A stretch of DNA of 64,000 bases from Myxococcus stipitatus (GTDB lineage: Bacteria; Myxococcota; Myxococcia; Myxococcales; Myxococcaceae). The notes under the pieces were generated by a model, which ran no database searches, was not told where the DNA came from, and worked only from the letters and a program-made list of their open reading frames with translations. How positions within the stretch are numbered: position 1 is the stretch's first letter; every line of letters begins with the position of its first letter. Shown here piece by piece: positions 1 to 64,000 of the stretch. The DNA lies in assembly GCF_021412625.1 (NCBI RefSeq), contig NZ_JAKCFI010000004.1:1-64000 (forward strand), in the 5' to 3' direction. Made by a program: the position numbers and the translations under genes.

Positions 1-105
1 ACTGCTGCTGCTACCGGAACGAAGAAGCGAGAGGCGCTACCCACGAGTCGTAAAGATAAAGATGAGCAACTACGACAAGAAGTGGGTGAAGCGCCCCCGC
101 CCTAA
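1..105 (+). other. left-edge stretch, possible 3' end of a truncated gene
   Basis: The first 105 bases are open in frame 1 up to a TAA at 103-105, giving a Lys/Glu-rich, proline-ending tail. A second frame is open from base 2 to a TGA at 107-109, so the reading frame is not settled. Codon third positions are less G/C-rich than in the genes to the right, which argues against confident coding. It could be the C-terminus of a gene that begins outside the window and converges on the minus-strand gene ending at 122. Confidence 0.2.
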
Positions 106-121
106 CTGACCGGCATTGCGC

Positions 122-1510
122 CTAGCGCGATTCGGGCAGCGTCCAGTCGAAGGCGAAGCGGTGCGCGCCGCCGGGGGCGCTGTCGAGCCAGCCGGTGATG
201 CGCTCGCTGCGCGAGAGCAGGGGGCCGATTTCGGAGCTGGCCGCGAACATCGCCGCGAGCTGCTCGTTCGACATCACGTCCGACAGCGACACCTGGGACA
301 GCCCCTGCGCGAGCAGCTTCGGGTCGAGCGAGAAGTCCGCCGCGCGCTCCAGCTTCGCGCCAGCCTCCGGCAGCGCCGACACCACCGCCTGCGTCGCCGT
401 CTCGTCGTTGCCCACCACCAGCTGCTTGCCCTTCAGCCGCACGAAGACGGTGCCGCCCTTCACTCCCAGGGACCACCCGTCCTCCAGCACCTTCGCGCCG
501 GGGAACTCCGCCAGCGGCGCGAGCGCCTTCTTCACCGCCGCCGCGTCCGTCACCTCCGCGGCCACCGCCTGCTTCACCGCGAAGAAGCGCGCCTCCTGCG
601 TCCGCAGCGAGCCGCGCACCTGCACGTTGCGCATGCTCACCAGCATGTTGCCCGTCAGCTGCTTCGCCACCAGGTCCGCCACCGCCTGCACCTGCTCCTT
701 CTGGCAGGACGCGCACACGGCCTGGAGGTTCGCGCGCAGCGAGCCCACCGCCTGCGACACGCCCCCGGGCGCCACCGCCACGCGCGAGAAGAGCAGGCCC
801 TCCGGCTTCATCCCGCCATAGGGACTGGCCGCGCGCGCCTGGAACGGCGGCAGCGGCAGCTTCGTCGCCGTGCCGTCCACCTTCAGCACCGTGCCCGTGC
901 CATCCAGCCCCAGCACCGTGCCACCCGTGGTCAGGAACGCCACGCCGGACACCTTGCCCAGCCGCGCGTCCGGCGCGGGCGCCTTGCCCACCAGCTTCAC
1001 CGACTCCTTGAGCAACGCGGCGCTCGCGTCCTCCGCCGCGCCAAAGGCGCACACGTCCTTGCCCTTGAGCGCGTAGCCCATGCCCCCGCCGTCCGTGCGC
1101 TTCGTCGTCACCGTGGTGACGCCCTTCGACGTCGTGGGCTTCGACGGCTCTCCTCCCGCCGCCTCGATGGCCTCCCAGGCCTTCTGCTGGAACAGCGCCA
1201 CGTCCGCCACGCGCATGCAGGACACGCGGCCGTCCTCGCGCAGCGACACCGTCGCCGGGCCCGTCACGTCCAGGCCCACCGCCGTCAGCGTCTGGGGCCG
1301 CGTCGGGTCGATGGTGAGGAACGGATGCAGCTCCGCGCTCCACGCGGAGGGCCGCAGCAGCGCGGCGTATGTCCCCGCCCGCTCCAGGAAGGCCGACAGA
1401 CCCGTGAGCGCATCCAGCTTCGGGACATGCACCACCGTCTGCGCGGAAGCGGCCGAACGGGGCGCGGGAGCCGCGGTCAGCGCCGCGGCGAGGACGAGCG
1501 AGGAGAGCAT
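122..1510 (-). CDS. exported protein of unknown function
   Basis: 462 residues. The N-terminus is a hydrophobic Ala/Leu stretch ending in an Ala-rich segment near residue 23, consistent with a Sec signal peptide and no lipobox, so a periplasmic or outer-surface location is likely. The rest alternates short beta-rich segments with Ala/Lys helices and contains a CASC motif (Cys-x-x-Cys) near the middle. The layout is reminiscent of the DUF3352-type repeats of myxobacterial exported proteins, but I cannot confirm that family by eye. The gene stands alone, and its start faces the protease gene across a 347-base divergent region. The ATG is preceded by a weak purine-rich GGGGA. No function is proposed. 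Confidence 0.8.
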   Translation of the reverse strand: MLSSLVLAAALTAAPAPRSAASAQTVVHVPKLDALTGLSAFLERAGTYAALLRPSAWSAELHPFLTIDPTRPQTLTAVGLDVTGPATVSLREDGRVSCMRVADVALFQQKAWEAIEAAGGEPSKPTTSKGVTTVTTKRTDGGGMGYALKGKDVCAFGAAEDASAALLKESVKLVGKAPAPDARLGKVSGVAFLTTGGTVLGLDGTGTVLKVDGTATKLPLPPFQARAASPYGGMKPEGLLFSRVAVAPGGVSQAVGSLRANLQAVCASCQKEQVQAVADLVAKQLTGNMLVSMRNVQVRGSLRTQEARFFAVKQAVAAEVTDAAAVKKALAPLAEFPGAKVLEDGWSLGVKGGTVFVRLKGKQLVVGNDETATQAVVSALPEAGAKLERAADFSLDPKLLAQGLSQVSLSDVMSNEQLAAMFAASSEIGPLLSRSERITGWLDSAPGGAHRFAFDWTLPESR

Positions 1511-1705
1511 GGTCCCCGTGAGAGCAGCGGGACTCCACCCCTGTCAAGGCACTCGCACGCCCCGGACGAGGCAATCCCGGTCCCTCCCTCACCGAACGGC
1601 CAGTGGTGGACGATGGGAGACCGCCGACCGCGTCCGCTCGCCTGGCCTCGCCCGGGCCGCCCGTGTCGAGGCCGGAGCGGGGGACGACGCGCGGTGCTTG
1701 GCGCG

Positions 1706-1743
1706 TGACACGTCATCCCCGCCTCGCGTCACGTCCATGACGC
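1706..1743. promoter_or_regulatory. clustered TGAC/GTCA dyads in a divergent promoter region
   Basis: The 347-base gap 1511-1857 separates two divergently read genes. Within it are two inverted repeats: TGAC-AC-GTCA at 1706-1715 and GCGTCA-N6-TGACGC at 1726-1743. The shared TGAC/GTCA half-sites suggest one dimeric regulator binding twice. No clear -35/-10 pair was seen, and the rest of the gap holds nothing recognisable. The regulatory role is inferred from symmetry and position only. Confidence 0.3.
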
Positions 1744-1857
1744 GTCAGCGTCGCCGCCTCCTCCCGAGGTTCGCGTGGCGCACGTCGATGAATGACTCAC
1801 GCTGTCCGGGCGCATGGCTTGCACACGCTCCTCGCGGAGTCGAACAACGAGGGTTTC

Positions 1858-2712
1858 ATGCGTTCTGTCTGGGCAGTGGTGGCCGCGGTGGGGTTGTCGG
1901 GCTGTGGTGGCGAGCTGGTGGAGCACGAGCAGGTCGCCGTGGTGGACAGCGTGGGGCAGGAGATTGTCGGAGGCGTGGAGGCGCGCCCGAACTCCCACCC
2001 GTGGATTGTCAGCTTGCAGGAGTACGGGAGCCACTTCTGCGGGGGCTCGCTCATCCGGGTCTCGGCGAACGTGGAGGCGTCCGATATCGTCCTCACGGCC
2101 GCGCACTGCGTCTATGACGGCAACAGCGGACTCACCGCGACCGCGGGCGCGCACAACCTCGACAGCCCCCCCGCGGGACAGGTCACTGTTCAAGCCGCGC
2201 GGACCGTCTACCATCCCCGATACGACCCGGACACGACCCTCCACGACATCGCCATCGTCAAGCTCGAGCGGCCCATCCGGTTCTCGTCGACCATCCAACC
2301 CATCCTGCTGCCGGCCGCGGGAGCGCAGGTGGCGGACGGAGCGGAGGGGACGGTCGCGGGTTGGGGGCTGACGCGAGAGGGCGGCTACGACACCTCGTCC
2401 ATCCTGATGCAGGTGGGCGTCCCCGTCGTGCCCCACCGCACGGTGGCCGAGGCGTACGCGCGTGAAGGCATCGACATCGACAAGGCGGCGATGTTCGGCG
2501 CTGGCTACACGCAGGGCGGCAAGGACTCGTGCCAGGGGGACAGCGGCGGCCCGTTCGTCTTCAAGAACGGCTCCGGCAAGTACGTCCAGCAGGGCATCGT
2601 GAGCTTCGGCGTGGGGTGCGCGCGGGCCGGGCTGCCCGGCATCTACACGCGTGTGTCCAACTACATCGGGTGGATCCGCACGCAGGTGCAGACCCTGAGC
2701 AGCGTGCGGTAG
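1858..2712 (+). CDS. trypsin-like serine protease, lipoprotein
   Basis: 284 residues, family S1A (chymotrypsin fold), expected to cleave peptide bonds at the cell surface. The start at 1858 is chosen because it gives a short signal with lipobox LSGC (Cys 17) and a GAGG just upstream; an in-frame ATG at 1792 would bury that signal. The activation-type N-terminus IVGG is at residues 36-39. The catalytic triad is complete: His83 in LTAAHC, Asp130 in DIAIVKL and Ser229 in GDSGGP. Length and motif spacing match a single S1 domain with almost no C-terminal extension. The residue six before the catalytic Ser lies in KDSCQGDSGGP, the usual Asp-type S1 pocket, suggesting cleavage after Lys/Arg. Substrate unknown; predatory or surface proteolysis is plausible for a myxobacterium. 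Confidence 0.93.
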   Translation: MRSVWAVVAAVGLSGCGGELVEHEQVAVVDSVGQEIVGGVEARPNSHPWIVSLQEYGSHFCGGSLIRVSANVEASDIVLTAAHCVYDGNSGLTATAGAHNLDSPPAGQVTVQAARTVYHPRYDPDTTLHDIAIVKLERPIRFSSTIQPILLPAAGAQVADGAEGTVAGWGLTREGGYDTSSILMQVGVPVVPHRTVAEAYAREGIDIDKAAMFGAGYTQGGKDSCQGDSGGPFVFKNGSGKYVQQGIVSFGVGCARAGLPGIYTRVSNYIGWIRTQVQTLSSVR

Positions 2713-2820
2713 GCCCGCCGGGCGCGAGGAACTTCCCGGTGGAGCAACGGCGCGAAGCCAGTCCGCACCGCTGCCCCACCGCTCCCCCCTCGAAGCTGCT
2801 CGCGCCCTCGCGGCCCGTCG

Positions 2821-3288
2821 TCAGAGCCGGCCGCTGTTGGCCCAGTCGATCATCCGCTCCGCCAGGTCCTGGGTGTTGCGACGCAGGTGCGCCAGCTGGA
2901 GCAGCTGGTCGTCCGACTCCGCCAGCGTCATGCGCCGCGTCAGGAGGTCCGAGAAGCGCACCACCTGCGCGATGCTGATGCAGTCGGTGTCCTCCGCCAG
3001 CCCCGCGAAGCGCGCGACCTCCGCGTCCACTTCCAGACCCTCGTCGACGAGCGCCTTCACCAGCGCCGTCCGCGACACCGGCGTCTCGAACTCTTGCGGG
3101 TCGCGAAGCTGGCGACGCCACGGTTGTGCCTCCCAGCGCACACGAGCGGGGTCCCGGGAGACCCGGTTCCATCTGGGCGGCGTGTTCACTCGAGCCTGCA
3201 TGCCGGTGAAGGCCGGCGTTCCGAAGTCCAGGTTCATCAGTGCCCCCTCTCCACCACGGGGTCCGTCCACGAACGTGACCGACGTCAT
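2821..3288 (-). CDS. small protein of unknown function
   Basis: 155 residues from the ATG at 3288, preceded by GGAGG at good spacing. An internal ATG at 3237 also has a purine-rich GGAGAGGGGG in front and would give 138 residues, so the start is uncertain. The protein is soluble. An N-terminal half rich in Arg/Pro/Trp is followed by a helical C-terminal half (LTRRMTLAES, LLQLAHLRRN) ending in NSGRL. No signal peptide, membrane segment or known catalytic motif is seen. It is convergent with the protease gene and divergent from the methionine methyltransferase gene. I do not recognise a family. Confidence 0.6.
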   Translation of the reverse strand: MTSVTFVDGPRGGEGALMNLDFGTPAFTGMQARVNTPPRWNRVSRDPARVRWEAQPWRRQLRDPQEFETPVSRTALVKALVDEGLEVDAEVARFAGLAEDTDCISIAQVVRFSDLLTRRMTLAESDDQLLQLAHLRRNTQDLAERMIDWANSGRL

Positions 3289-3429
3289 GACTTCCTCCAT
3301 CCCACCTACCCCGTGCGTAATGACGCGGCCCGGGGCGATCCTTGATGCACTCCGCCGCGCCAAACGGTTGTGTACGGACGCCACGGCTCCGTTGACAGGT
3401 GGCGGGTCGCCCGTGACAGTCCGCGGCCC

Positions 3430-6400
3430 ATGCCGACCTACCCCGCGTCCCCCCGAGAAGCCTTCCACCTGCTGCGCGCACTCTCCGAGGACCTGGCCCA
3501 CCCCGAGCGTCGCGCCCGGGCGCGGGTGGAGTTGCGTGAGCTGGCGGAGCTGGCGAGGGAGCGCCCCGAGTCCGCGCCGCTGCGGTTGGTGACGGTGACG
3601 GTGGCGGCGGGGGCGTCCCAGGAGCGGCTGGAGCTGTTCCTGCTGCCGTCCATCTTCGCCCCGGAGGCGTGGGCCTATACCTTCCTGGAGGGACTGCTGA
3701 ACGTCCCGCTGGACGAGTACGCCGGCAAGCGGCTGGTGGAGGTGGGCGCGGGCTCCGGGTGGATCTGCATCGCGCTGGCGAAGTTCACGCGGCTTTCGCA
3801 CATCCACGGCGCGGACCTCAATCCGCACTCGCCGGTGGTGGCGCGCTGTAACGCCTGGCTCAACGGAGACGAGACGCTCGTCTCACGCCTGTCCTTCGGC
3901 GAGAGCGACCTGCTGCGCGGGGTGGCGTCCGAGCCGCCGTGGGACTTCGTGGTGGGGTGCATTCCCCAGGTGCTGCGCACGGAGGAGCTGCCGGCGGAGC
4001 TGTCCCAGGCGGACGAGCAGGCGCTCTACGACTTGTCCAACTACTGCACGTTGCAGAACGTGTACGAGGACCACTTCGGGCTGGGGCTCATCGCGAAGCT
4101 GCTGGACGAGGTGCCGGAGCGGCTGGCGCCCACGGGGCGGCTGTTGCTCAACCTGGCGGGGCGTCCAGGCCGGCCCATCATCGAGCGCATGTTCACCCGT
4201 CGCGGCTTCACCACGCGGGTGCGCGTGGCGCGGCGGGTGATGCAGGCGGCGGACACGGACATCCGCCCGCTGGTGGCGCTGGAGCAGCGCACCGGGCGCG
4301 AGTTCGAGTTCTTCATGGAGGCGCGCAGCCCGGAGCCGCTGCGCGCGGCCACGGCGTTGGGGTGGCTGCAGGCGGGGCACCCGGTGTGGCACGAGGTCGC
4401 GGTGTGGGAGGCGCACCTGACGCGGCCGCGCGAGACGCTGGCCCTGCGGCAGGCGCTGCGGGAGCTGGGCGCGTCGGCGCTGCAGGAGGAGCTGGACCTG
4501 GGGGCCACGTCGCCGGAGCAGCTGGGCTTCGTCGCGGCGCTGGCGGGGCGGCTGGCGAAGGGGCCCCTGCTGCCGTACGCGCACGAGGCGGGGGACGCGT
4601 CGTTCCGCACGCAGGTGGCCCGCTACCTGGAGCGCTACTTCGGCCTGCGGCTGGCGAAGGAGGAGGTGTTCGTCGCGCCCGAGCGGGAGCAGGCGGTGTA
4701 CTCGCTGCTCATGGCGACGTGTGACCCGGGCGACGAGGTGCTGGTGTCGCGCAACCTGCATCCGCTCTACGCGCGGGCGCTGGAGAAGGCGGGCGTGCGA
4801 GCCACGGTGACGCACAGCACGCTGTCGGAGATTCGCCGGCTGGTCTCCGCCTTCGACGTGAAGATGGTGCTGCTCACGGTGGAGAAGGGCGAGCGCACCA
4901 ACCTGGCGGTGCTGCGCGACATCCTCGCGGAGACGGCGCGGCGGGGCATCTGGGTGGTGCTCGACGAGAGCGCCTTCTTCAACATCACCGGCGAGGTGGA
5001 GCCGCTCACGCTGTTCGAGTTCCTGGCGCGCGAGCCGTACTCCCCCAACCTCGTGGTGCTCTACGGCCTGGTGAAGAACGCGGTGTGGCCGGACCTGGAG
5101 CTGACGCTGCTGTTGCCGGTGCCGGCGCCGCTGCGCGGCGACCTGGAGGTGGCGGCGGAGGTGACGTACTCGCGCATCAGCACGCTGGCGCAGTGGTTCT
5201 ACGAGCGCACCTTCGCGGACCTCTTGTCCTTCCGCATCTCCTTCGCGGAGCCAGAGGCGCCCGGGCCGCGCGGCGCGCCGGTGACGACGCTGCCGCGCTC
5301 CGAGCGCATCCGGAGGCTCGAGCGCTACCCCGCCTTCGCGCCCAAGGTCTTCCAGGAGGACGACGCGGAGCTGGTGCGCCTGGACTATGGCGAGAACGAG
5401 GGGCCGCTGCCGCAGCCGCTCATCGAGGGGCTCGTCGCCGCCGCCGCCGCTCCGCGCGAGTCCGGCGCGCAGACGGGCCTGTCGGAGGCCGTGGCGGCCT
5501 TCCTGCTGGAGACGCGCGCGTCGCGCTACGTGCCGGAGGAGCTGGTCGTGGCCCCCGGCGTGTGGCCGCTCATCCACCACCTCGGCGTGGCGCTGCGCAA
5601 GCGACTGGGCCGCGCGCCCCGTGTCTTCGTCGCCACGCCCTGCTACGGCGTGCTGGCGCCCACCTTCGTCTCCGCCGGCTGCGAGGTGGAGCAGGGCCCG
5701 CTGGCACAGCTGCTGTCGCGACGGGGCCAGGGCGCGGGCGCGCCGGACGCCGTCGTCGTCTCGCAGCCGTCCAACCCCACGGGCGTCTACGTGGCGCGCG
5801 AGGAGCTGGTGGCGCTGGCCAGCTACGTGGTGGAGCAGCGGTGCCTGCTGGTGTCCGACGAAATCTTCGGGCTGGTCAACCTGACCAGCCCCACGGCGGA
5901 GACGGTGCACAGCCCGGTGACGTTGGAGGGCGCGGTGCCCGGCGTGGGCGCGCGCACGGTGGTGCTCGGGGGGCTGTCCAAGGAGTTCGCCGCCGGAGGG
6001 CTGCGCGTGGGCTGGCTCGCCACCCGCGACCGGGCGCTCGCCGCGGCGGTGCGCGAGGCGGGGCCCGGCGTGCTGCACCTGGTCACCGCGCGCGCGGCGG
6101 CCTACCTCTACGCGGCCTATGCTCGCGGGCCGGAGGGGCAGCTGCTCTATCCCTCGCGACACCGCGCGCTGCGCGCCTTCCTCACGAAGATGCGCCGCGA
6201 GCTGGCGGAGCTGCGGGAGCGCATCACGGAGGCCCTGCCGGGAGAGGGCCGCGCGGAGGTGGGCGACGTGGGCGGCCTCTTCGTCGCGCCCCGCGTGACG
6301 GCGTGGCTGGGGCGCGAGGTGGACGGCGAGACGCTCACCCCGGAGAACCTGCCGCGCGTGCTGTATGCCCACACGCACGTGGTGGTGAACGGCGGCCCCT

Positions 6401-6525
6401 GGTGCGGTGACCCGGAGCGCGTGCGCGCCGTCTTCTCCATCCCTCGCGAGAAGCTCCTGCAGGCGTGTGAGCGATTGAAGGCCTTCGGCGCGAAGCTGGG
6501 GCCCACGGGCGCGAAGGGCCCCTGA
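3430..6525 (+). CDS. methionine S-methyltransferase, plant MMT-like (methyltransferase plus two aminotransferase-like domains)
   Basis: 1031 residues, close to the roughly 1090 of plant MMT (EC 2.1.1.12), which makes S-methylmethionine from methionine and SAM. Domain 1 (about 50-330) is a class I SAM methyltransferase: VEVGAGSGWICIALAKF is motif I, followed by GADLNP, then VGCIPQVL and LSNYCTLQ...EDHFGLGLIA, wording I recall from plant MMT. Domain 2 (about 370-620) has aminotransferase-fold features but no evident PLP-lysine signature. Domain 3 (about 655-1030) is a class I/II aminotransferase-like half with QPSNPTG, SDEIFG and GGLSKEFAAGGLRVGW, where Lys851 is the expected PLP lysine. The ATG at 3430 gives an N-terminus resembling plant MMT; a GTG at 3370 is possible. 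The next gene is another methyltransferase, 156 bases on. Family assignment is from remembered sequence and is not tested; a fused aminotransferase of other function is the alternative. Confidence 0.82.
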   Translation: MPTYPASPREAFHLLRALSEDLAHPERRARARVELRELAELARERPESAPLRLVTVTVAAGASQERLELFLLPSIFAPEAWAYTFLEGLLNVPLDEYAGKRLVEVGAGSGWICIALAKFTRLSHIHGADLNPHSPVVARCNAWLNGDETLVSRLSFGESDLLRGVASEPPWDFVVGCIPQVLRTEELPAELSQADEQALYDLSNYCTLQNVYEDHFGLGLIAKLLDEVPERLAPTGRLLLNLAGRPGRPIIERMFTRRGFTTRVRVARRVMQAADTDIRPLVALEQRTGREFEFFMEARSPEPLRAATALGWLQAGHPVWHEVAVWEAHLTRPRETLALRQALRELGASALQEELDLGATSPEQLGFVAALAGRLAKGPLLPYAHEAGDASFRTQVARYLERYFGLRLAKEEVFVAPEREQAVYSLLMATCDPGDEVLVSRNLHPLYARALEKAGVRATVTHSTLSEIRRLVSAFDVKMVLLTVEKGERTNLAVLRDILAETARRGIWVVLDESAFFNITGEVEPLTLFEFLAREPYSPNLVVLYGLVKNAVWPDLELTLLLPVPAPLRGDLEVAAEVTYSRISTLAQWFYERTFADLLSFRISFAEPEAPGPRGAPVTTLPRSERIRRLERYPAFAPKVFQEDDAELVRLDYGENEGPLPQPLIEGLVAAAAAPRESGAQTGLSEAVAAFLLETRASRYVPEELVVAPGVWPLIHHLGVALRKRLGRAPRVFVATPCYGVLAPTFVSAGCEVEQGPLAQLLSRRGQGAGAPDAVVVSQPSNPTGVYVAREELVALASYVVEQRCLLVSDEIFGLVNLTSPTAETVHSPVTLEGAVPGVGARTVVLGGLSKEFAAGGLRVGWLATRDRALAAAVREAGPGVLHLVTARAAAYLYAAYARGPEGQLLYPSRHRALRAFLTKMRRELAELRERITEALPGEGRAEVGDVGGLFVAPRVTAWLGREVDGETLTPENLPRVLYAHTHVVVNGGPWCGDPERVRAVFSIPREKLLQACERLKAFGAKLGPTGAKGP

Positions 6526-6681
6526 GCGAGCGAGGGGCGGGCGGGGCCCTGTTCAGGCGGGGACAGTCTCCCTGCCCTCGCGCTCGATGGGGAATGTCTG
6601 GATTGTCCGGCATGGTCTGGAATTCCTGTTCCGAGGCCCGGCCCCCGCCGGCGTCGAGGACCCCCTGTTCGCGGGAATGAC

Positions 6682-7680
6682 ATGCCCAATCTTCTCGACC
6701 TGCCTCGCCAGGCATTGATGGACCTCCGCTCGAGGCTGAGCCACCTCCCACTGGTCTCCCAGCTCCCGTTGCGCAACGTGGTGCCGGACAGCCTCTCGTT
6801 GTCGAGTCCCGCGCCGCAGGACTCGGCGCTGGCGGACCCGGCGCGGGTGCTGGCCTGGCAGAAGGCGTGCGAGCGGTATGTCCGGCCGGGGCAAGCGGTG
6901 ATGGACGTGTGCTCCGGCACGGGGTTGCGCACGTTCCTGGCGGCGTCGCGGCGGCCCCGGCGGCTGTACGCGGTGGACGGTACGCGGCTGTTGGACACGG
7001 CGCAGTGGGTGGCGCGGCGCAACGGGTTGGACAACATCGACTTCGTGCGCTCGCACCCGTGGCACTACCAGCCGCCGGAGAAGATGGACGTGCTGCTGCA
7101 CGAGCTGCTGGGCGACGCGCTGTTCGACGCGGGGATGGTGCCGAGGATGCTGGACCTGCGCTCGCGGCTGCTCAAGCCCGGGGGGCGCATCCTCCCCAAC
7201 CGCTTCGAGGTCTTCATGGAGCCGGTGCAGCTGCGCGACGAGGCGTGCATCCCCTTCATCTGGAGCCAGCGCTTCCCCAGCGTGGACTACAGCTGCCTGC
7301 AGACGCTGCGCGAGGCGATGAACCCGTCCTACTTCACGCGCGTGGTGCGTTCGTACGAGGTGGACCACCTCTTGTGCGACCCGGAGCCGGCCTTCGCCTT
7401 CGACCTGGAGACGATGACCGTCGACGGCCTGCCGCACCGGGTGCGCCTGGAGCGGCCCGTGGTGGAGGGCGGGCGGGTGGATGGCATCTGCCTCTTCTAC
7501 AAGGTGGCCTTCGACGCGGAGCTGTCCTTCACCGTGTCGCCCCTGCGTGGGCAGAACCACGCGGGCATGACGCTCCTGCGCACCGACTCGCGCGAGTTCG
7601 AGCGCTTCGACACGCTCTCCTTCGAGGTGGAGCTGGCGGACCCCACCGACGTGCGCACCTGGCGCTGGCACTTGCGCTGA
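6682..7680 (+). CDS. protein arginine methyltransferase-like SAM enzyme
   Basis: 332 residues. A class I SAM-binding core follows an N-terminal helical segment: VMDVCSGTGLRTFLA (motif I), LYAVDGT (acidic end of beta 2), and DVLLHELLGDALFDAGMVP, which matches the PRMT double-E loop, with the first Glu kept and the second position occupied by Asp. RLLKPGGRILPNRFEVFMEPV follows, as in the PRMT beta-barrel junction. The C-terminal 150 residues would form the barrel. A protein or small-molecule methyl acceptor is likely; arginine specificity is inferred only from the loop. GGGAA lies just before the ATG. It is co-directional with the MMT gene upstream, but 156 bases separate them, so co-transcription is uncertain. 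Confidence 0.75.
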   Translation: MPNLLDLPRQALMDLRSRLSHLPLVSQLPLRNVVPDSLSLSSPAPQDSALADPARVLAWQKACERYVRPGQAVMDVCSGTGLRTFLAASRRPRRLYAVDGTRLLDTAQWVARRNGLDNIDFVRSHPWHYQPPEKMDVLLHELLGDALFDAGMVPRMLDLRSRLLKPGGRILPNRFEVFMEPVQLRDEACIPFIWSQRFPSVDYSCLQTLREAMNPSYFTRVVRSYEVDHLLCDPEPAFAFDLETMTVDGLPHRVRLERPVVEGGRVDGICLFYKVAFDAELSFTVSPLRGQNHAGMTLLRTDSREFERFDTLSFEVELADPTDVRTWRWHLR

Positions 7681-7776
7681 GCGGGGAGGGGAGCCAGCGG
7701 CGCAGTGCTCGCGGGTGGACATCTCCGGGCGGAGAGGGTCCGCGCGCGCGGGGGCATGCCTAGGTTGCTCCAAGGC

Positions 7777-8580
7777 ATGCGCTCCATCGGATGGTTCATC
7801 TCCCTGGGATTCCTCTTGTCGACGAGCCTCGGCGCCGCGTGGGCGCAGGAGGCGTCCGAGCCTCCCCGGACGGTTGCGGGGGTGTGCGGCACCGCGAACT
7901 GGGTGTGCGTGGCCGAGTGCATCGACGCGGACTGCATCGACCAGTGCCTGCGCGAGGGGTGCGAGGAGGCGCTCGCGCGCCTCAAGTCCTGCACCCTGAA
8001 GGCCCAGTGCGCGCCGGACGATACCCAGTGCCCGGCGCGCGCCTGCTCCGCCACCTGCCACCAGGCCTTCGAGCCCGCCCCGCCCAGCCCGGAGGAGGAG
8101 GTGTCCAGGCCGTGCGAGGCGGCGCGGCGGCCCTCGTCCGCGCCCGTGCCCAAGGCGCTGGTGGGGACGTGGCGGCTGTCGGCGGCGAGCCTCCCCGAAG
8201 TGGAGGACGGGCGTCCCCATCGCATCGAGCCCCATCCCCGGTCGGACTACGCGCGCTCGCTGCTCATCACCCCCGACGGGTGCTTCGTGCTGAGCACCGC
8301 CTTGAAGGACGCGACGCTGGGCGAAGGCAACTCGCTGGCGGTGCGCGCCTGGGGTTCGGTGGAGGTGGTGGGCAAGGACACGTTGAAGCTGCGCACCCGC
8401 GACGGCCAGGCCGTGGGGCCGGTCTGCGCAGAGGCGCGCGTCATCCCGCTCGCCAAGGGGAAGCTGCGCTTCCGCGGCGGTGCGTACCGTTGGGAGGTGG
8501 AGCGGCGGACGCTGACGCTCACGGTGGATGACCCCTCGCAGCAGACCTTCCAGTTCGAACGGATTCGCACCGCGAAATAG
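7777..8580 (+). CDS. exported Cys-rich protein with lipocalin-like C-terminal domain
   Basis: 267 residues from the ATG at 7777, chosen because it yields a compact signal peptide ending AAWAQ; an ATG at 7756 adds seven residues. Residues about 35-110 hold about a dozen cysteines in short-spaced pairs (CGTANWVCVAEC, DCIDQC), implying a disulphide-bonded exported module. From about residue 125 the segment LVGTWRLSA opens a beta-rich domain like the GTWxL start of lipocalin-like proteins, ending FQFERIRT. Function unknown. It sits between the two methyltransferases and the WS/DGAT acyltransferase on the same strand, with an 86-base gap to the latter. Confidence 0.78.
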   Translation: MRSIGWFISLGFLLSTSLGAAWAQEASEPPRTVAGVCGTANWVCVAECIDADCIDQCLREGCEEALARLKSCTLKAQCAPDDTQCPARACSATCHQAFEPAPPSPEEEVSRPCEAARRPSSAPVPKALVGTWRLSAASLPEVEDGRPHRIEPHPRSDYARSLLITPDGCFVLSTALKDATLGEGNSLAVRAWGSVEVVGKDTLKLRTRDGQAVGPVCAEARVIPLAKGKLRFRGGAYRWEVERRTLTLTVDDPSQQTFQFERIRTAK

Positions 8581-8666
8581 ACCCACGGCCGTTCCCGAAG
8601 GCGACGCGCGTCGTGCGAGAGTGCGAGGGCGCTTCCCGTCACGGGCGCGCGCACGGAGGGACTCGC

Positions 8667-10037
8667 ATGGGGCTGGGACACGAGCGGATGTCGAGCGTGG
8701 ACGCGCTCTGGTTCCACATGGAGGAGCCCGACAACCTGATGATGATCACCTCCGTGCTCGGCTTCGACGGACGGATGGACTTCGCGCGCCTGCGCGAGCT
8801 GGTGCGCACGCGCCTGGTGGAGCGCTACCCGCGCTTCCGGCAGCGCGTGGTGGTCAGCCGGTTGGGCACCCCGTCCTGGGTGGACGCGGAGGACTTCGAC
8901 CTGGACGCGCACCTGGTGCGGCTGCCCGTGCCCTCGGCGGACGAGCCGGGGGCGCTCGAGGCGCTGGTGGGGCAGTGGATGAGCACGCCGTTGGAGCGCT
9001 CGCGTCCGCTGTGGCAGCTGCACGTCCTGGAGGGCGCGCCCGGCGGCGACGTGCTGCTGTCGCGGGTGCACCACTGTCTGGCGGACGGCATCGCGCTGGC
9101 GCGCGTGCTGCTGACGCTCTCCGACGATGGGGACGACTCGGCGGTGGCGGAGGCGCCCGCGTCACGTCCGGCGGTGGTGGGCCTGGAGAAGTGGACGCGG
9201 CGGGCGCTGTCCGCGGCGGGCACGGCGCGCGCGGTGCTGCGCAAGGGCGCGGAGCTGGTGGCCGAGCCCATCCTCGCCGGGGACCTGATGCGCCAGGGCG
9301 CGCTCGGGGCCCTCGCGCTGGGCAAGCTGATGGCGATTCCCCCGGACCCGCGCACGCCGCTGCACGGCCCCCTGGGCGTGCACAAGCGCGCGGCCTGGTC
9401 CGCGAGCCTCTCCCTGGAGCGGGTGAAGGCGCTGGGGCGCGCGCTGGATGGCACCGTGAACGACGTGCTGCTGGCGACGCTGGCGGGGGCGCTGCGGCGC
9501 TACCTGGAGTCGCTCGACGTGGCGCCGGAGGACCTGCACGCCCTGGTCCCGGTGAACCTGCGTCCCCTGGACGTGCCGGTGCCCCGGGAGCTGGGCAACC
9601 GCTTCGGCGTGGTGTTCCTGCGGCTGCCCGTCCACATCGAGGAGCCCCGGCGCCGGCTGCGGGAGCTGTCCCGGCGCATGCTGGCGGTGAAGCGCTCGCC
9701 GGAGGCGGTGGTGACGTTCAGCGCGCTGGAGTTGCTGGGGCTGACGCCGGCCCCGCTGGAGCGCGCGGTGGTGGACCTGTTCGGCTCCAAGGCCACGCTC
9801 GTCGCGACGAACGTGCCCGGCCCCCGGCGGCCCGTGACGCTGGCGGGCGCGCGGCTGCGCGAGCTGACGTTCTGGGTGCCCCAGACGGGACACCTGGGCC
9901 TGGGGGTGAGCCTGTTCAGCTACGCGGGCCAGGTGACGGTGGGCGTGGCGTCGGACGCGGAGCGGGTGCCCGAGCCCGGGGCCCTCGTGCGCGCCTTCCA
10001 CGAGGAGTTCGAGGCGCTGTCCTCGCTCGCGGCCTGA
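8667..10037 (+). CDS. wax ester synthase / diacylglycerol acyltransferase (WS/DGAT)
   Basis: 456 residues, the normal length for bacterial WS/DGAT enzymes, which transfer an acyl group from acyl-CoA to a fatty alcohol or diacylglycerol to form storage wax esters or triacylglycerol. The active-site motif HHxxxDG is present as HHCLADG (His135, His136, Asp140), right after a segment typical of the family (PLWQLHVLEG). A conserved late motif region is seen in VPGPRRPVTLAGARL. ATG 8667 is preceded by GGAGGG at about 7 bases and gives the family-typical MSSVDALWFHME opening. Its stop codon abuts the stop of the convergent sigma-54 activator gene with no spacer. Myxobacteria accumulate lipid bodies during development, which fits. 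Confidence 0.92.
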   Translation: MGLGHERMSSVDALWFHMEEPDNLMMITSVLGFDGRMDFARLRELVRTRLVERYPRFRQRVVVSRLGTPSWVDAEDFDLDAHLVRLPVPSADEPGALEALVGQWMSTPLERSRPLWQLHVLEGAPGGDVLLSRVHHCLADGIALARVLLTLSDDGDDSAVAEAPASRPAVVGLEKWTRRALSAAGTARAVLRKGAELVAEPILAGDLMRQGALGALALGKLMAIPPDPRTPLHGPLGVHKRAAWSASLSLERVKALGRALDGTVNDVLLATLAGALRRYLESLDVAPEDLHALVPVNLRPLDVPVPRELGNRFGVVFLRLPVHIEEPRRRLRELSRRMLAVKRSPEAVVTFSALELLGLTPAPLERAVVDLFGSKATLVATNVPGPRRPVTLAGARLRELTFWVPQTGHLGLGVSLFSYAGQVTVGVASDAERVPEPGALVRAFHEEFEALSSLAA

Positions 10038-11428
<1,391 letters not shown>

Positions 11429-11432
<4 letters not shown>

Positions 11433-12964
11433 GCGGCTTCTCCTCGGGCGCCTTCGTCGGTGTGCCCGGTGTCCACCGGCAGGCGCAGGCGGACGACGGT
11501 ACCGTGACCTTCCCTGCTTGTCAGGACCACCTCGCCGCCATGGGCCTCCACCACGCGTCGGACGAAGGCCAGGCCCAGGCCGCTGCCGGAGGCCTTGGTG
11601 GTGAAGAAGTCGTCGAAGGCGCGCTCCCGCGTGCGCGCGTCCATGCCGTCGCCGGTGTCCCGCACCTCGAGGGCGACCCGTGTCCCGTCGCGCAGCGCGC
11701 GCACGGTGAGGGTGCCGCCGTCGGGCATGGCCTCCAGGCCGTTGCGCACCAGGTTCTCCAGGGCGTTGGCCAGCAGGTCCGCGTCGCCCGCGCAGGGCGG
11801 CAGGTCCGCCTCCAGCTGCCGCGCCAGCACCACGCGGCCGGGGTTCGCGAAGGCCTGGAGCGACAGCACCGTCTCCACCAGCCGCCCCAGGTCCACCGGA
11901 CGCGGCAGCGGCTCCACGCGCGCGAGCCGCTGGTACGTGTCCACCACCCGGCCCAACCGCTCCACCTGCTCCAGCATCAGGTCCAGGAACTCGCCGTGCC
12001 CGTCCCAGGACTGGCCGCGCGCGTGCTCCTCCTTGAGGTATTGCGCCGCGCCCTTCATCGCCGCGATGGGGTTCTTCAGGTCGTGCGCCATCTGCGCTGA
12101 GAAGCGGCCCAGCGTGGCCAGCCGCTCCATGCGCTCGCCGCGCGTGACGTAGGCGGTGACGCCCCGCCGGGTCGCCGCCAGCAGCGCGAAGGTGATGGCC
12201 GTGGTGAACATCACCAGCACGCCCGTCTCGCCGGCGAAGAGCTGGAAGCCGGTGAGGTAGGCCAGCACGCCGCCCCCCGCGAGCACCACCGCGTGCAGCG
12301 CCATGCGCGGCGCGGTCTCGTCGCGCCCGAAGAGGTCGAAGCGCAGCGACGCGATGGCCATCACCGGCAGGCCCAGCAGGGTGCCCAGGTTGCCGAGCCT
12401 CGGCACTTGCCGCAGCCCCAGCTCCACCGCCAGCTCCGTCAACAGCAGCGCCACCAGCAGCGTCAGGCCCAGCACCACCAGGCCCGCGCGGGCGCGCTCG
12501 TCCGGCCGCCGCGCGCCGCGCAGGTGCCACACCAGCAGGGCGAACGCGCCCCCCAGCGGAGGCACCACCAGGGCGGTGACGGTGAGGCCGAAGCGCAGCG
12601 TGAGAATCGTCCTCGCCAGCGCGGGCGTGCCCAGCGCGACGAGCATCGCCGTGGCCAGGGCGCCGAAGACGGCGTACGTGCCGAACATGGCCCACGCCGA
12701 GCGCCGTCGCCGGCCCACGAAGGCGAGGCTGAAGTGCAGCGTGCACGGCACCGTCATCAGCGCGGCGGCGAAGCCCACCAGCCGCCAGGCCGGCTCGTCC
12801 GAGCGCTCCATGGCGAAGTGGGTGAAGTTCCACGTGGACAGCGCGATGGACAGCAACGACAGCGGCAGGGCCAACGGACTGCGGCCCACGCGCGCGAGCG
12901 CCAGCCCCGCCAGGGCGAGCTGCCCCGCGCAGGTGGCCAGGCTGATCCACATCGCGCCCGTCAT
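11429..12964 (-). CDS. sensor histidine kinase with multi-helix membrane sensor
   Basis: 511 residues. The first ~270 residues hold about seven to eight hydrophobic segments in the manner of the 7TM/MASE-type sensors, with no large periplasmic loop, so the signal is probably membrane-borne or intracellular. The HisKA dimerisation motif is FSAQMAHDLKNPIAAM with His294. The HATPase domain has the N box (ALENLVRNGLEAM), DTGDGMD and GSGLGLAFVRRVVEAHGG. GGAGGGAG precedes the ATG. The gene overlaps the following response regulator by 4 bases and starts 25 bases after the MshEN/HEAT gene, suggesting one transcript for all three. Confidence 0.94.
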
Positions 12965-12989
12965 GGGGACTCCCTCCAGGCGGAGGAGT

Positions 12990-15900
12990 CTAGAGCAGGC
13001 CGAGCCGGCGCGCGTTGGCCGGGTCCACCGCCGCGGCCTCCCACCGGCGCACCGCCGCCTCGCGCTCGGACTCCGGCGCGTCCGCGTAGTAGCCGAGCGT
13101 GTCGTTGAGCGCGCGGCTCAGCTCCTCGATGGCCGCCAGCCTCACGTCCAGCTCGCGGTGGCGCAGGGCGGCGATGAGCCAGTCGGCGCGGCGACGGCTG
13201 CGGTTCTCCGCCCACCACGCGGCCCACTGCCGGGGCCCGAGGCCCAGCGGCATGCGCGTCACCTCGCGCAGCGCCTCGGCGGCGGCCTGCGCGCACATCT
13301 CGTCGTCGCTGCTGGTGAGCTGGATGAGCCCCTCGACGGCGTCGCGGTCGTGCAGCGTGCCCAGCGCCCTGGCGGCGAGCGCGCGGCGCATCATGTCCCG
13401 GCTCTGCAGCTCCTGGCGCAGCTCGCGCATGGCGGCGTCCAGCCGGGGCAGCTGCTTGAGGGCGGCGGCGGCCACGCGCGCGGCGCTGGAGATGTCCGGC
13501 TCCAGGTCGAACAGGCCACGCAGCACGCCGTCCACCAGGTCCACATAGGGCAGGTTGCCGGCCGTCAGCAGCGCGAAGTAGCGCGTGTCCGGGTCGTGCG
13601 AGTCGAGCAGCGGCGCCAGGGCCTGCGCGGCGGGGCGGCCCAGCCGCGACATGGCCGCGGGGATGGGGCCCAGCTCGTCCGCCTCCGGCAGCTCCACCAC
13701 GGGCAGGCGGCTCCACGCGGTGGGGCCGGGGAAGTGCTGGGCCAGGACGCGGGCGCTGGCCTCGGGCGAGCGCGCCAGCTCCACCATGGCGCCCGCGCGC
13801 TGCGCGGCGTCCGGGCCGGTGAGCCGACGCAGCAGCGGCGCGAAGTCCGGGGGCGGGCGCTCCTCCTGGGACTGCACGCGCGGAGGCATCGCCGCGGCGC
13901 GCCCCACGGTGCCGGTGCCACCGCGGCCGAAGAACGGGCTCCACCCCAGCCCCGCCACCACCGCGGGCGCGGGCACCGGCGGCGTGGGCGCGGCCGGCAC
14001 GTCCACGTCGATGGAGATGTCCTCCTCGGGCGCGCGCGATTCGGTGACGCGCTGCTTGCGGAAGAGGATGAGCTCCTGGAACGCGGAGGACAGGTCCTGG
14101 CAGAACAGGATGTAGTCGGACAGCCGCCGCTGGCTCATCGGCTTCTGGCCGCAGTCGCCGTAGAGGATGGCCACCAGCCGGCCCTTCACCTCCACGGGGT
14201 ACAGGAAGACGGTGCGCGGCGTCTGGCGCCCGAACAGCTCCAGGTAGTGTCGCGTGAGCGCGTCCGGCGGCAGCGGGCCGGCGTAGCTGCCCCGGGTGAC
14301 GGCCACCGTGCGGAAGACGCTGCTGGCGTCGAGCGGCACGGACACCTGGGCCAGGCCCTCGGCGTCCATGCCGTCGCCCCGCGACTCCCAGCCCACCGCC
14401 GCGCCGCGCAGCACCGCGAACGCCGCGACGTAGTCGAACGTGCGGCGCCCGAAGCGCAGCGCCACGTCGATGAGCCGGTCGCGGTCCCGCGTGGATTCCT
14501 TCAGCGCCGCGCGGGCCTGGGCCAGCGTCCAGTCGGGGACCTCGTGGCTGGCGGGCGTCAGCGCGGGGCGAGGCTCGGGCTCCGGGCGCGCCTTGGTCGC
14601 GGGAGGCTGCGCGGACGCCTTGGTCGGGTTGGGGAAGACGAGGAACGCTGGCTCCGCCTTGGGCGGCGGCTGGAGGGGCAACTCCCGGGCGCCCCCGATG
14701 GGTGTGCCGAAGCGCAGCGTGGACGGCGGCGCGCCGTCCGACACGGACGGTGGCGCCACGGGGCCCGGCGGCCAGACCTGTGGCGGCGCGTTGTCACGGG
14801 GCGGCGCGGGAGGCCACACCTGGGGAGGCGCGGAGGTCGCGGGAGCGCTCGGCGCGGAGGCTCGCGCGGTGGGGCTCGTCGCCCCCTGGGACGGGCCCAC
14901 GCCCGTCGCGGCGTGAGAGGTCCCCGTGGGCGAGGAGCCCATCGTGGCGTGCGCGGGACCGGAGGCCTGTGCCGGGAGGCGCCCCGTCGCGGCGTGCCCC
15001 GAGGCTTGTGCAGGGAGTCCGCCCGTCGAGGCGTGCGAGTGCCCCGAGGCTTGTGCAGGGAGTCCGCTCGTCGAGGCGTGCGAGTGCCCCGAGGCCTGTG
15101 CAGAGAGTCCGCCCGCCGCTGCGTGCGCGGGACTGGAGGTCGGACCCGGAAGTCCGCCTGTCGCGGCGTGCGAGTGCCCCGAGGTCGGACCCGGGAGTCC
15201 GCCCGTCGCGGCGTGAGCCGGCCCGGAGGCTCCGGTTCCCGTCGAGGCGTGGGGCGGGGCGATGGCGCCAGTCGCGGGCGTGGAAGTCGGGTGTCCCAGG
15301 CCGCTCATGCCCCGAGGGGCGGTCGGCGTGCCCTGGGGGCTCGTCGCAGGGGCGGACGGACCGCGCGCGGTCGGTGGAGTCGAGGTGCTCGCGATGGCCG
15401 GCCCCGGCGCGCCGGCTCCGGTGGGCGAGAGGACCGGCGGCTGGGTGGGGGCCTGCCGGTTGGGGTCCACGCGCGTCGTCGGCGGCAGCGGCTGCGCGGG
15501 CGGAGCTGGCTGCTTCGGCTGCGGAGCGGCGCGCGACTCGGCCGCGGGCATGTTCAAGCGCAGCGGGGCCCGGACGAAGGCGGGTGGGGGAGGCGTCGCG
15601 CTCTCGGGCGGCGGAGGCGGAGGGGGGCGCGGCGGCTGGGACGCGCGCGCGGGAGGCGGCTCCGGCGCGCGCTGGGGCGTGGCCCGCATGTCGCCCGCCA
15701 GCGGCTCCTCGGCGACGGAGCGCGCCAGCCGCTCCACCATGTCCGCCGTGAGCGACGACTCGTCCGGAGGCGGCGGGGGCGGAGGCGTGACGGCGACGGG
15801 CTGCCGCGTGGGGTCCAGCGACGCGACGAGCTGGCCGAAGCGCGGCGCGAGCGGCTGGCGGTAGATGACGGAGATCCACTCGCGGATGCGCACCTCCGTC

Positions 15901-16277
15901 GCCACCCACAGCTCGAGCGGCTTGCCGAGCAGGAAGCCGACCTCGTCGAGCTCCTTCTTCGGCACCGGATACGCGCACGCGACGTGCAGTGTCTGACCGT
16001 CGAGCGACAGGGGCACCACGCACAGCCGCTCGGCGATCTTCGGCGGGATGAAGGTGGCGACGTCCGCGTTCGGCTCGAAGTCCACCAGGTTCACCGGGCG
16101 GAACTCGGAGACCTCCCCGAGCAGCCCGAGCACCTCCGCCTCGGACAGCGCCCCCTGCTCCAGCAGGAGGGTGTCCAGGTGCCCGCCGTGGGCCTGCTGG
16201 TGGCGCAGCAACTCGCCGGCCTTCTCCTGGGAGAGGAGTGTGCGGGAGACGAGGAGCTGGGCGAGGCGGGCTGGCAT
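12990..16277 (-). CDS. MshEN (GspE N-terminal)-like / GAF-like / HEAT-repeat scaffold protein
   Basis: 1095 residues, no signal peptide. Residues 1-150 resemble the N-terminal domain of type II/IV secretion ATPases (RLAQLLV..LLSQEKAGELLRHQQ, then a second similar block), a fold that in MshE binds cyclic di-GMP; no ATPase domain follows. Residues about 150-575 are Pro/Ala/Thr-rich and include a 15-residue tandem repeat. Residues about 580-745 look GAF-like (ends FCQDLSSAFQELILF). Residues about 810-1080 are HEAT/PBS-lyase-type repeats (ALAARALGTLHDRDAVEGL). It reads as a cytoplasmic sensor-scaffold. It is followed after 25 bases by a histidine kinase/response regulator pair and preceded by an RDD protein. 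The start ATG has no clear Shine-Dalgarno. cyclic di-GMP binding is inference. Confidence 0.85.
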   Translation of the reverse strand: MPARLAQLLVSRTLLSQEKAGELLRHQQAHGGHLDTLLLEQGALSEAEVLGLLGEVSEFRPVNLVDFEPNADVATFIPPKIAERLCVVPLSLDGQTLHVACAYPVPKKELDEVGFLLGKPLELWVATEVRIREWISVIYRQPLAPRFGQLVASLDPTRQPVAVTPPPPPPPDESSLTADMVERLARSVAEEPLAGDMRATPQRAPEPPPARASQPPRPPPPPPPESATPPPPAFVRAPLRLNMPAAESRAAPQPKQPAPPAQPLPPTTRVDPNRQAPTQPPVLSPTGAGAPGPAIASTSTPPTARGPSAPATSPQGTPTAPRGMSGLGHPTSTPATGAIAPPHASTGTGASGPAHAATGGLPGPTSGHSHAATGGLPGPTSSPAHAAAGGLSAQASGHSHASTSGLPAQASGHSHASTGGLPAQASGHAATGRLPAQASGPAHATMGSSPTGTSHAATGVGPSQGATSPTARASAPSAPATSAPPQVWPPAPPRDNAPPQVWPPGPVAPPSVSDGAPPSTLRFGTPIGGARELPLQPPPKAEPAFLVFPNPTKASAQPPATKARPEPEPRPALTPASHEVPDWTLAQARAALKESTRDRDRLIDVALRFGRRTFDYVAAFAVLRGAAVGWESRGDGMDAEGLAQVSVPLDASSVFRTVAVTRGSYAGPLPPDALTRHYLELFGRQTPRTVFLYPVEVKGRLVAILYGDCGQKPMSQRRLSDYILFCQDLSSAFQELILFRKQRVTESRAPEEDISIDVDVPAAPTPPVPAPAVVAGLGWSPFFGRGGTGTVGRAAAMPPRVQSQEERPPPDFAPLLRRLTGPDAAQRAGAMVELARSPEASARVLAQHFPGPTAWSRLPVVELPEADELGPIPAAMSRLGRPAAQALAPLLDSHDPDTRYFALLTAGNLPYVDLVDGVLRGLFDLEPDISSAARVAAAALKQLPRLDAAMRELRQELQSRDMMRRALAARALGTLHDRDAVEGLIQLTSSDDEMCAQAAAEALREVTRMPLGLGPRQWAAWWAENRSRRRADWLIAALRHRELDVRLAAIEELSRALNDTLGYYADAPESEREAAVRRWEAAAVDPANARRLGLL
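14940..15203 (-). repeat. 45-bp coding tandem repeat (15-residue unit)
   Basis: Inside the MshEN/HEAT gene six units follow one another, five of 15 residues and one of 13 (88 residues in all). The consensus is about GGLPAQASGHSHAST; the first two units carry PGPTS instead of PAQAS. The nucleotide units are nearly identical (gaggcttgtgcagggagtcc and variants), so expansion was recent relative to the flanks. It is a likely flexible linker with copy-number variation between strains. Confidence 0.85.
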
Positions 16278-16329
16278 GTAGGGCGCGGCATCTTACGGCC
16301 GCGGCCGCAAGGCACAATGAAGCGTTGGG

Positions 16330-17550
16330 TCAGCTGGGTTGGACGACGAAGGTGGACGTCAGCTTGTCATGCAGCGTCTGCCCGCGGCGATCAAACAACG
16401 CCATCCAGAATCCACCGAGGAAGAGGACGAACGACACGCTGGAGAGCATCGCGCGGATGATGGCCCGCCCCGGCGCCGGAGCCAGGCCGTGGGTGTCCAC
16501 CAGCCGAAGCCCCAGCAGCAGGCGACCCAGTGTACGTCCGTTCCACAGGAAGGCCGCCACGGCGCAGTACACGAGCGCCAGGATCAGCACCAGGAAAAAC
16601 CCAGGCAGGAGCACGCTGTGCAGCGCGCGCAGCCAGGCCACGAAGCCATCCAGTCCGGACAACCCGGCCTCCGGCGCCTTGAGGCCCGTCACCGAGGACG
16701 CCAGGGTGATGTAGAGCGCCGCCACGCCGGCGATGGCCGCCGCGTCGATGCCGAAGGAGAGCAGCCGCCGCCACAGGGACGCGGGGCGGGCGTGGACCTC
16801 GGTGACCTCCGGGGTCGCCGGGCGCGCGGGCTGGGGCGGACGCGACTTCTCCACCCGGGGAGCCGCCTCCTCCATGCGAGGCAGGCCCGGAGCGGGGAGG
16901 CTGGCCGGGGCGGCGACGGGGGCCTGGGGCTCGGGCGCGAACACCGGGTCCTTCAGCGTGTCGGGCTCCTCCATGCGCGGCAGCGGCGCGGGGGCCGCGA
17001 CCCCCGGCAGCGGCTGCATCGACGGGGCGCGCGGCGGCGGGGCGCTCGGCGTGCCGTAGGCGGGCGTCATGGGAGAGAAGGAGGGCTGGGCCTCGGGCGC
17101 GGGCGGGATGTCCGCGGCGAAGGCGCGGGGCTGGGCCACGGGGGCCTGCGGGCGCGGTGGGGCCACGGGGGCGGGCTGCGCGGCGCGGGGCTGGGCCACG
17201 GGGGCGGCGGGCGCGGCGCGCGGCGCGGCCGGCGTCATTCCCGGCGGCGTGGGGCGGGCGACACCGGGCTGGTGCATGGGCGGCGCGGCCCGGGGCGTGG
17301 CGGGCGGAGGCAGGGGGCCGGCCAGCGGCGCCACCGACGGAGGCGGGGGCGGGGGGCGCTGGGCGCCCAGGTCGGCGAAGGCGGGGACGTCGTCGGCGCG
17401 GTCCGGGGAGCGGCGCCGGTCGATCTGGAGGTCGCGGTCGAGCAGGCTCGGCACGGCGGGCGCCGCGGGCTGGCGAGCGGCGTGGGCGGCGCAGGCGGGG
17501 CACTCTCCGACAGGCGGCAGCTGGGCACCGCACTTCAGGCACTTGGACAA
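16330..17550 (-). CDS. RDD-family membrane protein with N-terminal zinc ribbon
   Basis: 406 residues from a TTG start at 17550. The TTG is supported by an excellent GGAGGAG and gives MSKCLKCGAQLPPVGECPAC, a four-Cys zinc ribbon of the two-CxxC type. Residues about 30-235 are Pro/Ala-rich and disordered. The C-terminal ~140 residues are an RDD domain: first helix after SLWRRLLSFGIDAAA, then WNGRTLGRLLLGLRLVD and the terminal LFDRRGQTLHDKL typical of the family, with three to four membrane helices. RDD proteins are often of unknown or transport-related role. It is 52 bases upstream of the MshEN/HEAT gene on the same strand and is possibly the first gene of that operon. Confidence 0.88.
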   Translation of the reverse strand: MSKCLKCGAQLPPVGECPACAAHAARQPAAPAVPSLLDRDLQIDRRRSPDRADDVPAFADLGAQRPPPPPPSVAPLAGPLPPPATPRAAPPMHQPGVARPTPPGMTPAAPRAAPAAPVAQPRAAQPAPVAPPRPQAPVAQPRAFAADIPPAPEAQPSFSPMTPAYGTPSAPPPRAPSMQPLPGVAAPAPLPRMEEPDTLKDPVFAPEPQAPVAAPASLPAPGLPRMEEAAPRVEKSRPPQPARPATPEVTEVHARPASLWRRLLSFGIDAAAIAGVAALYITLASSVTGLKAPEAGLSGLDGFVAWLRALHSVLLPGFFLVLILALVYCAVAAFLWNGRTLGRLLLGLRLVDTHGLAPAPGRAIIRAMLSSVSFVLFLGGFWMALFDRRGQTLHDKLTSTFVVQPS

Positions 17551-17719
17551 CGGACTCCTCCGGGCTTGACGTCAGCCGTGCCATGAAAAGACGTCCGCGC
17601 GCGGTGGGCAAGAAAAGTGCGAGCCCCCGCGGTCCCTTGCTCGTGGAACCGTCAGGGGCTCGTCAACGTGGCGCACCCCTCCGTCCCCTCGGGGACGTCG
17701 AGTACGGGGACGCCCCACG

Positions 17720-17986
17720 CTAGGCATGGGCGCGGCGCCGCCCCACCGCTCCGACCAGGAGCAGCACGATGATGGCGCCAATCACGGACATGATGATGCC
17801 GGACGGGCGGATATCGAAGAAGTGGCCGTTGCGAGAGAACAAGGAACCAATCAGGCCACCCACCAGCGAGCCGACCATTCCGAGCAGCGTCGTCGCCAGC
17901 AGGCCCATGCTCTGCTTGCCGGGGAGGATGGCGCGCGCGATGAGGCCCGCGATGAGCCCAATGACGATGAAGGCGATGATCCCCAT
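17720..17986 (-). CDS. GlsB/YeaQ/YmgE-family small membrane protein
   Basis: 88 residues, nearly all membrane: three hydrophobic segments separated by Gly-rich turns (LIAGLIARAILPGKQ, MVGSLVGGLIGSLF, GAIIVLLLVGAVG) and a basic tail RRRAHA. Size and the GLIAR..LPGK signature fit the family, whose members are associated with stress responses; biochemical function unknown. A GGAGACGGGTTTC leader precedes the ATG. It is a stand-alone gene between the RDD gene (170 bases away) and rsmE. Confidence 0.9.
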   Translation of the reverse strand: MGIIAFIVIGLIAGLIARAILPGKQSMGLLATTLLGMVGSLVGGLIGSLFSRNGHFFDIRPSGIIMSVIGAIIVLLLVGAVGRRRAHA

Positions 17987-18096
17987 GAAACCCGTCTCCT
18001 GTTTGTGGGGACCGTGGAGGTCCCGGTCGGGTCAAACGTAGGAATCGCCTCCTCGGGGTGGGAACCGCGTGGAATGGCCGCCTGCCCGCCCTCCGG

Positions 18097-18831
18097 TCAG
18101 CCGAGCTCGCCGTCCAGGTGCATCATCACCGCGAGCGCCGCGAGCGCCGCCGTCTCCGTGCGCAGGATGCGCGCGCCGAGCGTGACCGGCCGGGCACCCA
18201 GGGCCTTCAGCGCCTCCACCTCCTCGCGCGCCAGCCCGCCCTCGGGGCCCACCACGAGCGCCACGGGGGTGGTGGCGCCCGCGGCGCGGAAGGCCTCGCC
18301 CAGCGGCACCGCGGACTCCTCCTCGTCGAGCACGAGCACCACCGTGCCCGGCGCCAGCGCGCGCGCGGCCTCCCCCAGAGGACGCGGCGTCTCCACGCGG
18401 GGCACGTCGTCGCGGCGGCACTGGCGGGCGGCCTCCTCGACGATCTTCGCCCACCGCGCGGTGCGCTCCCGCGCGCGCTGGGGCTCCAGCTTCACCACGC
18501 TGCGCGCGGTGTCCACCGGGAGGAAGGCGCTCGCGCCCAGCTCCGTGCCCTTCTGGAGCACCAGCTCCAGCTTGTCGCCCTTGGGCAGGCCCTGGAGCAC
18601 GCTGACCTCGCGGCGCGCGGGCGCGCGCCTCGCGTCGCCCAGCGTCACGCGGACGCCGTGCTCGTCCACCGCCGCCACGCGGCTGGCGAAGGCGCGCCCC
18701 TTCCCGTCGAAGACCTCCACGGCGTCTCCCTCGCCCAGGCGCAGGACGTGGACGATGTAGTGACGGCGGTCCCCGGTGAGCGTCACCTCCGTGGGGGCGG
18801 GCTCGGGGATGGGGGCGAAGAGGCGGACCAC
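18097..18831 (-). CDS. rsmE: 16S rRNA m3U1498 methyltransferase RsmE
   Basis: 244 residues, the usual length. RsmE methylates N3 of U1498 in 16S rRNA using SAM and has a SPOUT trefoil-knot fold. The N-terminal PUA-like part has HYIVHVLRLGEGD. The catalytic part has LPKGDKLELVLQKGTELG, EEAARQCRR, VGPEGGLAREEVE and the knot motif LGARILRTETAALAAL. All are family hallmarks. The opposite-facing neighbour is an asparaginase gene, 186 bases from its start. A small hairpin (GACGGG-CT-CCCGTC at 18859-18872) lies in the upstream region, of unknown meaning. Confidence 0.96.
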   Translation of the reverse strand: MVRLFAPIPEPAPTEVTLTGDRRHYIVHVLRLGEGDAVEVFDGKGRAFASRVAAVDEHGVRVTLGDARRAPARREVSVLQGLPKGDKLELVLQKGTELGASAFLPVDTARSVVKLEPQRARERTARWAKIVEEAARQCRRDDVPRVETPRPLGEAARALAPGTVVLVLDEEESAVPLGEAFRAAGATTPVALVVGPEGGLAREEVEALKALGARPVTLGARILRTETAALAALAVMMHLDGELG

Positions 18832-19017
18832 GGCGGTGTTCTCCAGCGCGGCGGACGAGACGGGCTCCCGTCCGCTTCAGGGGGCGCCGACTTCAACAGC
18901 AAGCCCCGTCCGGCGCCAGGGCTTGTCGGGCCGCTTCCTTGAGGAACACGACGTTTCGGGCGAGCGGGCGGCGGGAAGAATGGAGAATCCCGTGGGGCCT
19001 GCTATCTCGCCGTGGAC

Positions 19018-20013
19018 ATGAACGCCTTCGCCATCGAGTCCACGCGCTCGGGGTTCGTCGAGTCCGTCCATTCCGTCCACGTCGCGGTGGTGGACGTGGC
19101 GGGACGACTGGTGGCCTCCGCGGGAGCGCCCCAGCGGATGACGTGGTGGCGCTCCGCCGCGAAGCCCTTCCAGGCCCTGCCCGTGGTGGAGGAGGGGGCG
19201 GCGGACCACTTCGGCTTCGGCGCCCGCGAGCTGGCGTTGATGTGTGGCTCGCACTCCAGCGAGCCCGTCCACCGCGCGCTGGCCATGTCCATGCTGCGCG
19301 CGTGCGGCGTGGAGGAGTCGCTCCTGGCGTGCGGGCCGCATCCGCCGCTGTCCCAGGCGGTGGCGGACGAGGCGCTGCGCGCGAACGTCGTCATCACCCC
19401 ACGCTGGAGCAACTGCTCGGGCAAGCACGCGGGGATGCTCGCGCTGGCGCGACACCGGGGCTGGGACGTGGCGGGCTACGCGCGAGAGGGGCACCCGGTG
19501 CAGGCGTGCATCACGGAGGCGGTGGCCCGGTGGACGGGCGTGGCCCGCGAGCAGCTGTGGCTCGGCGTGGATGGCTGCACGGCGATGTGCTTCGGCCTGC
19601 CGCTGGTGGCCATGGCCGGGGCCTATGCGCGCCTGGGGGTTTCGGACGCGCCCGGGGCGCGGCGCGTGCGCGAGGCGATGGTGGCGCACCCGGAGCTGGT
19701 GGCGGGCACCCGTCGCCTGTGCACGGAGCTCATCGCCCTGTCGCGAGGCGAGGTGGTGGCGAAGGTGGGGGCCGAGGGCGTCTACTGCGCGGCCCTGCCC
19801 TCCCTGGGCTTGGGCGTGGCCTTGAAGGTGGAGGACGGCGACGCGCGCTGCTCGCCACCGGCGCTGCTGGAGGTGCTGCGCCAGGTGGGGGAGCGCCAGG
19901 GGCCGCGGCTGCCCTGGTCGGAGCTGGGGCACCACCTGGCGCCGGAGCTGCGCAACACGCGGGGCGAGGTCATCGGTGGGCTCCGGGTGGCCGGGGCCCT
20001 CCAGGTCCACTGA
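19018..20013 (+). CDS. asparaginase of the Rhizobium etli (AnsA/ReAV) type
   Basis: 331 residues. Hydrolyses L-asparagine to aspartate and ammonia; this family is unrelated to E. coli AnsA/AnsB and is serine-dependent. Family blocks seen: RSAAKPFQALPV (Ser-Lys pair), LMCGSHSSEPVH, SNCSGKHAGML (second Ser-Lys and metal-site Cys), LGVDGCTAMCFGLPL (second Cys). ATG 19018 is preferred over GTG 19012 six bases before; both lack a strong Shine-Dalgarno. No signal peptide, so cytoplasmic. The convergent Mpo1-like gene ends 12 bases beyond the stop codon. A second, unrelated asparaginase-class enzyme occurs at 48800. Confidence 0.9.
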   Translation: MNAFAIESTRSGFVESVHSVHVAVVDVAGRLVASAGAPQRMTWWRSAAKPFQALPVVEEGAADHFGFGARELALMCGSHSSEPVHRALAMSMLRACGVEESLLACGPHPPLSQAVADEALRANVVITPRWSNCSGKHAGMLALARHRGWDVAGYAREGHPVQACITEAVARWTGVAREQLWLGVDGCTAMCFGLPLVAMAGAYARLGVSDAPGARRVREAMVAHPELVAGTRRLCTELIALSRGEVVAKVGAEGVYCAALPSLGLGVALKVEDGDARCSPPALLEVLRQVGERQGPRLPWSELGHHLAPELRNTRGEVIGGLRVAGALQVH

Positions 20014-20024
20014 CGCCCGCGGGG

Positions 20025-20546
20025 TCAGGTGGCCAGGGGCGCGGCGGCGGGGTCGCCGGCCAGGACACGCGCTCGCAGCTCGCGCTTGAGGCCCAGGGCG
20101 AAGAGGGCCAGCGTCAACAGGTACACCGGCTCGATGAAGAAGAGCAGGGGCCCGCCCAGCGACAGGCCATGCGTCTTCTTCTCGAAGAGGACGTGGGCGC
20201 CGACGACGAGCGCGAACCGGAACACCATGACGGAGATGGCGATGAGGGCGACGGTGGTGCCCGGGAGGCGGGAGGCTGCTTCCGCGAGCCAGAGCGTGGG
20301 CACCAGCGGCAGCGCCATGAGCAGGCCCGCGGTCCACTCCAGCCGGATGGCCTGGAGCGTCACCGCCGCCATGAGCACGTGCGCGGCGGACACCTCCGTG
20401 CCGCCCACGCTCACGCGCAGCAGGGCGAGCGGCGCCGCCAGGGAGAAGATGAACAGGTAGGCGCCCACGAAGTGCGCGGCGCGGCTGACGCCGTTCTCGT
20501 GCAGGGGCATCCAGGCGCGCAGCGTGTCGGCGAAGCGCTTCGTCAC
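20025..20546 (-). CDS. Mpo1-like (DUF962) membrane protein, copy B
   Basis: 173 residues from a GTG at 20546, eight bases after the stop of the next Mpo1-like gene. The N-terminus has ADTLRAWMPLHENGVSRAAHFVG, aligning with the HPxNRxxH region of the family, but here the first His-Pro becomes His-Glu and the Arg-Leu-Thr-His motif is Arg-Ala-Ala-His. Later GAHVLFEKKTHGLSL aligns with the second His-containing motif GHAxxEKxxP. Four to five membrane helices. Yeast Mpo1 is an Fe(II) dioxygenase of 2-hydroxy fatty acid oxidation; activity here is uncertain because metal-binding positions differ. The start could also be the ATG at 20510. Confidence 0.72.
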   Translation of the reverse strand: MTKRFADTLRAWMPLHENGVSRAAHFVGAYLFIFSLAAPLALLRVSVGGTEVSAAHVLMAAVTLQAIRLEWTAGLLMALPLVPTLWLAEAASRLPGTTVALIAISVMVFRFALVVGAHVLFEKKTHGLSLGGPLLFFIEPVYLLTLALFALGLKRELRARVLAGDPAAAPLAT

Positions 20547-20553
20547 GGGAGGC

Positions 20554-21045
20554 TCAGGCGCGCACCGGCGAGGTGGAGGTGGCCGGCTGCGGCTTGATGA
20601 CATAGTCGCCGAAGAGCACCGCCACGAAGAAGAGCGGACCGACGAGCGCGTGGACGAGGTTGGTGAGGAAGGAGGGCGACTTCTTCTCCCAGACGGCGTG
20701 GCCCGCCAGTTGGATGAGCCAGCCGAACAGGGCGATGGCCACCACGCTCCAGGTCGGCATCATCCGGCCCACCGGGAAGCACGCGGCCATGAACAGCGCC
20801 ACGACCAGGCCCAGCTTCACGTCGGCGCGCAGGTACCAGAGGGTCACCAGCACCCACGACACCATGCCCAGCGTCAACATGCCTCCGGGCAGCGCGGGCA
20901 CGGACACCAGCTTCACCCAGTCCAGCATCGCGATGATGTGCAGGATGATGACCGGGATGGCGACCTTGTGCGTGAGGCGGTTGATGGGGTGCTGGTGCGA
21001 CGAGTAGTACTCGTCGAAGAGGGCGGCGATTCGAGGCTTGAGCAT
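20554..21045 (-). CDS. Mpo1-like (DUF962) membrane protein, copy A
   Basis: 163 residues. HQHPINRLTHKVAIPVI is the family signature (HPxNRxxHxxGxP) and GHAVWEKKSPSFLTNLVHA is the second His motif, so putative iron ligands are intact. Four hydrophobic segments lie between them. Known relatives remove one carbon from 2-hydroxy fatty acids; myxobacteria are rich in 2-hydroxy and odd-chain fatty acids, so a role in their turnover is reasonable but inferred. GGAGGACGCC precedes the ATG. The downstream, more divergent copy B follows after 7 bases in the same operon. Confidence 0.85.
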   Translation of the reverse strand: MLKPRIAALFDEYYSSHQHPINRLTHKVAIPVIILHIIAMLDWVKLVSVPALPGGMLTLGMVSWVLVTLWYLRADVKLGLVVALFMAACFPVGRMMPTWSVVAIALFGWLIQLAGHAVWEKKSPSFLTNLVHALVGPLFFVAVLFGDYVIKPQPATSTSPVRA

Positions 21046-21151
21046 GGCGTCCTCCGAGGGGGTTGGAGCGCGCCGACGTTAGGGGATGTCCCGGCGGGTG
21101 TCCTGGCGAGTCACGCCAATCTCCTGACCCGGGACGCCACGCGCGCCGCCC

Positions 21152-22201
21152 TCAGCCCCGCTCCGAGCCCTCGCGCCAGACGCGGGGCGTCATGCCCGTC
21201 CAGCGCTTGAAGGCCCGGTCGAACGTGCTCAGCTCCGCGTAGCCCAGCAGGAAGGCCACCTGGCTGATGCCCAGGTTCGCGTCGCGCAGATAGCCGAAGG
21301 CCAGCTCTCGCCGCACCGCGTCGACCTCGTCCTGGAAGGAGGTGCCGTGCTCGGTGAGGCGACGCTGGAGGGTGCGCGCGCTGAGGTGGAGCCTCCTGGC
21401 GACGTCGCCCACCTGGGGGGCGCCTTCCTGGAGTCCGGCGCGGATGACGTCGCGCACGCCTCGGACGAACTCGGGGACGGGGGGCTCGGAGGGGGGCGCC
21501 GCGGCGCTGGCGGCCCGCTCCAGCACGGTGAGCAGGGCGGGGTCGGCGCCCACCACGCACAGGTCCAGGGTGGCGGCGTCGAGCGTGAGCGCGTTGCGGC
21601 CGCCGCCGAAGGAGGGGAGGACGCCGAAGTGCTCCACCAGCGGGCGGAGGTCGGGGGGCGCGGGGTGGGCGAAGGCGACGGCGTGTGGACGCCAGGCGTG
21701 CTCGGTGAGCTGGCGCCCCACGTGGGTGAAGAGGGCGAGGCCGTACTCGCTGGCGTGGCGCCCGTACGCGAGCGGCGCGCCGGTGATGCCGTAGGCGAAC
21801 GTCCCGCTCCCGTCCGGCGCGTCCGTGAAGGTGGCGCGCCACGCGGGCTCCAGCAGGGCCATGTAGCGGGCGAGCGCGTGGAAGGTGGCCCGCAGCGTGG
21901 GCGAGGCGCGGGCGATGTACTCGACGAGGCCGTAGTTGCCGCGCGGGACGCGCTGGGCCACGTGGAGTCCGAGGAAGGCGTCGCCGGAGAGCTCCTCCGC
22001 GGCGTCGAGGAAGGCGTGCAGCGTGGCCAGCGGCAGGCTCACCTCGGGCAGCGCGCCCGCGTCGACGGGCAGGCCGAAGCGCTCGACCAGGGGGGCCGGG
22101 TCGTGCCCCGTGGCGCGCAGGTACGCGAGCAGCGGACCCACGAGCTGGGAGCGGACCTCGGCCGGGGGCTTCGGCGGTGGAAGTGGGGGCGGAGTCTCCA
22201 C
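21152..22201 (-). CDS. AraC-family transcriptional regulator
   Basis: 349 residues. The N-terminal ~200 residues fit the arabinose-binding-like domain found in OruR/ArgR-type AraC regulators (LLAYLRATGHDPAPLVERFGLP, GLVEYIARASPTLRATF). The C-terminal ~100 residues hold two helix-turn-helix motifs: VGDVARRLHLSARTLQRRL and LGISQVAFLLGYAELSTFDRAFKRW, followed by TGMTPRVWRE, the classic AraC ending. The effector is unknown. The downstream DUF1993 gene faces the same way; the nearest membrane genes (Mpo1-like) lie 106 bases past its stop and could be targets. Confidence 0.93.
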   Translation of the reverse strand: METPPPLPPPKPPAEVRSQLVGPLLAYLRATGHDPAPLVERFGLPVDAGALPEVSLPLATLHAFLDAAEELSGDAFLGLHVAQRVPRGNYGLVEYIARASPTLRATFHALARYMALLEPAWRATFTDAPDGSGTFAYGITGAPLAYGRHASEYGLALFTHVGRQLTEHAWRPHAVAFAHPAPPDLRPLVEHFGVLPSFGGGRNALTLDAATLDLCVVGADPALLTVLERAASAAAPPSEPPVPEFVRGVRDVIRAGLQEGAPQVGDVARRLHLSARTLQRRLTEHGTSFQDEVDAVRRELAFGYLRDANLGISQVAFLLGYAELSTFDRAFKRWTGMTPRVWREGSERG

Positions 22202-22253
22202 GCGCGGCGGACGCTAGCGCGTTCGATGCACCGGGCCCAAGCCGCGTGCGGTG

Positions 22254-22778
22254 TCAGCCGTTCGAGGCGGGCGGATATGGGCCGAGGAAGTCGCGCTTCC
22301 CGATGTGCACGCCCTTGTGCCGGAGGATTCCGTACGCGGTGGTGACGTGGAAGTAGAAGTTGGGCAGCGCGAAGGTGAAGAGGTAGCTGTCGCCCTTGAA
22401 GACGGGGGAGAAGTCGCGCAGGGCCAGCTGGATGGTGCGCTGCTCGCTGCCCTCGAACAGGGCGGCGTCGAGGCTCTTGAGATAGGCGACCGTCTTGGCG
22501 ATGCGCTCCTGGAGCTCGGGGAAGGTCGCCTCGGTGTCCGGCATGCGCGGGGCGGGAATGCCGCTCAGGCGCTCGGCGGTGGCCTTCGCGGTGTCGCTGG
22601 CGCGCTGCACCTGTCCGACGAGCGTGAACATGTCGGACGCCAGTCGCGCGTTGAGCAGCTCGACGGGGTCTAGGTCGTGGGTCCGGGCGTGCTCGACGGC
22701 CTTGTCCAACAGGTGGGAGAGCACGTCGAAGGCGCGGATGAAGACCGGGATGGAGGCCTGGTACATCGAGAGGGACAT
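22254..22778 (-). CDS. DUF1993 family protein
   Basis: 174 residues. SMYQASIPVFIRAFDVLSHLLDKA, LNARLASDMFTLVGQVQRASD and LPNFYFHVTTAYGILRHKGV are recognisable DUF1993 blocks; the family folds as a four-helix DinB-like bundle of unknown function. GAGGAG sits seven bases before the ATG. No signal peptide. The last His-rich segment (FHVTTAYGILRHKG) could bind metal as in DinB-like proteins, which is inference. Confidence 0.9.
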   Translation of the reverse strand: MSLSMYQASIPVFIRAFDVLSHLLDKAVEHARTHDLDPVELLNARLASDMFTLVGQVQRASDTAKATAERLSGIPAPRMPDTEATFPELQERIAKTVAYLKSLDAALFEGSEQRTIQLALRDFSPVFKGDSYLFTFALPNFYFHVTTAYGILRHKGVHIGKRDFLGPYPPASNG

Positions 22779-22969
22779 GGGGCGCTCCTCGTCGCCGTCG
22801 TGCGACGGCTCGGTGGATGGGTGGCGGGACTCCAGCACGACGGCGTGGTGAAGGCACGTCGTTCGTGGCGTCCCGCGCATGACGCGGTGGGGCGTGCCGG
22901 TGGAGTACGCTGCCCGCATGACACCGCGCCGCCCGTGGCTCGGTCCTCCACTCGACTCCTGGCTTCCCG

Positions 22970-24094
22970 ATGGACAACCTCGCCCACTCACTCGTCGGTG
23001 CCTGGATGGCGGAGGCGGGCCTCAAGCGCGCCACGCCGCTGGCCACGGCGACGCTCGTCATCGGCGCCAACCTCCCGGACGTGGATGGCTTCATCGCCTT
23101 CGCGGGTTCGGACGCCTCGTTGTACTGGCGGCGGGGCTGGACGCACGGCGTGCTGGCCCTGGCGCTGTGGCCCTTCGTGCTCACGGGGGTGATGTTGACG
23201 TGGGACCGCTTCGTGCGGAGGCGGCGGCATCCTGAACGGGCGCCCGCGCGGGCGGGGCCCCTGCTGTTGCTCTCGACGCTCTCGATATTGAGCCACCCCG
23301 CGCTGGACTGGCTCAACACGTATGGCGTGCGGCTGTTGATGCCGTTCGACGGGACGTGGTTCTACGGCGACACGCTGTTCATCATCGACCCATGGGTGTG
23401 GCTGCTGGCCGGGGCCGCGGTCATCATGGCGGACGCGCGTTCGCGCGGGTCCATGGCGGGCTGGCTGGTGCTGGGCGTGGCCACCACCGCGCTCGTCACC
23501 GTGCCCGCGTTCGTGCCGTGGCCGGCGAAGGTGCTGTGGGCGGTGGGGGTCGCGGCCATCCTCTGGCTGAGGCTGCGTGGCACGCGCGTGCTCTCCGCCG
23601 AGCGTGTGGCCCGGGTGTGTGGCGTGGGGTTGGCGCTCTATCTGGGGGCGCTCATGGTCGGCTCGTGGGTGGCGGCGCCGCGCGCGTTGGCGTGGCTGCG
23701 CTCGCGGGGGCACACCGTGGAGCGGGCCATCGCCGGGCCCATCCCCGCCAACCCCTTCGTGCGGGACATCATCGTCCTGGGGCCGGACCGCTATCACTTC
23801 GTGCGCGCGGACTTCCTGCGCGCGGGCGAGGGGCATCTCGAACTCAGCGGCCCGAGCGTCCCGCGAGAGCCCGACCCCGGCCCCGTCATCCAGGCGGCGC
23901 TCCGTGCACCCCAGATACGAGGGCTCGCCAACTGGCTGCGGCTGCCCACCTTCCAGGTGACGGAGACGGCCGAGGGGTGGCGCGTCGCCATCGACGACGT
24001 GCGCTACTTCCGGCAGAGCGGGAGCAGCCTCGGCTCCGCTGTCGTGGAGCTGGACAAGACGTTGCGGCCACTGCGGCGCGACGCGGGGCACTGA
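22970..24094 (+). CDS. YdjM/DUF457-like membrane-bound metal-dependent hydrolase
   Basis: 374 residues. It begins MDNLAHSLVGAWMAEAGL and continues GANLPDVDGF and WRRGWTHGVL, then HPALDWLNTYGVRLL: the His/Asp pattern (NxxHS, DxD, HR/WTHG, HPxxD) of the DUF457 inner-membrane metal-dependent hydrolases, regulated by LexA in E. coli. Six or more membrane helices through about residue 240, then a soluble C-terminal ~110 residues that probably face the periplasm. The substrate is unknown. The start follows a DUF1993 gene divergently. The stop at 24094 opens the repeat-filled convergent gap. Confidence 0.87.
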   Translation: MDNLAHSLVGAWMAEAGLKRATPLATATLVIGANLPDVDGFIAFAGSDASLYWRRGWTHGVLALALWPFVLTGVMLTWDRFVRRRRHPERAPARAGPLLLLSTLSILSHPALDWLNTYGVRLLMPFDGTWFYGDTLFIIDPWVWLLAGAAVIMADARSRGSMAGWLVLGVATTALVTVPAFVPWPAKVLWAVGVAAILWLRLRGTRVLSAERVARVCGVGLALYLGALMVGSWVAAPRALAWLRSRGHTVERAIAGPIPANPFVRDIIVLGPDRYHFVRADFLRAGEGHLELSGPSVPREPDPGPVIQAALRAPQIRGLANWLRLPTFQVTETAEGWRVAIDDVRYFRQSGSSLGSAVVELDKTLRPLRRDAGH

Positions 24095-24150
24095 CGCGCG
24101 CTCGGCCTCGCGTGGCGCGGACGGCGCCACCTCGCCGTGTCAGGCGCCGT

Positions 24151-24500
24151 GTCGCGAGCCCGACCTCGGATTCGCGCCGCCTCGCCGGGCGAGATGCCGC
24201 GTCGCGAGTCCGACCTCGGACCCGCTCCGCCCCACCGGGCGCGATGCCGTGTCGCGAGCCCAACTTCGGACCCGCCCCGCCTCGCCGGGCGAGATGCCGC
24301 GTCGCGAGCCCGACCTCGGACCCGCGCTGCTTTGCTGCATCAGGCGCTCTGTCGCGAGCCTGAACTCGGCCCCGCGCCGCCCCACCGGGCGAAATGCCGT
24401 GTCGCGAGTCCGACCTCGGATTCGCGCCGCCTCGCCGGGCGAGGTGCCGCGTCCCGACCCCGACTCACGGAGCCAGCGCTCCCCACCACGCGAGGTGTCG
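24151..24500. repeat. 50-bp tandem repeat array with internal dyads
   Basis: The 480-base convergent gap 24095-24574 is largely filled by units that begin GTCGCGAG at exactly 24151, 24201, 24251, 24301, 24351 and 24401, with a decayed seventh at 24451 and traces of one before 24151. Most units carry three dyads: TCGCGA, CCGACCTCGG (often TCCGA-CC-TCGGA) and CTCGCC-G-GGCGAG. The unit length is not a multiple of three, all frames drift, and both flanking genes stop before it, so it is non-coding. Units 1 and 6 are nearly identical, while unit 4 carries a replaced second half. Candidate roles are transcription termination/mRNA 3'-end structure or a protein-binding array. Confidence 0.9.
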
Positions 24501-24574
24501 CCTCGCGAGAGGAGGAGAGCGCCGGTGCGCGGAGGCTCGTGCCGCCGCGCTCGGCTCCATCGCCAGCGCGGACC

Positions 24575-25441
24575 TCAGCGCTTCAGGTCGATGCGCACCC
24601 ACTCGCCCTGGGTGGCGCCGGGCAGCACGGTGAAGCCGAGGTTGCGGTAGGCCTCCTCGACGTCCGCGCGCTGGTGGGCCAGCACGCCCGCGAGCACCAG
24701 TCGGTCCTTGGCCTTGGGGGCGATGAGCGGCGCCAGCTCGATGAGGGTATTCGCGAGGATGTTGGCGAGCACCAGGTCGAAGGTGCCCTCCACCGCCGTC
24801 AGCTCCTTGCCCGACACGTCGATGTCCGGGGTGGCGTTGTCGGCGATGTTCTCCCCGGCCAGCTCCACGGAGGTGGGGTCGTTGTCGGTGGCCACCACGC
24901 GGCCCGCGCCCAGCTTCTTCGCCGCGATGGCCAGCACGCCCGTGCCCGTGCCCACGTCCAGCACGCTGGCGCCCGGGTGGTCCGCCATGAACGCGTCCAC
25001 CGCCGCCAGACACAGCGACGTCGTCGGGTGGTCACCCGTGCCGAAGGCCATCTTCGGCTCGATGACCAGCCGCACCGCCTCCTTCGGGGCGTTCTCCACG
25101 TCCCACGGCGGCCCCACCCACAGCCGCCCCACGTGGACGGACTTGATGAGCGACTTCCACTCGTTGCTCCAGTCCTGCTGCGGCTGCTCGTCCAGGTTCA
25201 ACCGCGCGCCCGGGTGCGCCTCCGCCACCTCGTCGCGAGCGGCCTCCGCGGTGTCGCGGTCCTCGAAGTAGCCGATGAGGATGACCTCACCCGCGTCGGG
25301 CGCCCGCACGCCGGGCATGGTGGGCGTCTCGCGGTCGCGCACCTCGAGTCCGAGCGCTCCGGACTCGTGGAGGAGGTCCTGGATGGACTCGGACGCTTCC
25401 TCGGGCACTTCCACGGTGAGGGACAGATAGGTCTGTGACAT
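24575..25441 (-). CDS. prmA: ribosomal protein L11 methyltransferase PrmA
   Basis: 288 residues, family length. PrmA trimethylates L11 at lysines and its N-terminal amine. An N-terminal ~100-residue substrate-recognition domain is followed by the SAM core: AFGTGDHPTTSLCL (family hallmark), VLDVGTGTGVLAIAAKKLG (motif I), ATDNDP, and LVLANILANTLIELAP (the N-x-L-A-N-x-L motif IV). It starts 91 bases after the stop of the M16 protease gene on the same strand, perhaps co-transcribed. It ends at the edge of the 50-bp repeat array. Confidence 0.96.
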   Translation of the reverse strand: MSQTYLSLTVEVPEEASESIQDLLHESGALGLEVRDRETPTMPGVRAPDAGEVILIGYFEDRDTAEAARDEVAEAHPGARLNLDEQPQQDWSNEWKSLIKSVHVGRLWVGPPWDVENAPKEAVRLVIEPKMAFGTGDHPTTSLCLAAVDAFMADHPGASVLDVGTGTGVLAIAAKKLGAGRVVATDNDPTSVELAGENIADNATPDIDVSGKELTAVEGTFDLVLANILANTLIELAPLIAPKAKDRLVLAGVLAHQRADVEEAYRNLGFTVLPGATQGEWVRIDLKR

Positions 25442-25532
25442 GGGGCGCCCTTTTATCGCGCCCCGCGCGGCGCGGAAGCACCCTGAAAGGGCCCGTCCAC
25501 CATCCGGGGAGGGGAGGGACGGGCCCGGCGCT

Positions 25533-28133
25533 TCATGGGCCGACGATGGCCAGCGCGCTCCGGTCGAAATCGAGCACCTGCCGCGCCACCTCCAGCACGT
25601 GCTCCGACGTCACCGCCCCGATGCGCTCCGCGTAGCGCAGGGAGTTGTCCGCCCCCAGCCCGTACAGCGAGTCCATGGCGATGACGCCCGCGCGGGCGCC
25701 GTTGCGCTGCAGTCCGATTTCGTGCGTGCCGATGAGGTTCTGCTTCGCGCGCGCCAGCTCCTCCTCCGGCACCCGCTCCTGGCGCAGCCGCTCGAGCTGC
25801 TCCCGGATGCCGGAGAGCGCCGCGTCCACCTTCTCCGGGCTGGTGCCCATGTACACCGCGAAGTAGCCCGGCTCGATGCCCTCCACGCCGAAGCTGCTCA
25901 CGCTGTAGGCCATGGAGCGCTTGTCGCGCAGCTCCACGAACAGCCGGCCGCCCTGGCCGGACAGCACGCCCGACAGCACCTCCAGCGCGTAGTGCGCCGG
26001 GTCGTCGATGCGCATGCCCTGGAAGCCCAGCACCAGGTGCGACTGCGCCCGCGTCAGCACCCGCTTCTCCTGGCGGGAGGACGTCGGCCGGGGCTCGGCC
26101 TGCAGGCGCGGCGGCGCCACGGCCTTGCCGCGCGAGGCCCCGAACAACTCCCGCGCCAAACCCAACACCGCGTCCACCTTCACGTCGCCCACCACGCACA
26201 GGGTCAGCTGCGACGGGTCCATGTGGCGCGCGTGCCAGTCGTGCAGCGCCTGGGGCGTGAGCGCCTCCACCGACGCCTTCTCTCCCAGCGTCGGCATCCG
26301 GTACGGGTGCTGGTGGAAGAGCGTCTTGTGGAACAGCTCGAAGGCGAGCGCGGACGGCTTGTCCTCGCGCGTGAGGATGTCCTGGAGCATCAGCGAGCGC
26401 TCGCGGGCCACCTCCACCTCTGAGAACGCCGGGTGCGACACGCTGTCGGCGAACAGGCGGAAGGCCGGCTCGAAGTGGCGCGAGAGGAACTCGCCGCGCA
26501 GGCTCGTCGAGTTGCGCCCGCTCTGGCCGCCCATGCTGCCCGCGTACGCGTCGATGAGCTGGGAGATGTCCTCCGCGTCATGCGACGGCGTGCCCCGCGT
26601 GAGGCTGCGCGCCAGCAGCGTGGTGATGCCGTTGTCCGCCGTCGTCTCGTAGCGCAGGCCGCCCAGGAACGCGGCCCGGATGGCGAACAGCGGCACGGAC
26701 GGGTCCTCGCGCACCAGCACCGTCGCGCCCGAGGGGAGCTTCTCGATGACCGTGCGCGCGGGGGCCTTGGACACGCCGCCCAGGCGCAGCGACGGCTCGC
26801 CCGCGTCCACCTTGCGAGGCTTGCGCTCCGGAGGCGCGGCCGGCGGCTCCTGCTCCGCGCCGTCCAGCGCCGCGGCCACGTCCGCCTCGGTGAGGCCCTG
26901 CCCCCCGGGCAACAGCGCCGTGACGATGGCCCGGTCGAAGCGCAGGTACTTGCGCGCCACCTCGCGCAGCTTCTCCGGCGTCAGCGCGCGGATGTCCTCG
27001 TAGTAGCGCGCCTCCGCCTCGAGGCTGCCCAGGCCGGACTGGTAGTAGCCCATCTTCCGCGCCACGCCCTGCACCGTCTCGCGCTGGTAGACGGCCTCCG
27101 CCTCCATCAGCGCCTTCGCCGTGGACAGCTCCTCCGCCGACACCGTGGAGGCGCGCAGCGTGGCCAACACGCGCGTCGTCTCCCGCAGGGCCCTGGGCGC
27201 CTTGTCCGCCGGCAGGTTCATGGACACGGAGAACAGGCCCGGGTCCTGCGGCGTGTACGCGAAGGCGTGGATGTCGTTGACCAGGTTGTGCCGGCGCTTC
27301 ACCTCGCGGGTGAGCCACGACGCCTCGCCCTGGCCGACGATCATCGCCAGCACGTCCAGCGCGGGCGTGTCCGGGTGCCCCGCCTGGGGGACGTGGAAGG
27401 CCAGGTGCACGGAGGCCTCCTTCACGTCGTCCGGCCGCAGCAGCACGCGTCGCGCCTGGGGCGTCGGCTCCGCCACGTGCGGCACCGCGCCGGCATACGG
27501 GCGGCCCCAGTCCCCGCCGAAGATCTCCTCCACCCAGGCGCGCAGCTCCTCCTCGCGCAAATCCCCCGCCACCGAGAGCACCATGTTCCGGGGCGTGTAG
27601 TGCCGGTGGTAGAACTCCAGCACCTTCTCCCGCGTGAAGCTCCGCACGCTCTCCGCCGTGCCGATGACCGGCAGCCGGTAGGGGTGCTCCTGGTACGCGG
27701 TGGAGAACAAGTCGCGCGACGCCCGGCGCGCGGGCGTGTCCTGGCTGCGTTTGATCTCCTCGCAGACCACCTCGATTTCGCGCGCCAGCTCCTCGGCGTC
27801 GAACGCCGAGCGGCGCACGGCGTCGCCCAGGATGTCCAGGCCCACCCGGGCGAACTGGCTGGCCATGACGATGTGGTAGACGGTCTGGTCGAACGACGTC
27901 CAGGCGTTGATTTCGCCGCCGTGGGCCTCGACGTCCCGGGCGATTTCGCCGGGGCCGCGGCGCTCGGTGCCCTTGAAGAGCATGTGCTCGTGCAGGTGGG
28001 CCAGGCCCGCCTGGTCGGGGCGCTCGTCGGCGCTGCCGACCTTCACCCAGACCTGGAAGGCCGCGACCTTGGCGGCGTGCTGTTCCTCGAAGACGACGGT
28101 GAGCCCGTTGGGCAGCGCGTAGCGGATGGCCAT
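25533..28133 (-). CDS. M16-family zinc metalloprotease (two tandem M16 domains)
   Basis: 866 residues, pitrilysin/processing-peptidase family. The zinc site HxxEH is HLHEH (His46, Glu49, His50), with the downstream glutamate in EIEVVCEEIKRSQD. The second half (from about residue 460) repeats the fold without the motif, as is normal for a single-chain clamshell M16 protease. The N-terminus begins directly in the domain (MAIRYALPNGLTVVFEE), with no signal peptide, so a cytoplasmic location is suggested although many relatives are exported. Upstream spacing to the ATG lacks a good Shine-Dalgarno. Divergent from the coiled-coil gene. Confidence 0.95.
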   Translation of the reverse strand: MAIRYALPNGLTVVFEEQHAAKVAAFQVWVKVGSADERPDQAGLAHLHEHMLFKGTERRGPGEIARDVEAHGGEINAWTSFDQTVYHIVMASQFARVGLDILGDAVRRSAFDAEELAREIEVVCEEIKRSQDTPARRASRDLFSTAYQEHPYRLPVIGTAESVRSFTREKVLEFYHRHYTPRNMVLSVAGDLREEELRAWVEEIFGGDWGRPYAGAVPHVAEPTPQARRVLLRPDDVKEASVHLAFHVPQAGHPDTPALDVLAMIVGQGEASWLTREVKRRHNLVNDIHAFAYTPQDPGLFSVSMNLPADKAPRALRETTRVLATLRASTVSAEELSTAKALMEAEAVYQRETVQGVARKMGYYQSGLGSLEAEARYYEDIRALTPEKLREVARKYLRFDRAIVTALLPGGQGLTEADVAAALDGAEQEPPAAPPERKPRKVDAGEPSLRLGGVSKAPARTVIEKLPSGATVLVREDPSVPLFAIRAAFLGGLRYETTADNGITTLLARSLTRGTPSHDAEDISQLIDAYAGSMGGQSGRNSTSLRGEFLSRHFEPAFRLFADSVSHPAFSEVEVARERSLMLQDILTREDKPSALAFELFHKTLFHQHPYRMPTLGEKASVEALTPQALHDWHARHMDPSQLTLCVVGDVKVDAVLGLARELFGASRGKAVAPPRLQAEPRPTSSRQEKRVLTRAQSHLVLGFQGMRIDDPAHYALEVLSGVLSGQGGRLFVELRDKRSMAYSVSSFGVEGIEPGYFAVYMGTSPEKVDAALSGIREQLERLRQERVPEEELARAKQNLIGTHEIGLQRNGARAGVIAMDSLYGLGADNSLRYAERIGAVTSEHVLEVARQVLDFDRSALAIVGP

Positions 28134-28332
28134 AAGGAACGTCCGAAGCTGGCACTCGCCCCCCGTGAGGGCAAGGCGGGGTGTGATGTTTCCCTCTCCT
28201 GGCTAACGCCCCGGCCCCCCCGCGTCGAGGGGGACCGAGGAGCCGGCGTCCGGCCGGAGGGCTCCTGGGGGCCCCTCCCCCCATTCCGTCCCTGGTCGGA
28301 CGCGCCGCCGGGCTGTAACCTGCGCCACGCCC

Positions 28333-30633
28333 ATGCCGTCACCTCCGGAAGAGGTGGATCCGCTGGCGGACCTGCGCGAAAGCCTGGACCTGGAGGAGAC
28401 TGGCGTCCAAGCGGCCCCCGCCGCCCCCGCCCCCGCTCCTCCCAGACCCCAGGCCAAGCCCCCGCCCTCGGCGCCACCACCCGCCGCCCCGCCCCCTCTG
28501 CCCCCGCGTCGCCCGGCAGCGTCCCCGGCCTCCGCGCCGGTGGGGACGGGTGCGCCCAAGGCTCCGGCCACCACCCCCGCTCCCGTGGTGGGCGCGGCTT
28601 CGCGGGCGGTGCGCGTCCCCGGCCAGGACCCCTTCAACGAGCCGGCCGAGCCCCGCATGCCCATGGGGGCCTCCCCGGAGGAGAAGCTGGAGTACTTCCG
28701 GGCGGTGGTCCGCCAGAAGACGGAGACGCTCGCCCGGGCCCGGACGCTCTACGCGGAGCGCGACGGCGAGGTCACCGGCCTGAAGCAGTCGCTCACCCAG
28801 GCGCGCAAGGAGGCCGCGGAGGCGAAGGCCCAGCTGGCCGCGGTGAAGGACTCGCCGGCGAAGCTGGCCCAGACGTCGGAGGCGCTGACGAGCGCCGAAC
28901 AGCGGGCGCGGGAGGCGGAGGAGAAGCTGGCCTCGCTCCAGGCGGAGCTGGACTCCGTCGAGGCGGACCGCAAGGACCTGTCGCGCGCGCTGGCGGAGGT
29001 GGAGTCGGAGGTCCCCCGGCTGACGGCGGAGCTGCACGACGAGCGCGAGTCGCGCGGCGCGGTGGCCGAGGAGCTGGTGGGCGCCAAGGAGGCGCTGTCG
29101 CTGGCGCAGGACCGCGTCGCGGAGCTGGCGGCGGAGAAGTCCGAGTCCCAGGGCGCGCTGGAGGCCGTCCAGGAGCAGTACCAGCAGGCCATCGCGGACG
29201 TGGAGCGGCTGGGCGGCGAGCTGGCGGCGGTGACCGAGGAGCGGGACTCGCTGGCGCTGCGCGCCGGTCAGCTCGAGGCGGCGCTGGGCGAGGCCCAGGC
29301 GTCGCTCAGCGCGGTGGAGAGCGAGAGCGACTGGTCCAAGAGCTCCCTGGAGGAGGCCCAGGCCCGCGCCCAGACGCTGGAGGGCGAGCGCGACGAGGCG
29401 CGGCGCCGGCTGGCGGTGGTGGAGGAGGGGCTGCGCACCCTCCAGCAGCAGGTGGCGGAGCTGGAGCGGGCGCTGGCGCTCAAGGACGCCGAAATCGTGG
29501 GCCTGCGCGCGGCCCTCTCCGCGCGCACGGCGGAGGCGGCGGAGCTGCCGGCGCTGCGCCAGGCGCTGGAGGACCGCGCCGCGGAGCTGGCCCGGCTCAC
29601 CGCCCGGATGGAGGCGGAGGCGGCCACGGCCGCCGAGCGCGCCCAGGCGCTGGAGGAGGGGCTGTCGCAGGCCAGCGAGCGCGCGGCGGTGGCCGAGGGC
29701 GAGGTGGCCGCGCTGAAGGAGTCGCTCGAGGCGACCGAGGTCGAGCAGGTGGCCCTGCGCGACCGGATGGAGGCGGACGCCGCGGCGCTGGGCGAGGCCG
29801 TGCACCAGGCCGAGGCCAAGGTGGCCGAGGTGATGGCGGCGGTGGAGGCGGGCCAGCTGGAGCGCGAGGAGCTGAAGAAGCAGCTCGGCGCGGCGGAGAT
29901 GAAGGCGGCCACCACGGACGCCGAGCGCGTGGGCCTGGCCGCGCGGGTGACGATGCTGGAGACCGCCTCCGCGCAGCGGGAGGCGGAGCTGGCGCGGGTG
30001 CAGGCCGCGCTGGCCCAGGCGCGCGAGGCGGTCGACCTGGAGCGCGTGCGCCGCGAGGCGACGGAGGCCGAGCGCGCCGACGCGCAGGTGCGGCTCGCCG
30101 AGCTCGAGGCGCGGGCGGACGCGCTCGTGGAGGGCCAGGGCGGCGCCCAGGCCGAACTGGAGGGCCTGCGCGAGGAGCTGGAGGCGGCGCGCGCGGAGGC
30201 CGACAAGGTGGAGCGGCTCCAGCAGCGGCTGAAGATGCTCGAGGGCGCGCTGGAGGCGGCGAAGGCGGAGATGGCGAAGGCGAACCAGACGGCCCAGGCG
30301 GCGCAGGCCGCGAAGTCGAAGGAGGCCGACGCGGCGCGCGCCGCGGAGTCGCGGCTGAAGGACGTGGAGGTCTCCCGGCAGGAGGAGGCCGCGGCCCGCA
30401 AGGCGCTGGAGGAGAAGCTGGCCGGGCTGGAGGCCCAGGCGCGCGAGCGGCCGGCCGCCGGGGCGGCGCCCTCGGGAGCGCCCGCCGACTGGGAGGCGGA
30501 GCGGGAGGGGCTCAAGGCGGACGTCGCCAACCTCAAGCGCAAGCTGGTGACGGCGGAGACGGCGCTCGAGGCGGCGGCTGGCTACAAGGCGAAGATCGCC
30601 AGGCTCGAGGCGCAATTGAAGGGCCGCAAGTAG
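28333..30633 (+). CDS. large coiled-coil protein
   Basis: 766 residues. Residues 1-115 are acidic then Pro/Ala-rich; from about residue 120 to the end the sequence is an almost unbroken heptad coiled coil (Glu/Ala/Leu/Arg-rich, e.g. LARARTLYAERDGEVTGLKQ), closing with YKAKIARLEAQLKGRK. No membrane segment, signal or enzyme domain. It resembles in style the cytoskeletal/polarity coiled coils of myxobacterial motility systems (AglZ- or FrzS-like tails), but there is no receiver-like head, so that link is only analogy. hemW begins 13 bases downstream on the same strand. Confidence 0.85.
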   Translation: MPSPPEEVDPLADLRESLDLEETGVQAAPAAPAPAPPRPQAKPPPSAPPPAAPPPLPPRRPAASPASAPVGTGAPKAPATTPAPVVGAASRAVRVPGQDPFNEPAEPRMPMGASPEEKLEYFRAVVRQKTETLARARTLYAERDGEVTGLKQSLTQARKEAAEAKAQLAAVKDSPAKLAQTSEALTSAEQRAREAEEKLASLQAELDSVEADRKDLSRALAEVESEVPRLTAELHDERESRGAVAEELVGAKEALSLAQDRVAELAAEKSESQGALEAVQEQYQQAIADVERLGGELAAVTEERDSLALRAGQLEAALGEAQASLSAVESESDWSKSSLEEAQARAQTLEGERDEARRRLAVVEEGLRTLQQQVAELERALALKDAEIVGLRAALSARTAEAAELPALRQALEDRAAELARLTARMEAEAATAAERAQALEEGLSQASERAAVAEGEVAALKESLEATEVEQVALRDRMEADAAALGEAVHQAEAKVAEVMAAVEAGQLEREELKKQLGAAEMKAATTDAERVGLAARVTMLETASAQREAELARVQAALAQAREAVDLERVRREATEAERADAQVRLAELEARADALVEGQGGAQAELEGLREELEAARAEADKVERLQQRLKMLEGALEAAKAEMAKANQTAQAAQAAKSKEADAARAAESRLKDVEVSRQEEAAARKALEEKLAGLEAQARERPAAGAAPSGAPADWEAEREGLKADVANLKRKLVTAETALEAAAGYKAKIARLEAQLKGRK

Positions 30634-30646
30634 CGGTTCGATTCGC

Positions 30647-31852
30647 ATGCCCTTCGACGCACCAGTGGATCCGCTCACGGGGATGCCGGCGGCCCGCTTC
30701 GGGCTGTACCTGCACTTCCCCTACTGCCTGGCGAAGTGCCCGTACTGCGACTTCGCCGTGGCGGTGGCCCGGCAGGTGCCGGAGGAGCGCTACGCGAGCG
30801 CGGTGCTGGCGGAGCTGGACGCGCGGCTGGCGGCGCTGCCCTCGCTGCGCACGCGCCCCCTGGAGTCCATCTTCCTGGGAGGCGGGACGCCGTCCCTGTG
30901 GCACCCCCGCCACGTGGCCCGGGTGCTGGAGGGCATCGCGTCGCGCATGGCCGTGTCGCCCGGCGCGGAGGTGTCGCTGGAGGCCAACCCGGAGCGCGCG
31001 GACGCCGAGCGCTTCGAGGGCTACCGCGCCGCGGGCGTCAACCGCCTGTCCCTGGGCGTGCAGTCCTTCCAGGCGCGGACGTTGAAGGCGCTGGGGCGCG
31101 CGCACGACGCGGCGCAGGTGGAGCTGGCGGTGTCGCTGGCGCGCCGCGCGGACTTCCCGGTGGTGGCCATGGACTTCATCTATGGCGTGCACGGCCAGCA
31201 GCTGGCCGAGGTCGAGGACGACGCGCGCCGCGCGGTGGCGCTGGCGCCGGAGCACCTGTCCACGTATGCGCTGACCGTCGAGCGCGACGTGCTGGCGGTG
31301 GACACGCCACTGTCGAAGCAGCTCCAGCGGGGGGAGCTCGAGCTGCCCCCGGACGACACGGTGGTGGACATGGCCCGGGTGGTGCGCCAGGTGTATGGCG
31401 CGGCGGGCCTGCGGCGCTACGAGGTCTCCAACCACGCGCGGGCGGGCTACAGCTCCCGGCACAACGCGCTGTACTGGACGGGGGGCGAGTACCTGGCCCT
31501 GGGCGTGGGGGCCACGGGCATGCTGCTCGGGCCGGCGCCCTTCCGGTACGTCAACCTGCGAAGCCCGGAGAAGTACCTGCGCGAGGTGGAGGCGGGGCGG
31601 CTGCCGGAGGAGGGCCGGGAGGCGCTGGGCCCCGAGGAGCTGTTCGCCGAGCGGCTGGCCATGGGGCTGCGGCTGGTGTCCGGCGTGGACTGGGAAGAGG
31701 TGTGTCGGCGCCACGGTCAGCCCGTGGAGCCCCGGCGCGCGGAGGTGGCTCGGCTGGTGGAGCACGGCTTCGCGACGCTGGCGGATGGACGTCTGGCTTT
31801 GACGGAGAAGGGCGCGGATGTACACAGCGCCATCTGCGCGCGGCTGCTGTAG
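30647..31852 (+). CDS. hemW: HemW, radical SAM haem chaperone (HemN-like)
   Basis: 401 residues. The radical SAM [4Fe-4S] motif is YCLAKCPYC (Cys27, Cys31, Cys34), the HemW form CxxxCxxC, lacking the extra N-terminal Cys-rich region of true HemN. Further blocks: SIFLGGGTPSLW, EANPERAD, GVNRLSLGVQSF and YEVSNHARAGYSSRHN, the last containing the HNxxYW region. HemW binds haem and helps its insertion into respiratory enzymes. It sits 13 bases after the coiled-coil gene and 39 bases before a TPR gene, so a three-gene operon is likely. Confidence 0.94.
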   Translation: MPFDAPVDPLTGMPAARFGLYLHFPYCLAKCPYCDFAVAVARQVPEERYASAVLAELDARLAALPSLRTRPLESIFLGGGTPSLWHPRHVARVLEGIASRMAVSPGAEVSLEANPERADAERFEGYRAAGVNRLSLGVQSFQARTLKALGRAHDAAQVELAVSLARRADFPVVAMDFIYGVHGQQLAEVEDDARRAVALAPEHLSTYALTVERDVLAVDTPLSKQLQRGELELPPDDTVVDMARVVRQVYGAAGLRRYEVSNHARAGYSSRHNALYWTGGEYLALGVGATGMLLGPAPFRYVNLRSPEKYLREVEAGRLPEEGREALGPEELFAERLAMGLRLVSGVDWEEVCRRHGQPVEPRRAEVARLVEHGFATLADGRLALTEKGADVHSAICARLL

Positions 31853-31891
31853 CGGCCGTGTCACCCCCATCGTGAGGATGTCGAGGAACGC

Positions 31892-32734
31892 ATGAGCAAG
31901 TGGATGTTGTGGATGCTCCTGACCATGTTGACGGGCAACCCGCTCATGTCGATGGTGCTGGTCATCTTCATCCTCTTCGTCGCGGACCGTTTCACCTGGC
32001 GGGTGCTGCCCAGCCCGGTGCGCCTGTTCAAGCGCTTCCAGCGCGCGGGAGAACTGGCGGGCACCATCCTCACCAACCCGCATGAGCGCCGCGCGCGCCA
32101 CGAGCTGGCGGACATCCGCGTGGAGCAGCGGCGCTACGCGGAGGCCGTCGACATCCTCAAGCCCAACCTGGAGGCGGGCGACGAGGACGTGGACACGCTG
32201 TTCCTGCTCGGCGTGGCGTACCTGGGCGCGGGCGACGCGCGGCGCGGGGAGCTCTTGCTGGACGAGGCGGCGAAGCTGGACGCGGGCTACCGGCAGGGCG
32301 CCATCGAGCTGGAGCGGGGCCGCTTCCGGCTCGAGCGCGGCGAGCTGAAGGGCGCCATCGAGGCGCTGGAGCGCTTCTGCGCCATCCGCCATGGCTCGGT
32401 GGAGGGGCGCTACCTGCTGGCGCGCGCGCTGGCGAAGGATGGCCGGAGCGCCGACGCGAAGGCCATGCGCGAGCAGGCCTGGCGCGAGTACGTCGCGGCG
32501 CCGGGCTTCCAGCGTCGCCGGGAGCGGCGGTGGGCCTGGCTGTCGCGGCCGAGCCGTCCGCTCATGTACGCGGTGCTGCTGGCGCTGGTGCTGGGCGGGG
32601 GAGGGATGCTCGCGCGGCGGGCGGGCCTGTTCTCCCCGGGCTCTCCCTACCCAGGCTACCCGGCGGGCTACGGAGGTGGGTACCCCGCGGCCTCGGGTCC
32701 GGGCGAGGTCGTCGAGCCGGACGTGTACGAGTAG
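31892..32734 (+). CDS. TPR-containing membrane protein
   Basis: 280 residues. The N-terminal hydrophobic segment (LWMLLTMLTGNPLMSMVLVIFILFVAD) anchors it; residues about 60-190 are TPR-like helix pairs (LADIRVEQRRYAEAVDILKPNLEAG and so on). A second hydrophobic segment lies near 225-245, followed by a Gly/Pro/Tyr-rich tail. Probably a protein-protein interaction module at the inner membrane. GAGG is five bases before the ATG. The hairpin at 32754 follows the stop. Confidence 0.87.
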   Translation: MSKWMLWMLLTMLTGNPLMSMVLVIFILFVADRFTWRVLPSPVRLFKRFQRAGELAGTILTNPHERRARHELADIRVEQRRYAEAVDILKPNLEAGDEDVDTLFLLGVAYLGAGDARRGELLLDEAAKLDAGYRQGAIELERGRFRLERGELKGAIEALERFCAIRHGSVEGRYLLARALAKDGRSADAKAMREQAWREYVAAPGFQRRRERRWAWLSRPSRPLMYAVLLALVLGGGGMLARRAGLFSPGSPYPGYPAGYGGGYPAASGPGEVVEPDVYE

Positions 32735-32753
32735 CCGTTGCTGCCTGGAGACG

Positions 32754-32790
32754 ACGACGCCCCCGGGCGCGTGGCGACCGGGGGCGTCGT
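32754..32790. terminator. bidirectional hairpin between convergent genes
   Basis: Perfect 13-bp stem ACGACGCCCCCGG / CCGGGGGCGTCGT with an 11-base loop, placed between the stop codons of the TPR gene (32734) and the minus-strand lipoprotein gene (32808). No T run follows, as is common in very GC-rich genomes. Its position makes termination for both directions the best explanation. Confidence 0.75.
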
Positions 32791-32807
32791 GTGAAGCGCG
32801 CGCGTGC

Positions 32808-33107
32808 TCAGTGTAGGGCGTAGCAGGCCCGGGCGCAGTAGTCCTCGGTCTGGTTGCCGTTGGGCATGGTGTACGCGGGGCAGCAGGTGGTGAAGCCGTA
32901 ACAAGCGCCCTTCTCGGGGCACTTGGCGTAGCAGGTCCCGGACGCGCAGGTCTGACCGGACGGACAGTCGGAGTTGAAGCTGCAGCTGATCAGCTCCTGC
33001 TCCGTCGACTCCGTCGGCGTGGCCGTCTCCTGCTCGGCGGGGGCGCCACCGCAAGCGGCGACGAGGCACAGCGCTCCAAGGGCGATGATGCGGGACAGGG
33101 ACTTCAT
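32808..33107 (-). CDS. small Cys-rich lipoprotein, paralogue 1
   Basis: 99 residues. Lipoprotein signal ends LVAACGG (lipid Cys 19). After a Thr/Glu-rich linker comes a module with nine further cysteines: SCSFNSDCPSGQTCASGTC, then CPEKGACYGFTTCCP and a terminal YCARACY. The S-D-C-P-S-G-Q-T-C-x-x-G-x-C pattern is a small disulphide knot widespread in myxobacterial surface proteins. A paralogue with the same arrangement is the next gene upstream (33171-33467). GGAGGAGCC precedes the ATG. Function unknown. Confidence 0.85.
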   Translation of the reverse strand: MKSLSRIIALGALCLVAACGGAPAEQETATPTESTEQELISCSFNSDCPSGQTCASGTCYAKCPEKGACYGFTTCCPAYTMPNGNQTEDYCARACYALH

Positions 33108-33170
33108 GGGCTCCTCCAGGTGTGGGACTGCGGGGTGTGAGGTCGATGCGTCACGAGGCGGGACACGCCG

Positions 33171-33467
33171 TCAGCCGAAGCAGATCTGCGCGCAATACGG
33201 CTGGCTGAGCGGCCCTCCCTCGCGGCTTTGGAAGGGCGGGCAGCACTGGAGCCCGTCACAGGCGGGCGCGGACGGCTCGCAGCGCGGCAGACAGGTGCCG
33301 ACGACGCACGTCTGCGTGCTGGGACAGCCGGAGTCGGAGGTGCACGGACGGGACTGCTGCTCCGTGGTGCCGACCTCCGCCTCCAGGGCCGTCTGCGGCG
33401 CGCCGCCGCCACAGGCCATGAGCAGGAAGGGAACCGCCAGGGTGAAGATTCGAGTGAGGGAAACCAT
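33171..33467 (-). CDS. small Cys-rich lipoprotein, paralogue 2
   Basis: 98 residues from the ATG at 33467, selected because GGAGG lies six bases ahead; an ATG at 33479 is in frame. Lipobox LLMACGG (Cys 19). It shares with paralogue 1 the acidic linker ending EQQ/EQE, the knot PCTSDSGCPSTQTCVVGTC, and the CCPP..YCAQICFG tail. The two copies are separated by 63 bases. The pair probably arose by tandem duplication and has diverged strongly apart from the cysteines. Upstream lies the AT-rich palindrome at 33528. Confidence 0.85.
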   Translation of the reverse strand: MVSLTRIFTLAVPFLLMACGGGAPQTALEAEVGTTEQQSRPCTSDSGCPSTQTCVVGTCLPRCEPSAPACDGLQCCPPFQSREGGPLSQPYCAQICFG

Positions 33468-33527
33468 CGTCGCCTCCATGCAGGGGTGTGGCCGCCAGCA
33501 TACCCAGACGCGTTCTTGAATCCTTGT

Positions 33528-33547
33528 TTTTCAGTTATAACTGAAAA
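33528..33547. promoter_or_regulatory. perfect 20-bp palindrome in a divergent promoter region
   Basis: TTTTCAGTTATAACTGAAAA is its own reverse complement. It lies in an AT-rich pocket (about 33511-33556) within otherwise very GC-rich DNA, 61 bases upstream of the Cys-rich lipoprotein start at 33467 and 105 bases upstream of the DUF4388 gene at 33652. Symmetry without a loop fits an operator for a dimeric repressor or activator rather than a terminator. The regulator is unknown. Confidence 0.6.
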
Positions 33548-33651
33548 GTACGGTTGGTACGGGAGGAGGAGGGACTGGACAGGAGCCACCGTGGGGCGTT
33601 GGCATTCCCCTGGGGTTGCTCCCGCATCCATCGACGAGGCCTTCGGCTCCC

Positions 33652-35187
33652 ATGTTCCCGACTCCGTCGCAGGTCCTCCGTCAGCGGGAGGGCCTGCTGT
33701 CCGACACGCCCTTCCCCCTGTTGTTGCACGCGCTGATGGTGGAGGAGCGCACGTGCACGGTGGAGCTGCGGGTGCGGCAGCGGGAGAAGCGCATCCTCTT
33801 CGAGGACGGCGCGCCGGTGGCCTGCCAGTCGAACCTGCTGCACGAGACGCTCGGCAAGTACCTGGTGGAGAAGGGGCGGCTGTCGGAGGCGGACTACCAG
33901 AAGTGCCTGGCGGAGAGCGTGTCGTCGGGCGTGAGGATGGGGCCGTTGCTCATCCAGAAGTCGCTCATCAGCCCGTTCGACCTCTACAAGCAGCTCCAGG
34001 CGAACCTGGCGCACAAGCTGCTGGATTGCTTCCGGTGGGTGGACGCGCGCTACCGGCTCATCCCGGACGTGGAGGAGTCGCCGGAGGCGAGCGTGCGCAC
34101 GAACACCGCGCAGCTGGTGCTCACCGGCGTGGCGAGCGTGATGCCCTTCGACGCGGTGGCCACGCACTTCACCTTCACGGACGACCGGCGCTTCGCGCAG
34201 CTGCCCGGCGTGGAGTCCGGGCCGAAGCTGTCGTCGAAGGACGCGCGCCTGTTCCAGCTGCTGCGCCAGCGCCCCACCTTCGGCGAACTGATGGAGCGCA
34301 CGGGCTTCGACACGGAGACGGTGCTGCGGAGGCTGTACGCGCTGTGCCTGCTGGGCGTCGCCGGCTTCGCCGAGGACGCGGACGCGCGGGCCCGGGAGCT
34401 GGCCGCGCGCGCGCCCGTCGCGCCGGAGCCGGTGGCCCCGCCCCCCGAGCCCGCGCGGCCCGGGGGCGTGCCCTTCGCGGACGAGGACGTGGCGGCGCGC
34501 GACGCGTTGGTGGGGGCCTTCCTGGCGCACCGGAGCAAGGACCCGTTCGCCCTGCTGGAGGTCCCCGAGGACGTGCAGCCCGCGCCATTGCGGCGGGCGT
34601 TCCTCGGCTGGACGGAGCGCTACTCGCCCCTGCGCTTCCAGACGCCGGAGCTGAAGGAGAAGGCGGAGGCGCTGCTGGTGGCCTATGCCCGCGCCTACGC
34701 CGCCCTGGCCGACGCGGAGCAGGCCCACCTGTGGAGGAGGCGCCGCGCGGCGCAGCGGGAGAAGGAGAAGGGCGCCACCGGACGCCCCAGCGCGGCGGAC
34801 CAGTTCCGCATCCGCACGGAGCTGCTCGACGCCACCGCCCAGTTCGAGGAGGCGAAGCGCAGGCTCGCGGCCCGCGAGTTCGCGGGCGCGTTCGAGTACT
34901 TCGAGTACGCCTGTGACATCGAGCCCCGGCCGCTGTACCAGGCCCACCGCGCCTGGGCGCGCTACCTCCTGAAGCCGGAGGCCCACGGCCGGCTCGTCCT
35001 CCAGGAGCTCCAGGAGCTCACCCGCCAGGAGCCCGCCCTCGAGGAGGGCTGGGCCTTCCTGGGCGAGGTCGCCCAGGGCGAGGGCCAGTGGGCCCTGGCC
35101 GAGGAGGCCTTCCGCAAGGCCTTCAAGCTCAACCCCAAGAACCGTCGCTACGTCGACCTCGTCCAGGAGCTCGTCAAGCGGCGCTAG
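33652..35187 (+). CDS. DUF4388 (PATAN-like) / J-like / TPR protein
   Basis: 511 residues from the ATG at 33652, which begins directly before the domain; an in-frame start at 33616 is possible. Residues about 5-125 match the DUF4388 pattern of myxobacterial signalling proteins (LLLHALMVEERTCTVELRV...ILFEDGAPVAC). Residues about 290-375 resemble a DnaJ-like segment (DPFALLEVPEDVQPAPLRRAF..WTERYSP) but no HPD tripeptide is present, so it would not stimulate Hsp70 in the usual way. The last ~110 residues are TPR-like (ALAEEAFRKAFKLNPKN). No membrane segment. Likely a cytoplasmic adaptor; partners unknown. Confidence 0.83.
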   Translation: MFPTPSQVLRQREGLLSDTPFPLLLHALMVEERTCTVELRVRQREKRILFEDGAPVACQSNLLHETLGKYLVEKGRLSEADYQKCLAESVSSGVRMGPLLIQKSLISPFDLYKQLQANLAHKLLDCFRWVDARYRLIPDVEESPEASVRTNTAQLVLTGVASVMPFDAVATHFTFTDDRRFAQLPGVESGPKLSSKDARLFQLLRQRPTFGELMERTGFDTETVLRRLYALCLLGVAGFAEDADARARELAARAPVAPEPVAPPPEPARPGGVPFADEDVAARDALVGAFLAHRSKDPFALLEVPEDVQPAPLRRAFLGWTERYSPLRFQTPELKEKAEALLVAYARAYAALADAEQAHLWRRRRAAQREKEKGATGRPSAADQFRIRTELLDATAQFEEAKRRLAAREFAGAFEYFEYACDIEPRPLYQAHRAWARYLLKPEAHGRLVLQELQELTRQEPALEEGWAFLGEVAQGEGQWALAEEAFRKAFKLNPKNRRYVDLVQELVKRR

Positions 35188-35282
35188 CCACGTCGTCGCG
35201 CGTCAGGCCGCCGAGCGGGCGTGCGGGAACGACGGTTGTCGCGCCTCTTGGGAATCGCGGCCGTCGAGAGTGTTCGAGGACC

Positions 35283-35329
35283 CATCGGTCAGGTGGCCAG
35301 TGGTGGTTCTCCGCATCGGTCAGGTGGCC
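35283..35329. promoter_or_regulatory. 16-bp direct repeats upstream of the pilin-like cluster
   Basis: CATCGGTCAGGTGGCC occurs at 35283-35298 and again at 35314-35329, a 31-base period (about three helical turns), in the 326-base gap before the TadE-like gene. Two identical same-face sites suggest a regulator binding in tandem, though chance duplication is possible. A patch of lower GC follows from about 35345 to 35475, suitable for a promoter, but I could not fix -35/-10 elements. Confidence 0.4.
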
Positions 35330-35513
35330 GGAGCGGGCTTCTTCGGGTGGATTTTTCCCCGAGGGGTGATGTCCTCTACGCCGCGTGCTCGTCGACGTGA
35401 AGAATGTCGCGTGGGGCGGGCAACATTTGGCCCGCGATTCGCGAGATCTGATTGTCAGTGTAACTTCGTTGGCCCCCAGGGCGTGCGGTAGTCTTCCATC
35501 CATGCGAGGCCGG

Positions 35514-36305
35514 ATGCTTTCCCCTCTCCTCAAAAAGCAATCAGGTCAGGCCGCGGTGGAGTCCGCCATCGTGTTGCCGCTGTTCGTGTTCCTCATCCTG
35601 GGGACGTTGCAGCTGGGGCTGATGCACCAGGCGCGGCTGCTGACGAAGTACGCGGCCTACAAGGCGGTGCGGGCCGGGTCGCTGCACAGCGCCAAGGTGA
35701 AGGAGATGGAGGCGGCGGCGCTCGCGGTGCTGCTGCCCATCCTCAGCGCCCGGTCCGGCGGCCCCAAGGGCGCCGAGTACGTGCGCCCCGTGGGCAGCGG
35801 CCAGGAGTTCACCGAGAAGTGGAACGAGATGCGCAACAACCAGATGCAGGGCATCGGGTTGAAGTACGCGGAGGTCACCATCTGCGGCCCCTCCAAGGAG
35901 GAGATCTCCGGCGGCGAGGAGTTCGACTTCGACCTGCCCGACAACGTCAGTTCGGAGGACGGCTGGCGGGCCAACCACCGCACCAAGCTGCGCATCCAGG
36001 TCACGCTCAACTTCCGGCTCGTCGTCCCGTTCGCGGACTGGGTCATCTACCAGTCGGCCCGGGCGCGTGAGATTCCCATGATGCTGCGCATGGGGAAGCT
36101 CAAGGACGAGGAGAAGCAGAAGACGCAGGGGCGCAAGTTCGGCGGCGCCGCCACGGGCGAGAGCCCGTACGAGACCGCCGCCGGCCAGGGCATCTACATC
36201 ATGCCCATCCGCGCCACGTACAACATGCGCATGCAGTCGAGCATCTTCATGAACCAGGCACCCATCCCGGAGAAGAACGAATGCGTCCTCCCGTTCTCCT
36301 ACTGA
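35514..36305 (+). CDS. TadE-like pilus assembly protein
   Basis: 263 residues from the ATG at 35514 (GAGG four bases before); an ATG at 35502 adds four residues. The N-terminus KKQSGQAAVESAIVLPLFVF is the TadE/pseudopilin signature: GQAAVE followed by a single hydrophobic helix and Ala-Tyr-Lys after it. The remainder is a periplasmic domain ending in the Cys-containing tail NECVLPF. TadE-type minor pilins act in assembly of Flp (type IVb) pili. First gene of a five-gene unit; it overlaps the next gene by 25 bases. Confidence 0.85.
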   Translation: MLSPLLKKQSGQAAVESAIVLPLFVFLILGTLQLGLMHQARLLTKYAAYKAVRAGSLHSAKVKEMEAAALAVLLPILSARSGGPKGAEYVRPVGSGQEFTEKWNEMRNNQMQGIGLKYAEVTICGPSKEEISGGEEFDFDLPDNVSSEDGWRANHRTKLRIQVTLNFRLVVPFADWVIYQSARAREIPMMLRMGKLKDEEKQKTQGRKFGGAATGESPYETAAGQGIYIMPIRATYNMRMQSSIFMNQAPIPEKNECVLPFSY

Positions 36306-37849
36306 GCCGGACGCGTCGCGCCCAGCGCGGCCAGGCCATCGTCCTGGGAGCGCTCTCGTTCCTCCTGCTGGCGCTGATGGTGACGCTCAGCTTCAACCTG
36401 AGCCACGCGCTGCGCAGGAAGATCAGCCTCCAGCAGCACAGCGACGCCTTGTCGTATTCCATGGCCGTGCTGGAGGCGCGCGCGCTCAACTACTACGCGG
36501 TGAGCAACCGGGCCGTCGCCAGCGCCTACGTGGCGGGCAACAGCCTGCACGCGTTCATGGCCGCCGCCAGCGTGACGGGGCAGATGCTGCGGGCCTCGTC
36601 CCAGAACTTCGTGATCATCGCCGGCCTGGAGTTCGCCAAGTGCTCTTGCTACGGGTGCTACGAGCACTGCCTCCATGGCCTCGAGGCGCTGAAGATCTCC
36701 GGTGAGTTCTCCCAGAAGGGGGATGACTACGACCAGAAGGTCAAGGGCTTCGAGTCCGACTTCAACGAGGCCATGCAGGGCATGGACGACATGGTGGACT
36801 CCATCCACACCGCCCAGCGGTCCGTGCATGACAAGACCCTCCAGGCGGTGAAGGACGGCTCCAGCCATGGCCTGTCCCAGCTCAAGGAGTACTCCGCGCC
36901 CGGCGCCAGCGACCTGGATTCGGCGGTGGGCTCCATCAACGCCAACGAGTTCAACTGCGCCGTGGACGGCATGGAGTGCACGGGCAGCGAGGCCAACACC
37001 TCCGCGGAGGCCCGGGCGCGGGCGATGACGGAGATCTCCAACGCCACCCGCTCCGGCTGGCCCGCGAACCGCGATATCTCCGTCAGCGCCTCGGGGAACA
37101 CCTACGGCGGCCCCAAGTACCTGAACAGCGACTTCTACAAGGAGCTGAAGGACATCCCTGGCGAGGGGCGCGTCCTGGTCTCCGGCCACAAGGGGACCGC
37201 GAAGACGGTGAAGAACAAGGGAGCGGTCGACTCGGGAGGGCAGTCCGGGGGCAACGAGGGCACGACCATCGCCGCCGCCGAGGAAGGCCGGGTCACCCAC
37301 TGGTGGAAGCACAACCTGATGGGCTCGACCTCCTACGATTCGTCGGTGTGGAGCGACGAGGGCGGGGGCGGCCACACCGGCAGCGGCGCCCACTCTGGCC
37401 AGCACCGCTTCGAGGGCGTCAACGCCCGGGCGCTGACGGGCTGCGCGGGCTCGGGCAACTGCTTCATGAAGTACCGGGCCAACCCCAACTCGAACCGCGA
37501 CTGGGGCCAGCCGCGCGTCTACAGCTACCTCACCATGCCCTTCCGCGTGGGCAACACGCGGCAGGCGCCGTGGGAGCTCAACCCGCAGGGGCAGGTGCGC
37601 TTCGAGCACGGCGCGCAGGGCAAGGGCGAGCTGAAGGTGGCGCCGGGGGACGGCGTCGCCATGTCCAAGTCCCTCGTCTACTACCGCCGCTTCGGGGAGA
37701 ACGGCTGGCAGGAGGCCCCCAACCTCTTCGCGCCCTACTGGCGCGCGAAGCTGCATCCCTTCAACAAGGGCGACGCCAAGAGCGTGCTGGACGCCGCCGG
37801 CAACTCGGACGCGTCCGAGGCGTCCCAGGCGGATGGAGTGTCGCTATGA
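36281..37849 (+). CDS. TadG-like (Tad domain) protein
   Basis: 522 residues. The N-terminal RRAQRGQAIVLGALSFLLL is a prepilin-like segment with one membrane helix, as in TadG. The body is long, hydrophilic and glycine/serine-rich, with a Cys cluster KCSCYGCYEHC near residue 115 and further paired cysteines (CAVDGMEC; CAGSGNC), implying an exported disulphide-containing domain. It overlaps the previous gene by 25 bases and the next by ATGA. The Tad/von Willebrand MIDAS motif DxSxS was not seen. Confidence 0.82.
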   Translation: MRPPVLLLSRTRRAQRGQAIVLGALSFLLLALMVTLSFNLSHALRRKISLQQHSDALSYSMAVLEARALNYYAVSNRAVASAYVAGNSLHAFMAAASVTGQMLRASSQNFVIIAGLEFAKCSCYGCYEHCLHGLEALKISGEFSQKGDDYDQKVKGFESDFNEAMQGMDDMVDSIHTAQRSVHDKTLQAVKDGSSHGLSQLKEYSAPGASDLDSAVGSINANEFNCAVDGMECTGSEANTSAEARARAMTEISNATRSGWPANRDISVSASGNTYGGPKYLNSDFYKELKDIPGEGRVLVSGHKGTAKTVKNKGAVDSGGQSGGNEGTTIAAAEEGRVTHWWKHNLMGSTSYDSSVWSDEGGGGHTGSGAHSGQHRFEGVNARALTGCAGSGNCFMKYRANPNSNRDWGQPRVYSYLTMPFRVGNTRQAPWELNPQGQVRFEHGAQGKGELKVAPGDGVAMSKSLVYYRRFGENGWQEAPNLFAPYWRAKLHPFNKGDAKSVLDAAGNSDASEASQADGVSL

Positions 37850-39000
37850 GCAGGGGCCTTCGTCGCAACGAGCGGGGCGCCGCAGCGGTCGAGACGGCCG
37901 TGTGCATGCTCGTCATCATCCCCGTCTTCATGTACGCGCTGTTCCTGGACGACCTCCTGCGCCACGTCCTCGACGCCCAGGAGACGGCGCTGTCCACCGT
38001 CTGGGACTACACGGTGCAGAACTACGGCAAGAAGCCGGAGAAGCCGCCCTCGGACGACGAGGACTCCACGGGGAGCGAGCCCTTCAACGGCTTCTTCGGA
38101 GCCCAGAGCTTCGCGCGCAGGATGTTCTGCGACCACGAGTCGGGCCTCGACAGCTTCGGCCCCGGGCGGGGCCCCGAGTGCCAGGACGACCAGTCCCACC
38201 ACCAGGAGCTGTCGGCCCACGCGTGCTGGCTCAACCCCGGCGCCCAGCAGGTCATCTGCACGCTGAACGGTCCCGACAAGTCCGGCAACGGCAGCGGCGG
38301 TCCGGCGGGCGCGTACGGCGTGGAGCTCCACCAGTCGTTCATGGACAAGTTCGGCAAGGGCGGGGTCATCCGCTGCTCGGCGCGGCTGGGCGTGCAGAAC
38401 TACCTGCTGCCCAAGACGTTCCTCCAGAGCTTCAGCAAGGTCGAGATGGCGCGAGAGACGCAGAGCCGGAGCACGAGCGGCGGCATCCACGCGAACGCCA
38501 CGGGCGGCAACGTCGTGGACGACCCCAAGGGCCTGGCGGGCAACGTGTACCTGCTGCCCTGGGAGCGGCTCGCCATCGTCACCGACACCTGGGCCCTGTC
38601 GCAGGAGGCCAACAGCGAGCCGGGCTCCAGCGACGGCAGCGGCGACGAGTACGGCATCTACGACCGCGTGGCCCACGTCTACAAGGACGGCGGCAACCAG
38701 GGGTACACCCAGATGACGCAGTCCGCGGAGGCCTTCGTGAGCGACGCCACATCGGAGGTCCTCGCCAGCGGCATCCAGCTCAGCAGCCTCGACCCCGGCG
38801 ACAACCCCGCCGAGCCCAGCCTGTCCATCAAGCCCTTCCCGCAGGGCGGCGGCCCCACCCAGGACATCCAGCAGAACGGTGGGTCCAGCGCCACGTACTT
38901 CAACAGCGAGTGGAAGGACTGGGAGAAGGACAACAACCAGAAGACGCACGACGCGCGCGGCAAGTACTACCTGGGCTGCAAGAACGCGGAGCAGTGTTGA
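37846..39000 (+). CDS. TadE/TadG-like minor pilin with long Cys-containing ectodomain
   Basis: 384 residues. RRNERGAAAVETAVCMLVIIPVF gives the ERGAAAVE-type pilin N-terminus with a transmembrane helix. The ectodomain is acidic and contains several cysteines (MFCDHESG, PECQDD, HACWLNP, IRCSARLG) and ends CKNAEQC. The start ATG overlaps the preceding TGA (ATGA) and its TGA overlaps the following ATG (TGATG), so translation of the cluster is tightly coupled. Larger than a normal TadE; the ectodomain is not recognised. Confidence 0.82.
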   Translation: MSRGLRRNERGAAAVETAVCMLVIIPVFMYALFLDDLLRHVLDAQETALSTVWDYTVQNYGKKPEKPPSDDEDSTGSEPFNGFFGAQSFARRMFCDHESGLDSFGPGRGPECQDDQSHHQELSAHACWLNPGAQQVICTLNGPDKSGNGSGGPAGAYGVELHQSFMDKFGKGGVIRCSARLGVQNYLLPKTFLQSFSKVEMARETQSRSTSGGIHANATGGNVVDDPKGLAGNVYLLPWERLAIVTDTWALSQEANSEPGSSDGSGDEYGIYDRVAHVYKDGGNQGYTQMTQSAEAFVSDATSEVLASGIQLSSLDPGDNPAEPSLSIKPFPQGGGPTQDIQQNGGSSATYFNSEWKDWEKDNNQKTHDARGKYYLGCKNAEQC

Positions 39001-39857
39001 TGGCGGGAGTCGCCTCGCGCCTCGTCGTCCGTGTGCCGGCGCTGCTGTTCTCGGTGGCGGTGGTGGGCATCCTCATCGGGACCGCCTGGGAGGGCGTGGT
39101 CTACGGGCGGCATGGCGCGGATGACGACGAGTGGACGCCCCCGCCGGCGCCCGTCCACGCGGGGCCGGAGAAGTCGCCCACGCGCACGCCCCAGGAGGAG
39201 GCGGCGCTCCAGCGCGCCCTGGTCCACTTCCCGCCGTACCCCCGGGGCAGTCGCGCGGAGCTGCTCGCCGTGGACTACCTGGGGCCCGACGTCCCCATCT
39301 CCGTGGCGTGGTTCTCCACGCAGGACTCCGCGGACCAGGTGTTGTCGCACTACCGGAAGGTCCTCGAGGACAAGGGGATTCCCGTCCTCGAGCGCCGCCA
39401 CGGCCAGAACGGCGGCTGGGTGGGCTACTGGAGCCCGGACCTGAAGGAGATGCGGCTGGTGTCCGTGCTCTCGCAGGGCGGCGAGACGCTGGGCTTCGTG
39501 TCCGCGGGGGAGATGGAGCCCCTGCTCAAGCGGGCCTCGAAGGTACCCGCGTGGATTCCCGTCCCACAGGAGCTGACGGAGCCGCTCGCCGTCACCTTCG
39601 TCATGGAGGGCGTGGCGCACCACCACGTCTCCGGGCCGCTGCCGCAGCAGACGCCCGCGGAGGCCGCCGAGCGCTACCGCGACCTCCTCCAGTCGAAGGG
39701 GTGGAGCGTGGCGGAGATGGAGCAGGTGGAGGCGGACGGCATCGCCTTCGACCTGACGCGTGAGAACGCCACCGGTCGCGCGCTGCTGCGCCACCGCGTC
39801 CCGGAAGGCGGCGTGGAGCTTCAACTCTCGATGTTGCAGCGAGGGTCCGTGCAATGA
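39000..39857 (+). CDS. membrane-anchored protein of the pilin-like cluster
   Basis: 285 residues. One N-terminal membrane helix (PALLFSVAVVGILIGTAW) is followed by an acidic Pro-rich stretch, then two copies of a small alpha/beta unit: ISVAWFSTQDSADQVLSHYR...GIPVLERR and HHHVSGPLPQQTPAEAAERYRDLLQSKGWSV. The repeated 'Y-R-x-x-L-x-x-K-G' helix suggests an internal duplication. It overlaps the previous gene by one base. Probably a periplasmic accessory of the pilus-like system; family not recognised. Confidence 0.78.
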   Translation: MAGVASRLVVRVPALLFSVAVVGILIGTAWEGVVYGRHGADDDEWTPPPAPVHAGPEKSPTRTPQEEAALQRALVHFPPYPRGSRAELLAVDYLGPDVPISVAWFSTQDSADQVLSHYRKVLEDKGIPVLERRHGQNGGWVGYWSPDLKEMRLVSVLSQGGETLGFVSAGEMEPLLKRASKVPAWIPVPQELTEPLAVTFVMEGVAHHHVSGPLPQQTPAEAAERYRDLLQSKGWSVAEMEQVEADGIAFDLTRENATGRALLRHRVPEGGVELQLSMLQRGSVQ

Positions 39858-39877
39858 CTCACAGGAAGGACGCATCC

Positions 39878-40051
39878 ATGGCGAAGACCCTCCGGCGCGC
39901 TCGCGGCCAGGCCGCGGTGGAGTACGCCACCGTCACCGCCGCGCTGCTCGGCTTCACCGTGCTGGGCTGGCCGTTCCTGGTCCAGCTCCTCAACGCGCTC
40001 AACCGCTACTTCGGCTCCATCTACTACGTCATCCAGTCGCCGGTGCCCTGA
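39878..40051 (+). CDS. Flp-type pilin-like small protein
   Basis: 57 residues from the ATG at 39878, with GGAAGGA seven bases before; an ATG at 39854 overlapping the previous stop is also possible. RARGQAAVEYATVTAALLGF is the Flp/type IVb pilin motif (GQ-A-A-V-E-Y then hydrophobic helix), with the tail NALNRYFGSIYYVIQSPVP containing the Tyr-rich end found in Flp pilins. Plausibly the major subunit processed before the helix. It is the last gene of the cluster. The region after it (40074-40104) is a GC-rich imperfect inverted repeat that may terminate transcription. Confidence 0.78.
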   Translation: MAKTLRRARGQAAVEYATVTAALLGFTVLGWPFLVQLLNALNRYFGSIYYVIQSPVP

Positions 40052-40120
40052 GCGGCGCGGCGGTGGGGCCGGACGGGCGCGCCGTGCCCCGCGCGCGCCG
40101 CCCGAGCGACTCGGCGACCG

Positions 40121-41368
40121 CTACGGCTTCACCGTCGTCACGAACTCCGCCTTGCCGTCGGCGACCTTGAGGACGACGGCCTCCTTCACCGCGTCGCGGT
40201 TGGCGTCGAGCGTGATCCTCCCCGCCACGCCAGGGAAGTCCTTCGTCTGGGCGATGGCGTCGCGCAGCGCCGGGCCGCTCAGGTCCGACGTGCGCTTCAT
40301 CGCCTCCACCAGCACCCGCGCCGCGTCGTACGCCAGCGCCGCCACGCTGTCCGGCACGGAGCCGTAGCGCTGCTTGTAGCGCGCGAGGAACGCCTGGAGC
40401 ACCGGGTCCGGGTTGCCCGGCGAGTAGTGGTTGGAGAAGTAGCTGCCCTCCAGCGCGGAGCCGCCCAGCTCGAACAGCTTGTCGCTGTCCCAGCCGTCAC
40501 CCCCGAGCAGCGGCACCTTGAGCCCCACCTCGCGCGCCTGCCGCGCGATGATGCCCACGTCCGTGTAGTAGCCCGGGACGAACACCGCCTCCGGCTTGAC
40601 CTGCTTGAGCGCCGTCAGCTGCGCGCGGAAGTCCGTGTCGCCCTTGGAGTAGCTCTCGTCCGCCACCACCTTGCCGCCGAACTCCTCGAACTTGGCCTTG
40701 AACACGTCCGCCAGCCCCATGGAGAAGGCGCTCTTGTTGTCGCGCAGCATCGCCACCCGCGACAGCGCCAGGTTCTCCTTGGCGAACTTCGCCATCACCA
40801 GGCCCTGGAACTCGTCGATGAAGCAGACGCGGAAGATGTAGTCGCCCTTCTTCGTCACCTCCGCGCTCGTCGAGGTGGGGGTGATCATGGGCACCTTGCC
40901 CGCCTGCGCCTTCTCCGCCATGGCCATGGACACCGACGAGGCCGCCTCGCCCAGGATGGCCACCACCTTGTCCTGGGTGATGAGCCGCGTGGCCGCCTGC
41001 GCGCCTTCCTCCGGCCGCCCCTGGCTGTCGTAGACCCGCACCTGCACCTTGCGCCCCCGCACCCCACCCGCCGCGTTCACCTCGTCCAGCGCCAGCTCGA
41101 TGCCGTTGCGCGCGGAGACGCCGAACGTCGCCTCGGGGCCGGTGAGGCTGCCCACCTCGCCAACGAGGATGACGTCCGGGTCCGCCGGGGCCGCGCCCTG
41201 GGCCGCGCCAGGGGCGGGGGGCGTCGCGGTCGCCTGGGCGCCCTTCGGGTCGGAGGCAGCGGGGGCCTGGCCGGTCGCCGGGGCCTCCACGGGGGGCGGG
41301 GAGGCCTTCTTCTCACAGCCCGCCAGGGCCAGGGCCAACACGGCGAGCAGCATCAGGGGACGACGCAT
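40121..41368 (-). CDS. LivK-type ABC transporter substrate-binding lipoprotein
   Basis: 415 residues. Lipoprotein signal MRRPLMLLAVLALALAGC (Cys 18), then a Pro/Ala linker, then a type I periplasmic binding protein fold: ILVGEVGSLTGPEATFG, GIELALDEVNAAGGVRG, LGEAASSVSMAMAEKAQAG, FRVCFIDEFQGLVMAKFA. Family members bind branched-chain amino acids, amides or other small ligands and feed an ABC permease. No permease or ATPase gene lies nearby, so the partner is elsewhere or it acts as a receptor. Its gene is divergent from the suf regulator. Confidence 0.92.
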   Translation of the reverse strand: MRRPLMLLAVLALALAGCEKKASPPPVEAPATGQAPAASDPKGAQATATPPAPGAAQGAAPADPDVILVGEVGSLTGPEATFGVSARNGIELALDEVNAAGGVRGRKVQVRVYDSQGRPEEGAQAATRLITQDKVVAILGEAASSVSMAMAEKAQAGKVPMITPTSTSAEVTKKGDYIFRVCFIDEFQGLVMAKFAKENLALSRVAMLRDNKSAFSMGLADVFKAKFEEFGGKVVADESYSKGDTDFRAQLTALKQVKPEAVFVPGYYTDVGIIARQAREVGLKVPLLGGDGWDSDKLFELGGSALEGSYFSNHYSPGNPDPVLQAFLARYKQRYGSVPDSVAALAYDAARVLVEAMKRTSDLSGPALRDAIAQTKDFPGVAGRITLDANRDAVKEAVVLKVADGKAEFVTTVKP

Positions 41369-41469
41369 CGGTGGATTCCCTCCACTCCAAGTGAGCGGAT
41401 CCGAACCCTAGCCCTCTCCCCCCGGCCCTCCAACCGGGCCTCCCCACCCGCCAGGTCGAAATGCAATGT

Positions 41470-41484
41470 GGACTGAATCGGTCC
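41470..41484. promoter_or_regulatory. IscR/SufR-type operator in front of the suf operon
   Basis: GGACTGAATCGGTCC is a near-perfect dyad. The inner GACTGAATCGGTC fits the type 1 IscR box GACT-RWWWY-AGTC at all but one position. It lies 78 bases upstream of the regulator start at 41562, next to a small AT-rich element (ATTACATATG). The adjacent gene encodes an Rrf2 protein with three Cys ligands, so autoregulation by Fe-S status is the expected logic. Confidence 0.65.
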
Positions 41485-41561
41485 AGATTACATATGACGT
41501 CCGCGCGGAGGCCCCCTGGCCTCCGATTGGGACAGGACCCGGAAAGGACGCAAGCGGCCCC

Positions 41562-42073
41562 ATGCTCCGGATGAGCAAGATGACGGACTACGGCATCGTG
41601 CTGATGACCGAGCTTGCGCGCGCGGAGGGTGACACCCGCACGACGCGTGAGCTGGCGGCGCGCACCCGGGTCCCGCTGCCCTCGGTCAGCAAGGTGCTCA
41701 AGGGCCTGTTGCAGGCGGGCCTCGTGGTGTCGCAGCGGGGCGCCAACGGGGGCTACGGCCTGGCGCGGCCGGCCTCGTCGTTGTCGCTGGCGGAGCTGGT
41801 CTCCGCGCTCGAGGGGCCGGTGGCGCTCACCGAATGTGGCGTGCACGCCACCAGCGCGGGGCCCTGTGAGCTGGAGGCCGTCTGCCAGGTGCGGGGCCAC
41901 TGGCGCCTCATCAATCAGGCCATCCAGGAGGCCCTGGGCCGGCTGACGCTGGCGGACCTCATCGCCCCCGCGCCCCGCATGCCCGAGCGGCTGGTGGGCC
42001 TGGGCACCCCTTCGCGGCCCCATCCCGCCGCGCCCTCGACTTCCTCATCTCCATCCGTGACAGGAGTGCGCTC

Positions 42074-42077
<4 letters not shown>
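41562..42077 (+). CDS. Rrf2-family SUF system regulator (IscR-like)
   Basis: 171 residues. The canonical opening [20 protein letters not shown] fixes the ATG at 41562. A winged helix-turn-helix ([19 protein letters not shown], wing ANGGYGLAR) is followed by the cluster-binding loop with Cys92, Cys102 and Cys108 ([14 protein letters not shown]), equivalent to the three cysteines of IscR, although the first spacing is longer than in IscR. A Pro/Ser-rich tail follows. It senses Fe-S cluster supply and represses or adjusts suf transcription. The start of sufB overlaps its stop by ATGA. Confidence 0.92.
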
Positions 42078-43510
<1,433 letters not shown>

Positions 43511-43512
43511 GT

Positions 43513-44301
43513 ATGTCACTGCTGTCGGTTCGGAACCTGCACGCCCGCGTGGGCGACAAGGACATCCTCAAGGGCATCGACCTGGAGGTCGCGCCCGGAG
43601 AGGTCCACGCCATCATGGGGCCCAACGGCTCCGGCAAGAGCACGCTGGCGAGCGTGCTGGCGGGGCGGGACGCATACGAGGTGACGCGGGGCGAGGTGCT
43701 GCTGGACGGCAAGTCGCTCCTGGGCCTGGCGCCGGAGGTGCGCGCGGCGGAGGGCGTGTTCCTGGCGTTCCAGTACCCGGTGGAGATTCCGGGCGTGGGC
43801 AACCTGCACTTCCTGCGCACGGCGCTCAACGCGCAGCGCCGGGTGAAGGGGCTGGAGGAGCTGGACGCGATGGACTTCCTCCAGCTGGCCAAGGAGAAGT
43901 CCAAGCTGGTGCAACTGGACCAGGCCTTCATGAACCGCTCGGTGAACGAGGGCTTCTCCGGCGGCGAGAAGAAGCGCAACGAAATCTTCCAGATGGCGGT
44001 GCTGGAGCCGCGCCTGGGCATCCTCGACGAGACGGACTCGGGGCTGGACATCGACGCGCTGCGCACGGTGGCCGGCGGCGTCAACGCGCTGCGCGCGCCC
44101 TCGCGCGCCATGGTGCTCATCACCCACTACCAGCGGCTGCTCGACTACATCGTCCCGGACAAGGTGCACGTCATGGCGGCGGGCCGCATCGTCCGCTCCG
44201 GCGGCCGGGAGCTGGCGCTGGAGCTGGAGCAGAAGGGCTACGGCTGGCTGGGGCTGAAGGACGGCCCGGGCGGCGGCAAGGCCGGGGAGGCGCGGCGATG
44301 A
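43513..44301 (+). CDS. sufC: Fe-S cluster assembly ATPase SufC
   Basis: 262 residues. ABC-type ATPase of the SufBC2D complex: Walker A GPNGSGKSTLA, SufC-type Q loop FLAFQYPVEIPGV, signature NEGFSGGEKKRNEI, Walker B LGILDETDSGLDID and switch LITHYQRLLDYI, all of SufC form. The start is two bases after the sufB stop, and the stop overlaps the sufD ATG (ATGA). Confidence 0.97.
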   Translation: MSLLSVRNLHARVGDKDILKGIDLEVAPGEVHAIMGPNGSGKSTLASVLAGRDAYEVTRGEVLLDGKSLLGLAPEVRAAEGVFLAFQYPVEIPGVGNLHFLRTALNAQRRVKGLEELDAMDFLQLAKEKSKLVQLDQAFMNRSVNEGFSGGEKKRNEIFQMAVLEPRLGILDETDSGLDIDALRTVAGGVNALRAPSRAMVLITHYQRLLDYIVPDKVHVMAAGRIVRSGGRELALELEQKGYGWLGLKDGPGGGKAGEARR

Positions 44302-45626
44302 CGGCGGGCCTGGCGCGCTACCTGGACGTGGCCTCGCGCTTCCAGGCGCGGGGCGCTGCGTCCGAGCCCGCGTGGGTGAAGCGCGTGCGTCAGCAGGGGC
44401 TCGCCCACTTCGAGCGACAGGGCCTGCCCACGACGCGCGACGAGGCGTGGAAGTACACGCCGGTGAGCTCCATCGCGGAGGGACACTTCGCGCCCGTGGG
44501 AGACGTGGGCGACACGGCGGCGCTGGCGGCGAAGGTGGAGGCGCTCGCGCTGCCCGGTCCCCGGCTGGTGTTCGTGGACGGTCGGCTGGCGCCGTCGCTG
44601 TCCTCCGTGGAGGGCCTGCCGCGCGGGGTGACGCTCCAGCCGCTGGCGGACGCGCTGCGCGAAGAGGGCGCGCGTCTGGAGTCGGAGCTGGGCCAGCGCG
44701 CGTTGTCGGAGGCGCATCCGTTCACCGCGCTCAACGCGGCGCTGCTGGAGGACGGCGCGGTGCTGCGGCTGGCGCGTGGGGCGCTCAGCGAGGTGCCGGT
44801 GCAGCTGTTGTTCCTCACCCGGGGCGACGCGCCGGTGCTGGCCAGTCCCCGCGTGGTGGTGGTGGCGGAGGAGGGCAGCGAGGCGACGCTGGTGGAGACG
44901 TACGCCAGCGCGGGCGGCGCGGAGCCCACGTTCACCAACGCGGTGACGGAGGTGACGCTCGGGGACAACGCGAGCCTGCACCACTTCCGCCTCCAGGCGG
45001 AGGGCGACGCGGCGCTGCACGTGGGCGGGCTGCACGTGCGCCAGGGCCGGGACAGCCGCTTCGCGTCGCACGCCTTCGCGCTGGGCGCGGCGCTGGCGCG
45101 CAACGAGGTGCACGTGGCCTTCGCGGGCGAGGGCGCTGACGCCACGCTCAACGGCCTGTACGTGGGGCGCGACGCGCAGCACCTGGACCAGCGCACCGCG
45201 CTGGACCACGCGGTGCCCCGCTGCACCAGCCGCGAGCTGTACAAGGGCGTGCTGGACGACCAGTCGCGCGGCACGTTCCATGGGCTGGTGCGCGTGCGCA
45301 AGGACGCGCAGCGCACGGACGCGCGGCAGCAGAACCGCAACCTCCTCCTGTCGGAGAAGGCGCAGGCGGACGCGCGGCCCCAGCTGGAAATCCTGGCGGA
45401 CGACGTGAAGTGCGCGCACGGCGCGGCGGTGGGGCGGCTGGACGCGCAGGCGCTGTTCTACCTGCGCTCGCGCGGAATCCCCCGGGACGAGGCGGAGCGG
45501 CTGCTGACGTACGCCTTCGCGCGCGAGCTGGTGGAGGCGGTGCCCGCGGGCGCGCTGCGCCAGCGCGTGGAGGGGCTGTTGGCCCGGAAGCTGCCTGGCG
45601 CGGCCCGGGGGGAGGTGACGCCATGA
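44298..45626 (+). CDS. sufD: Fe-S cluster assembly protein SufD
   Basis: 442 residues. Beta-helix partner of SufB. N-terminal helical part has GLPTTRDEAWKYTPVSSIAEG (family motif). The core includes VQLLFLTRGDAPVLASPRVVVV; the C-terminal part has DVKCAHGAAVGRLDAQALFYLRSRGIPRDEA, with the conserved His in CAHG implicated in cluster assembly. 4-base overlaps with sufC and sufS. Confidence 0.96.
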   Translation: MTAGLARYLDVASRFQARGAASEPAWVKRVRQQGLAHFERQGLPTTRDEAWKYTPVSSIAEGHFAPVGDVGDTAALAAKVEALALPGPRLVFVDGRLAPSLSSVEGLPRGVTLQPLADALREEGARLESELGQRALSEAHPFTALNAALLEDGAVLRLARGALSEVPVQLLFLTRGDAPVLASPRVVVVAEEGSEATLVETYASAGGAEPTFTNAVTEVTLGDNASLHHFRLQAEGDAALHVGGLHVRQGRDSRFASHAFALGAALARNEVHVAFAGEGADATLNGLYVGRDAQHLDQRTALDHAVPRCTSRELYKGVLDDQSRGTFHGLVRVRKDAQRTDARQQNRNLLLSEKAQADARPQLEILADDVKCAHGAAVGRLDAQALFYLRSRGIPRDEAERLLTYAFARELVEAVPAGALRQRVEGLLARKLPGAARGEVTP

Positions 45627-46846
45627 GCGGGTTCGACGTGGAGCGCGTGCGGCGCGACTTCCCCATCCTCCACCAGGAGGTCCGGGGGCGCCCCCTGGTG
45701 TACCTGGACAGCGCGGCGACGGGGCAGAAGCCCCAGGCCGTCATCGACGCCATCGTCCGCTTCTACCAGCACGACAACGCCAACGTGCACCGGGGCGTGC
45801 ACGTGCTGTCCGAGCGCGCGACGGAGGCGTACGAGGGCGCGCGCGAGGTGGTGAAGGACTTCCTCCACGCGCGGGACTCGCGCGAAATCATCTTCACGCG
45901 CGGCACCACGGAGGCCATCAACCTGGTGGCGCAGACGTACGGCCGCAAGCACGTGGGGCCGGGGGACGAGGTGCTCATCACCCAGATGGAGCACCACGCC
46001 AACATCGTCCCGTGGCGCATGCTGTGCGACGAGAAGGGCGCCACGCTGCGGGTGATTCCGGTGGATGACCGGGGCGAGCTGGTGCTGGACGCGGTGGACG
46101 CGCTGCTCACCGAGCGCACGCGCATCCTCGCGGTGACGCACGTGTCCAACGCGCTGGGCACGGTGAACCCGGTGAAGGAGCTGACGCGCAGGGCGCACGC
46201 GAAGGGAATCCCGGTGCTGGTGGACGGGGCGCAGTCGGTGACGCACTTCCCGGTGGACGTGCGGGACCTGGGCTGCGACTTCTACGCCTTCAGCGGGCAC
46301 AAGCTCTTCGGGCCCACGGGCATCGGCGTGCTGTACGGGCGGCTGGAGCGGCTGGAGCCGCTGCCTCCGTACCAGGGCGGCGGGGACATGATCCTCTCCG
46401 TGACGATGGAGAAGGTGACGTACAACCGCGTGCCGCACCGCTTCGAGGCGGGGACGCAGGACCTGGCGGGCGCGGTGGGGCTGGCGGCGGCCATCCGGTA
46501 CCTGGAGGGGCTGGGGCTGGACGCGCTCGCGGAGCACGACCGGGCGCTGATGGCGTACGCCACGCAGGCGCTGGAGTCGGTGCCGGGCTTGCGGCTGGTG
46601 GGCACCGCGCGCGAGAAGGCGGGCGTGCTGTCCTTCACGCTGGAGGACATCCACCCGCACGACGTGGGGACGATCCTGGACCGCGAGGGCATCTGCATCC
46701 GCACCGGTCACCACTGCGCCCAGCCGGTGATGCAGCACTTCAAGGTGCCGGCCACCGCGCGCGCGTCGCTGGCGCTCTACAACACGCGGGAGGACGTGGA
46801 CGCGCTCGTCCGGGGCCTCCAGAAGGTGCGGGAGGTGTTCGCGTGA
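45623..46846 (+). CDS. sufS: cysteine desulfurase SufS (group II)
   Basis: 407 residues, PLP enzyme converting cysteine to alanine and a protein persulfide for cluster assembly. PLP lysine is Lys227 in SGHKLFGPTG; active-site Cys365 is in RTGHHCAQPVM, the short loop typical of group II/SufS enzymes. Other landmarks: ERATEAYEGAREVV, FTRGTTEAINLVA, EHHANIVPW. GGAGG precedes the ATG. Paired with SufU (next gene), which should accept the persulfide by zinc-ligand exchange. GTGA overlap with sufU. Confidence 0.97.
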   Translation: MSGFDVERVRRDFPILHQEVRGRPLVYLDSAATGQKPQAVIDAIVRFYQHDNANVHRGVHVLSERATEAYEGAREVVKDFLHARDSREIIFTRGTTEAINLVAQTYGRKHVGPGDEVLITQMEHHANIVPWRMLCDEKGATLRVIPVDDRGELVLDAVDALLTERTRILAVTHVSNALGTVNPVKELTRRAHAKGIPVLVDGAQSVTHFPVDVRDLGCDFYAFSGHKLFGPTGIGVLYGRLERLEPLPPYQGGGDMILSVTMEKVTYNRVPHRFEAGTQDLAGAVGLAAAIRYLEGLGLDALAEHDRALMAYATQALESVPGLRLVGTAREKAGVLSFTLEDIHPHDVGTILDREGICIRTGHHCAQPVMQHFKVPATARASLALYNTREDVDALVRGLQKVREVFA

Positions 46847-47298
46847 GCTCGGGTGAGTTGCAGGACCTCTATCAGGAAGTGGTGCTGGAGCACTCCAAGC
46901 GACCGCGCAACTACCGCGTGGTGGAGGGCGCCAACCGGCAGGCGGCGGGGCACAACCCGCTGTGCGGCGACCAGCTGTCGGTGACGCTGAAGCTGGAGGG
47001 CGACGTCATCCGCGACATCGGCTTCCAGGGGCAGGGCTGCGCCATCTCGCGCGCGTCCGCGTCGCTGATGACGGGCGCGGTGAAGGACCACACGCGGGCG
47101 GAGGCGGAGGCGTTGTTCGAGAAGGTGCACGCGCTGGTGACGGAGGGCCCGGAGGCGGTGGACGTGGACGCGCTGGGCAAGCTGGCGGTGCTGTCCGGGG
47201 TGAGCGAGTTCCCCGCGCGCGTGAAGTGCGCCAGCCTGGCCTGGCACACGCTGCGCGCGGCGTTGGAGGGGCGGGATGAAGCGGTGTCGACGGAGTAG
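46843..47298 (+). CDS. sufU: SufU-type sulfur transfer/scaffold protein
   Basis: 151 residues from a GTG overlapping the sufS stop. Cys41, Asp43, Cys66 and Cys129 occupy the SufU ligand positions (NPLCGD, GQGCAIS, VKCASLAW), which in Bacillus SufU bind zinc and take sulfur from SufS. The insert between the second and third cysteines (about residues 90-115) is the SufU-specific region absent in IscU. The following sufT starts 18 bases downstream. Confidence 0.94.
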   Translation: MSSGELQDLYQEVVLEHSKRPRNYRVVEGANRQAAGHNPLCGDQLSVTLKLEGDVIRDIGFQGQGCAISRASASLMTGAVKDHTRAEAEALFEKVHALVTEGPEAVDVDALGKLAVLSGVSEFPARVKCASLAWHTLRAALEGRDEAVSTE

Positions 47299-47316
47299 GG
47301 GAGGAGGGAGCGCGCC

Positions 47317-47859
47317 ATGCGAGGCATGATGACGGTGCTGACGCGGGAGGTGTCCGCGACCATCATCCCCAGTGGAGACAGGGTGATGTTGCCCGAGGGT
47401 TCCGAGCTGCGGGTGATGCAGACCCTGGGTGGCAACATCACGGTGCAGGACCCCTACGGTCAGCTGTTCAGGGTGGACGAGAAGGACGGCGCGGCGCTGG
47501 GCGAGGAGTACGCGCCCAAGGAGAAGGAGGCGGGTGACGCGTCCGCCTTCCACGAGGAGCAGGTCTGGGACCAGCTGCGCACGGTCTACGACCCGGAGAT
47601 TCCGGTGAACATCGTGGAGCTGGGGCTGGTGTACGGCTGCAAGACGGAGGCGCTCGCGGACGGCGGGCACCGCGTGGACATCCAGATGACGCTGACGGCG
47701 CCGGGGTGTGGCATGGGCCCGGTGCTCGTGGACGACGTGCGCACGAAGGTGGGCTCGGTGCCCGGCGTGAAGGAGGCGAACGTCGAGCTGGTGTGGGACC
47801 CACCCTGGAGCCAGGACCGCATGACGGACGTCGCGCGGCTCCAGCTCGGGTGGATGTGA
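47317..47859 (+). CDS. sufT: SufT, Fe-S maturation factor (MIP18/DUF59 with N-terminal extension)
   Basis: 180 residues. The C-terminal ~100 residues are a DUF59/MIP18 domain: LRTVYDPEIPVNIVELGLVYG and the conserved Cys in TLTAPGCGMGPVL, DPPWSQDRMT near the end. The N-terminal ~75 residues (ATIIPSGDRVMLPEGSELRVMQTLGG) are the extension that defines SufT. SufT proteins help deliver clusters under high Fe-S demand. A long purine-rich GGGGAGGAGGGAG precedes the ATG. A strong hairpin follows six bases after the stop. Confidence 0.95.
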   Translation: MRGMMTVLTREVSATIIPSGDRVMLPEGSELRVMQTLGGNITVQDPYGQLFRVDEKDGAALGEEYAPKEKEAGDASAFHEEQVWDQLRTVYDPEIPVNIVELGLVYGCKTEALADGGHRVDIQMTLTAPGCGMGPVLVDDVRTKVGSVPGVKEANVELVWDPPWSQDRMTDVARLQLGWM

Positions 47860-47865
47860 GGTGAC

Positions 47866-47903
47866 ACGACGGGCCCGGCGCGCTGGACGCTCCGGGCCCT
47901 CGT
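47866..47903. terminator. hairpin ending the suf operon
   Basis: A stem of 12 pairs with one bulged base (ACGA-C-GGGCCCGG against CCGGGCCC-TCGT) with a 13-base loop starts six bases after the sufT stop and lies before the convergent minus-strand stop at 47915. It can terminate both directions. No T tract. Confidence 0.75.
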
Positions 47904-47914
47904 GCTCCGTGCCG

Positions 47915-48619
47915 TCAGCGCGTCGCCAGCCTGCGCATGCCGAACCCCAACGCCGCGGTGGCGAGGCTGCCCACCAGCAGCCGGGGCCAGCGCGGCGAGG
48001 GCCGCTCCTCTCCAGGCAGGGGACGCCGAGCGGGCAGGGGCAGCTCCTCGGCCTGTCGGGCCCGGGCCTTCACCTCCGGCATCTTCTCCATGAACAGCTC
48101 CACCATGGCCTTCTCGAAGACGGGCAGGTCCTGGGGGCCTCGGCTCGTCACCCAGTTGTCGTCGCGCACCATGGCCTCGTCCCGCCACTGCGCGCCCGCG
48201 TTGCGCACGTCGTCGCGGATGCCGGGCCATGACGTGAGCGTGCGCCCCTCCAGGAGCCCCGCGGACACGAGCAGCCACGGCGCGTGACAGATGATGGCCA
48301 TGGGCAGGTTCAGCGAGTCCGCGTCATGGACGAAGTCCAGCGCGAGCGCGCTCTGCCTCATCGAGTCCGGGTTGATGAGGCCACCCGGCAGCAACACCGC
48401 GTCGAAGTCCGCCGCCTTCACCTCGCGCAGCGTCGCGTCCACCTTCACCCGCCGCCCCGGGAGCATGTGGTTCATCCCCCGGATGTGCCCCGCGTGGAGG
48501 GACACGATGGTCACCTCCGCGCCCTGGCGCTGGAGTCGCTTGACCGGACGCGTCAGCTCCACCTGCTCGAAACCGTTCGTCGCCAGCACGGCGACCCGCA
48601 AGCCCTTCAGCTTCTTCAT
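47915..48619 (-). CDS. DJ-1/PfpI-family protein with C-terminal membrane anchor
   Basis: 234 residues. The first ~175 residues are a DJ-1/PfpI domain: VAVLATNGFEQVELTRPV (family Glu18), DAVLLPGGLINPD and AIICHAPWLL with nucleophile-elbow Cys111-His112, the arrangement of intracellular protease/glyoxalase members such as YhbO. The Pro/Arg-rich linker and hydrophobic tail WPRLLVGSLATAALGFGM are unusual and suggest tail anchoring at the membrane. Relatives act on protein glycation damage or as stress hydrolases. Divergent from the isoaspartyl peptidase gene. Confidence 0.88.
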   Translation of the reverse strand: MKKLKGLRVAVLATNGFEQVELTRPVKRLQRQGAEVTIVSLHAGHIRGMNHMLPGRRVKVDATLREVKAADFDAVLLPGGLINPDSMRQSALALDFVHDADSLNLPMAIICHAPWLLVSAGLLEGRTLTSWPGIRDDVRNAGAQWRDEAMVRDDNWVTSRGPQDLPVFEKAMVELFMEKMPEVKARARQAEELPLPARRPLPGEERPSPRWPRLLVGSLATAALGFGMRRLATR

Positions 48620-48799
48620 CGCGCTCTCCCACCGTGTTCAGGTCGCCCACGACTCTGTGCACGCCGGGCCGCCCGGGCACGCGCCCGAGCGGGCGGGCGA
48701 GAAGGCCCTCTGCCCGTGGGCCGCCCCGGCCGGCGCGCGTTGTGCCTCCCCGGTCGCCGTGCTACCGACGTGAAAGCCCCGTTCCTCCCTGGAGCTCCC

Positions 48800-49921
48800 A
48801 TGCCCGCCTCGCTCTCGCCCCTCCGCCGCGGCCTCGTCACGGGGACCGCGCTGTTCCTGCTGCCCCTGGGATGCGCGAGCACCAGGGCCGAGCAGGCCGA
48901 GGACACTCCGCTCGTCACCCGCAAGCAGCCGGGCCTGCGCGCCCAGCCGAAGTGGGGACTGGTCATCCACGGGGGCGCGGGCGTCATCTCGCGGGAGAAC
49001 CTGTCCGCCGAACGCGAGGGCCAGGTGCGCGCGGCGCTCGAACAGGCGCTCCGGGCCGGCCACGCGGTGCTCGCCAGCGGGGGCCCCAGCCTGGACGCGG
49101 TGACGGCGGCCATCCGCGTGCTGGAGGACTCGCCGTACTTCAACGCGGGCAAGGGCGCGGTCTTCAACCACGACGGCATCAACGAACTGGACGCCGCCAT
49201 CATGGACGGCTCGACGCGCGCGGCGGGCGCCGTGGCCGGGCTTCGCCACGTGAAGAACCCCATCGAGCTGGCGCGACGGGTGATGGAGAAGTCGCCGCAC
49301 GTGATGATGATTGGCGAGGGCGCCGAGGCCTTCGCCCGCGCGCAGGGCGTGGAGTTGGTGGACCCGAAGTACTTCTACACGGAGGAGCGCTGGCAGGGCC
49401 TCCAGCGGGCGCTGGAGAAGGAGCGCGAGCAGACCTCGCCGCCCTCCTCGCTGCGTCCGGGACATGACCCGGTGACGGGGGACCACAAGTTCGGCACCGT
49501 GGGCGCGGTGGCGCTGGACCAGGCCGGCAATCTCGCCGCGGGGACGTCCACCGGCGGCATGACGAACAAGCGCTACGGTCGGGTGGGGGACTCGCCCATC
49601 ATCGGCGCGGGCACGTACGCGGACCCCCGCTGCGCCGTCTCCGCCACGGGGCATGGCGAGTACTTCATCCGCTACACGGTGGCTCGCGACATCTGCGCCC
49701 GCGTCGAGTACCAGGGCAAGTCCCTGACGGAGGCCGCCGACGTCGTCATCCACGACGTGCTGGTGAAGGCCGGCGGCGAGGGCGGCGTCATCGCCATGGA
49801 CGCCGACGGCCACGTCGCCATGCCCTTCAACTCCACGGGGATGTATCGCGGTTACATCGGTGACGACGGTGCGCCCCGGGTGGCCATCTTCCCGGAACCG
49901 GACACCCGAGGGACGAAGTAG
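48800..49921 (+). CDS. isoaspartyl peptidase/L-asparaginase, Ntn-hydrolase lipoprotein
   Basis: 373 residues from the ATG at 48800 (GGAG six bases before). A lipobox LPLGC places it at the envelope. The Ntn-hydrolase fold self-cleaves before Thr233 in HKFGTVGAVALD to free the catalytic threonine; supporting motifs are LVIHGGAG, GKGAVFN, LDAAIMDGSTRAAGA, TSTGGMTNKRYGRVGDSPIIGAG and TGHGEYFIR. It removes beta-aspartyl residues or asparagine. Most relatives are cytoplasmic, so the lipoprotein form suggests a role in degrading external peptides. Confidence 0.93.
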   Translation: MPASLSPLRRGLVTGTALFLLPLGCASTRAEQAEDTPLVTRKQPGLRAQPKWGLVIHGGAGVISRENLSAEREGQVRAALEQALRAGHAVLASGGPSLDAVTAAIRVLEDSPYFNAGKGAVFNHDGINELDAAIMDGSTRAAGAVAGLRHVKNPIELARRVMEKSPHVMMIGEGAEAFARAQGVELVDPKYFYTEERWQGLQRALEKEREQTSPPSSLRPGHDPVTGDHKFGTVGAVALDQAGNLAAGTSTGGMTNKRYGRVGDSPIIGAGTYADPRCAVSATGHGEYFIRYTVARDICARVEYQGKSLTEAADVVIHDVLVKAGGEGGVIAMDADGHVAMPFNSTGMYRGYIGDDGAPRVAIFPEPDTRGTK

Positions 49922-50032
49922 CGACGGGGACGACGAAGCGCGTCCTGGAGCGCAACACAGATACTTTTGTAGAGTCCACCCGGGTTCGTGCATTGCCGCG
50001 CGTCCCCGTGTGAGTCGAAAGGAGCATCTGTC

Positions 50033-50416
50033 ATGACGTCGCTTCGCAAGCACCTGCCATGGAGTGCCGTGGCCCTCTTCGCGCTCTGCGCCGGGGTCTT
50101 CTTCTCCGCTCCCGCCCAGGCCTCGGACACCGACGACGCGGTCTGTCTCGGCGGCCCGAGCGAGGCCGAGGCCGCCCGTGGCGCCATCTGCTTCCAGGCG
50201 CTGTGTTCGGACGAAAGCGACTGCTGGAACGCGTGTCCGTCCGCCCAGTCGGTGGCCTGCGTCCAGTACGCCTGCGAGTACACCTACTCGGGCGGTGGCG
50301 GCGGTGGTGGTGGCGGTGGCCCCCTCTGCCACGCGCAGTTCTGCTCGGAGGACTCCGACTGCAGCTGCAATGGCCGTCCGGGCTTCTGCGGCGCCGACTC
50401 CGTCTGCCAGTTCTGA
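50033..50416 (+). CDS. exported Cys-rich protein with poly-glycine linker
   Basis: 127 residues. Signal peptide ending SAPAQA. The mature part has two Cys-rich blocks (CLGG..ICFQALCSDESDCWNAC and CHAQFCSEDSDCSCNG..FCGADSVCQF) joined by ten consecutive glycines. The EDSDC/DESDC pattern recalls the SDCP modules of the lipoproteins at 32.8-33.5 kb. AAAGGAG lies eight bases before the ATG. An AT-richer patch (about 49955-49975) upstream may hold the promoter. Function unknown; secreted surface or matrix peptide is a guess. Confidence 0.8.
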   Translation: MTSLRKHLPWSAVALFALCAGVFFSAPAQASDTDDAVCLGGPSEAEAARGAICFQALCSDESDCWNACPSAQSVACVQYACEYTYSGGGGGGGGGGPLCHAQFCSEDSDCSCNGRPGFCGADSVCQF

Positions 50417-50434
50417 GCGAAGCCTCAGGGAGGG

Positions 50435-50456
50435 GGCCGCGAGGAGGCTCGCGGTC
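50435..50456. terminator. hairpin between convergent genes
   Basis: CCGCGAG-GAGG-CTCGCGG with two further flanking pairs (one G-T) and a pyrimidine-rich TCTCTTCCTCC following on the plus strand. It begins 19 bases after the stop at 50416 and serves the Cys-rich gene; 80 bases remain before the convergent stop at 50537. Confidence 0.7.
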
Positions 50457-50536
50457 TCTTCCTCCGACGTGACGGGGCCCCGGTTCCGGGGGCGCGAGGA
50501 GGCGCGGAGCCTCCCCGCGCGGACGCTCACGGGGAC

Positions 50537-51550
50537 TCAGTGATGCCGGTCGTGCCGGTCGTGCCCCCTGCCGCCCCCGCGGTGCGGGCCTCCGCGGCCG
50601 GGCGACGCGTCATGGCGACGGGAGTCGTGGCTGGGGGCACGCCAGCGCTGCGGGTGGTCCGGGCGGCCGCGCCATTCGTTGCGGACGGGCGTGGCGCGGT
50701 GCCGGTAGTAGGTGTAGTGCGGCGTGCGCCAGACGCGGTCGTTCCGGTAGTAGTGGCCGGAGGCCCGCCACGGGTGGTGGTAGTAGTAGCGGACGGACGG
50801 CGCGCGGTACCACGTGTGCGCGAAGTAGTTGGGGTGACCCCAGTTCACCTCGATGCGGGCGTGGCGGAAGACGGGGATGGTGACGTGCACCGAACCCCGG
50901 GGCGCCCAGCCGCCTCCCACGAAGTGCCAGTTCGCGCCGCGCAGCACCCAGCGCGGCGACACGAAGACGAGCCCCGCGCGCGGAGCCGCGGCCCACGTGC
51001 CACCCACCCAGTCCCAGCGCGAGCCGGCCCAGTACCAGTAGCCGGGCTGCCAGACGAGGTTGGTCGCCGGGGCGATGGGGCGCACCTCCTCGCGCGGCGG
51101 CGGAGGCGCCTGCTGCGTGGTGAGCTCCTGGGCCGTCACGGCGACGGGAATCTCCACCTGCGAGGAGCCGTAGGGCGCCCACCCACCGGAGACCCAGTAC
51201 CAGGCGTCGCGGTCCTGCTCCCAATAGCCGTTGACGAACTGGTAGCCCTCCATCGGCGCCAGCCAGGTCCCCGGGTTGAAGCGCCACTGGTCGCCGTCCC
51301 AGTACCAATGCCCGGAGGCCCACACCGCGCCGGCGTACGGGCGGCGGGTCGGCTGCTCGGCCGGCAGCGGGGGAGGCGGCTGTGGCGCCATGGGCGCCAG
51401 CTCCTCGTCCGAGTCGTCATCGAAGTCGCCGTCGTCGCCGCGTCCGTCGTTGGAATAGCCCGGGTCCTGGGAGGGGACGGGGGCGGTCTGCGCCTGAACC
51501 ACGGGGGCCGACATCAGGGCCACCAGACAGAGCCAGCTTCGAGGACTCAT
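50537..51550 (-). CDS. YXWGXW-repeat exported protein
   Basis: 337 residues. Signal peptide ending PVVQAQ. An acidic Asp-rich segment (about 35-50) is followed by several aromatic repeats of the YXWGXW/BcpO type: ASGHWYWDGDQWRFNPGTW, VNGYWEQDRDAWYWVSGGW, QPGYWYWAGSRWDWVGGTW and NWHFVGGGWAPRG. The last ~110 residues are Tyr/His/Arg-rich, ending with a His/Arg/Gly tail (GGGRGHDRHDRHH) that could bind metal. Likely a periplasmic or outer-membrane-associated protein. It starts 131 bases after the large DUF3857 gene. Confidence 0.86.
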   Translation of the reverse strand: MSPRSWLCLVALMSAPVVQAQTAPVPSQDPGYSNDGRGDDGDFDDDSDEELAPMAPQPPPPLPAEQPTRRPYAGAVWASGHWYWDGDQWRFNPGTWLAPMEGYQFVNGYWEQDRDAWYWVSGGWAPYGSSQVEIPVAVTAQELTTQQAPPPPREEVRPIAPATNLVWQPGYWYWAGSRWDWVGGTWAAAPRAGLVFVSPRWVLRGANWHFVGGGWAPRGSVHVTIPVFRHARIEVNWGHPNYFAHTWYRAPSVRYYYHHPWRASGHYYRNDRVWRTPHYTYYRHRATPVRNEWRGRPDHPQRWRAPSHDSRRHDASPGRGGPHRGGGRGHDRHDRHH

Positions 51551-51572
51551 GACGTCATCTCCATTGCTGCGT

Positions 51573-51620
51573 GCCCGGCCGGCGGCCCGCCACCTCGGGA
51601 GGTGGGCGCCGGGGCCGGGC
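51573..51620. terminator. two-tier hairpin between minus-strand genes
   Basis: Outer arms GCCCGGCC (51573-51580) and GGCCGGGC (51613-51620) enclose an inner stem CCACCT-CGGG-AGGTGG (51590-51605). It follows the stop of the DUF3857 gene (51682) by about 60 bases and precedes the YXWGXW ATG (51550) by about 20, so it may end the first transcript or structure the leader of the second. Confidence 0.5.
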
Positions 51621-51681
51621 GTTCCATGCGGGTTCCGACGGAGGGAGGGCCCGCCGTATTCAACGGCCGACCCCCGGGTCG

Positions 51682-54600
51682 CTATTGCTTCACCAGGAAC
51701 AACTCACGCGTCTGGATGAGGTCCACGTCTCCGGTGAAGCCGGAGAACTGCTCGTACTTGTTCGGTGGCACCCGCTCGCGCGAGACGCGCAGGGACTCGG
51801 TGACGGTGAGCTGCGAGCCCTCCAGCTTCTCCGTGCGGGAGAAGCGGCCGAAGGGGGTGCGCACGTCGAGCGCGGGCTGCGGGTCCGGCAGCTTCCAGCC
51901 CTTGGGGAGGCTCAGCGTCACCTCCGTGCTGCTGGCCTCCGTGTTGTCGATGAAGAGCGGGGTGCGGCGCGAGCTGAGCTGCACGTAGCGCCGGCCCAGC
52001 TGCGCCGGGAAGGTGAGGGGCCCCAGGGCCATGCGCTGGTCGCCCTCCAGCCGCCCGAAGCGGGGCACGGTGAACTCGTAGCGCAGCACGAAGGGCGCGC
52101 CCACCTGGTCCGCGCGGTCCAGCGTCACGCTCGACAGCGACGCGCCGCCGAAGTAGCGCGCCACCGCGCCCTGCAGCGCCTGGTTGCGGCTCTCCGCGGA
52201 CAGCTGGTTGAAGGCCTCCGCCAGCTGCGCCGCCTCGAAGCCGGTGTACGTCTCCTCGCCCTTGCCGGACAGCTTGCCGTCCCCGTCCAGCGCGAGCGTC
52301 AGCTTCACCTTCTTGCCCACCGCGTCCTTGAGGGCCGGCGTCTTCACCTTCTCCAGCGGGCGTCCGGGCTCCGGCAGCAGGTACGCGTCGCGCTCGCCCA
52401 TGGCGTACTCCGGCAGCTCGCCGAAGGGGCCGTAGCGCACGGACGAGTCCAGCCAGAGGGGCTCGGCGCCCGGCAGCTCCACGCGCAGCGCCGCGTAAGG
52501 CAGCAGGCTGTCGTAGGGGAACAGGTAGTCGTTCGGGTCCACGTTGAAGGTGCGCACCGCGGCCACGCGCGCGCGGATGCCCAGCGCCTCCAGCCCCGCC
52601 TTCATCACCGACAGCCGGCTGCCCCGGTCCTGCGCCACGGTGGACGCCGCGGACTGGCCCAGGCCGTTGTCCCGCCCGGAGAAGCGCTGCATCACCGCCG
52701 CGTGCAGGGCCTTCACCGCCTCCAGGCCCTGCTTGCCCTCGGCCGCCTTGCGCGCGAAGTCCTCCACCTCCGCGGTGCGCATCCACCGGTCCTGGAAGGC
52801 GTCGCCGTACACGCGCACCAGCGAGTCGTTGCCGGTGGCGCCCGCGCCCACCATGACGAACGGCAGGTACTCGTTGCCGGAGGGCGGCGCGTCCGGCTCC
52901 GGGATGAACGGCGGCACGCGGTGCGCCTCGTAGTGGAAGACCTCCTCGTCGCCCACCACCGTGGGCGCGGGCGCCTTCATCCCGTGCGCGTCCACCTTCA
53001 TGCCCGTGCCCTTGGGCGCCACCACGGTGTACGTGGTCCACGCGTTGGGCTGGTTGGCGATGCGGAAGTAGAAGGCGGACGCGGTGAAGCCCGGCTGCGC
53101 GGGGCCGCGCGGGCTCTCCGCCAGCAGGTACTCCACCTCGACGGAGTCACCCACCTGCACGCCGGGCAGGCTCACCGTGTCCTTGCCCTCGATGTTCTCC
53201 GGCTCCAGCACGCGCCCGTCCGCTTTGATTGTGCGCAGCGCCAGCACCTGGGCGCCGCGCGGCACGTTCACCTCCGCGATCTCCTGCACGCCGGACTGCT
53301 CCAGCGCCTTCTGGATGGTGTGGATGCGGTTGACGACGCTGCCGTCCGGGTAGACGCGCACCGCGGCCGCGTCCAGCACGAACACCGCCGCGCCCCCGGT
53401 GACGGGGTCCGCCTCGTACGCGCGCAGCGCCTCGCGCCCGTCGATGGCGTGCTCCTGGAGCAGCTCCTTGCCCGTCTTCGCCCGCTCCACCGCGCGGCGC
53501 AGCGACAGGTCCTCTCCCTCCAGCGCCAGCGCCTTCTCGCGCAGCGCGAGCGCATCCGAGGGGGCGCCCGCGTACTCACGCACGTCCGCCATGCGCTTGA
53601 GCAGCTCCGTGTTGCGCGGCCACGTCGCCGCCAGCCCGCGCAGCACCGCCATCGCCTCGTCGTGCTTGCGCTGGCCGACGTAGATGTTCGCCAGGGACAC
53701 GCCCGCGCTCACGCTGGTGGGGTCCCGGGTCAACAGGTCCGCGTACTGCTTCGCCGCTGTCTCCAGGTCTCCGCGCGTGCGCGCGTGCTCGGCCAGCCGC
53801 ACCTGGAAGCCGGGGCAGTCGCGCTGCGTCTCCACCAGCGCGTCCGCGCGCTCCACCGCGTCGCGCCGCCGCGCCAGGTTGTACTGGAGCCCCAGCGCCT
53901 CGCACAGCCGGGGCTGCGACTGGAGCGCCTGGACGAGCGACTCCTCCGCCAGCGAGTCCACGTCCAGCGCCAGCGCCGCGCGCGCGCGCAGCAGGTACAG
54001 CGGGGAGCCCGCCGGCGGGGACACCTCGCCGGCCGTCTTCAGCGTCTCCAGCGCGGACGCCGGCTGCCCGTCGTCCATGAAGAGGTCCGCGCGCTGCAAC
54101 AGCGCCGCCACGTTCCCCGGGTCCTTGGTCAGCACCGCCTCCAGGTCCCGCGTGGCCCGGCCGCGCGCCACCTTGGAGGGCACCGTCCGGTCCGCCGCGG
54201 CGACCTCCGCGCGCAGCGACAAGAGCGCCGGCGACGTGGCCTCCACGCCCGCCAGCAGCTGCCGCGCGCCGTCCGGGTCCCTCGACAGGCCGTCGCGCGC
54301 CGCGAGCACCGTGGACAACAGCTCGCCCGCCTCGCCCGCCAGCGCGTCCTTCAGGCTCTGGGCCGTGGGGTACACGCCGGCGGCGTCGGCGGTGGACAGG
54401 GGCGTGGCGCCCCAGGCGGCGGGGGCCGCGCCGGTGGCCGGGGTGAAGCGCGCGCCGGAGGGCTTTCCGTCCGCGCGCATCAGGGAGAAGGTGAACACGC
54501 CGGAGGTGGGGCCCTTGAGCTGGCGGACGAGGAAGCGGTGCTTGCCCGCGCCCAGCTTCACCGCGCGCGCCGCGACGGTGCTGGTGGCGCGGCTCCACGC

Positions 54601-55461
54601 GGCGCGCTCGAGCAGGGGCGCGCCGTCCAGCACCACCTGGTGCGAGGACGCGCTCACCGCGCGCGCCACGTACGTGCCCGGCTCCGTCACCTCCGCGTCG
54701 AAGGCCATGAGGTACAGGTCGCCCTCGCCCGGCTCGCCCGACAGGTCCAGCCGCCCGTCCGGCGCGCGCAGGGTGCGCACCGCCGCCGGCCCGAAGGCCC
54801 CGGAGAAGGGGCCCGCGAGCGAGCCGTCCTTCTGCGCCGGCGTGGCCTCGTCCCAGGCGAGCACGTGGAAGGCGGACAGGGGACCCACGAGGGAGACCTC
54901 GGACACGCCGCCCAGCTCGCGCAGGGCCGCGTCGCGCGCCTGCGTGTCCGCGCGCGCCAGGGCCACCGACAGCCGCGCGCCGCGCAGCAGGTAGGCCGTC
55001 TCGCCCGCGGCGCCCGCGGCCAGCCCCGCCCGCGCGGCCTCCAGGATGGCGTCGTCCTGCGGCGGCGCCGAACCCGTGGACTCCAGCGCGTAGCGCGCGG
55101 CGATGACGGCCAGCGGATGCGTGGGCGAGCGGCGCACCAGCTCCAGCGCGGCCGTCAGCGCCTGGTCCGGACGGCCCCCGCGCCGCGCCAGCAGGTGCTG
55201 TCCCATGAGGCCGTACGGCTCACCCGCGTCCGCGGCGATGGCGGCGTCGAAGCGCTGCCGCGCCTCGGTGACGTCGCCCGTCATCAGGTAGGCGTGGAAG
55301 CCGGCGAGCGCGAGCGCGCGCGCGTCGTGCGAGCCGTTGCGCACCTTCTCCACCGCGGACTCCAGCGCGCGGGGCGCGACGACGGTGGACGTGGAGTGGG
55401 AGCAGCCCGAGAGGCCGGCGACGAGGGTGAGCGCGGTCAGGCCGCGGCGGAAGGTGCGCAT
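51682..55461 (-). CDS. very large TPR / DUF3857 / transglutaminase-like lipoprotein
   Basis: 1259 residues. Lipobox GLSGC (Cys 20). Residues about 30-620 are TPR-type repeats (e.g. LANIYVGQRKHDEAMAVLRG). Residues about 625-850 fit DUF3857 (YPDGSVVNRIHTIQKALEQSG...RTIKADGRVLEPENIEGKD). Residues about 900-1000 are transglutaminase-like (VKALHAAVMQRFSGRDNG...RLSVMKAGLEALGIRARVA), but the Cys expected just before that helix and the later His are not present; only the terminal Asp of WLDSS is kept. The rest is beta-rich. The protein is probably a non-catalytic cell-surface scaffold. Same strand as, and 84 bases after, the Ser/Thr kinase gene. Confidence 0.87.
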   Translation of the reverse strand: MRTFRRGLTALTLVAGLSGCSHSTSTVVAPRALESAVEKVRNGSHDARALALAGFHAYLMTGDVTEARQRFDAAIAADAGEPYGLMGQHLLARRGGRPDQALTAALELVRRSPTHPLAVIAARYALESTGSAPPQDDAILEAARAGLAAGAAGETAYLLRGARLSVALARADTQARDAALRELGGVSEVSLVGPLSAFHVLAWDEATPAQKDGSLAGPFSGAFGPAAVRTLRAPDGRLDLSGEPGEGDLYLMAFDAEVTEPGTYVARAVSASSHQVVLDGAPLLERAAWSRATSTVAARAVKLGAGKHRFLVRQLKGPTSGVFTFSLMRADGKPSGARFTPATGAAPAAWGATPLSTADAAGVYPTAQSLKDALAGEAGELLSTVLAARDGLSRDPDGARQLLAGVEATSPALLSLRAEVAAADRTVPSKVARGRATRDLEAVLTKDPGNVAALLQRADLFMDDGQPASALETLKTAGEVSPPAGSPLYLLRARAALALDVDSLAEESLVQALQSQPRLCEALGLQYNLARRRDAVERADALVETQRDCPGFQVRLAEHARTRGDLETAAKQYADLLTRDPTSVSAGVSLANIYVGQRKHDEAMAVLRGLAATWPRNTELLKRMADVREYAGAPSDALALREKALALEGEDLSLRRAVERAKTGKELLQEHAIDGREALRAYEADPVTGGAAVFVLDAAAVRVYPDGSVVNRIHTIQKALEQSGVQEIAEVNVPRGAQVLALRTIKADGRVLEPENIEGKDTVSLPGVQVGDSVEVEYLLAESPRGPAQPGFTASAFYFRIANQPNAWTTYTVVAPKGTGMKVDAHGMKAPAPTVVGDEEVFHYEAHRVPPFIPEPDAPPSGNEYLPFVMVGAGATGNDSLVRVYGDAFQDRWMRTAEVEDFARKAAEGKQGLEAVKALHAAVMQRFSGRDNGLGQSAASTVAQDRGSRLSVMKAGLEALGIRARVAAVRTFNVDPNDYLFPYDSLLPYAALRVELPGAEPLWLDSSVRYGPFGELPEYAMGERDAYLLPEPGRPLEKVKTPALKDAVGKKVKLTLALDGDGKLSGKGEETYTGFEAAQLAEAFNQLSAESRNQALQGAVARYFGGASLSSVTLDRADQVGAPFVLRYEFTVPRFGRLEGDQRMALGPLTFPAQLGRRYVQLSSRRTPLFIDNTEASSTEVTLSLPKGWKLPDPQPALDVRTPFGRFSRTEKLEGSQLTVTESLRVSRERVPPNKYEQFSGFTGDVDLIQTRELFLVKQ

Positions 55462-55545
55462 AGGAGTGCCGAGGGATAATGCAATCCACCGTCCCAGGCC
55501 ATATTCCCCTGCGCGGATGTGTCCGGGGCGGGCGCGCCCGGCCGC

Positions 55546-57414
55546 CTAGCGACGCTTGCCGTTCTTGGGGGCGGGCTTGGGCGGCGCCTTCTTGGGGGGC
55601 GGCGGCGGCGCCTTCTTGGGGGGCGTCACCGCCTTGACGGGCACCGCGGCGGCCACCTTGGGCGGCGCCGGCGTGGCCGCCACCGGCGGCAGGGGCGCCG
55701 TCGTGCCCCCCGGCGGGGACTGCTTCAGGGTGTAGACGATGTGGCTGACGGTGCACACCGCCCCGATGCAGCCCAACGCGGGCGCGGGGGCGTCGCCGAA
55801 CTGCTCCACCCAGCCGGTGCCCAGCGCCAGCGGCTCGAAGATGGCGCGCCGGTCCTTGCCCGTGCCCATGAAGGCCTCCAGCCGGCCCTCGGCATCCACC
55901 GCCAGCTCCAGCGCCAGCGGCTCCTGCCGCTTGGGGGCCTCCGTGCCCAGCATGGCGCCCCGCCGCTCGCCCAGCGCCCACTCCAGGCGCAGCGGCTGCC
56001 CCTGGCCGGTGTGCACCAGCGCCACGTAGCGGCCCTGGCTGCCCAACAGCAGCATGGACACCATGGGCTCGGGGGCGGGCTGGAACAGGCTGAACATGTC
56101 GCGCAGCCGGCGCTCCCAGCTCTGGGGCGGCGGCTCCGCCAGCACCTGGCTGGTGAAGGCGAGGATGTCGCCGTCGCGGCGGGTGACGTCCACGCGCGCG
56201 CGGCCCACCTGGCGCTCGTCGTCCGTCCAGGGGAACACGAGCGACTGCGTCTTCTCGTCGACGACGACCGGACGGCCCGCGACCTGGAGGCTCTGTTTGT
56301 CCGGGCCGTCGCCCAGCGTGTAGCTGCGCCGCTCCGGACGGCTCTCCTCGCGCCCGGGTACCATCTGCGTCTCGGGCTCGCCCAGGTACGTCATGATGGC
56401 CGCGCCCGGCTTCATCGGCCGCTCGCGGCGTCCGCTCAGCCACCACGCCGTGCCGAGCACGAACATCGCCGCCAGCACCAGCAGCACCGCCGCCCCCTTG
56501 AGCGCGACGTGCACCGCCTTCATGACGCCGCGCTTGAAGCGCTGCGTCCGCGTGAGCTTCACCGGCGCCAGCGACGTCAGGCTGCCGGGGACCAGCAGCT
56601 CCAGGTCCGCGATGAGCGCCGCCACCGACGGGTAGCGGTCCTCCGGGTCCGGCTTGAGGCACTTGGTGACGATGGTGTCCAGCCGCGCGTCCAACCCCGG
56701 CTTGCGCTGCGACGGGGGATCGAACGTGCCCAGCGGCACCTCGCCCGTCAGCCACTCGTAGAGGATGACGCCCAGCGAGAAGATGTCCGCGCGCGCGTCC
56801 GCGCTCTTCGCGTCCACCCGCTGCTCGGGCGCCATGTACGACAGCGTGCCCATGGACACATGAGTGGAGGTGAGCGCGAAGCGCGACGAGGGGCTGGCGT
56901 CCTCGAGGAACGACGCGAGCCCGAAGTCGGACACCTTGGCGATGCCGCCCGCCTGCTGATCCAGCAGGATGTTCTCCGGCTTCAGGTCCCGGTGGATGAC
57001 GCCCCGGCCGTGCGCGTACTCGATGGCCCGGCAGATCTCGACCATCCGCCGCAGCGCGCCGGGGATGTCCAGCTGCGGCGCGCGGATCAACTCGCGCAGC
57101 GACGGCCCATCCACGAACTCCATCACCAGGTAGTACGTCGTCTCCGTCTTCCCCTTGTCGACGATGGAGACGATGTTCGGATGACTCAGCGCGGCGAGCG
57201 CGGCGGCTTCCTTCTGGAAGCGGGCGATGAAGGACGGGTCCTTGGCCAGCTCCGGGTTGAGCAGCTTCACCGCCACGGTGCGGCCGAGCGACAGCTGGGT
57301 GGCCTTGTGGACCTCCCCCATGCCGCCGGTGCCCACGAGCTTCTCGAGGCGGTAACCGGTGATGAGGTCCGGGGAGCGGGGCCGGCTGATCGCCGTCGGG
57401 TCGATGGAGGACAT
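55546..57414 (-). CDS. membrane-anchored Ser/Thr protein kinase (Hanks type)
   Basis: 622 residues. Kinase domain about 21-285: Gly loop GTGGMGEVHKA, Lys50 in VAVKLL, catalytic Asp143 in HRDLKPEN, DFG Asp163 and SYMAPEQ. Active residues are all present. A membrane helix (AAVLLVLAAMFVLGTAWWL) follows near residues 310-330, then a ~240-residue extracytoplasmic region with an Ala/Pro/Lys-rich tail (KKAPPPPPKKAPPKP). Classic myxobacterial STPK layout with an external sensor. It lies 105 bases after the GAF gene and 84 bases before the DUF3857 gene, so the three are probably linked functionally. Confidence 0.95.
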   Translation of the reverse strand: MSSIDPTAISRPRSPDLITGYRLEKLVGTGGMGEVHKATQLSLGRTVAVKLLNPELAKDPSFIARFQKEAAALAALSHPNIVSIVDKGKTETTYYLVMEFVDGPSLRELIRAPQLDIPGALRRMVEICRAIEYAHGRGVIHRDLKPENILLDQQAGGIAKVSDFGLASFLEDASPSSRFALTSTHVSMGTLSYMAPEQRVDAKSADARADIFSLGVILYEWLTGEVPLGTFDPPSQRKPGLDARLDTIVTKCLKPDPEDRYPSVAALIADLELLVPGSLTSLAPVKLTRTQRFKRGVMKAVHVALKGAAVLLVLAAMFVLGTAWWLSGRRERPMKPGAAIMTYLGEPETQMVPGREESRPERRSYTLGDGPDKQSLQVAGRPVVVDEKTQSLVFPWTDDERQVGRARVDVTRRDGDILAFTSQVLAEPPPQSWERRLRDMFSLFQPAPEPMVSMLLLGSQGRYVALVHTGQGQPLRLEWALGERRGAMLGTEAPKRQEPLALELAVDAEGRLEAFMGTGKDRRAIFEPLALGTGWVEQFGDAPAPALGCIGAVCTVSHIVYTLKQSPPGGTTAPLPPVAATPAPPKVAAAVPVKAVTPPKKAPPPPPKKAPPKPAPKNGKRR

Positions 57415-57519
57415 GGCGGTAGACAGGGGGCCGCCAGGGTAGCAGAAACGCCCGCCCGTGGTGGACGCACCCTTCCAGGGTCACCGCCACCCCCCCGAGC
57501 GGCCGGGCGTGAGGGGGGC

Positions 57520-58110
57520 CTAGTGGCCCGAGGCGGGCGTGCGGCCCACCGCGGCGCGCAGGCTGGTGCGCACCTGGTCCAGCGACGAGCGCATCTGCCC
57601 GTGCCGCACCGCCGCCGCCACCGCCCGCGACAGGGACTTGAGCAGCGACACCTCCTCCGGCTTCCACGCCCGCGCCCGCTGGCAGTCCTCGAACACCACC
57701 ACCCCCCACCACTGCTGCCGCGAGGGGTTGATGGGGCACAGGAGCGCGGACTGCGTCCCCTGGCGCTCCAGCAGGTCGCGCATCATGGGCGGCGCGTCGC
57801 GCGTGGGACACGCGACCACCATCCCCGCCTCCAGCATGTCCACCCAGCCCGGCGCGAAGTCCCGGAACGAGAACGCGCGCAGCACGGGGTTGGCCAGCGG
57901 CGACGCCGTGGGCGGCTCCGCCCAGGCGTAGCGCAGGTCCGTGATGAAGCGGCCGTAGGTCTGCTGGACCCGGTTCTCGAAGATGTAGGCGCGATCAACC
58001 CCGAGCGCGTGGCCCACCATCCCCAGTGTTTCGATGGCGGTGCTGACCCCCAACCCCCGGTCCAACAGGAGCTTCGAGGCTTCCGACACCTTCGTGAAGG
58101 CTTCCACCAT
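57520..58110 (-). CDS. GAF-domain protein
   Basis: 196 residues, essentially one GAF domain: LGMVGHALGVDRAYIFENR, GMVVACPTRDAPPMMRDLLERQGTQSALLCPI and WWGVVVFEDCQRARAWKPEEVSLLKSLSRAVAAAV. No kinase, HTH or cyclase attached, so a stand-alone ligand-binding sensor. GGAG is seven bases before the ATG and a strong sigma-70-type promoter lies about 77 bases upstream. First gene of the minus-strand series with the Ser/Thr kinase. Confidence 0.9.
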   Translation of the reverse strand: MVEAFTKVSEASKLLLDRGLGVSTAIETLGMVGHALGVDRAYIFENRVQQTYGRFITDLRYAWAEPPTASPLANPVLRAFSFRDFAPGWVDMLEAGMVVACPTRDAPPMMRDLLERQGTQSALLCPINPSRQQWWGVVVFEDCQRARAWKPEEVSLLKSLSRAVAAAVRHGQMRSSLDQVRTSLRAAVGRTPASGH

Positions 58111-58186
58111 GGGCGACTCCAGGAAACAGCGATTTCGTAGTGGGTTCCGTCAGTATCCGGAACGAACTGTCATTCTCTGAAGTCGC

Positions 58187-58215
58187 ATTAAGCGTGATTA
58201 CTGTGTTTCTGTCAA
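58187..58215 (-). promoter_or_regulatory. housekeeping-type promoter of the GAF gene
   Basis: On the minus strand TTGACA (58215-58210) is followed after 17 bases by CTTAAT (58192-58187), within an AT-rich stretch running from about 58130 to 58245, exceptional for this window. The -35 is a perfect consensus. Transcription would begin near 58180, giving a leader of about 70 bases. The rest of the 301-base gap 58111-58411 holds only the downstream hairpin of the next gene. Confidence 0.7.
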
Positions 58216-58352
58216 ATCCCAGTTTTGCTGAAAGTCAAGAGCGCGTGCCGCCGCGAATGACCCGGGCGGGGTGTAGATGACACAGGTGCGCTCCCGAGTG
58301 GTACCCCGCAGGAACGGAGTGTCCGGGTGTGGACAGACCCCTGAAACGCAAC

Positions 58353-58380
58353 GAGGGCGCCCCCTTGGATGGGCGCCCTC
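58353..58380 (-). terminator. hairpin downstream of the Ala/Lys-rich peptide gene
   Basis: Perfect 10-bp stem GAGGGCGCCC / GGGCGCCCTC with an 8-base loop, 31 bases past the minus-strand stop at 58412. On the minus strand it is followed by a modest T-containing run (GTTGCGTTTCAG), supporting intrinsic termination. Confidence 0.75.
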
Positions 58381-58411
58381 GCGGCGATGCCTCTAAAGCT
58401 GAAAATCGAGA

Positions 58412-58672
58412 CTACTTGGTCTCGGTGGCGCTCTCGGCCTTGGGGGCCTCGGCCTTGGGGGCCTTCTTGCCCTTCTTGGCGGCGGCCTTGGCGGGCTTGG
58501 CCTCGGCGGCAGCGGCGGGAGCGGCCTCGGCGGGCTTGGCCTCGGCGGCGGGGGCGGCCTCGGCGGGCTTGGCCTCCGCGGCGGCCGGCTTGGTCTCGGC
58601 GGCGGCCGGGGCCGGGGTGTTGGCAAACGCGGTGGCGGCGGCGAGCAGGGCGGCGGCGAAGACGGTCTTCAT
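58412..58672 (-). CDS. small exported Ala/Pro/Lys/Glu-rich protein
   Basis: 86 residues. Signal peptide MKTVFAAALLAAATAFA, then low-complexity repeats of the type AEAKPAEAAPA and a basic segment AKKGKKAPKAEAPK. Repeats (EAKPAEAAPAA at least twice) make it resemble histone-H1-like or cell-wall-linked tails, but the signal peptide points to export. GGAG eight bases before the ATG supports the start. Function unknown. Confidence 0.75.
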   Translation of the reverse strand: MKTVFAAALLAAATAFANTPAPAAAETKPAAAEAKPAEAAPAAEAKPAEAAPAAAAEAKPAKAAAKKGKKAPKAEAPKAESATETK

Positions 58673-58851
58673 GGAATGCTCCGTTGAGGCGGGACGACGC
58701 GGGATTGCGCCGTATCAGCGCGGCGACCCTTGAGCAGCGCGCGTGCCAGCACCGCCGCTCAGAGGGGCCTCGAACGAGGCGCGCATGTCGTCTGGGGAGA
58801 AACTCCTCAGTTGACGCTCCAACATTGGGGGCTTGCTCCCCAGACGAGCGC

Positions 58852-58882
58852 TTGACGCTTTGACGATGCGCGTCGCTTTAAG
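58852..58882 (+). promoter_or_regulatory. possible promoter of the lipoprotein/two-component series
   Basis: In the 301-base divergent gap 58673-58973, TTGACG (58852-58857) is followed by TTTAAG (58877-58882) with a 19-base spacer, or CTTTAA with 18. It is about 90 bases ahead of the lipoprotein ATG at 58974. Three small hairpins lie just upstream: 58767-58780 (GCCTCG-AA-CGAGGC), 58792-58810 and 58826-58842. Their role is unclear. Confidence 0.4.
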
Positions 58883-58973
58883 CAAGCTGCGTGCGTCGCC
58901 GCGGTGGGAGGAAGCGGGTTCGCGGCACATCGCCGCGCGGCCCCGCGCAGTCGCGGCGCGAAAGAGACGGTGT

Positions 58974-59423
58974 ATGCGGTCCCTGTGGTGCGCGACAGCG
59001 ATGGCGTGGCTGGTGGCGGGGTGCGTGCGCATTCCCCCCGAGCGTCTCGAGGCGCAGGTGCTGCAGACCGAGCACTGGCGGCGCGAGTACGAGGCGCAGC
59101 GCGACCGCATGGAGCTCGTGGCCATGCGGCTGGCCGCGCTGGAGTCCGCCATCGAACGATTGCAGCAGGAGCGGGCGGATGCGGAGCAGGGGCGGGTGGC
59201 GCTGTTGGAGGAGCTGGTGCGCACGGAGGCGGACCGGCACCTGCTGGAAGAGCACAACGCGCAGCTGATGGCGCGCGAGCGCGAGCTGAACGAGCTGCGC
59301 GAGATGCACGAGCAGCTGTCGGACGTCTTCTACGAGTCCGCGCTGGAGCGGGCGCGGCGGCGGCTGCCGTCCGTGCGGCAACCGGATGCTCCCGCGGCAG
59401 GCGGCGGGACGGCGGCGCCCTAG
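58974..59423 (+). CDS. coiled-coil lipoprotein
   Basis: 149 residues from the ATG at 58974, which gives a short lipoprotein signal MRSLWCATAMAWLVAGC (lipid Cys 17). The mature protein is almost entirely helical coiled coil (heptads from about residue 25 to 130, e.g. LAALESAIERLQQERADAEQ), with a Pro/Gly/Ala tail. No enzymatic motif. It precedes the kinase/response-regulator pair by 33 bases on the same strand, so it may be a periplasmic accessory of that sensor. Confidence 0.82.
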   Translation: MRSLWCATAMAWLVAGCVRIPPERLEAQVLQTEHWRREYEAQRDRMELVAMRLAALESAIERLQQERADAEQGRVALLEELVRTEADRHLLEEHNAQLMARERELNELREMHEQLSDVFYESALERARRRLPSVRQPDAPAAGGGTAAP

Positions 59424-59456
59424 GCTCGCTGGACAGGCTCGCGACGGCGGGCGGCC

Positions 59457-60908
59457 GTGGTAGAGGTCTCGGCCCTGGTGAGCACTCGCACGCCCATCCG
59501 CGGCTATCGGGCCGGCTTCTTCTTCGTGGTGGCCCTGCTGTCGGCCGTCACCGGCTTCACGTTGTGGACGGAGGTCCGCACCGGCGCGGAGGTGGACGCG
59601 CTCGTGCAGGAGGCGCTCAACCGCTCGGGGCTCATCGGCCGCATCCGCATCGACGCGCTGTCGCTGGAGGCCGCCATCGAGGCGCACATCCGCGCCACGG
59701 ACGACGCGGAGCGCGAGGCGGCGGACGCGGTGATGGAGGAGATCCTCGCCGACATCCGCCACGCCTCGGAGGCATACACGCGCAACCTGCCGCCGGGCGA
59801 CAAGGCGATGTGGGAGCGCTTCAACGCCGCCAGCCAGGGCCTGGCGCACCAGGTGCGCACGGCGGCGGTGTTCTCGCAGCGGCGCGAGGCGGACCGGGCG
59901 CGGCGCCACCTGGCGGAGAGCATCCGCCCCCTGGCCACGGAGCTGGACGCGCTGGGTGGGGAACTGGAGGAGGAGAATTCGGACGCGGCGCGCAGGATGC
60001 TGGCCACGCTGGGGGACCTGCGCGTGCGCAACATGGCGCTGGGGTCGGGCACCACGGTGCTGGCGATGCTCCTGTCCCTGATGGTGGGCTGGCACATCAC
60101 CGCGCTGCTCAAGAAGCGCGAGGCCACGATTCAAGGGCAGTTCGAGGAGCTGGGGCGCCACAACCAGGAGCTGGACGCGTTCACGCGGCGCGTGGCGCAC
60201 GACCTCATCAGCCCGCTGGCGCCGCTCAAGGGCTACCTCACGCTCATCCGCCGCACGGGCGCGGTGAAGGACGCGGGCGCGCTGGAGATGCTGGCGCAGT
60301 GCGAGTCCAGCGCGGTGCGCATGGGGGAGCTCATCGAGGCGCTGCTGCGCTTCTGCCGCGCAGGCACGCGCGGTGAGCACACGGTGGGCGAGCTGGACAC
60401 GGCGGTGACGACGGTGCTGCTGGAGGTGGCGCAGACGGCGGCGGCGCAGAGCGTGGCGCTGGAGCGCGCGCTGGAGCCCGGCGTGGCGGTGGACTGCCCC
60501 GGGCAGCTGTTGCAGGTCACCGCGCGCAACCTGCTCACCAACGCGGTGAAGTACACGGCGGGGCGGCCGGAGGCGAAGGTGTCGGTGCGCGTGGCCACCG
60601 AGGGCGTCGACGCGGTGCTCGAGGTGGTGGACAACGGCATCGGCATGGACGCCACGGTGCAGGCCTCGTTGTTCCAGCCCTTCTTCCGGGCGCCGGAGGT
60701 GCGCGCGCTGCCGGGGCATGGGCTGGGGCTGGCCACCACCCGCCGCGTGGTGGAGGCCCATGGCGGGACGTTGCAGGTGCGCTCCGAGCCTGGCAAGGGG
60801 ACGCGGGTGGTGGTGCGCTTTGCGCGCGTGACACGACCGGTGGCGGGGAGCTCCGCCGGGACCGTGGACTCGTCTGGTGCTCCCCCGTTGCGCAAGGTGG
60901 CCTCGTGA
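59457..60908 (+). CDS. sensor histidine kinase with periplasmic four-helix sensor
   Basis: 483 residues from a GTG at 59457; a GTG at 59478 would give a start closer to the first membrane helix, so the start is open. TM1 (GFFFVVALLSAVTGFTLW) and TM2 (MALGSGTTVLAMLLSLMVGW) bracket a ~165-residue helical periplasmic region resembling CHASE3/four-helix-bundle sensors. HisKA: RRVAHDLISPLAPLKGY with His248. HATPase: NLLTNAVKY, DNGIGMD and GHGLGLATTRRVVEAHGG. GTGA overlap with the following regulator gene marks a coupled pair. Confidence 0.93.
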   Translation: MVEVSALVSTRTPIRGYRAGFFFVVALLSAVTGFTLWTEVRTGAEVDALVQEALNRSGLIGRIRIDALSLEAAIEAHIRATDDAEREAADAVMEEILADIRHASEAYTRNLPPGDKAMWERFNAASQGLAHQVRTAAVFSQRREADRARRHLAESIRPLATELDALGGELEEENSDAARRMLATLGDLRVRNMALGSGTTVLAMLLSLMVGWHITALLKKREATIQGQFEELGRHNQELDAFTRRVAHDLISPLAPLKGYLTLIRRTGAVKDAGALEMLAQCESSAVRMGELIEALLRFCRAGTRGEHTVGELDTAVTTVLLEVAQTAAAQSVALERALEPGVAVDCPGQLLQVTARNLLTNAVKYTAGRPEAKVSVRVATEGVDAVLEVVDNGIGMDATVQASLFQPFFRAPEVRALPGHGLGLATTRRVVEAHGGTLQVRSEPGKGTRVVVRFARVTRPVAGSSAGTVDSSGAPPLRKVAS

Positions 60909-62251
60909 GCTCTGCCCGCATCCTCGTCGTGGACGATGACCCCCAGGCCCGCGACCTGCTCCAACGGTTGTTGGGGACGCTGGGCTCGGTGGCGCAGGCG
61001 CCACACCCGAAGGCCGCCGCGGAGAAGCTGGCGGAGTCCGCGTACGACCTGGTGCTGACGGACATGGCCATGCCCGAGCCGGGCGACGGGCTCAAGGTGC
61101 TCCAGGAGGTGAAGGCGCACCTGCCGGACACGCCGGTCATCGTGGTGACGGCGTTCGGCAACATCGAGGGCGCGCTGGACAGCATCCAGCAGGGCGCCTT
61201 CGACTACCTGGCCAAGCCCTTCGACGTGGACGCCATCCTCCGCGTGGCGCGGCGCGCGCTGGAGCAGAAGCGGCTGGTGGAGGAGAACCGCTCCCTGCGC
61301 CAGCAGGTGGACCGCAGCGCGCTGGTGGGCCGCAGCCCGGCGCTGCTGGAGGTCTACAAGCAGGTGGCGCGCGCGGCGGCCAGCAACGTGCCGGTGTTGA
61401 TTACGGGCGAGACGGGCACGGGCAAGGAGATGGTGGCGCGGGCGCTGCACAAGCGCTCGCCGCGCGCGTCCGGTCCGTTCATCCCGGTGGACTGCGGCGC
61501 CATCACCGAATCCCTGATGGAGAGCGAGCTGTTTGGCCACGCCAAGGGCAGCTTCACCGGCGCGTCGGGCGCGCGGCGGGGCGTGTTCGAGGAGGCCAAC
61601 GGCGGCACGCTGTTCCTGGACGAGATTGGCGACGTGGGGATGAAGGTCCAGTCGCAGCTCCTGCGCGTGCTCCAGGAGGGGGAGATCCGCCGCGTGGGCG
61701 AGAGCGTGCCGGTGAAGGTAGACGCGCGCGTGGTGGCGGCGACGAACAAGGACCTGAAGGAGCGGGTGGCGGAGGGGCTGTTCCGCGAGGACCTGCTCTA
61801 TCGACTGGATGTGGTGCACCTGCACCTGCCGCCGGTGCGCGAGCGGCGCGAGGACATCCCCTCGCTGGTGCAGCACTTCGCGGCGCGGCACGCGCGGGGC
61901 GGGGCGAGCCCGGTGGTGACGCCGGAGGCGATGGCGCGGCTGACGGCCTATGACTGGCCGGGCAACGTGCGGCAGCTGGAGAACGTGGTGGCGCGCGCGC
62001 TCGCGCTCAACGTGACGGGGGTGCTCGGGCCCCAGGACTTCCCGGAGCCCATCGGCGACGCGCCCAAGCGCCTCACCGGACTGGCCGGGGACATGCCCAG
62101 CCTGGCGGAGCTGTCGCGACGCTACGCCGCGCACGTGCTCCAGGCCGTGGGCGGCAACAAGAGCGAGGCTGCGCGGCTGCTCGACGTCGACCGCAAGACG
62201 CTCTACAAGCTGCTGGAGGCGTCCGGGGCGGAGCCGCCGGAGTCCACGTGA
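60905..62251 (+). CDS. NtrC-family sigma-54-dependent response regulator (GSFTGA loop)
   Basis: 448 residues. Receiver: VVDDD and Asp53 in LTDMAMPEPGDG. AAA+: Walker A GETGTGKE, Walker B GTLFLDEIGD; the sigma-54 loop reads GSFTGA instead of the usual GAFTGA. C-terminal Fis-type HTH ends LLDVDRKTLYKLLEASG. Starts with a GTG overlapping the kinase stop. The Ser in the loop is a tolerated natural variant in part of the family, so activation of sigma-54 holoenzyme remains likely but less certain than for the regulator at 10038. Confidence 0.93.
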   Translation: MSSARILVVDDDPQARDLLQRLLGTLGSVAQAPHPKAAAEKLAESAYDLVLTDMAMPEPGDGLKVLQEVKAHLPDTPVIVVTAFGNIEGALDSIQQGAFDYLAKPFDVDAILRVARRALEQKRLVEENRSLRQQVDRSALVGRSPALLEVYKQVARAAASNVPVLITGETGTGKEMVARALHKRSPRASGPFIPVDCGAITESLMESELFGHAKGSFTGASGARRGVFEEANGGTLFLDEIGDVGMKVQSQLLRVLQEGEIRRVGESVPVKVDARVVAATNKDLKERVAEGLFREDLLYRLDVVHLHLPPVRERREDIPSLVQHFAARHARGGASPVVTPEAMARLTAYDWPGNVRQLENVVARALALNVTGVLGPQDFPEPIGDAPKRLTGLAGDMPSLAELSRRYAAHVLQAVGGNKSEAARLLDVDRKTLYKLLEASGAEPPEST

Positions 62252-62368
62252 GCCGCCCTGGCGCCGCGTGCTGGCCCATGGCGTCGAGGATTCCATCCCG
62301 TCTGGCATTGGACGCCCCGGGTGCAAGGGCTTGTGTCGGAAGGGCCGGGACTCCCAGACTTCCGGGCC

Positions 62369-63625
62369 GTGAATACCCGTGCCCTGACGACGCTGGTCCT
62401 CTTCGCGGCTTGCGTGCACGCCGCATGTGTCTCGCAACAGAAAGGTCGTGAGGAGGCGTCCATGGACGAGCCTGGACCTCCGGCGCGGTGGTGGAGGCGC
62501 GGCGCGCTGGAGCGCGACTTCGAGCGCTTCCTTCGCGAGGGCACGGCGCTGGCGCAGGACGGCACGCTGGTGCTGGACGCGTCCGCGCCGACGGGCAGCG
62601 AGCCGGTGCCCGCGGGGCGGATGGAGGACGGGGGCACCCGCTACCACGAGGCCACCTATCGCTTCGGCAAGGCCGTCTCGGAGGTGCAGGCGGTGCCGGG
62701 CGGCTTCACCAGCGTGGTGCCCTCTTTCGACGCGCTGACGCCTCCGGGGACCTGGGTGAAGGTGACGCTCGCGGCGCGCATCGAGGGCGCGTGGACGAAG
62801 GACTACGAGCTGGGGGTGTGGGCCTTCGACAAGGAGCCCGTCGCGCGGCACAGCGTGGACGGGCAGGGTGACACGAACGGGCAGGTCTTCACCGACACGC
62901 TCAACCTGAAGCGGCGCGCGGACGCGCTGCGGATGACGGTGTGGCTGTTCTCGTCGCGGCCGGAGGTGTCGCCTCGCGTGCGTGCGCTGTCGGCGGCGGT
63001 GAGCGACAAGCAGGGCGTCGCCGAGGACGCGGTGTCGGACCGGACGTCGTGGGGCACGGTGCTGGAGGTGCCGGGCTACTCGCAGATGTTGTATCCGGAT
63101 GGCGGCCCGGTGTGGTGCTCGCCCACGTCCACCACGATGCTGCTCGGGTATTGGGGGCGGAAGCTCGGACGGCCGGAGCTGGCGACCACGGTGCCCTCGT
63201 CGGCGGACCGCACGTATGACTGGGTCTACAAGGGCACGGGCAACTGGGCCTTCAACACCGCGTATGCCTCCGCCATGGGCGATGGCGCCCTGCATGGCGC
63301 GGTGTTGCGCCTGGATGGCTTCGCGCAGGTGGAGCGCCTCATCGCCGCGGGCGTGCCCGTCAGCATCAGCATCGCCTACGACGAAGGGGAGCTGACCGGC
63401 TCGCCCGTGCGCAGCTCGGATGGACATCTCATCGTGCTGAAGGGCTTCACGGCGACGGGCGACGTCGTGTGCAACGACCCCGCCTTCAAGAGCGATGAGA
63501 CGGTGGAGGTCACCTACAAACGCGACGAGCTGTGGCGCGCCTGGCAGCACTCGCGAGGCGCGGCGTATGTGCTGTGGCCCTCGGGCACGACGCTTCCGCC
63601 GGAGCTCATCGGCCAGCTCCGGTGA
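62369..63625 (+). CDS. C39-like cysteine peptidase lipoprotein
   Basis: 418 residues from a GTG at 62369, which gives a lipoprotein signal ending VHAACVSQ (Cys 14); an alternative start at 62321 adds 16 residues. The N-terminal half (about 35-235) is a beta-rich region of unknown family. The C-terminal half fits peptidase C39_2: VLEVPGYSQMLYPDGGPVWC with nucleophile Cys250, SDGHLIVLKGF with His353 and CNDPAF with Asp370, a complete triad. Probably a surface-displayed peptidase. It begins 117 bases after the response-regulator stop and is not obviously co-transcribed. Confidence 0.88.
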   Translation: MNTRALTTLVLFAACVHAACVSQQKGREEASMDEPGPPARWWRRGALERDFERFLREGTALAQDGTLVLDASAPTGSEPVPAGRMEDGGTRYHEATYRFGKAVSEVQAVPGGFTSVVPSFDALTPPGTWVKVTLAARIEGAWTKDYELGVWAFDKEPVARHSVDGQGDTNGQVFTDTLNLKRRADALRMTVWLFSSRPEVSPRVRALSAAVSDKQGVAEDAVSDRTSWGTVLEVPGYSQMLYPDGGPVWCSPTSTTMLLGYWGRKLGRPELATTVPSSADRTYDWVYKGTGNWAFNTAYASAMGDGALHGAVLRLDGFAQVERLIAAGVPVSISIAYDEGELTGSPVRSSDGHLIVLKGFTATGDVVCNDPAFKSDETVEVTYKRDELWRAWQHSRGAAYVLWPSGTTLPPELIGQLR

Positions 63626-63645
63626 CGTCTTGCGAAAGAGCTGTG

Positions 63646-63683
63646 TCATGTCTCAACGTGAAACATGATGCGGGAAACCCGCA
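63646..63683. terminator. two small hairpins after the C39 peptidase gene
   Basis: TCATGT-N11-ACATGA (63646-63668) is followed at once by TGCGGG-AAA-CCCGCA (63669-63683). They lie 20-58 bases after the stop at 63625. The second is a compact six-pair stem and a plausible terminator; no T tract follows. Confidence 0.4.
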
Positions 63684-63702
63684 CTCCGGGACTGATGCGG
63701 GC

Positions 63703-63724
63703 GTCACATTCCGGTGCGTGTGAC
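63703..63724. promoter_or_regulatory. everted dyad GTCACA-N10-TGTGAC
   Basis: Six-base arms separated by ten bases lie about 100 bases upstream of the lipoprotein start at 63826. The half-sites resemble CRP-family arms but in reversed order, so a CRP site is not claimed; another dimeric regulator is possible. No -35/-10 pair was fixed in this 200-base gap. Confidence 0.25.
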
Positions 63725-63825
63725 ATCCACCGTCGACAGCGCACGGATTACGCACCCGAGCGGAGCAGGCCCCACCTCCGCCGACGTTGAGCGGGCAGCC
63801 ATGCAATCGATAGCCTGCGATGCAC

Positions 63826-64000
63826 ATGCGACGTTGGCTTCAGCTCGTTCTGCTCGTGCCTGGAATCGCCTGCACACCTTCGCCAACGACGGAGGACCCG
63901 CACCGCCCGGCCGGGGGCGCGGACGCGAGGCTCACCGGGGCCGCACCGGATGCATCCGGTGGGGCTTCGCCTTCTCCTTCGACGGGAGTGACAGCGGTGG
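63826..64000 (+). CDS. lipoprotein of unknown function, cut by the right edge
   Basis: 58 residues are visible from the ATG at 63826 (an ATG at 63820 adds two). MRRWLQLVLLVPGIAC is a clean lipoprotein signal with lipobox PGIAC; the mature part starts TPSPTTEDPHRPAGG and is Pro/Ala/Gly-rich with no domain yet reached. A different frame open from 63801 lacks any signal and is less likely. The remainder lies outside the window. Confidence 0.6.
   Translation, partial: MRRWLQLVLLVPGIACTPSPTTEDPHRPAGGADARLTGAAPDASGGASPSPSTGVTAV

Follow-up and report, generated by a model that had tools for sequence, protein, structure and literature searches.

The window analysed here is a 64,000-nucleotide stretch of Myxococcus stipitatus DNA (contig NZ_JAKCFI010000004.1, forward strand). 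Frame 1 from position 3430 runs uninterrupted for 1031 residues to a stop at 6523-6525, and the features of its product, a probable methionine S-methyltransferase (MMT), are collected in Table 1. The first-pass annotation had described a plant-type MMT with a methyltransferase (MT) followed by two aminotransferase-like halves, and this three-part layout was recovered: Aminotran_1_2, the sole Pfam family recognised in the product, matched two stretches (E = 2.4e-36), and the N-terminal third, which had no match in the Pfam search, yielded its MT domain through MmtN. The motifs named in that annotation were also in place, with VGCIPQVL, LSNYCTLQ and FGLGLIA at residues 175-182, 202-209 and 216-222, and Lys851 within the PLP motif GLSKEFAAGGLRVGW at residues 848-862.

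Table 1 Features of the MMT gene and its product, in positions of the window.
Feature	Coordinates	Strand	Remarks
Probable methionine S-methyltransferase, Group III MMT type	3430..6525	+	1031 aa + stop, single gene
MmtN-like SAM methyltransferase (MT) domain	3610..4419	+	residues 61-330; profile match to MmtN 7vvv
GAGSG, putative GxGxG SAM-binding motif	3745..3759	+	residues 106-110; motif named in PMC9135737
VGCIPQVL	3952..3975	+	residues 175-182; C177 aligns with MmtN Cys121
Middle aminotransferase-like half	4420..5289	+	residues 331-620; retains Asp512 and Lys549, with Glu557 in place of Arg
Lys549 codon	5074..5076	+	middle half; aligns with the 1j32 PLP Lys
C-terminal class I aminotransferase domain (predicted)	5347..6504	+	residues 640-1025; complete PLP residue set
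Lys851 codon	5980..5982	+	predicted PLP Schiff-base lysine

A phmmer search of the PDB with the MT domain found MmtN (E = 1.8e-10). The profile check against MmtN that the annotation had proposed for the N-terminal part gave the same answer, as an MT-domain profile of 16 relatives matched MmtN 7vvv best (E = 5.1e-19, profile positions 76-327 of 330), well ahead of a gentamicin methyltransferase in second place (E = 3.1e-5, 52 positions). The domain and the MmtN chain were 29% identical over 239 aligned columns, in which MmtN Asp69, Leu102, Cys121 and Glu250 matched Asp129, Leu161, Cys177 and Glu291. Peng et al. (PMC9135737) assigned these four residues and the GxGxG motif to SAM or Met, with Cys121 contacting the SAM carboxylate. 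The motif and most of the SAM-binding residues of MmtN are represented in the product (GAGSG, D129, L161 and C177). The MT positions that we counted were conserved in 50 to 52 of 52 distinct sequences, the window's included, with misses confined to loci L098, L094 (Ser for Cys177) and L095. By alignment, the MT domain falls within the MmtN/MMT family of methionine S-methyltransferases.

For the plant comparison we used one provisional Arabidopsis sequence of 1071 residues, which we take to be the MMT AT5G49810; the plant enzyme is EC 2.1.1.12. The sole peptide checked against print, FCSLIAGFMR, listed for AT5G49810 in a proteomics table (PMC4342551), is present in the provisional sequence. The product was collinear with that sequence from end to end (25% identity over 1095 columns), and identity was 40% in the MT domain (106/268), 23% in the middle half and 21% in the C half. 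This full-length alignment, MmtN as the closest solved relative and the two-part layout described in PMC9135737 all agreed with the earlier assignment to the plant MMT family. In an MT-domain tree with 11 of 18 inner branches open and bootstrap not settled, built with one long MmtN row and a single provisional plant row whose residue composition is unlike the rest, the plant row adjoined L094 (87/99) inside the bacterial MMT rows, a hint only of where plant MMT belongs, and MmtN sat on a long branch. L094 is a divergent MMT from within the same order and shares the plant-type insertion after residue 149 of the window's protein.

The rarity outside plants that the annotation implied did not hold, with bacterial MMT already published and a match in more than half of the family's genomes. 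Peng et al. 2022 (PMC9135737) reported that some Deltaproteobacteria and Oligoflexia carry a plant-like dual-domain MMT ("Group III"), whose gene was unlinked to DMSP, NRPS or other methionine-cycling genes and for which one of four strains tested made DMSP. Because this group is published, the window gene represents a known kind of enzyme. Its 1031-residue product departs from the stand-alone size of about 305 residues of Group I MmtN and has the Group III feature of a large C-terminal aminotransferase region in one chain with the MT domain. Literature searches for methionine S-methyltransferase in Myxococc* returned no match, those for myxobacteria with S-methylmethionine (SMM) matched a RiPP review alone, a broader term set matched PMC9135737 alone, and nothing on bacterial MMT was found in the portions of PMC13360808 and PMC8004995 covered.

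Searches recovered an MMT match in 27/27 genomes of the genus, 57/96 of the family and 60/195 of the phylum. At 1e-12 the MT profile matched 60 of 384 relatives and none of the 60 listed lay outside the phylum; judging from the 195-genome phylum search, roughly half of the 384 relatives would lie outside it. These counts come from the best 8 (family), 4 (phylum) and 5 (384 relatives) candidates scored per genome, and misses are not proof of absence. Six of the 57 family matches count one stop. Two of these, L076 and L091, extracted as whole loci, have 1029 and 1023 residues before the stop, and a third, L098, sits on a truncated contig and lacks the first 147 residues. One of the 57 family matches, in genome G080, comes from a truncated contig. 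Searching with exact peptide patterns from the window protein, which reaches close relatives only, identified 25 of 54 loci in a named collection as orthologues, 24 bearing myxobacterial names and one that of Comamonas. Relaxing the MT profile to 1e-8 added seven phylum genomes at no more than 43.7 bits, whose sequences clustered apart from the MMT rows in the MT tree (87/97). Two samples holding no known positive were uninformative for the MT profile: 0/248 genomes of the family of a Roseovarius locus, chosen as a control for MmtN, at 1e-8 (at most 8 candidates per genome) and 0/11 genomes behind other loci at 1e-6. MMT is a regular gene of Myxococcus and not the oddity of one strain. The published statement on bacterial MMT reportedly goes back to Williams et al. 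2019.

The two aminotransferase-like halves differ in how much of a PLP site they keep. Against the PDB the middle half matched aspartate aminotransferases weakly (best E = 1.5e-5), and Asp512 and Lys549, both kept in 50/52 distinct sequences, aligned with the residues of 1j32 that serve as its PLP Asp and Lys. Eight residues after Lys549, where the phosphate-binding Arg would stand, is Glu557 (Glu in 51 of 52, Ala in the other), and no NPTG motif was seen in this half, so that the class I residue set is incomplete. The annotation had called the middle half degenerate, which stands for the lost Arg and NPTG but not for Asp512 and Lys549; on alignment it is not simply degenerate and is less decayed than first thought. 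The C half matched many aminotransferases and carries the full Asn/Asp/Lys/Arg/Arg set. N782, D810, K851, R859 and R999 were jointly conserved in 51/52 distinct MMT sequences, and Lys851 in all 52. The five residues were retained down to L094, at 41% overall identity, and were invariant columns in a 34-row alignment in which 22 rows are stand-alone aminotransferase-like proteins from other bacteria. An AlphaFold2 model of the C half, whose input alignment includes aminotransferases and is thereby helped towards the fold, had a pLDDT of 87.5 and a pTM of 0.88. It predicted a class I aminotransferase fold, with a best Foldseek match to 1gd9 (E = 7.9e-22) and a best VIA-align match to Arabidopsis prephenate aminotransferase (Z 38.9 with an rmsd of 2.5 over 361 residues; matches whose Z differs by 1 or less count as tied). 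The fold says nothing about the reaction, and neither do the NCBIfam matches listed, in which many PLP families appeared, all far below their cut-offs (best 78.6 bits vs 415). Conservation of the residue set makes it likely that the C half binds PLP. A full-length model from a 25-row alignment had a mean pLDDT of 51.8, too poor to judge an intramolecular pseudo-dimer.

In Nei-Gojobori comparisons of the window gene with six relatives, dN/dS was 0.08-0.19 in the MT domain, 0.10-0.40 in the middle half and 0.14-0.28 in the C half, rough figures given codon bias in a G+C-rich genome. These ratios indicate that all three parts are under purifying selection and that none drifts freely. The family can nevertheless decay. 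L095 (genome G162), which occupies the locus where G161 has an intact gene, left MT profile positions 179-221 unmatched, the central MT segment being lost, and also lacked the middle Asp and Lys, N782 and R999, with K851 and R859 remaining. We considered L095 as proof of a tail function independent of the MT domain and rejected it, since its C half is without N782 and R999 as well; the gene may simply be decaying.

From the observed domain make-up and its conservation, and from the predicted fold of the C half, we infer SMM formation, PLP binding and a pseudo-dimer, and put at about 0.8 the probability that the window gene is a bacterial Group III MMT whose MT domain makes SMM, whose C half binds PLP and whose middle half is a possible dimer partner. 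The N-terminal domain would bind SAM and methionine and methylate the methionine sulfur, with SMM and SAH as products; that the product forms SMM is very likely from its sequence relationships. Transfer would need no catalytic residue, as proposed for MmtN in a mechanism of proximity and desolvation (PMC9135737). The C half, with its class I aminotransferase fold, would most likely hold PLP at Lys851, and the middle half, a second and partly decayed copy of this fold, may serve as a built-in dimer partner. If the enzyme is active, SMM is a likely metabolite of common soil myxobacteria.

To our knowledge, what the aminotransferase part of MMT does is unexplained, and among the literature matches listed no title or abstract opening addressed it. 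It may be a scaffold or regulatory sensor only, possibly like its plant counterpart, with K851 a leftover, an explanation compatible with the MT part of our preferred reading and one that we consider a real possibility at somewhat less than even odds. Plant MMT works although the C half of its provisional sequence carries Leu, Lys and Ser in place of Lys851, Arg859 and Asn782, respectively, keeping the Asp and last Arg of the PLP set; the middle half of that sequence retains both Asp512 and Lys549. The C half also evolves faster than the MT domain, as a scaffold might, but its dN/dS remains low and its five PLP residues persist together in sequences as distant as L094.

A more tentative and on balance unlikely alternative is that MMT is a two-step enzyme, in which SMM made by the MT domain, or a related sulfonium amino acid, is consumed at the intact PLP site of the tail. 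The tail might, for example, transaminate it to a sulfonium keto acid, or release dimethyl sulfide by elimination, much as ACC synthase eliminates methylthioadenosine from SAM. Because the C half of the provisional Arabidopsis sequence is without the Lys, bacterial MMT might have two functions, with the tail of the plant enzyme as a remnant; plant MMT would then descend from such an enzyme and keep its tail as a dead scaffold. If true, this would explain the retention of MMT in SMM-making bacteria without DMSP or recycling genes. Myxobacterial MMTs with intact PLP residues make the role of the aminotransferase part directly testable. A bacterial MMT with an apparently intact PLP site in its tail half, set against a provisional plant sequence without the C-half Lys, may be new, and the part of PMC9135737 cited here was not found to discuss PLP-site integrity in Group III MMT.

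The fate of SMM was considered from gene neighbourhoods and genome content. In the loci compared we saw no conserved operon or methionine gene beside MMT, and no SMM or DMSP gene. Gene order, taken from a crude gene caller, was shared within Myxococcus and in part with L027, L099, L101 and L102, and not with Corallococcus or farther genomes. Operon logic was rejected as a means of naming a partner gene, as gene order changes between genera. A PRMT-like gene lay downstream on the same strand in 17 of the 36 loci examined, at distances of 154 to 4731 bases, and a small divergent gene lay near MMT in 14 of the 36; some of these loci are too short to show neighbours, and L020 and L104 gave identical figures, so that not all are independent. 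The window's genome, estimated to be 100% complete, had one match to the homocysteine methyltransferase family PF02574; the frame concerned has 1187 residues, which is what MetH would be expected to have, and this search found no separate homocysteine methyltransferase there.

SMM could feed a plant-like cycle controlling SAM and methionine levels, as Peng et al. predicted for Group II organisms (PMC9135737). Consistent with such a cycle, ten of the 57 MMT-bearing family genomes (G004, G018, G020, G022, G028, G029, G030, G057, G075 and G076) had a second kind of PF02574 match, at about 113-131 bits and distinct from that of MetH size, and a divergent homocysteine methyltransferase partner is possible in them. 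G022 had this second kind only, and G041 had no PF02574 match. However, the two of these ten proteins that were scored reached 86 and 77 bits against an MmuM cut-off of 215, and the protein that passed it (318 bits) sits in a genome without an MMT match. For the window's genome the plant cycle is not supported by the gene content, because neither a conserved operon nor a separate homocysteine methyltransferase was found, and we regard this fate of SMM as improbable. DMSP cleavage in the window's genome is possible. Its one match to the DMSP lyase family PF16867 (27.6 bits vs a cut-off of 27) covers about a third of the profile (102-160 of 162) and was rejected as a DMSP lyase, being taken as a cupin of other function.

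The methionine site bears on whether the MT domain now methylates a different acceptor, such as selenomethionine, homocysteine or a peptide thioether, which would leave the enzyme MMT-like but not an SMM synthase. In MmtN, Glu127, Arg132 and Glu250 bind Met, and Glu127 also contacts SAM (PMC9135737). Four MmtN residues, Ser101, Glu127, Arg132 and Tyr160, were not conserved in the product. Ser101 is replaced by Asp160 (Asp in the provisional plant row too), Glu127 by Arg183 (Asn in the plant row), and Arg132 falls in an alignment gap, so that Glu250 alone of the Met-binding trio aligns, with Glu291; the plant row has Arg there. The loss of two of the three Met-binding residues and the lack of a neighbouring SMM or DMSP gene would suit a changed acceptor, but all four residues are also absent from the provisional Arabidopsis sequence, and SMM synthesis by plant MMT has been shown by assay (PMC11464771). 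Their loss in both may only separate MMT from MmtN, and it is in the MT domain that the window product and the provisional plant sequence agree most. We therefore judge a different acceptor to be quite improbable and retain SMM formation. That the gene is an unrelated methyltransferase-aminotransferase fusion merely resembling MMT is barely credible: such fusions are conceivable and the PLP half alone matches many families, but the full-length collinearity with the provisional plant MMT, MmtN as the top structure match and the published Group III MMT of Deltaproteobacteria (PMC9135737) all stand against it.

Among known systems, class I aminotransferases (prephenate and aspartate aminotransferases and ACC synthase) share their fold and PLP residues with the predicted C half, at about 20% identity; the C half differs in following a methyltransferase and a decayed copy within one chain, and in having Phe813 for the Tyr of the usual SDExY motif. 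Plant MMT, as represented by the provisional AT5G49810 sequence, is collinear with the product over its whole length and closest to it in the MT domain, but its C half is without the PLP Lys that the window product has in Lys851. Plants also pair MMT with a homocysteine methyltransferase (PMC9135737), whereas no separate one was found in the window's genome. MmtN of Roseovarius indicus (PDB 7vvv/7vvw/7vvx) has a homologous MT domain with most SAM-binding residues in common, but at 305 residues it is without the aminotransferase part of the window product. For Group III MMT the cited part of PMC9135737 shows no difference from the window product: the gene is unlinked to DMSP, NRPS or methionine genes, in agreement with the neighbours here, and the protein joins an MmtN-like N-terminal domain to a C-terminal aminotransferase region, as does the product of the window gene.

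The MMT (methionine S-methyltransferase) gene had a PRMT-like gene downstream on the shared strand in 17 of the 36 loci compared, some of which are too short to show neighbours and two of which (L020 and L104) gave identical values in this comparison. The product of the PRMT-like gene in the window is kin to eukaryotic protein arginine methyltransferases, with PRMT6 as the top match in the PDB search (E=5.3e-18). The small upstream gene was present in 14/36 loci, on the opposite strand in all 14, and its window product had no match in Pfam and NCBIfam searches. Gene-order comparison also placed a wax ester synthase/diacylglycerol acyltransferase gene close to MMT in several Myxococcus loci.

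Features near MMT and in orthologous loci
Feature	Coordinates	Strand	Match or genome
Small divergent gene, ~155 residues, directly upstream of MMT	window 2821-3291	-	
PRMT-like gene, next downstream of MMT	window 6682-7680	+	PDB match
Wax ester synthase/diacylglycerol acyltransferase gene	window 8613-10037	+	PF06974 and PF03007 matches
MMT orthologue with shortened methyltransferase (MT) domain	L095:8070-10991		G162
Divergent bacterial MMT	L094:1532-4747		G152

Locus L017 (BNCN01000002.1), titled Comamonas sp. KCTC 72670, encoded an MMT at 86% identity and had Myxococcus-like neighbours by gene order, and the Comamonas label on this record looks wrong. The L095 orthologue had lost a central MT segment (positions 179-221 of the MT profile), and its syntenic counterpart in genome G161 was intact; the shortened gene may reflect decay or a new role.

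The L094 MMT was 41% identical to the window MMT. In the alignment it had a plant-type MT-domain insertion in common with an Arabidopsis MMT sequence checked against print for one 10-residue peptide, and it grouped with that sequence, the only plant row, in a tree whose bootstrap support was unsettled.
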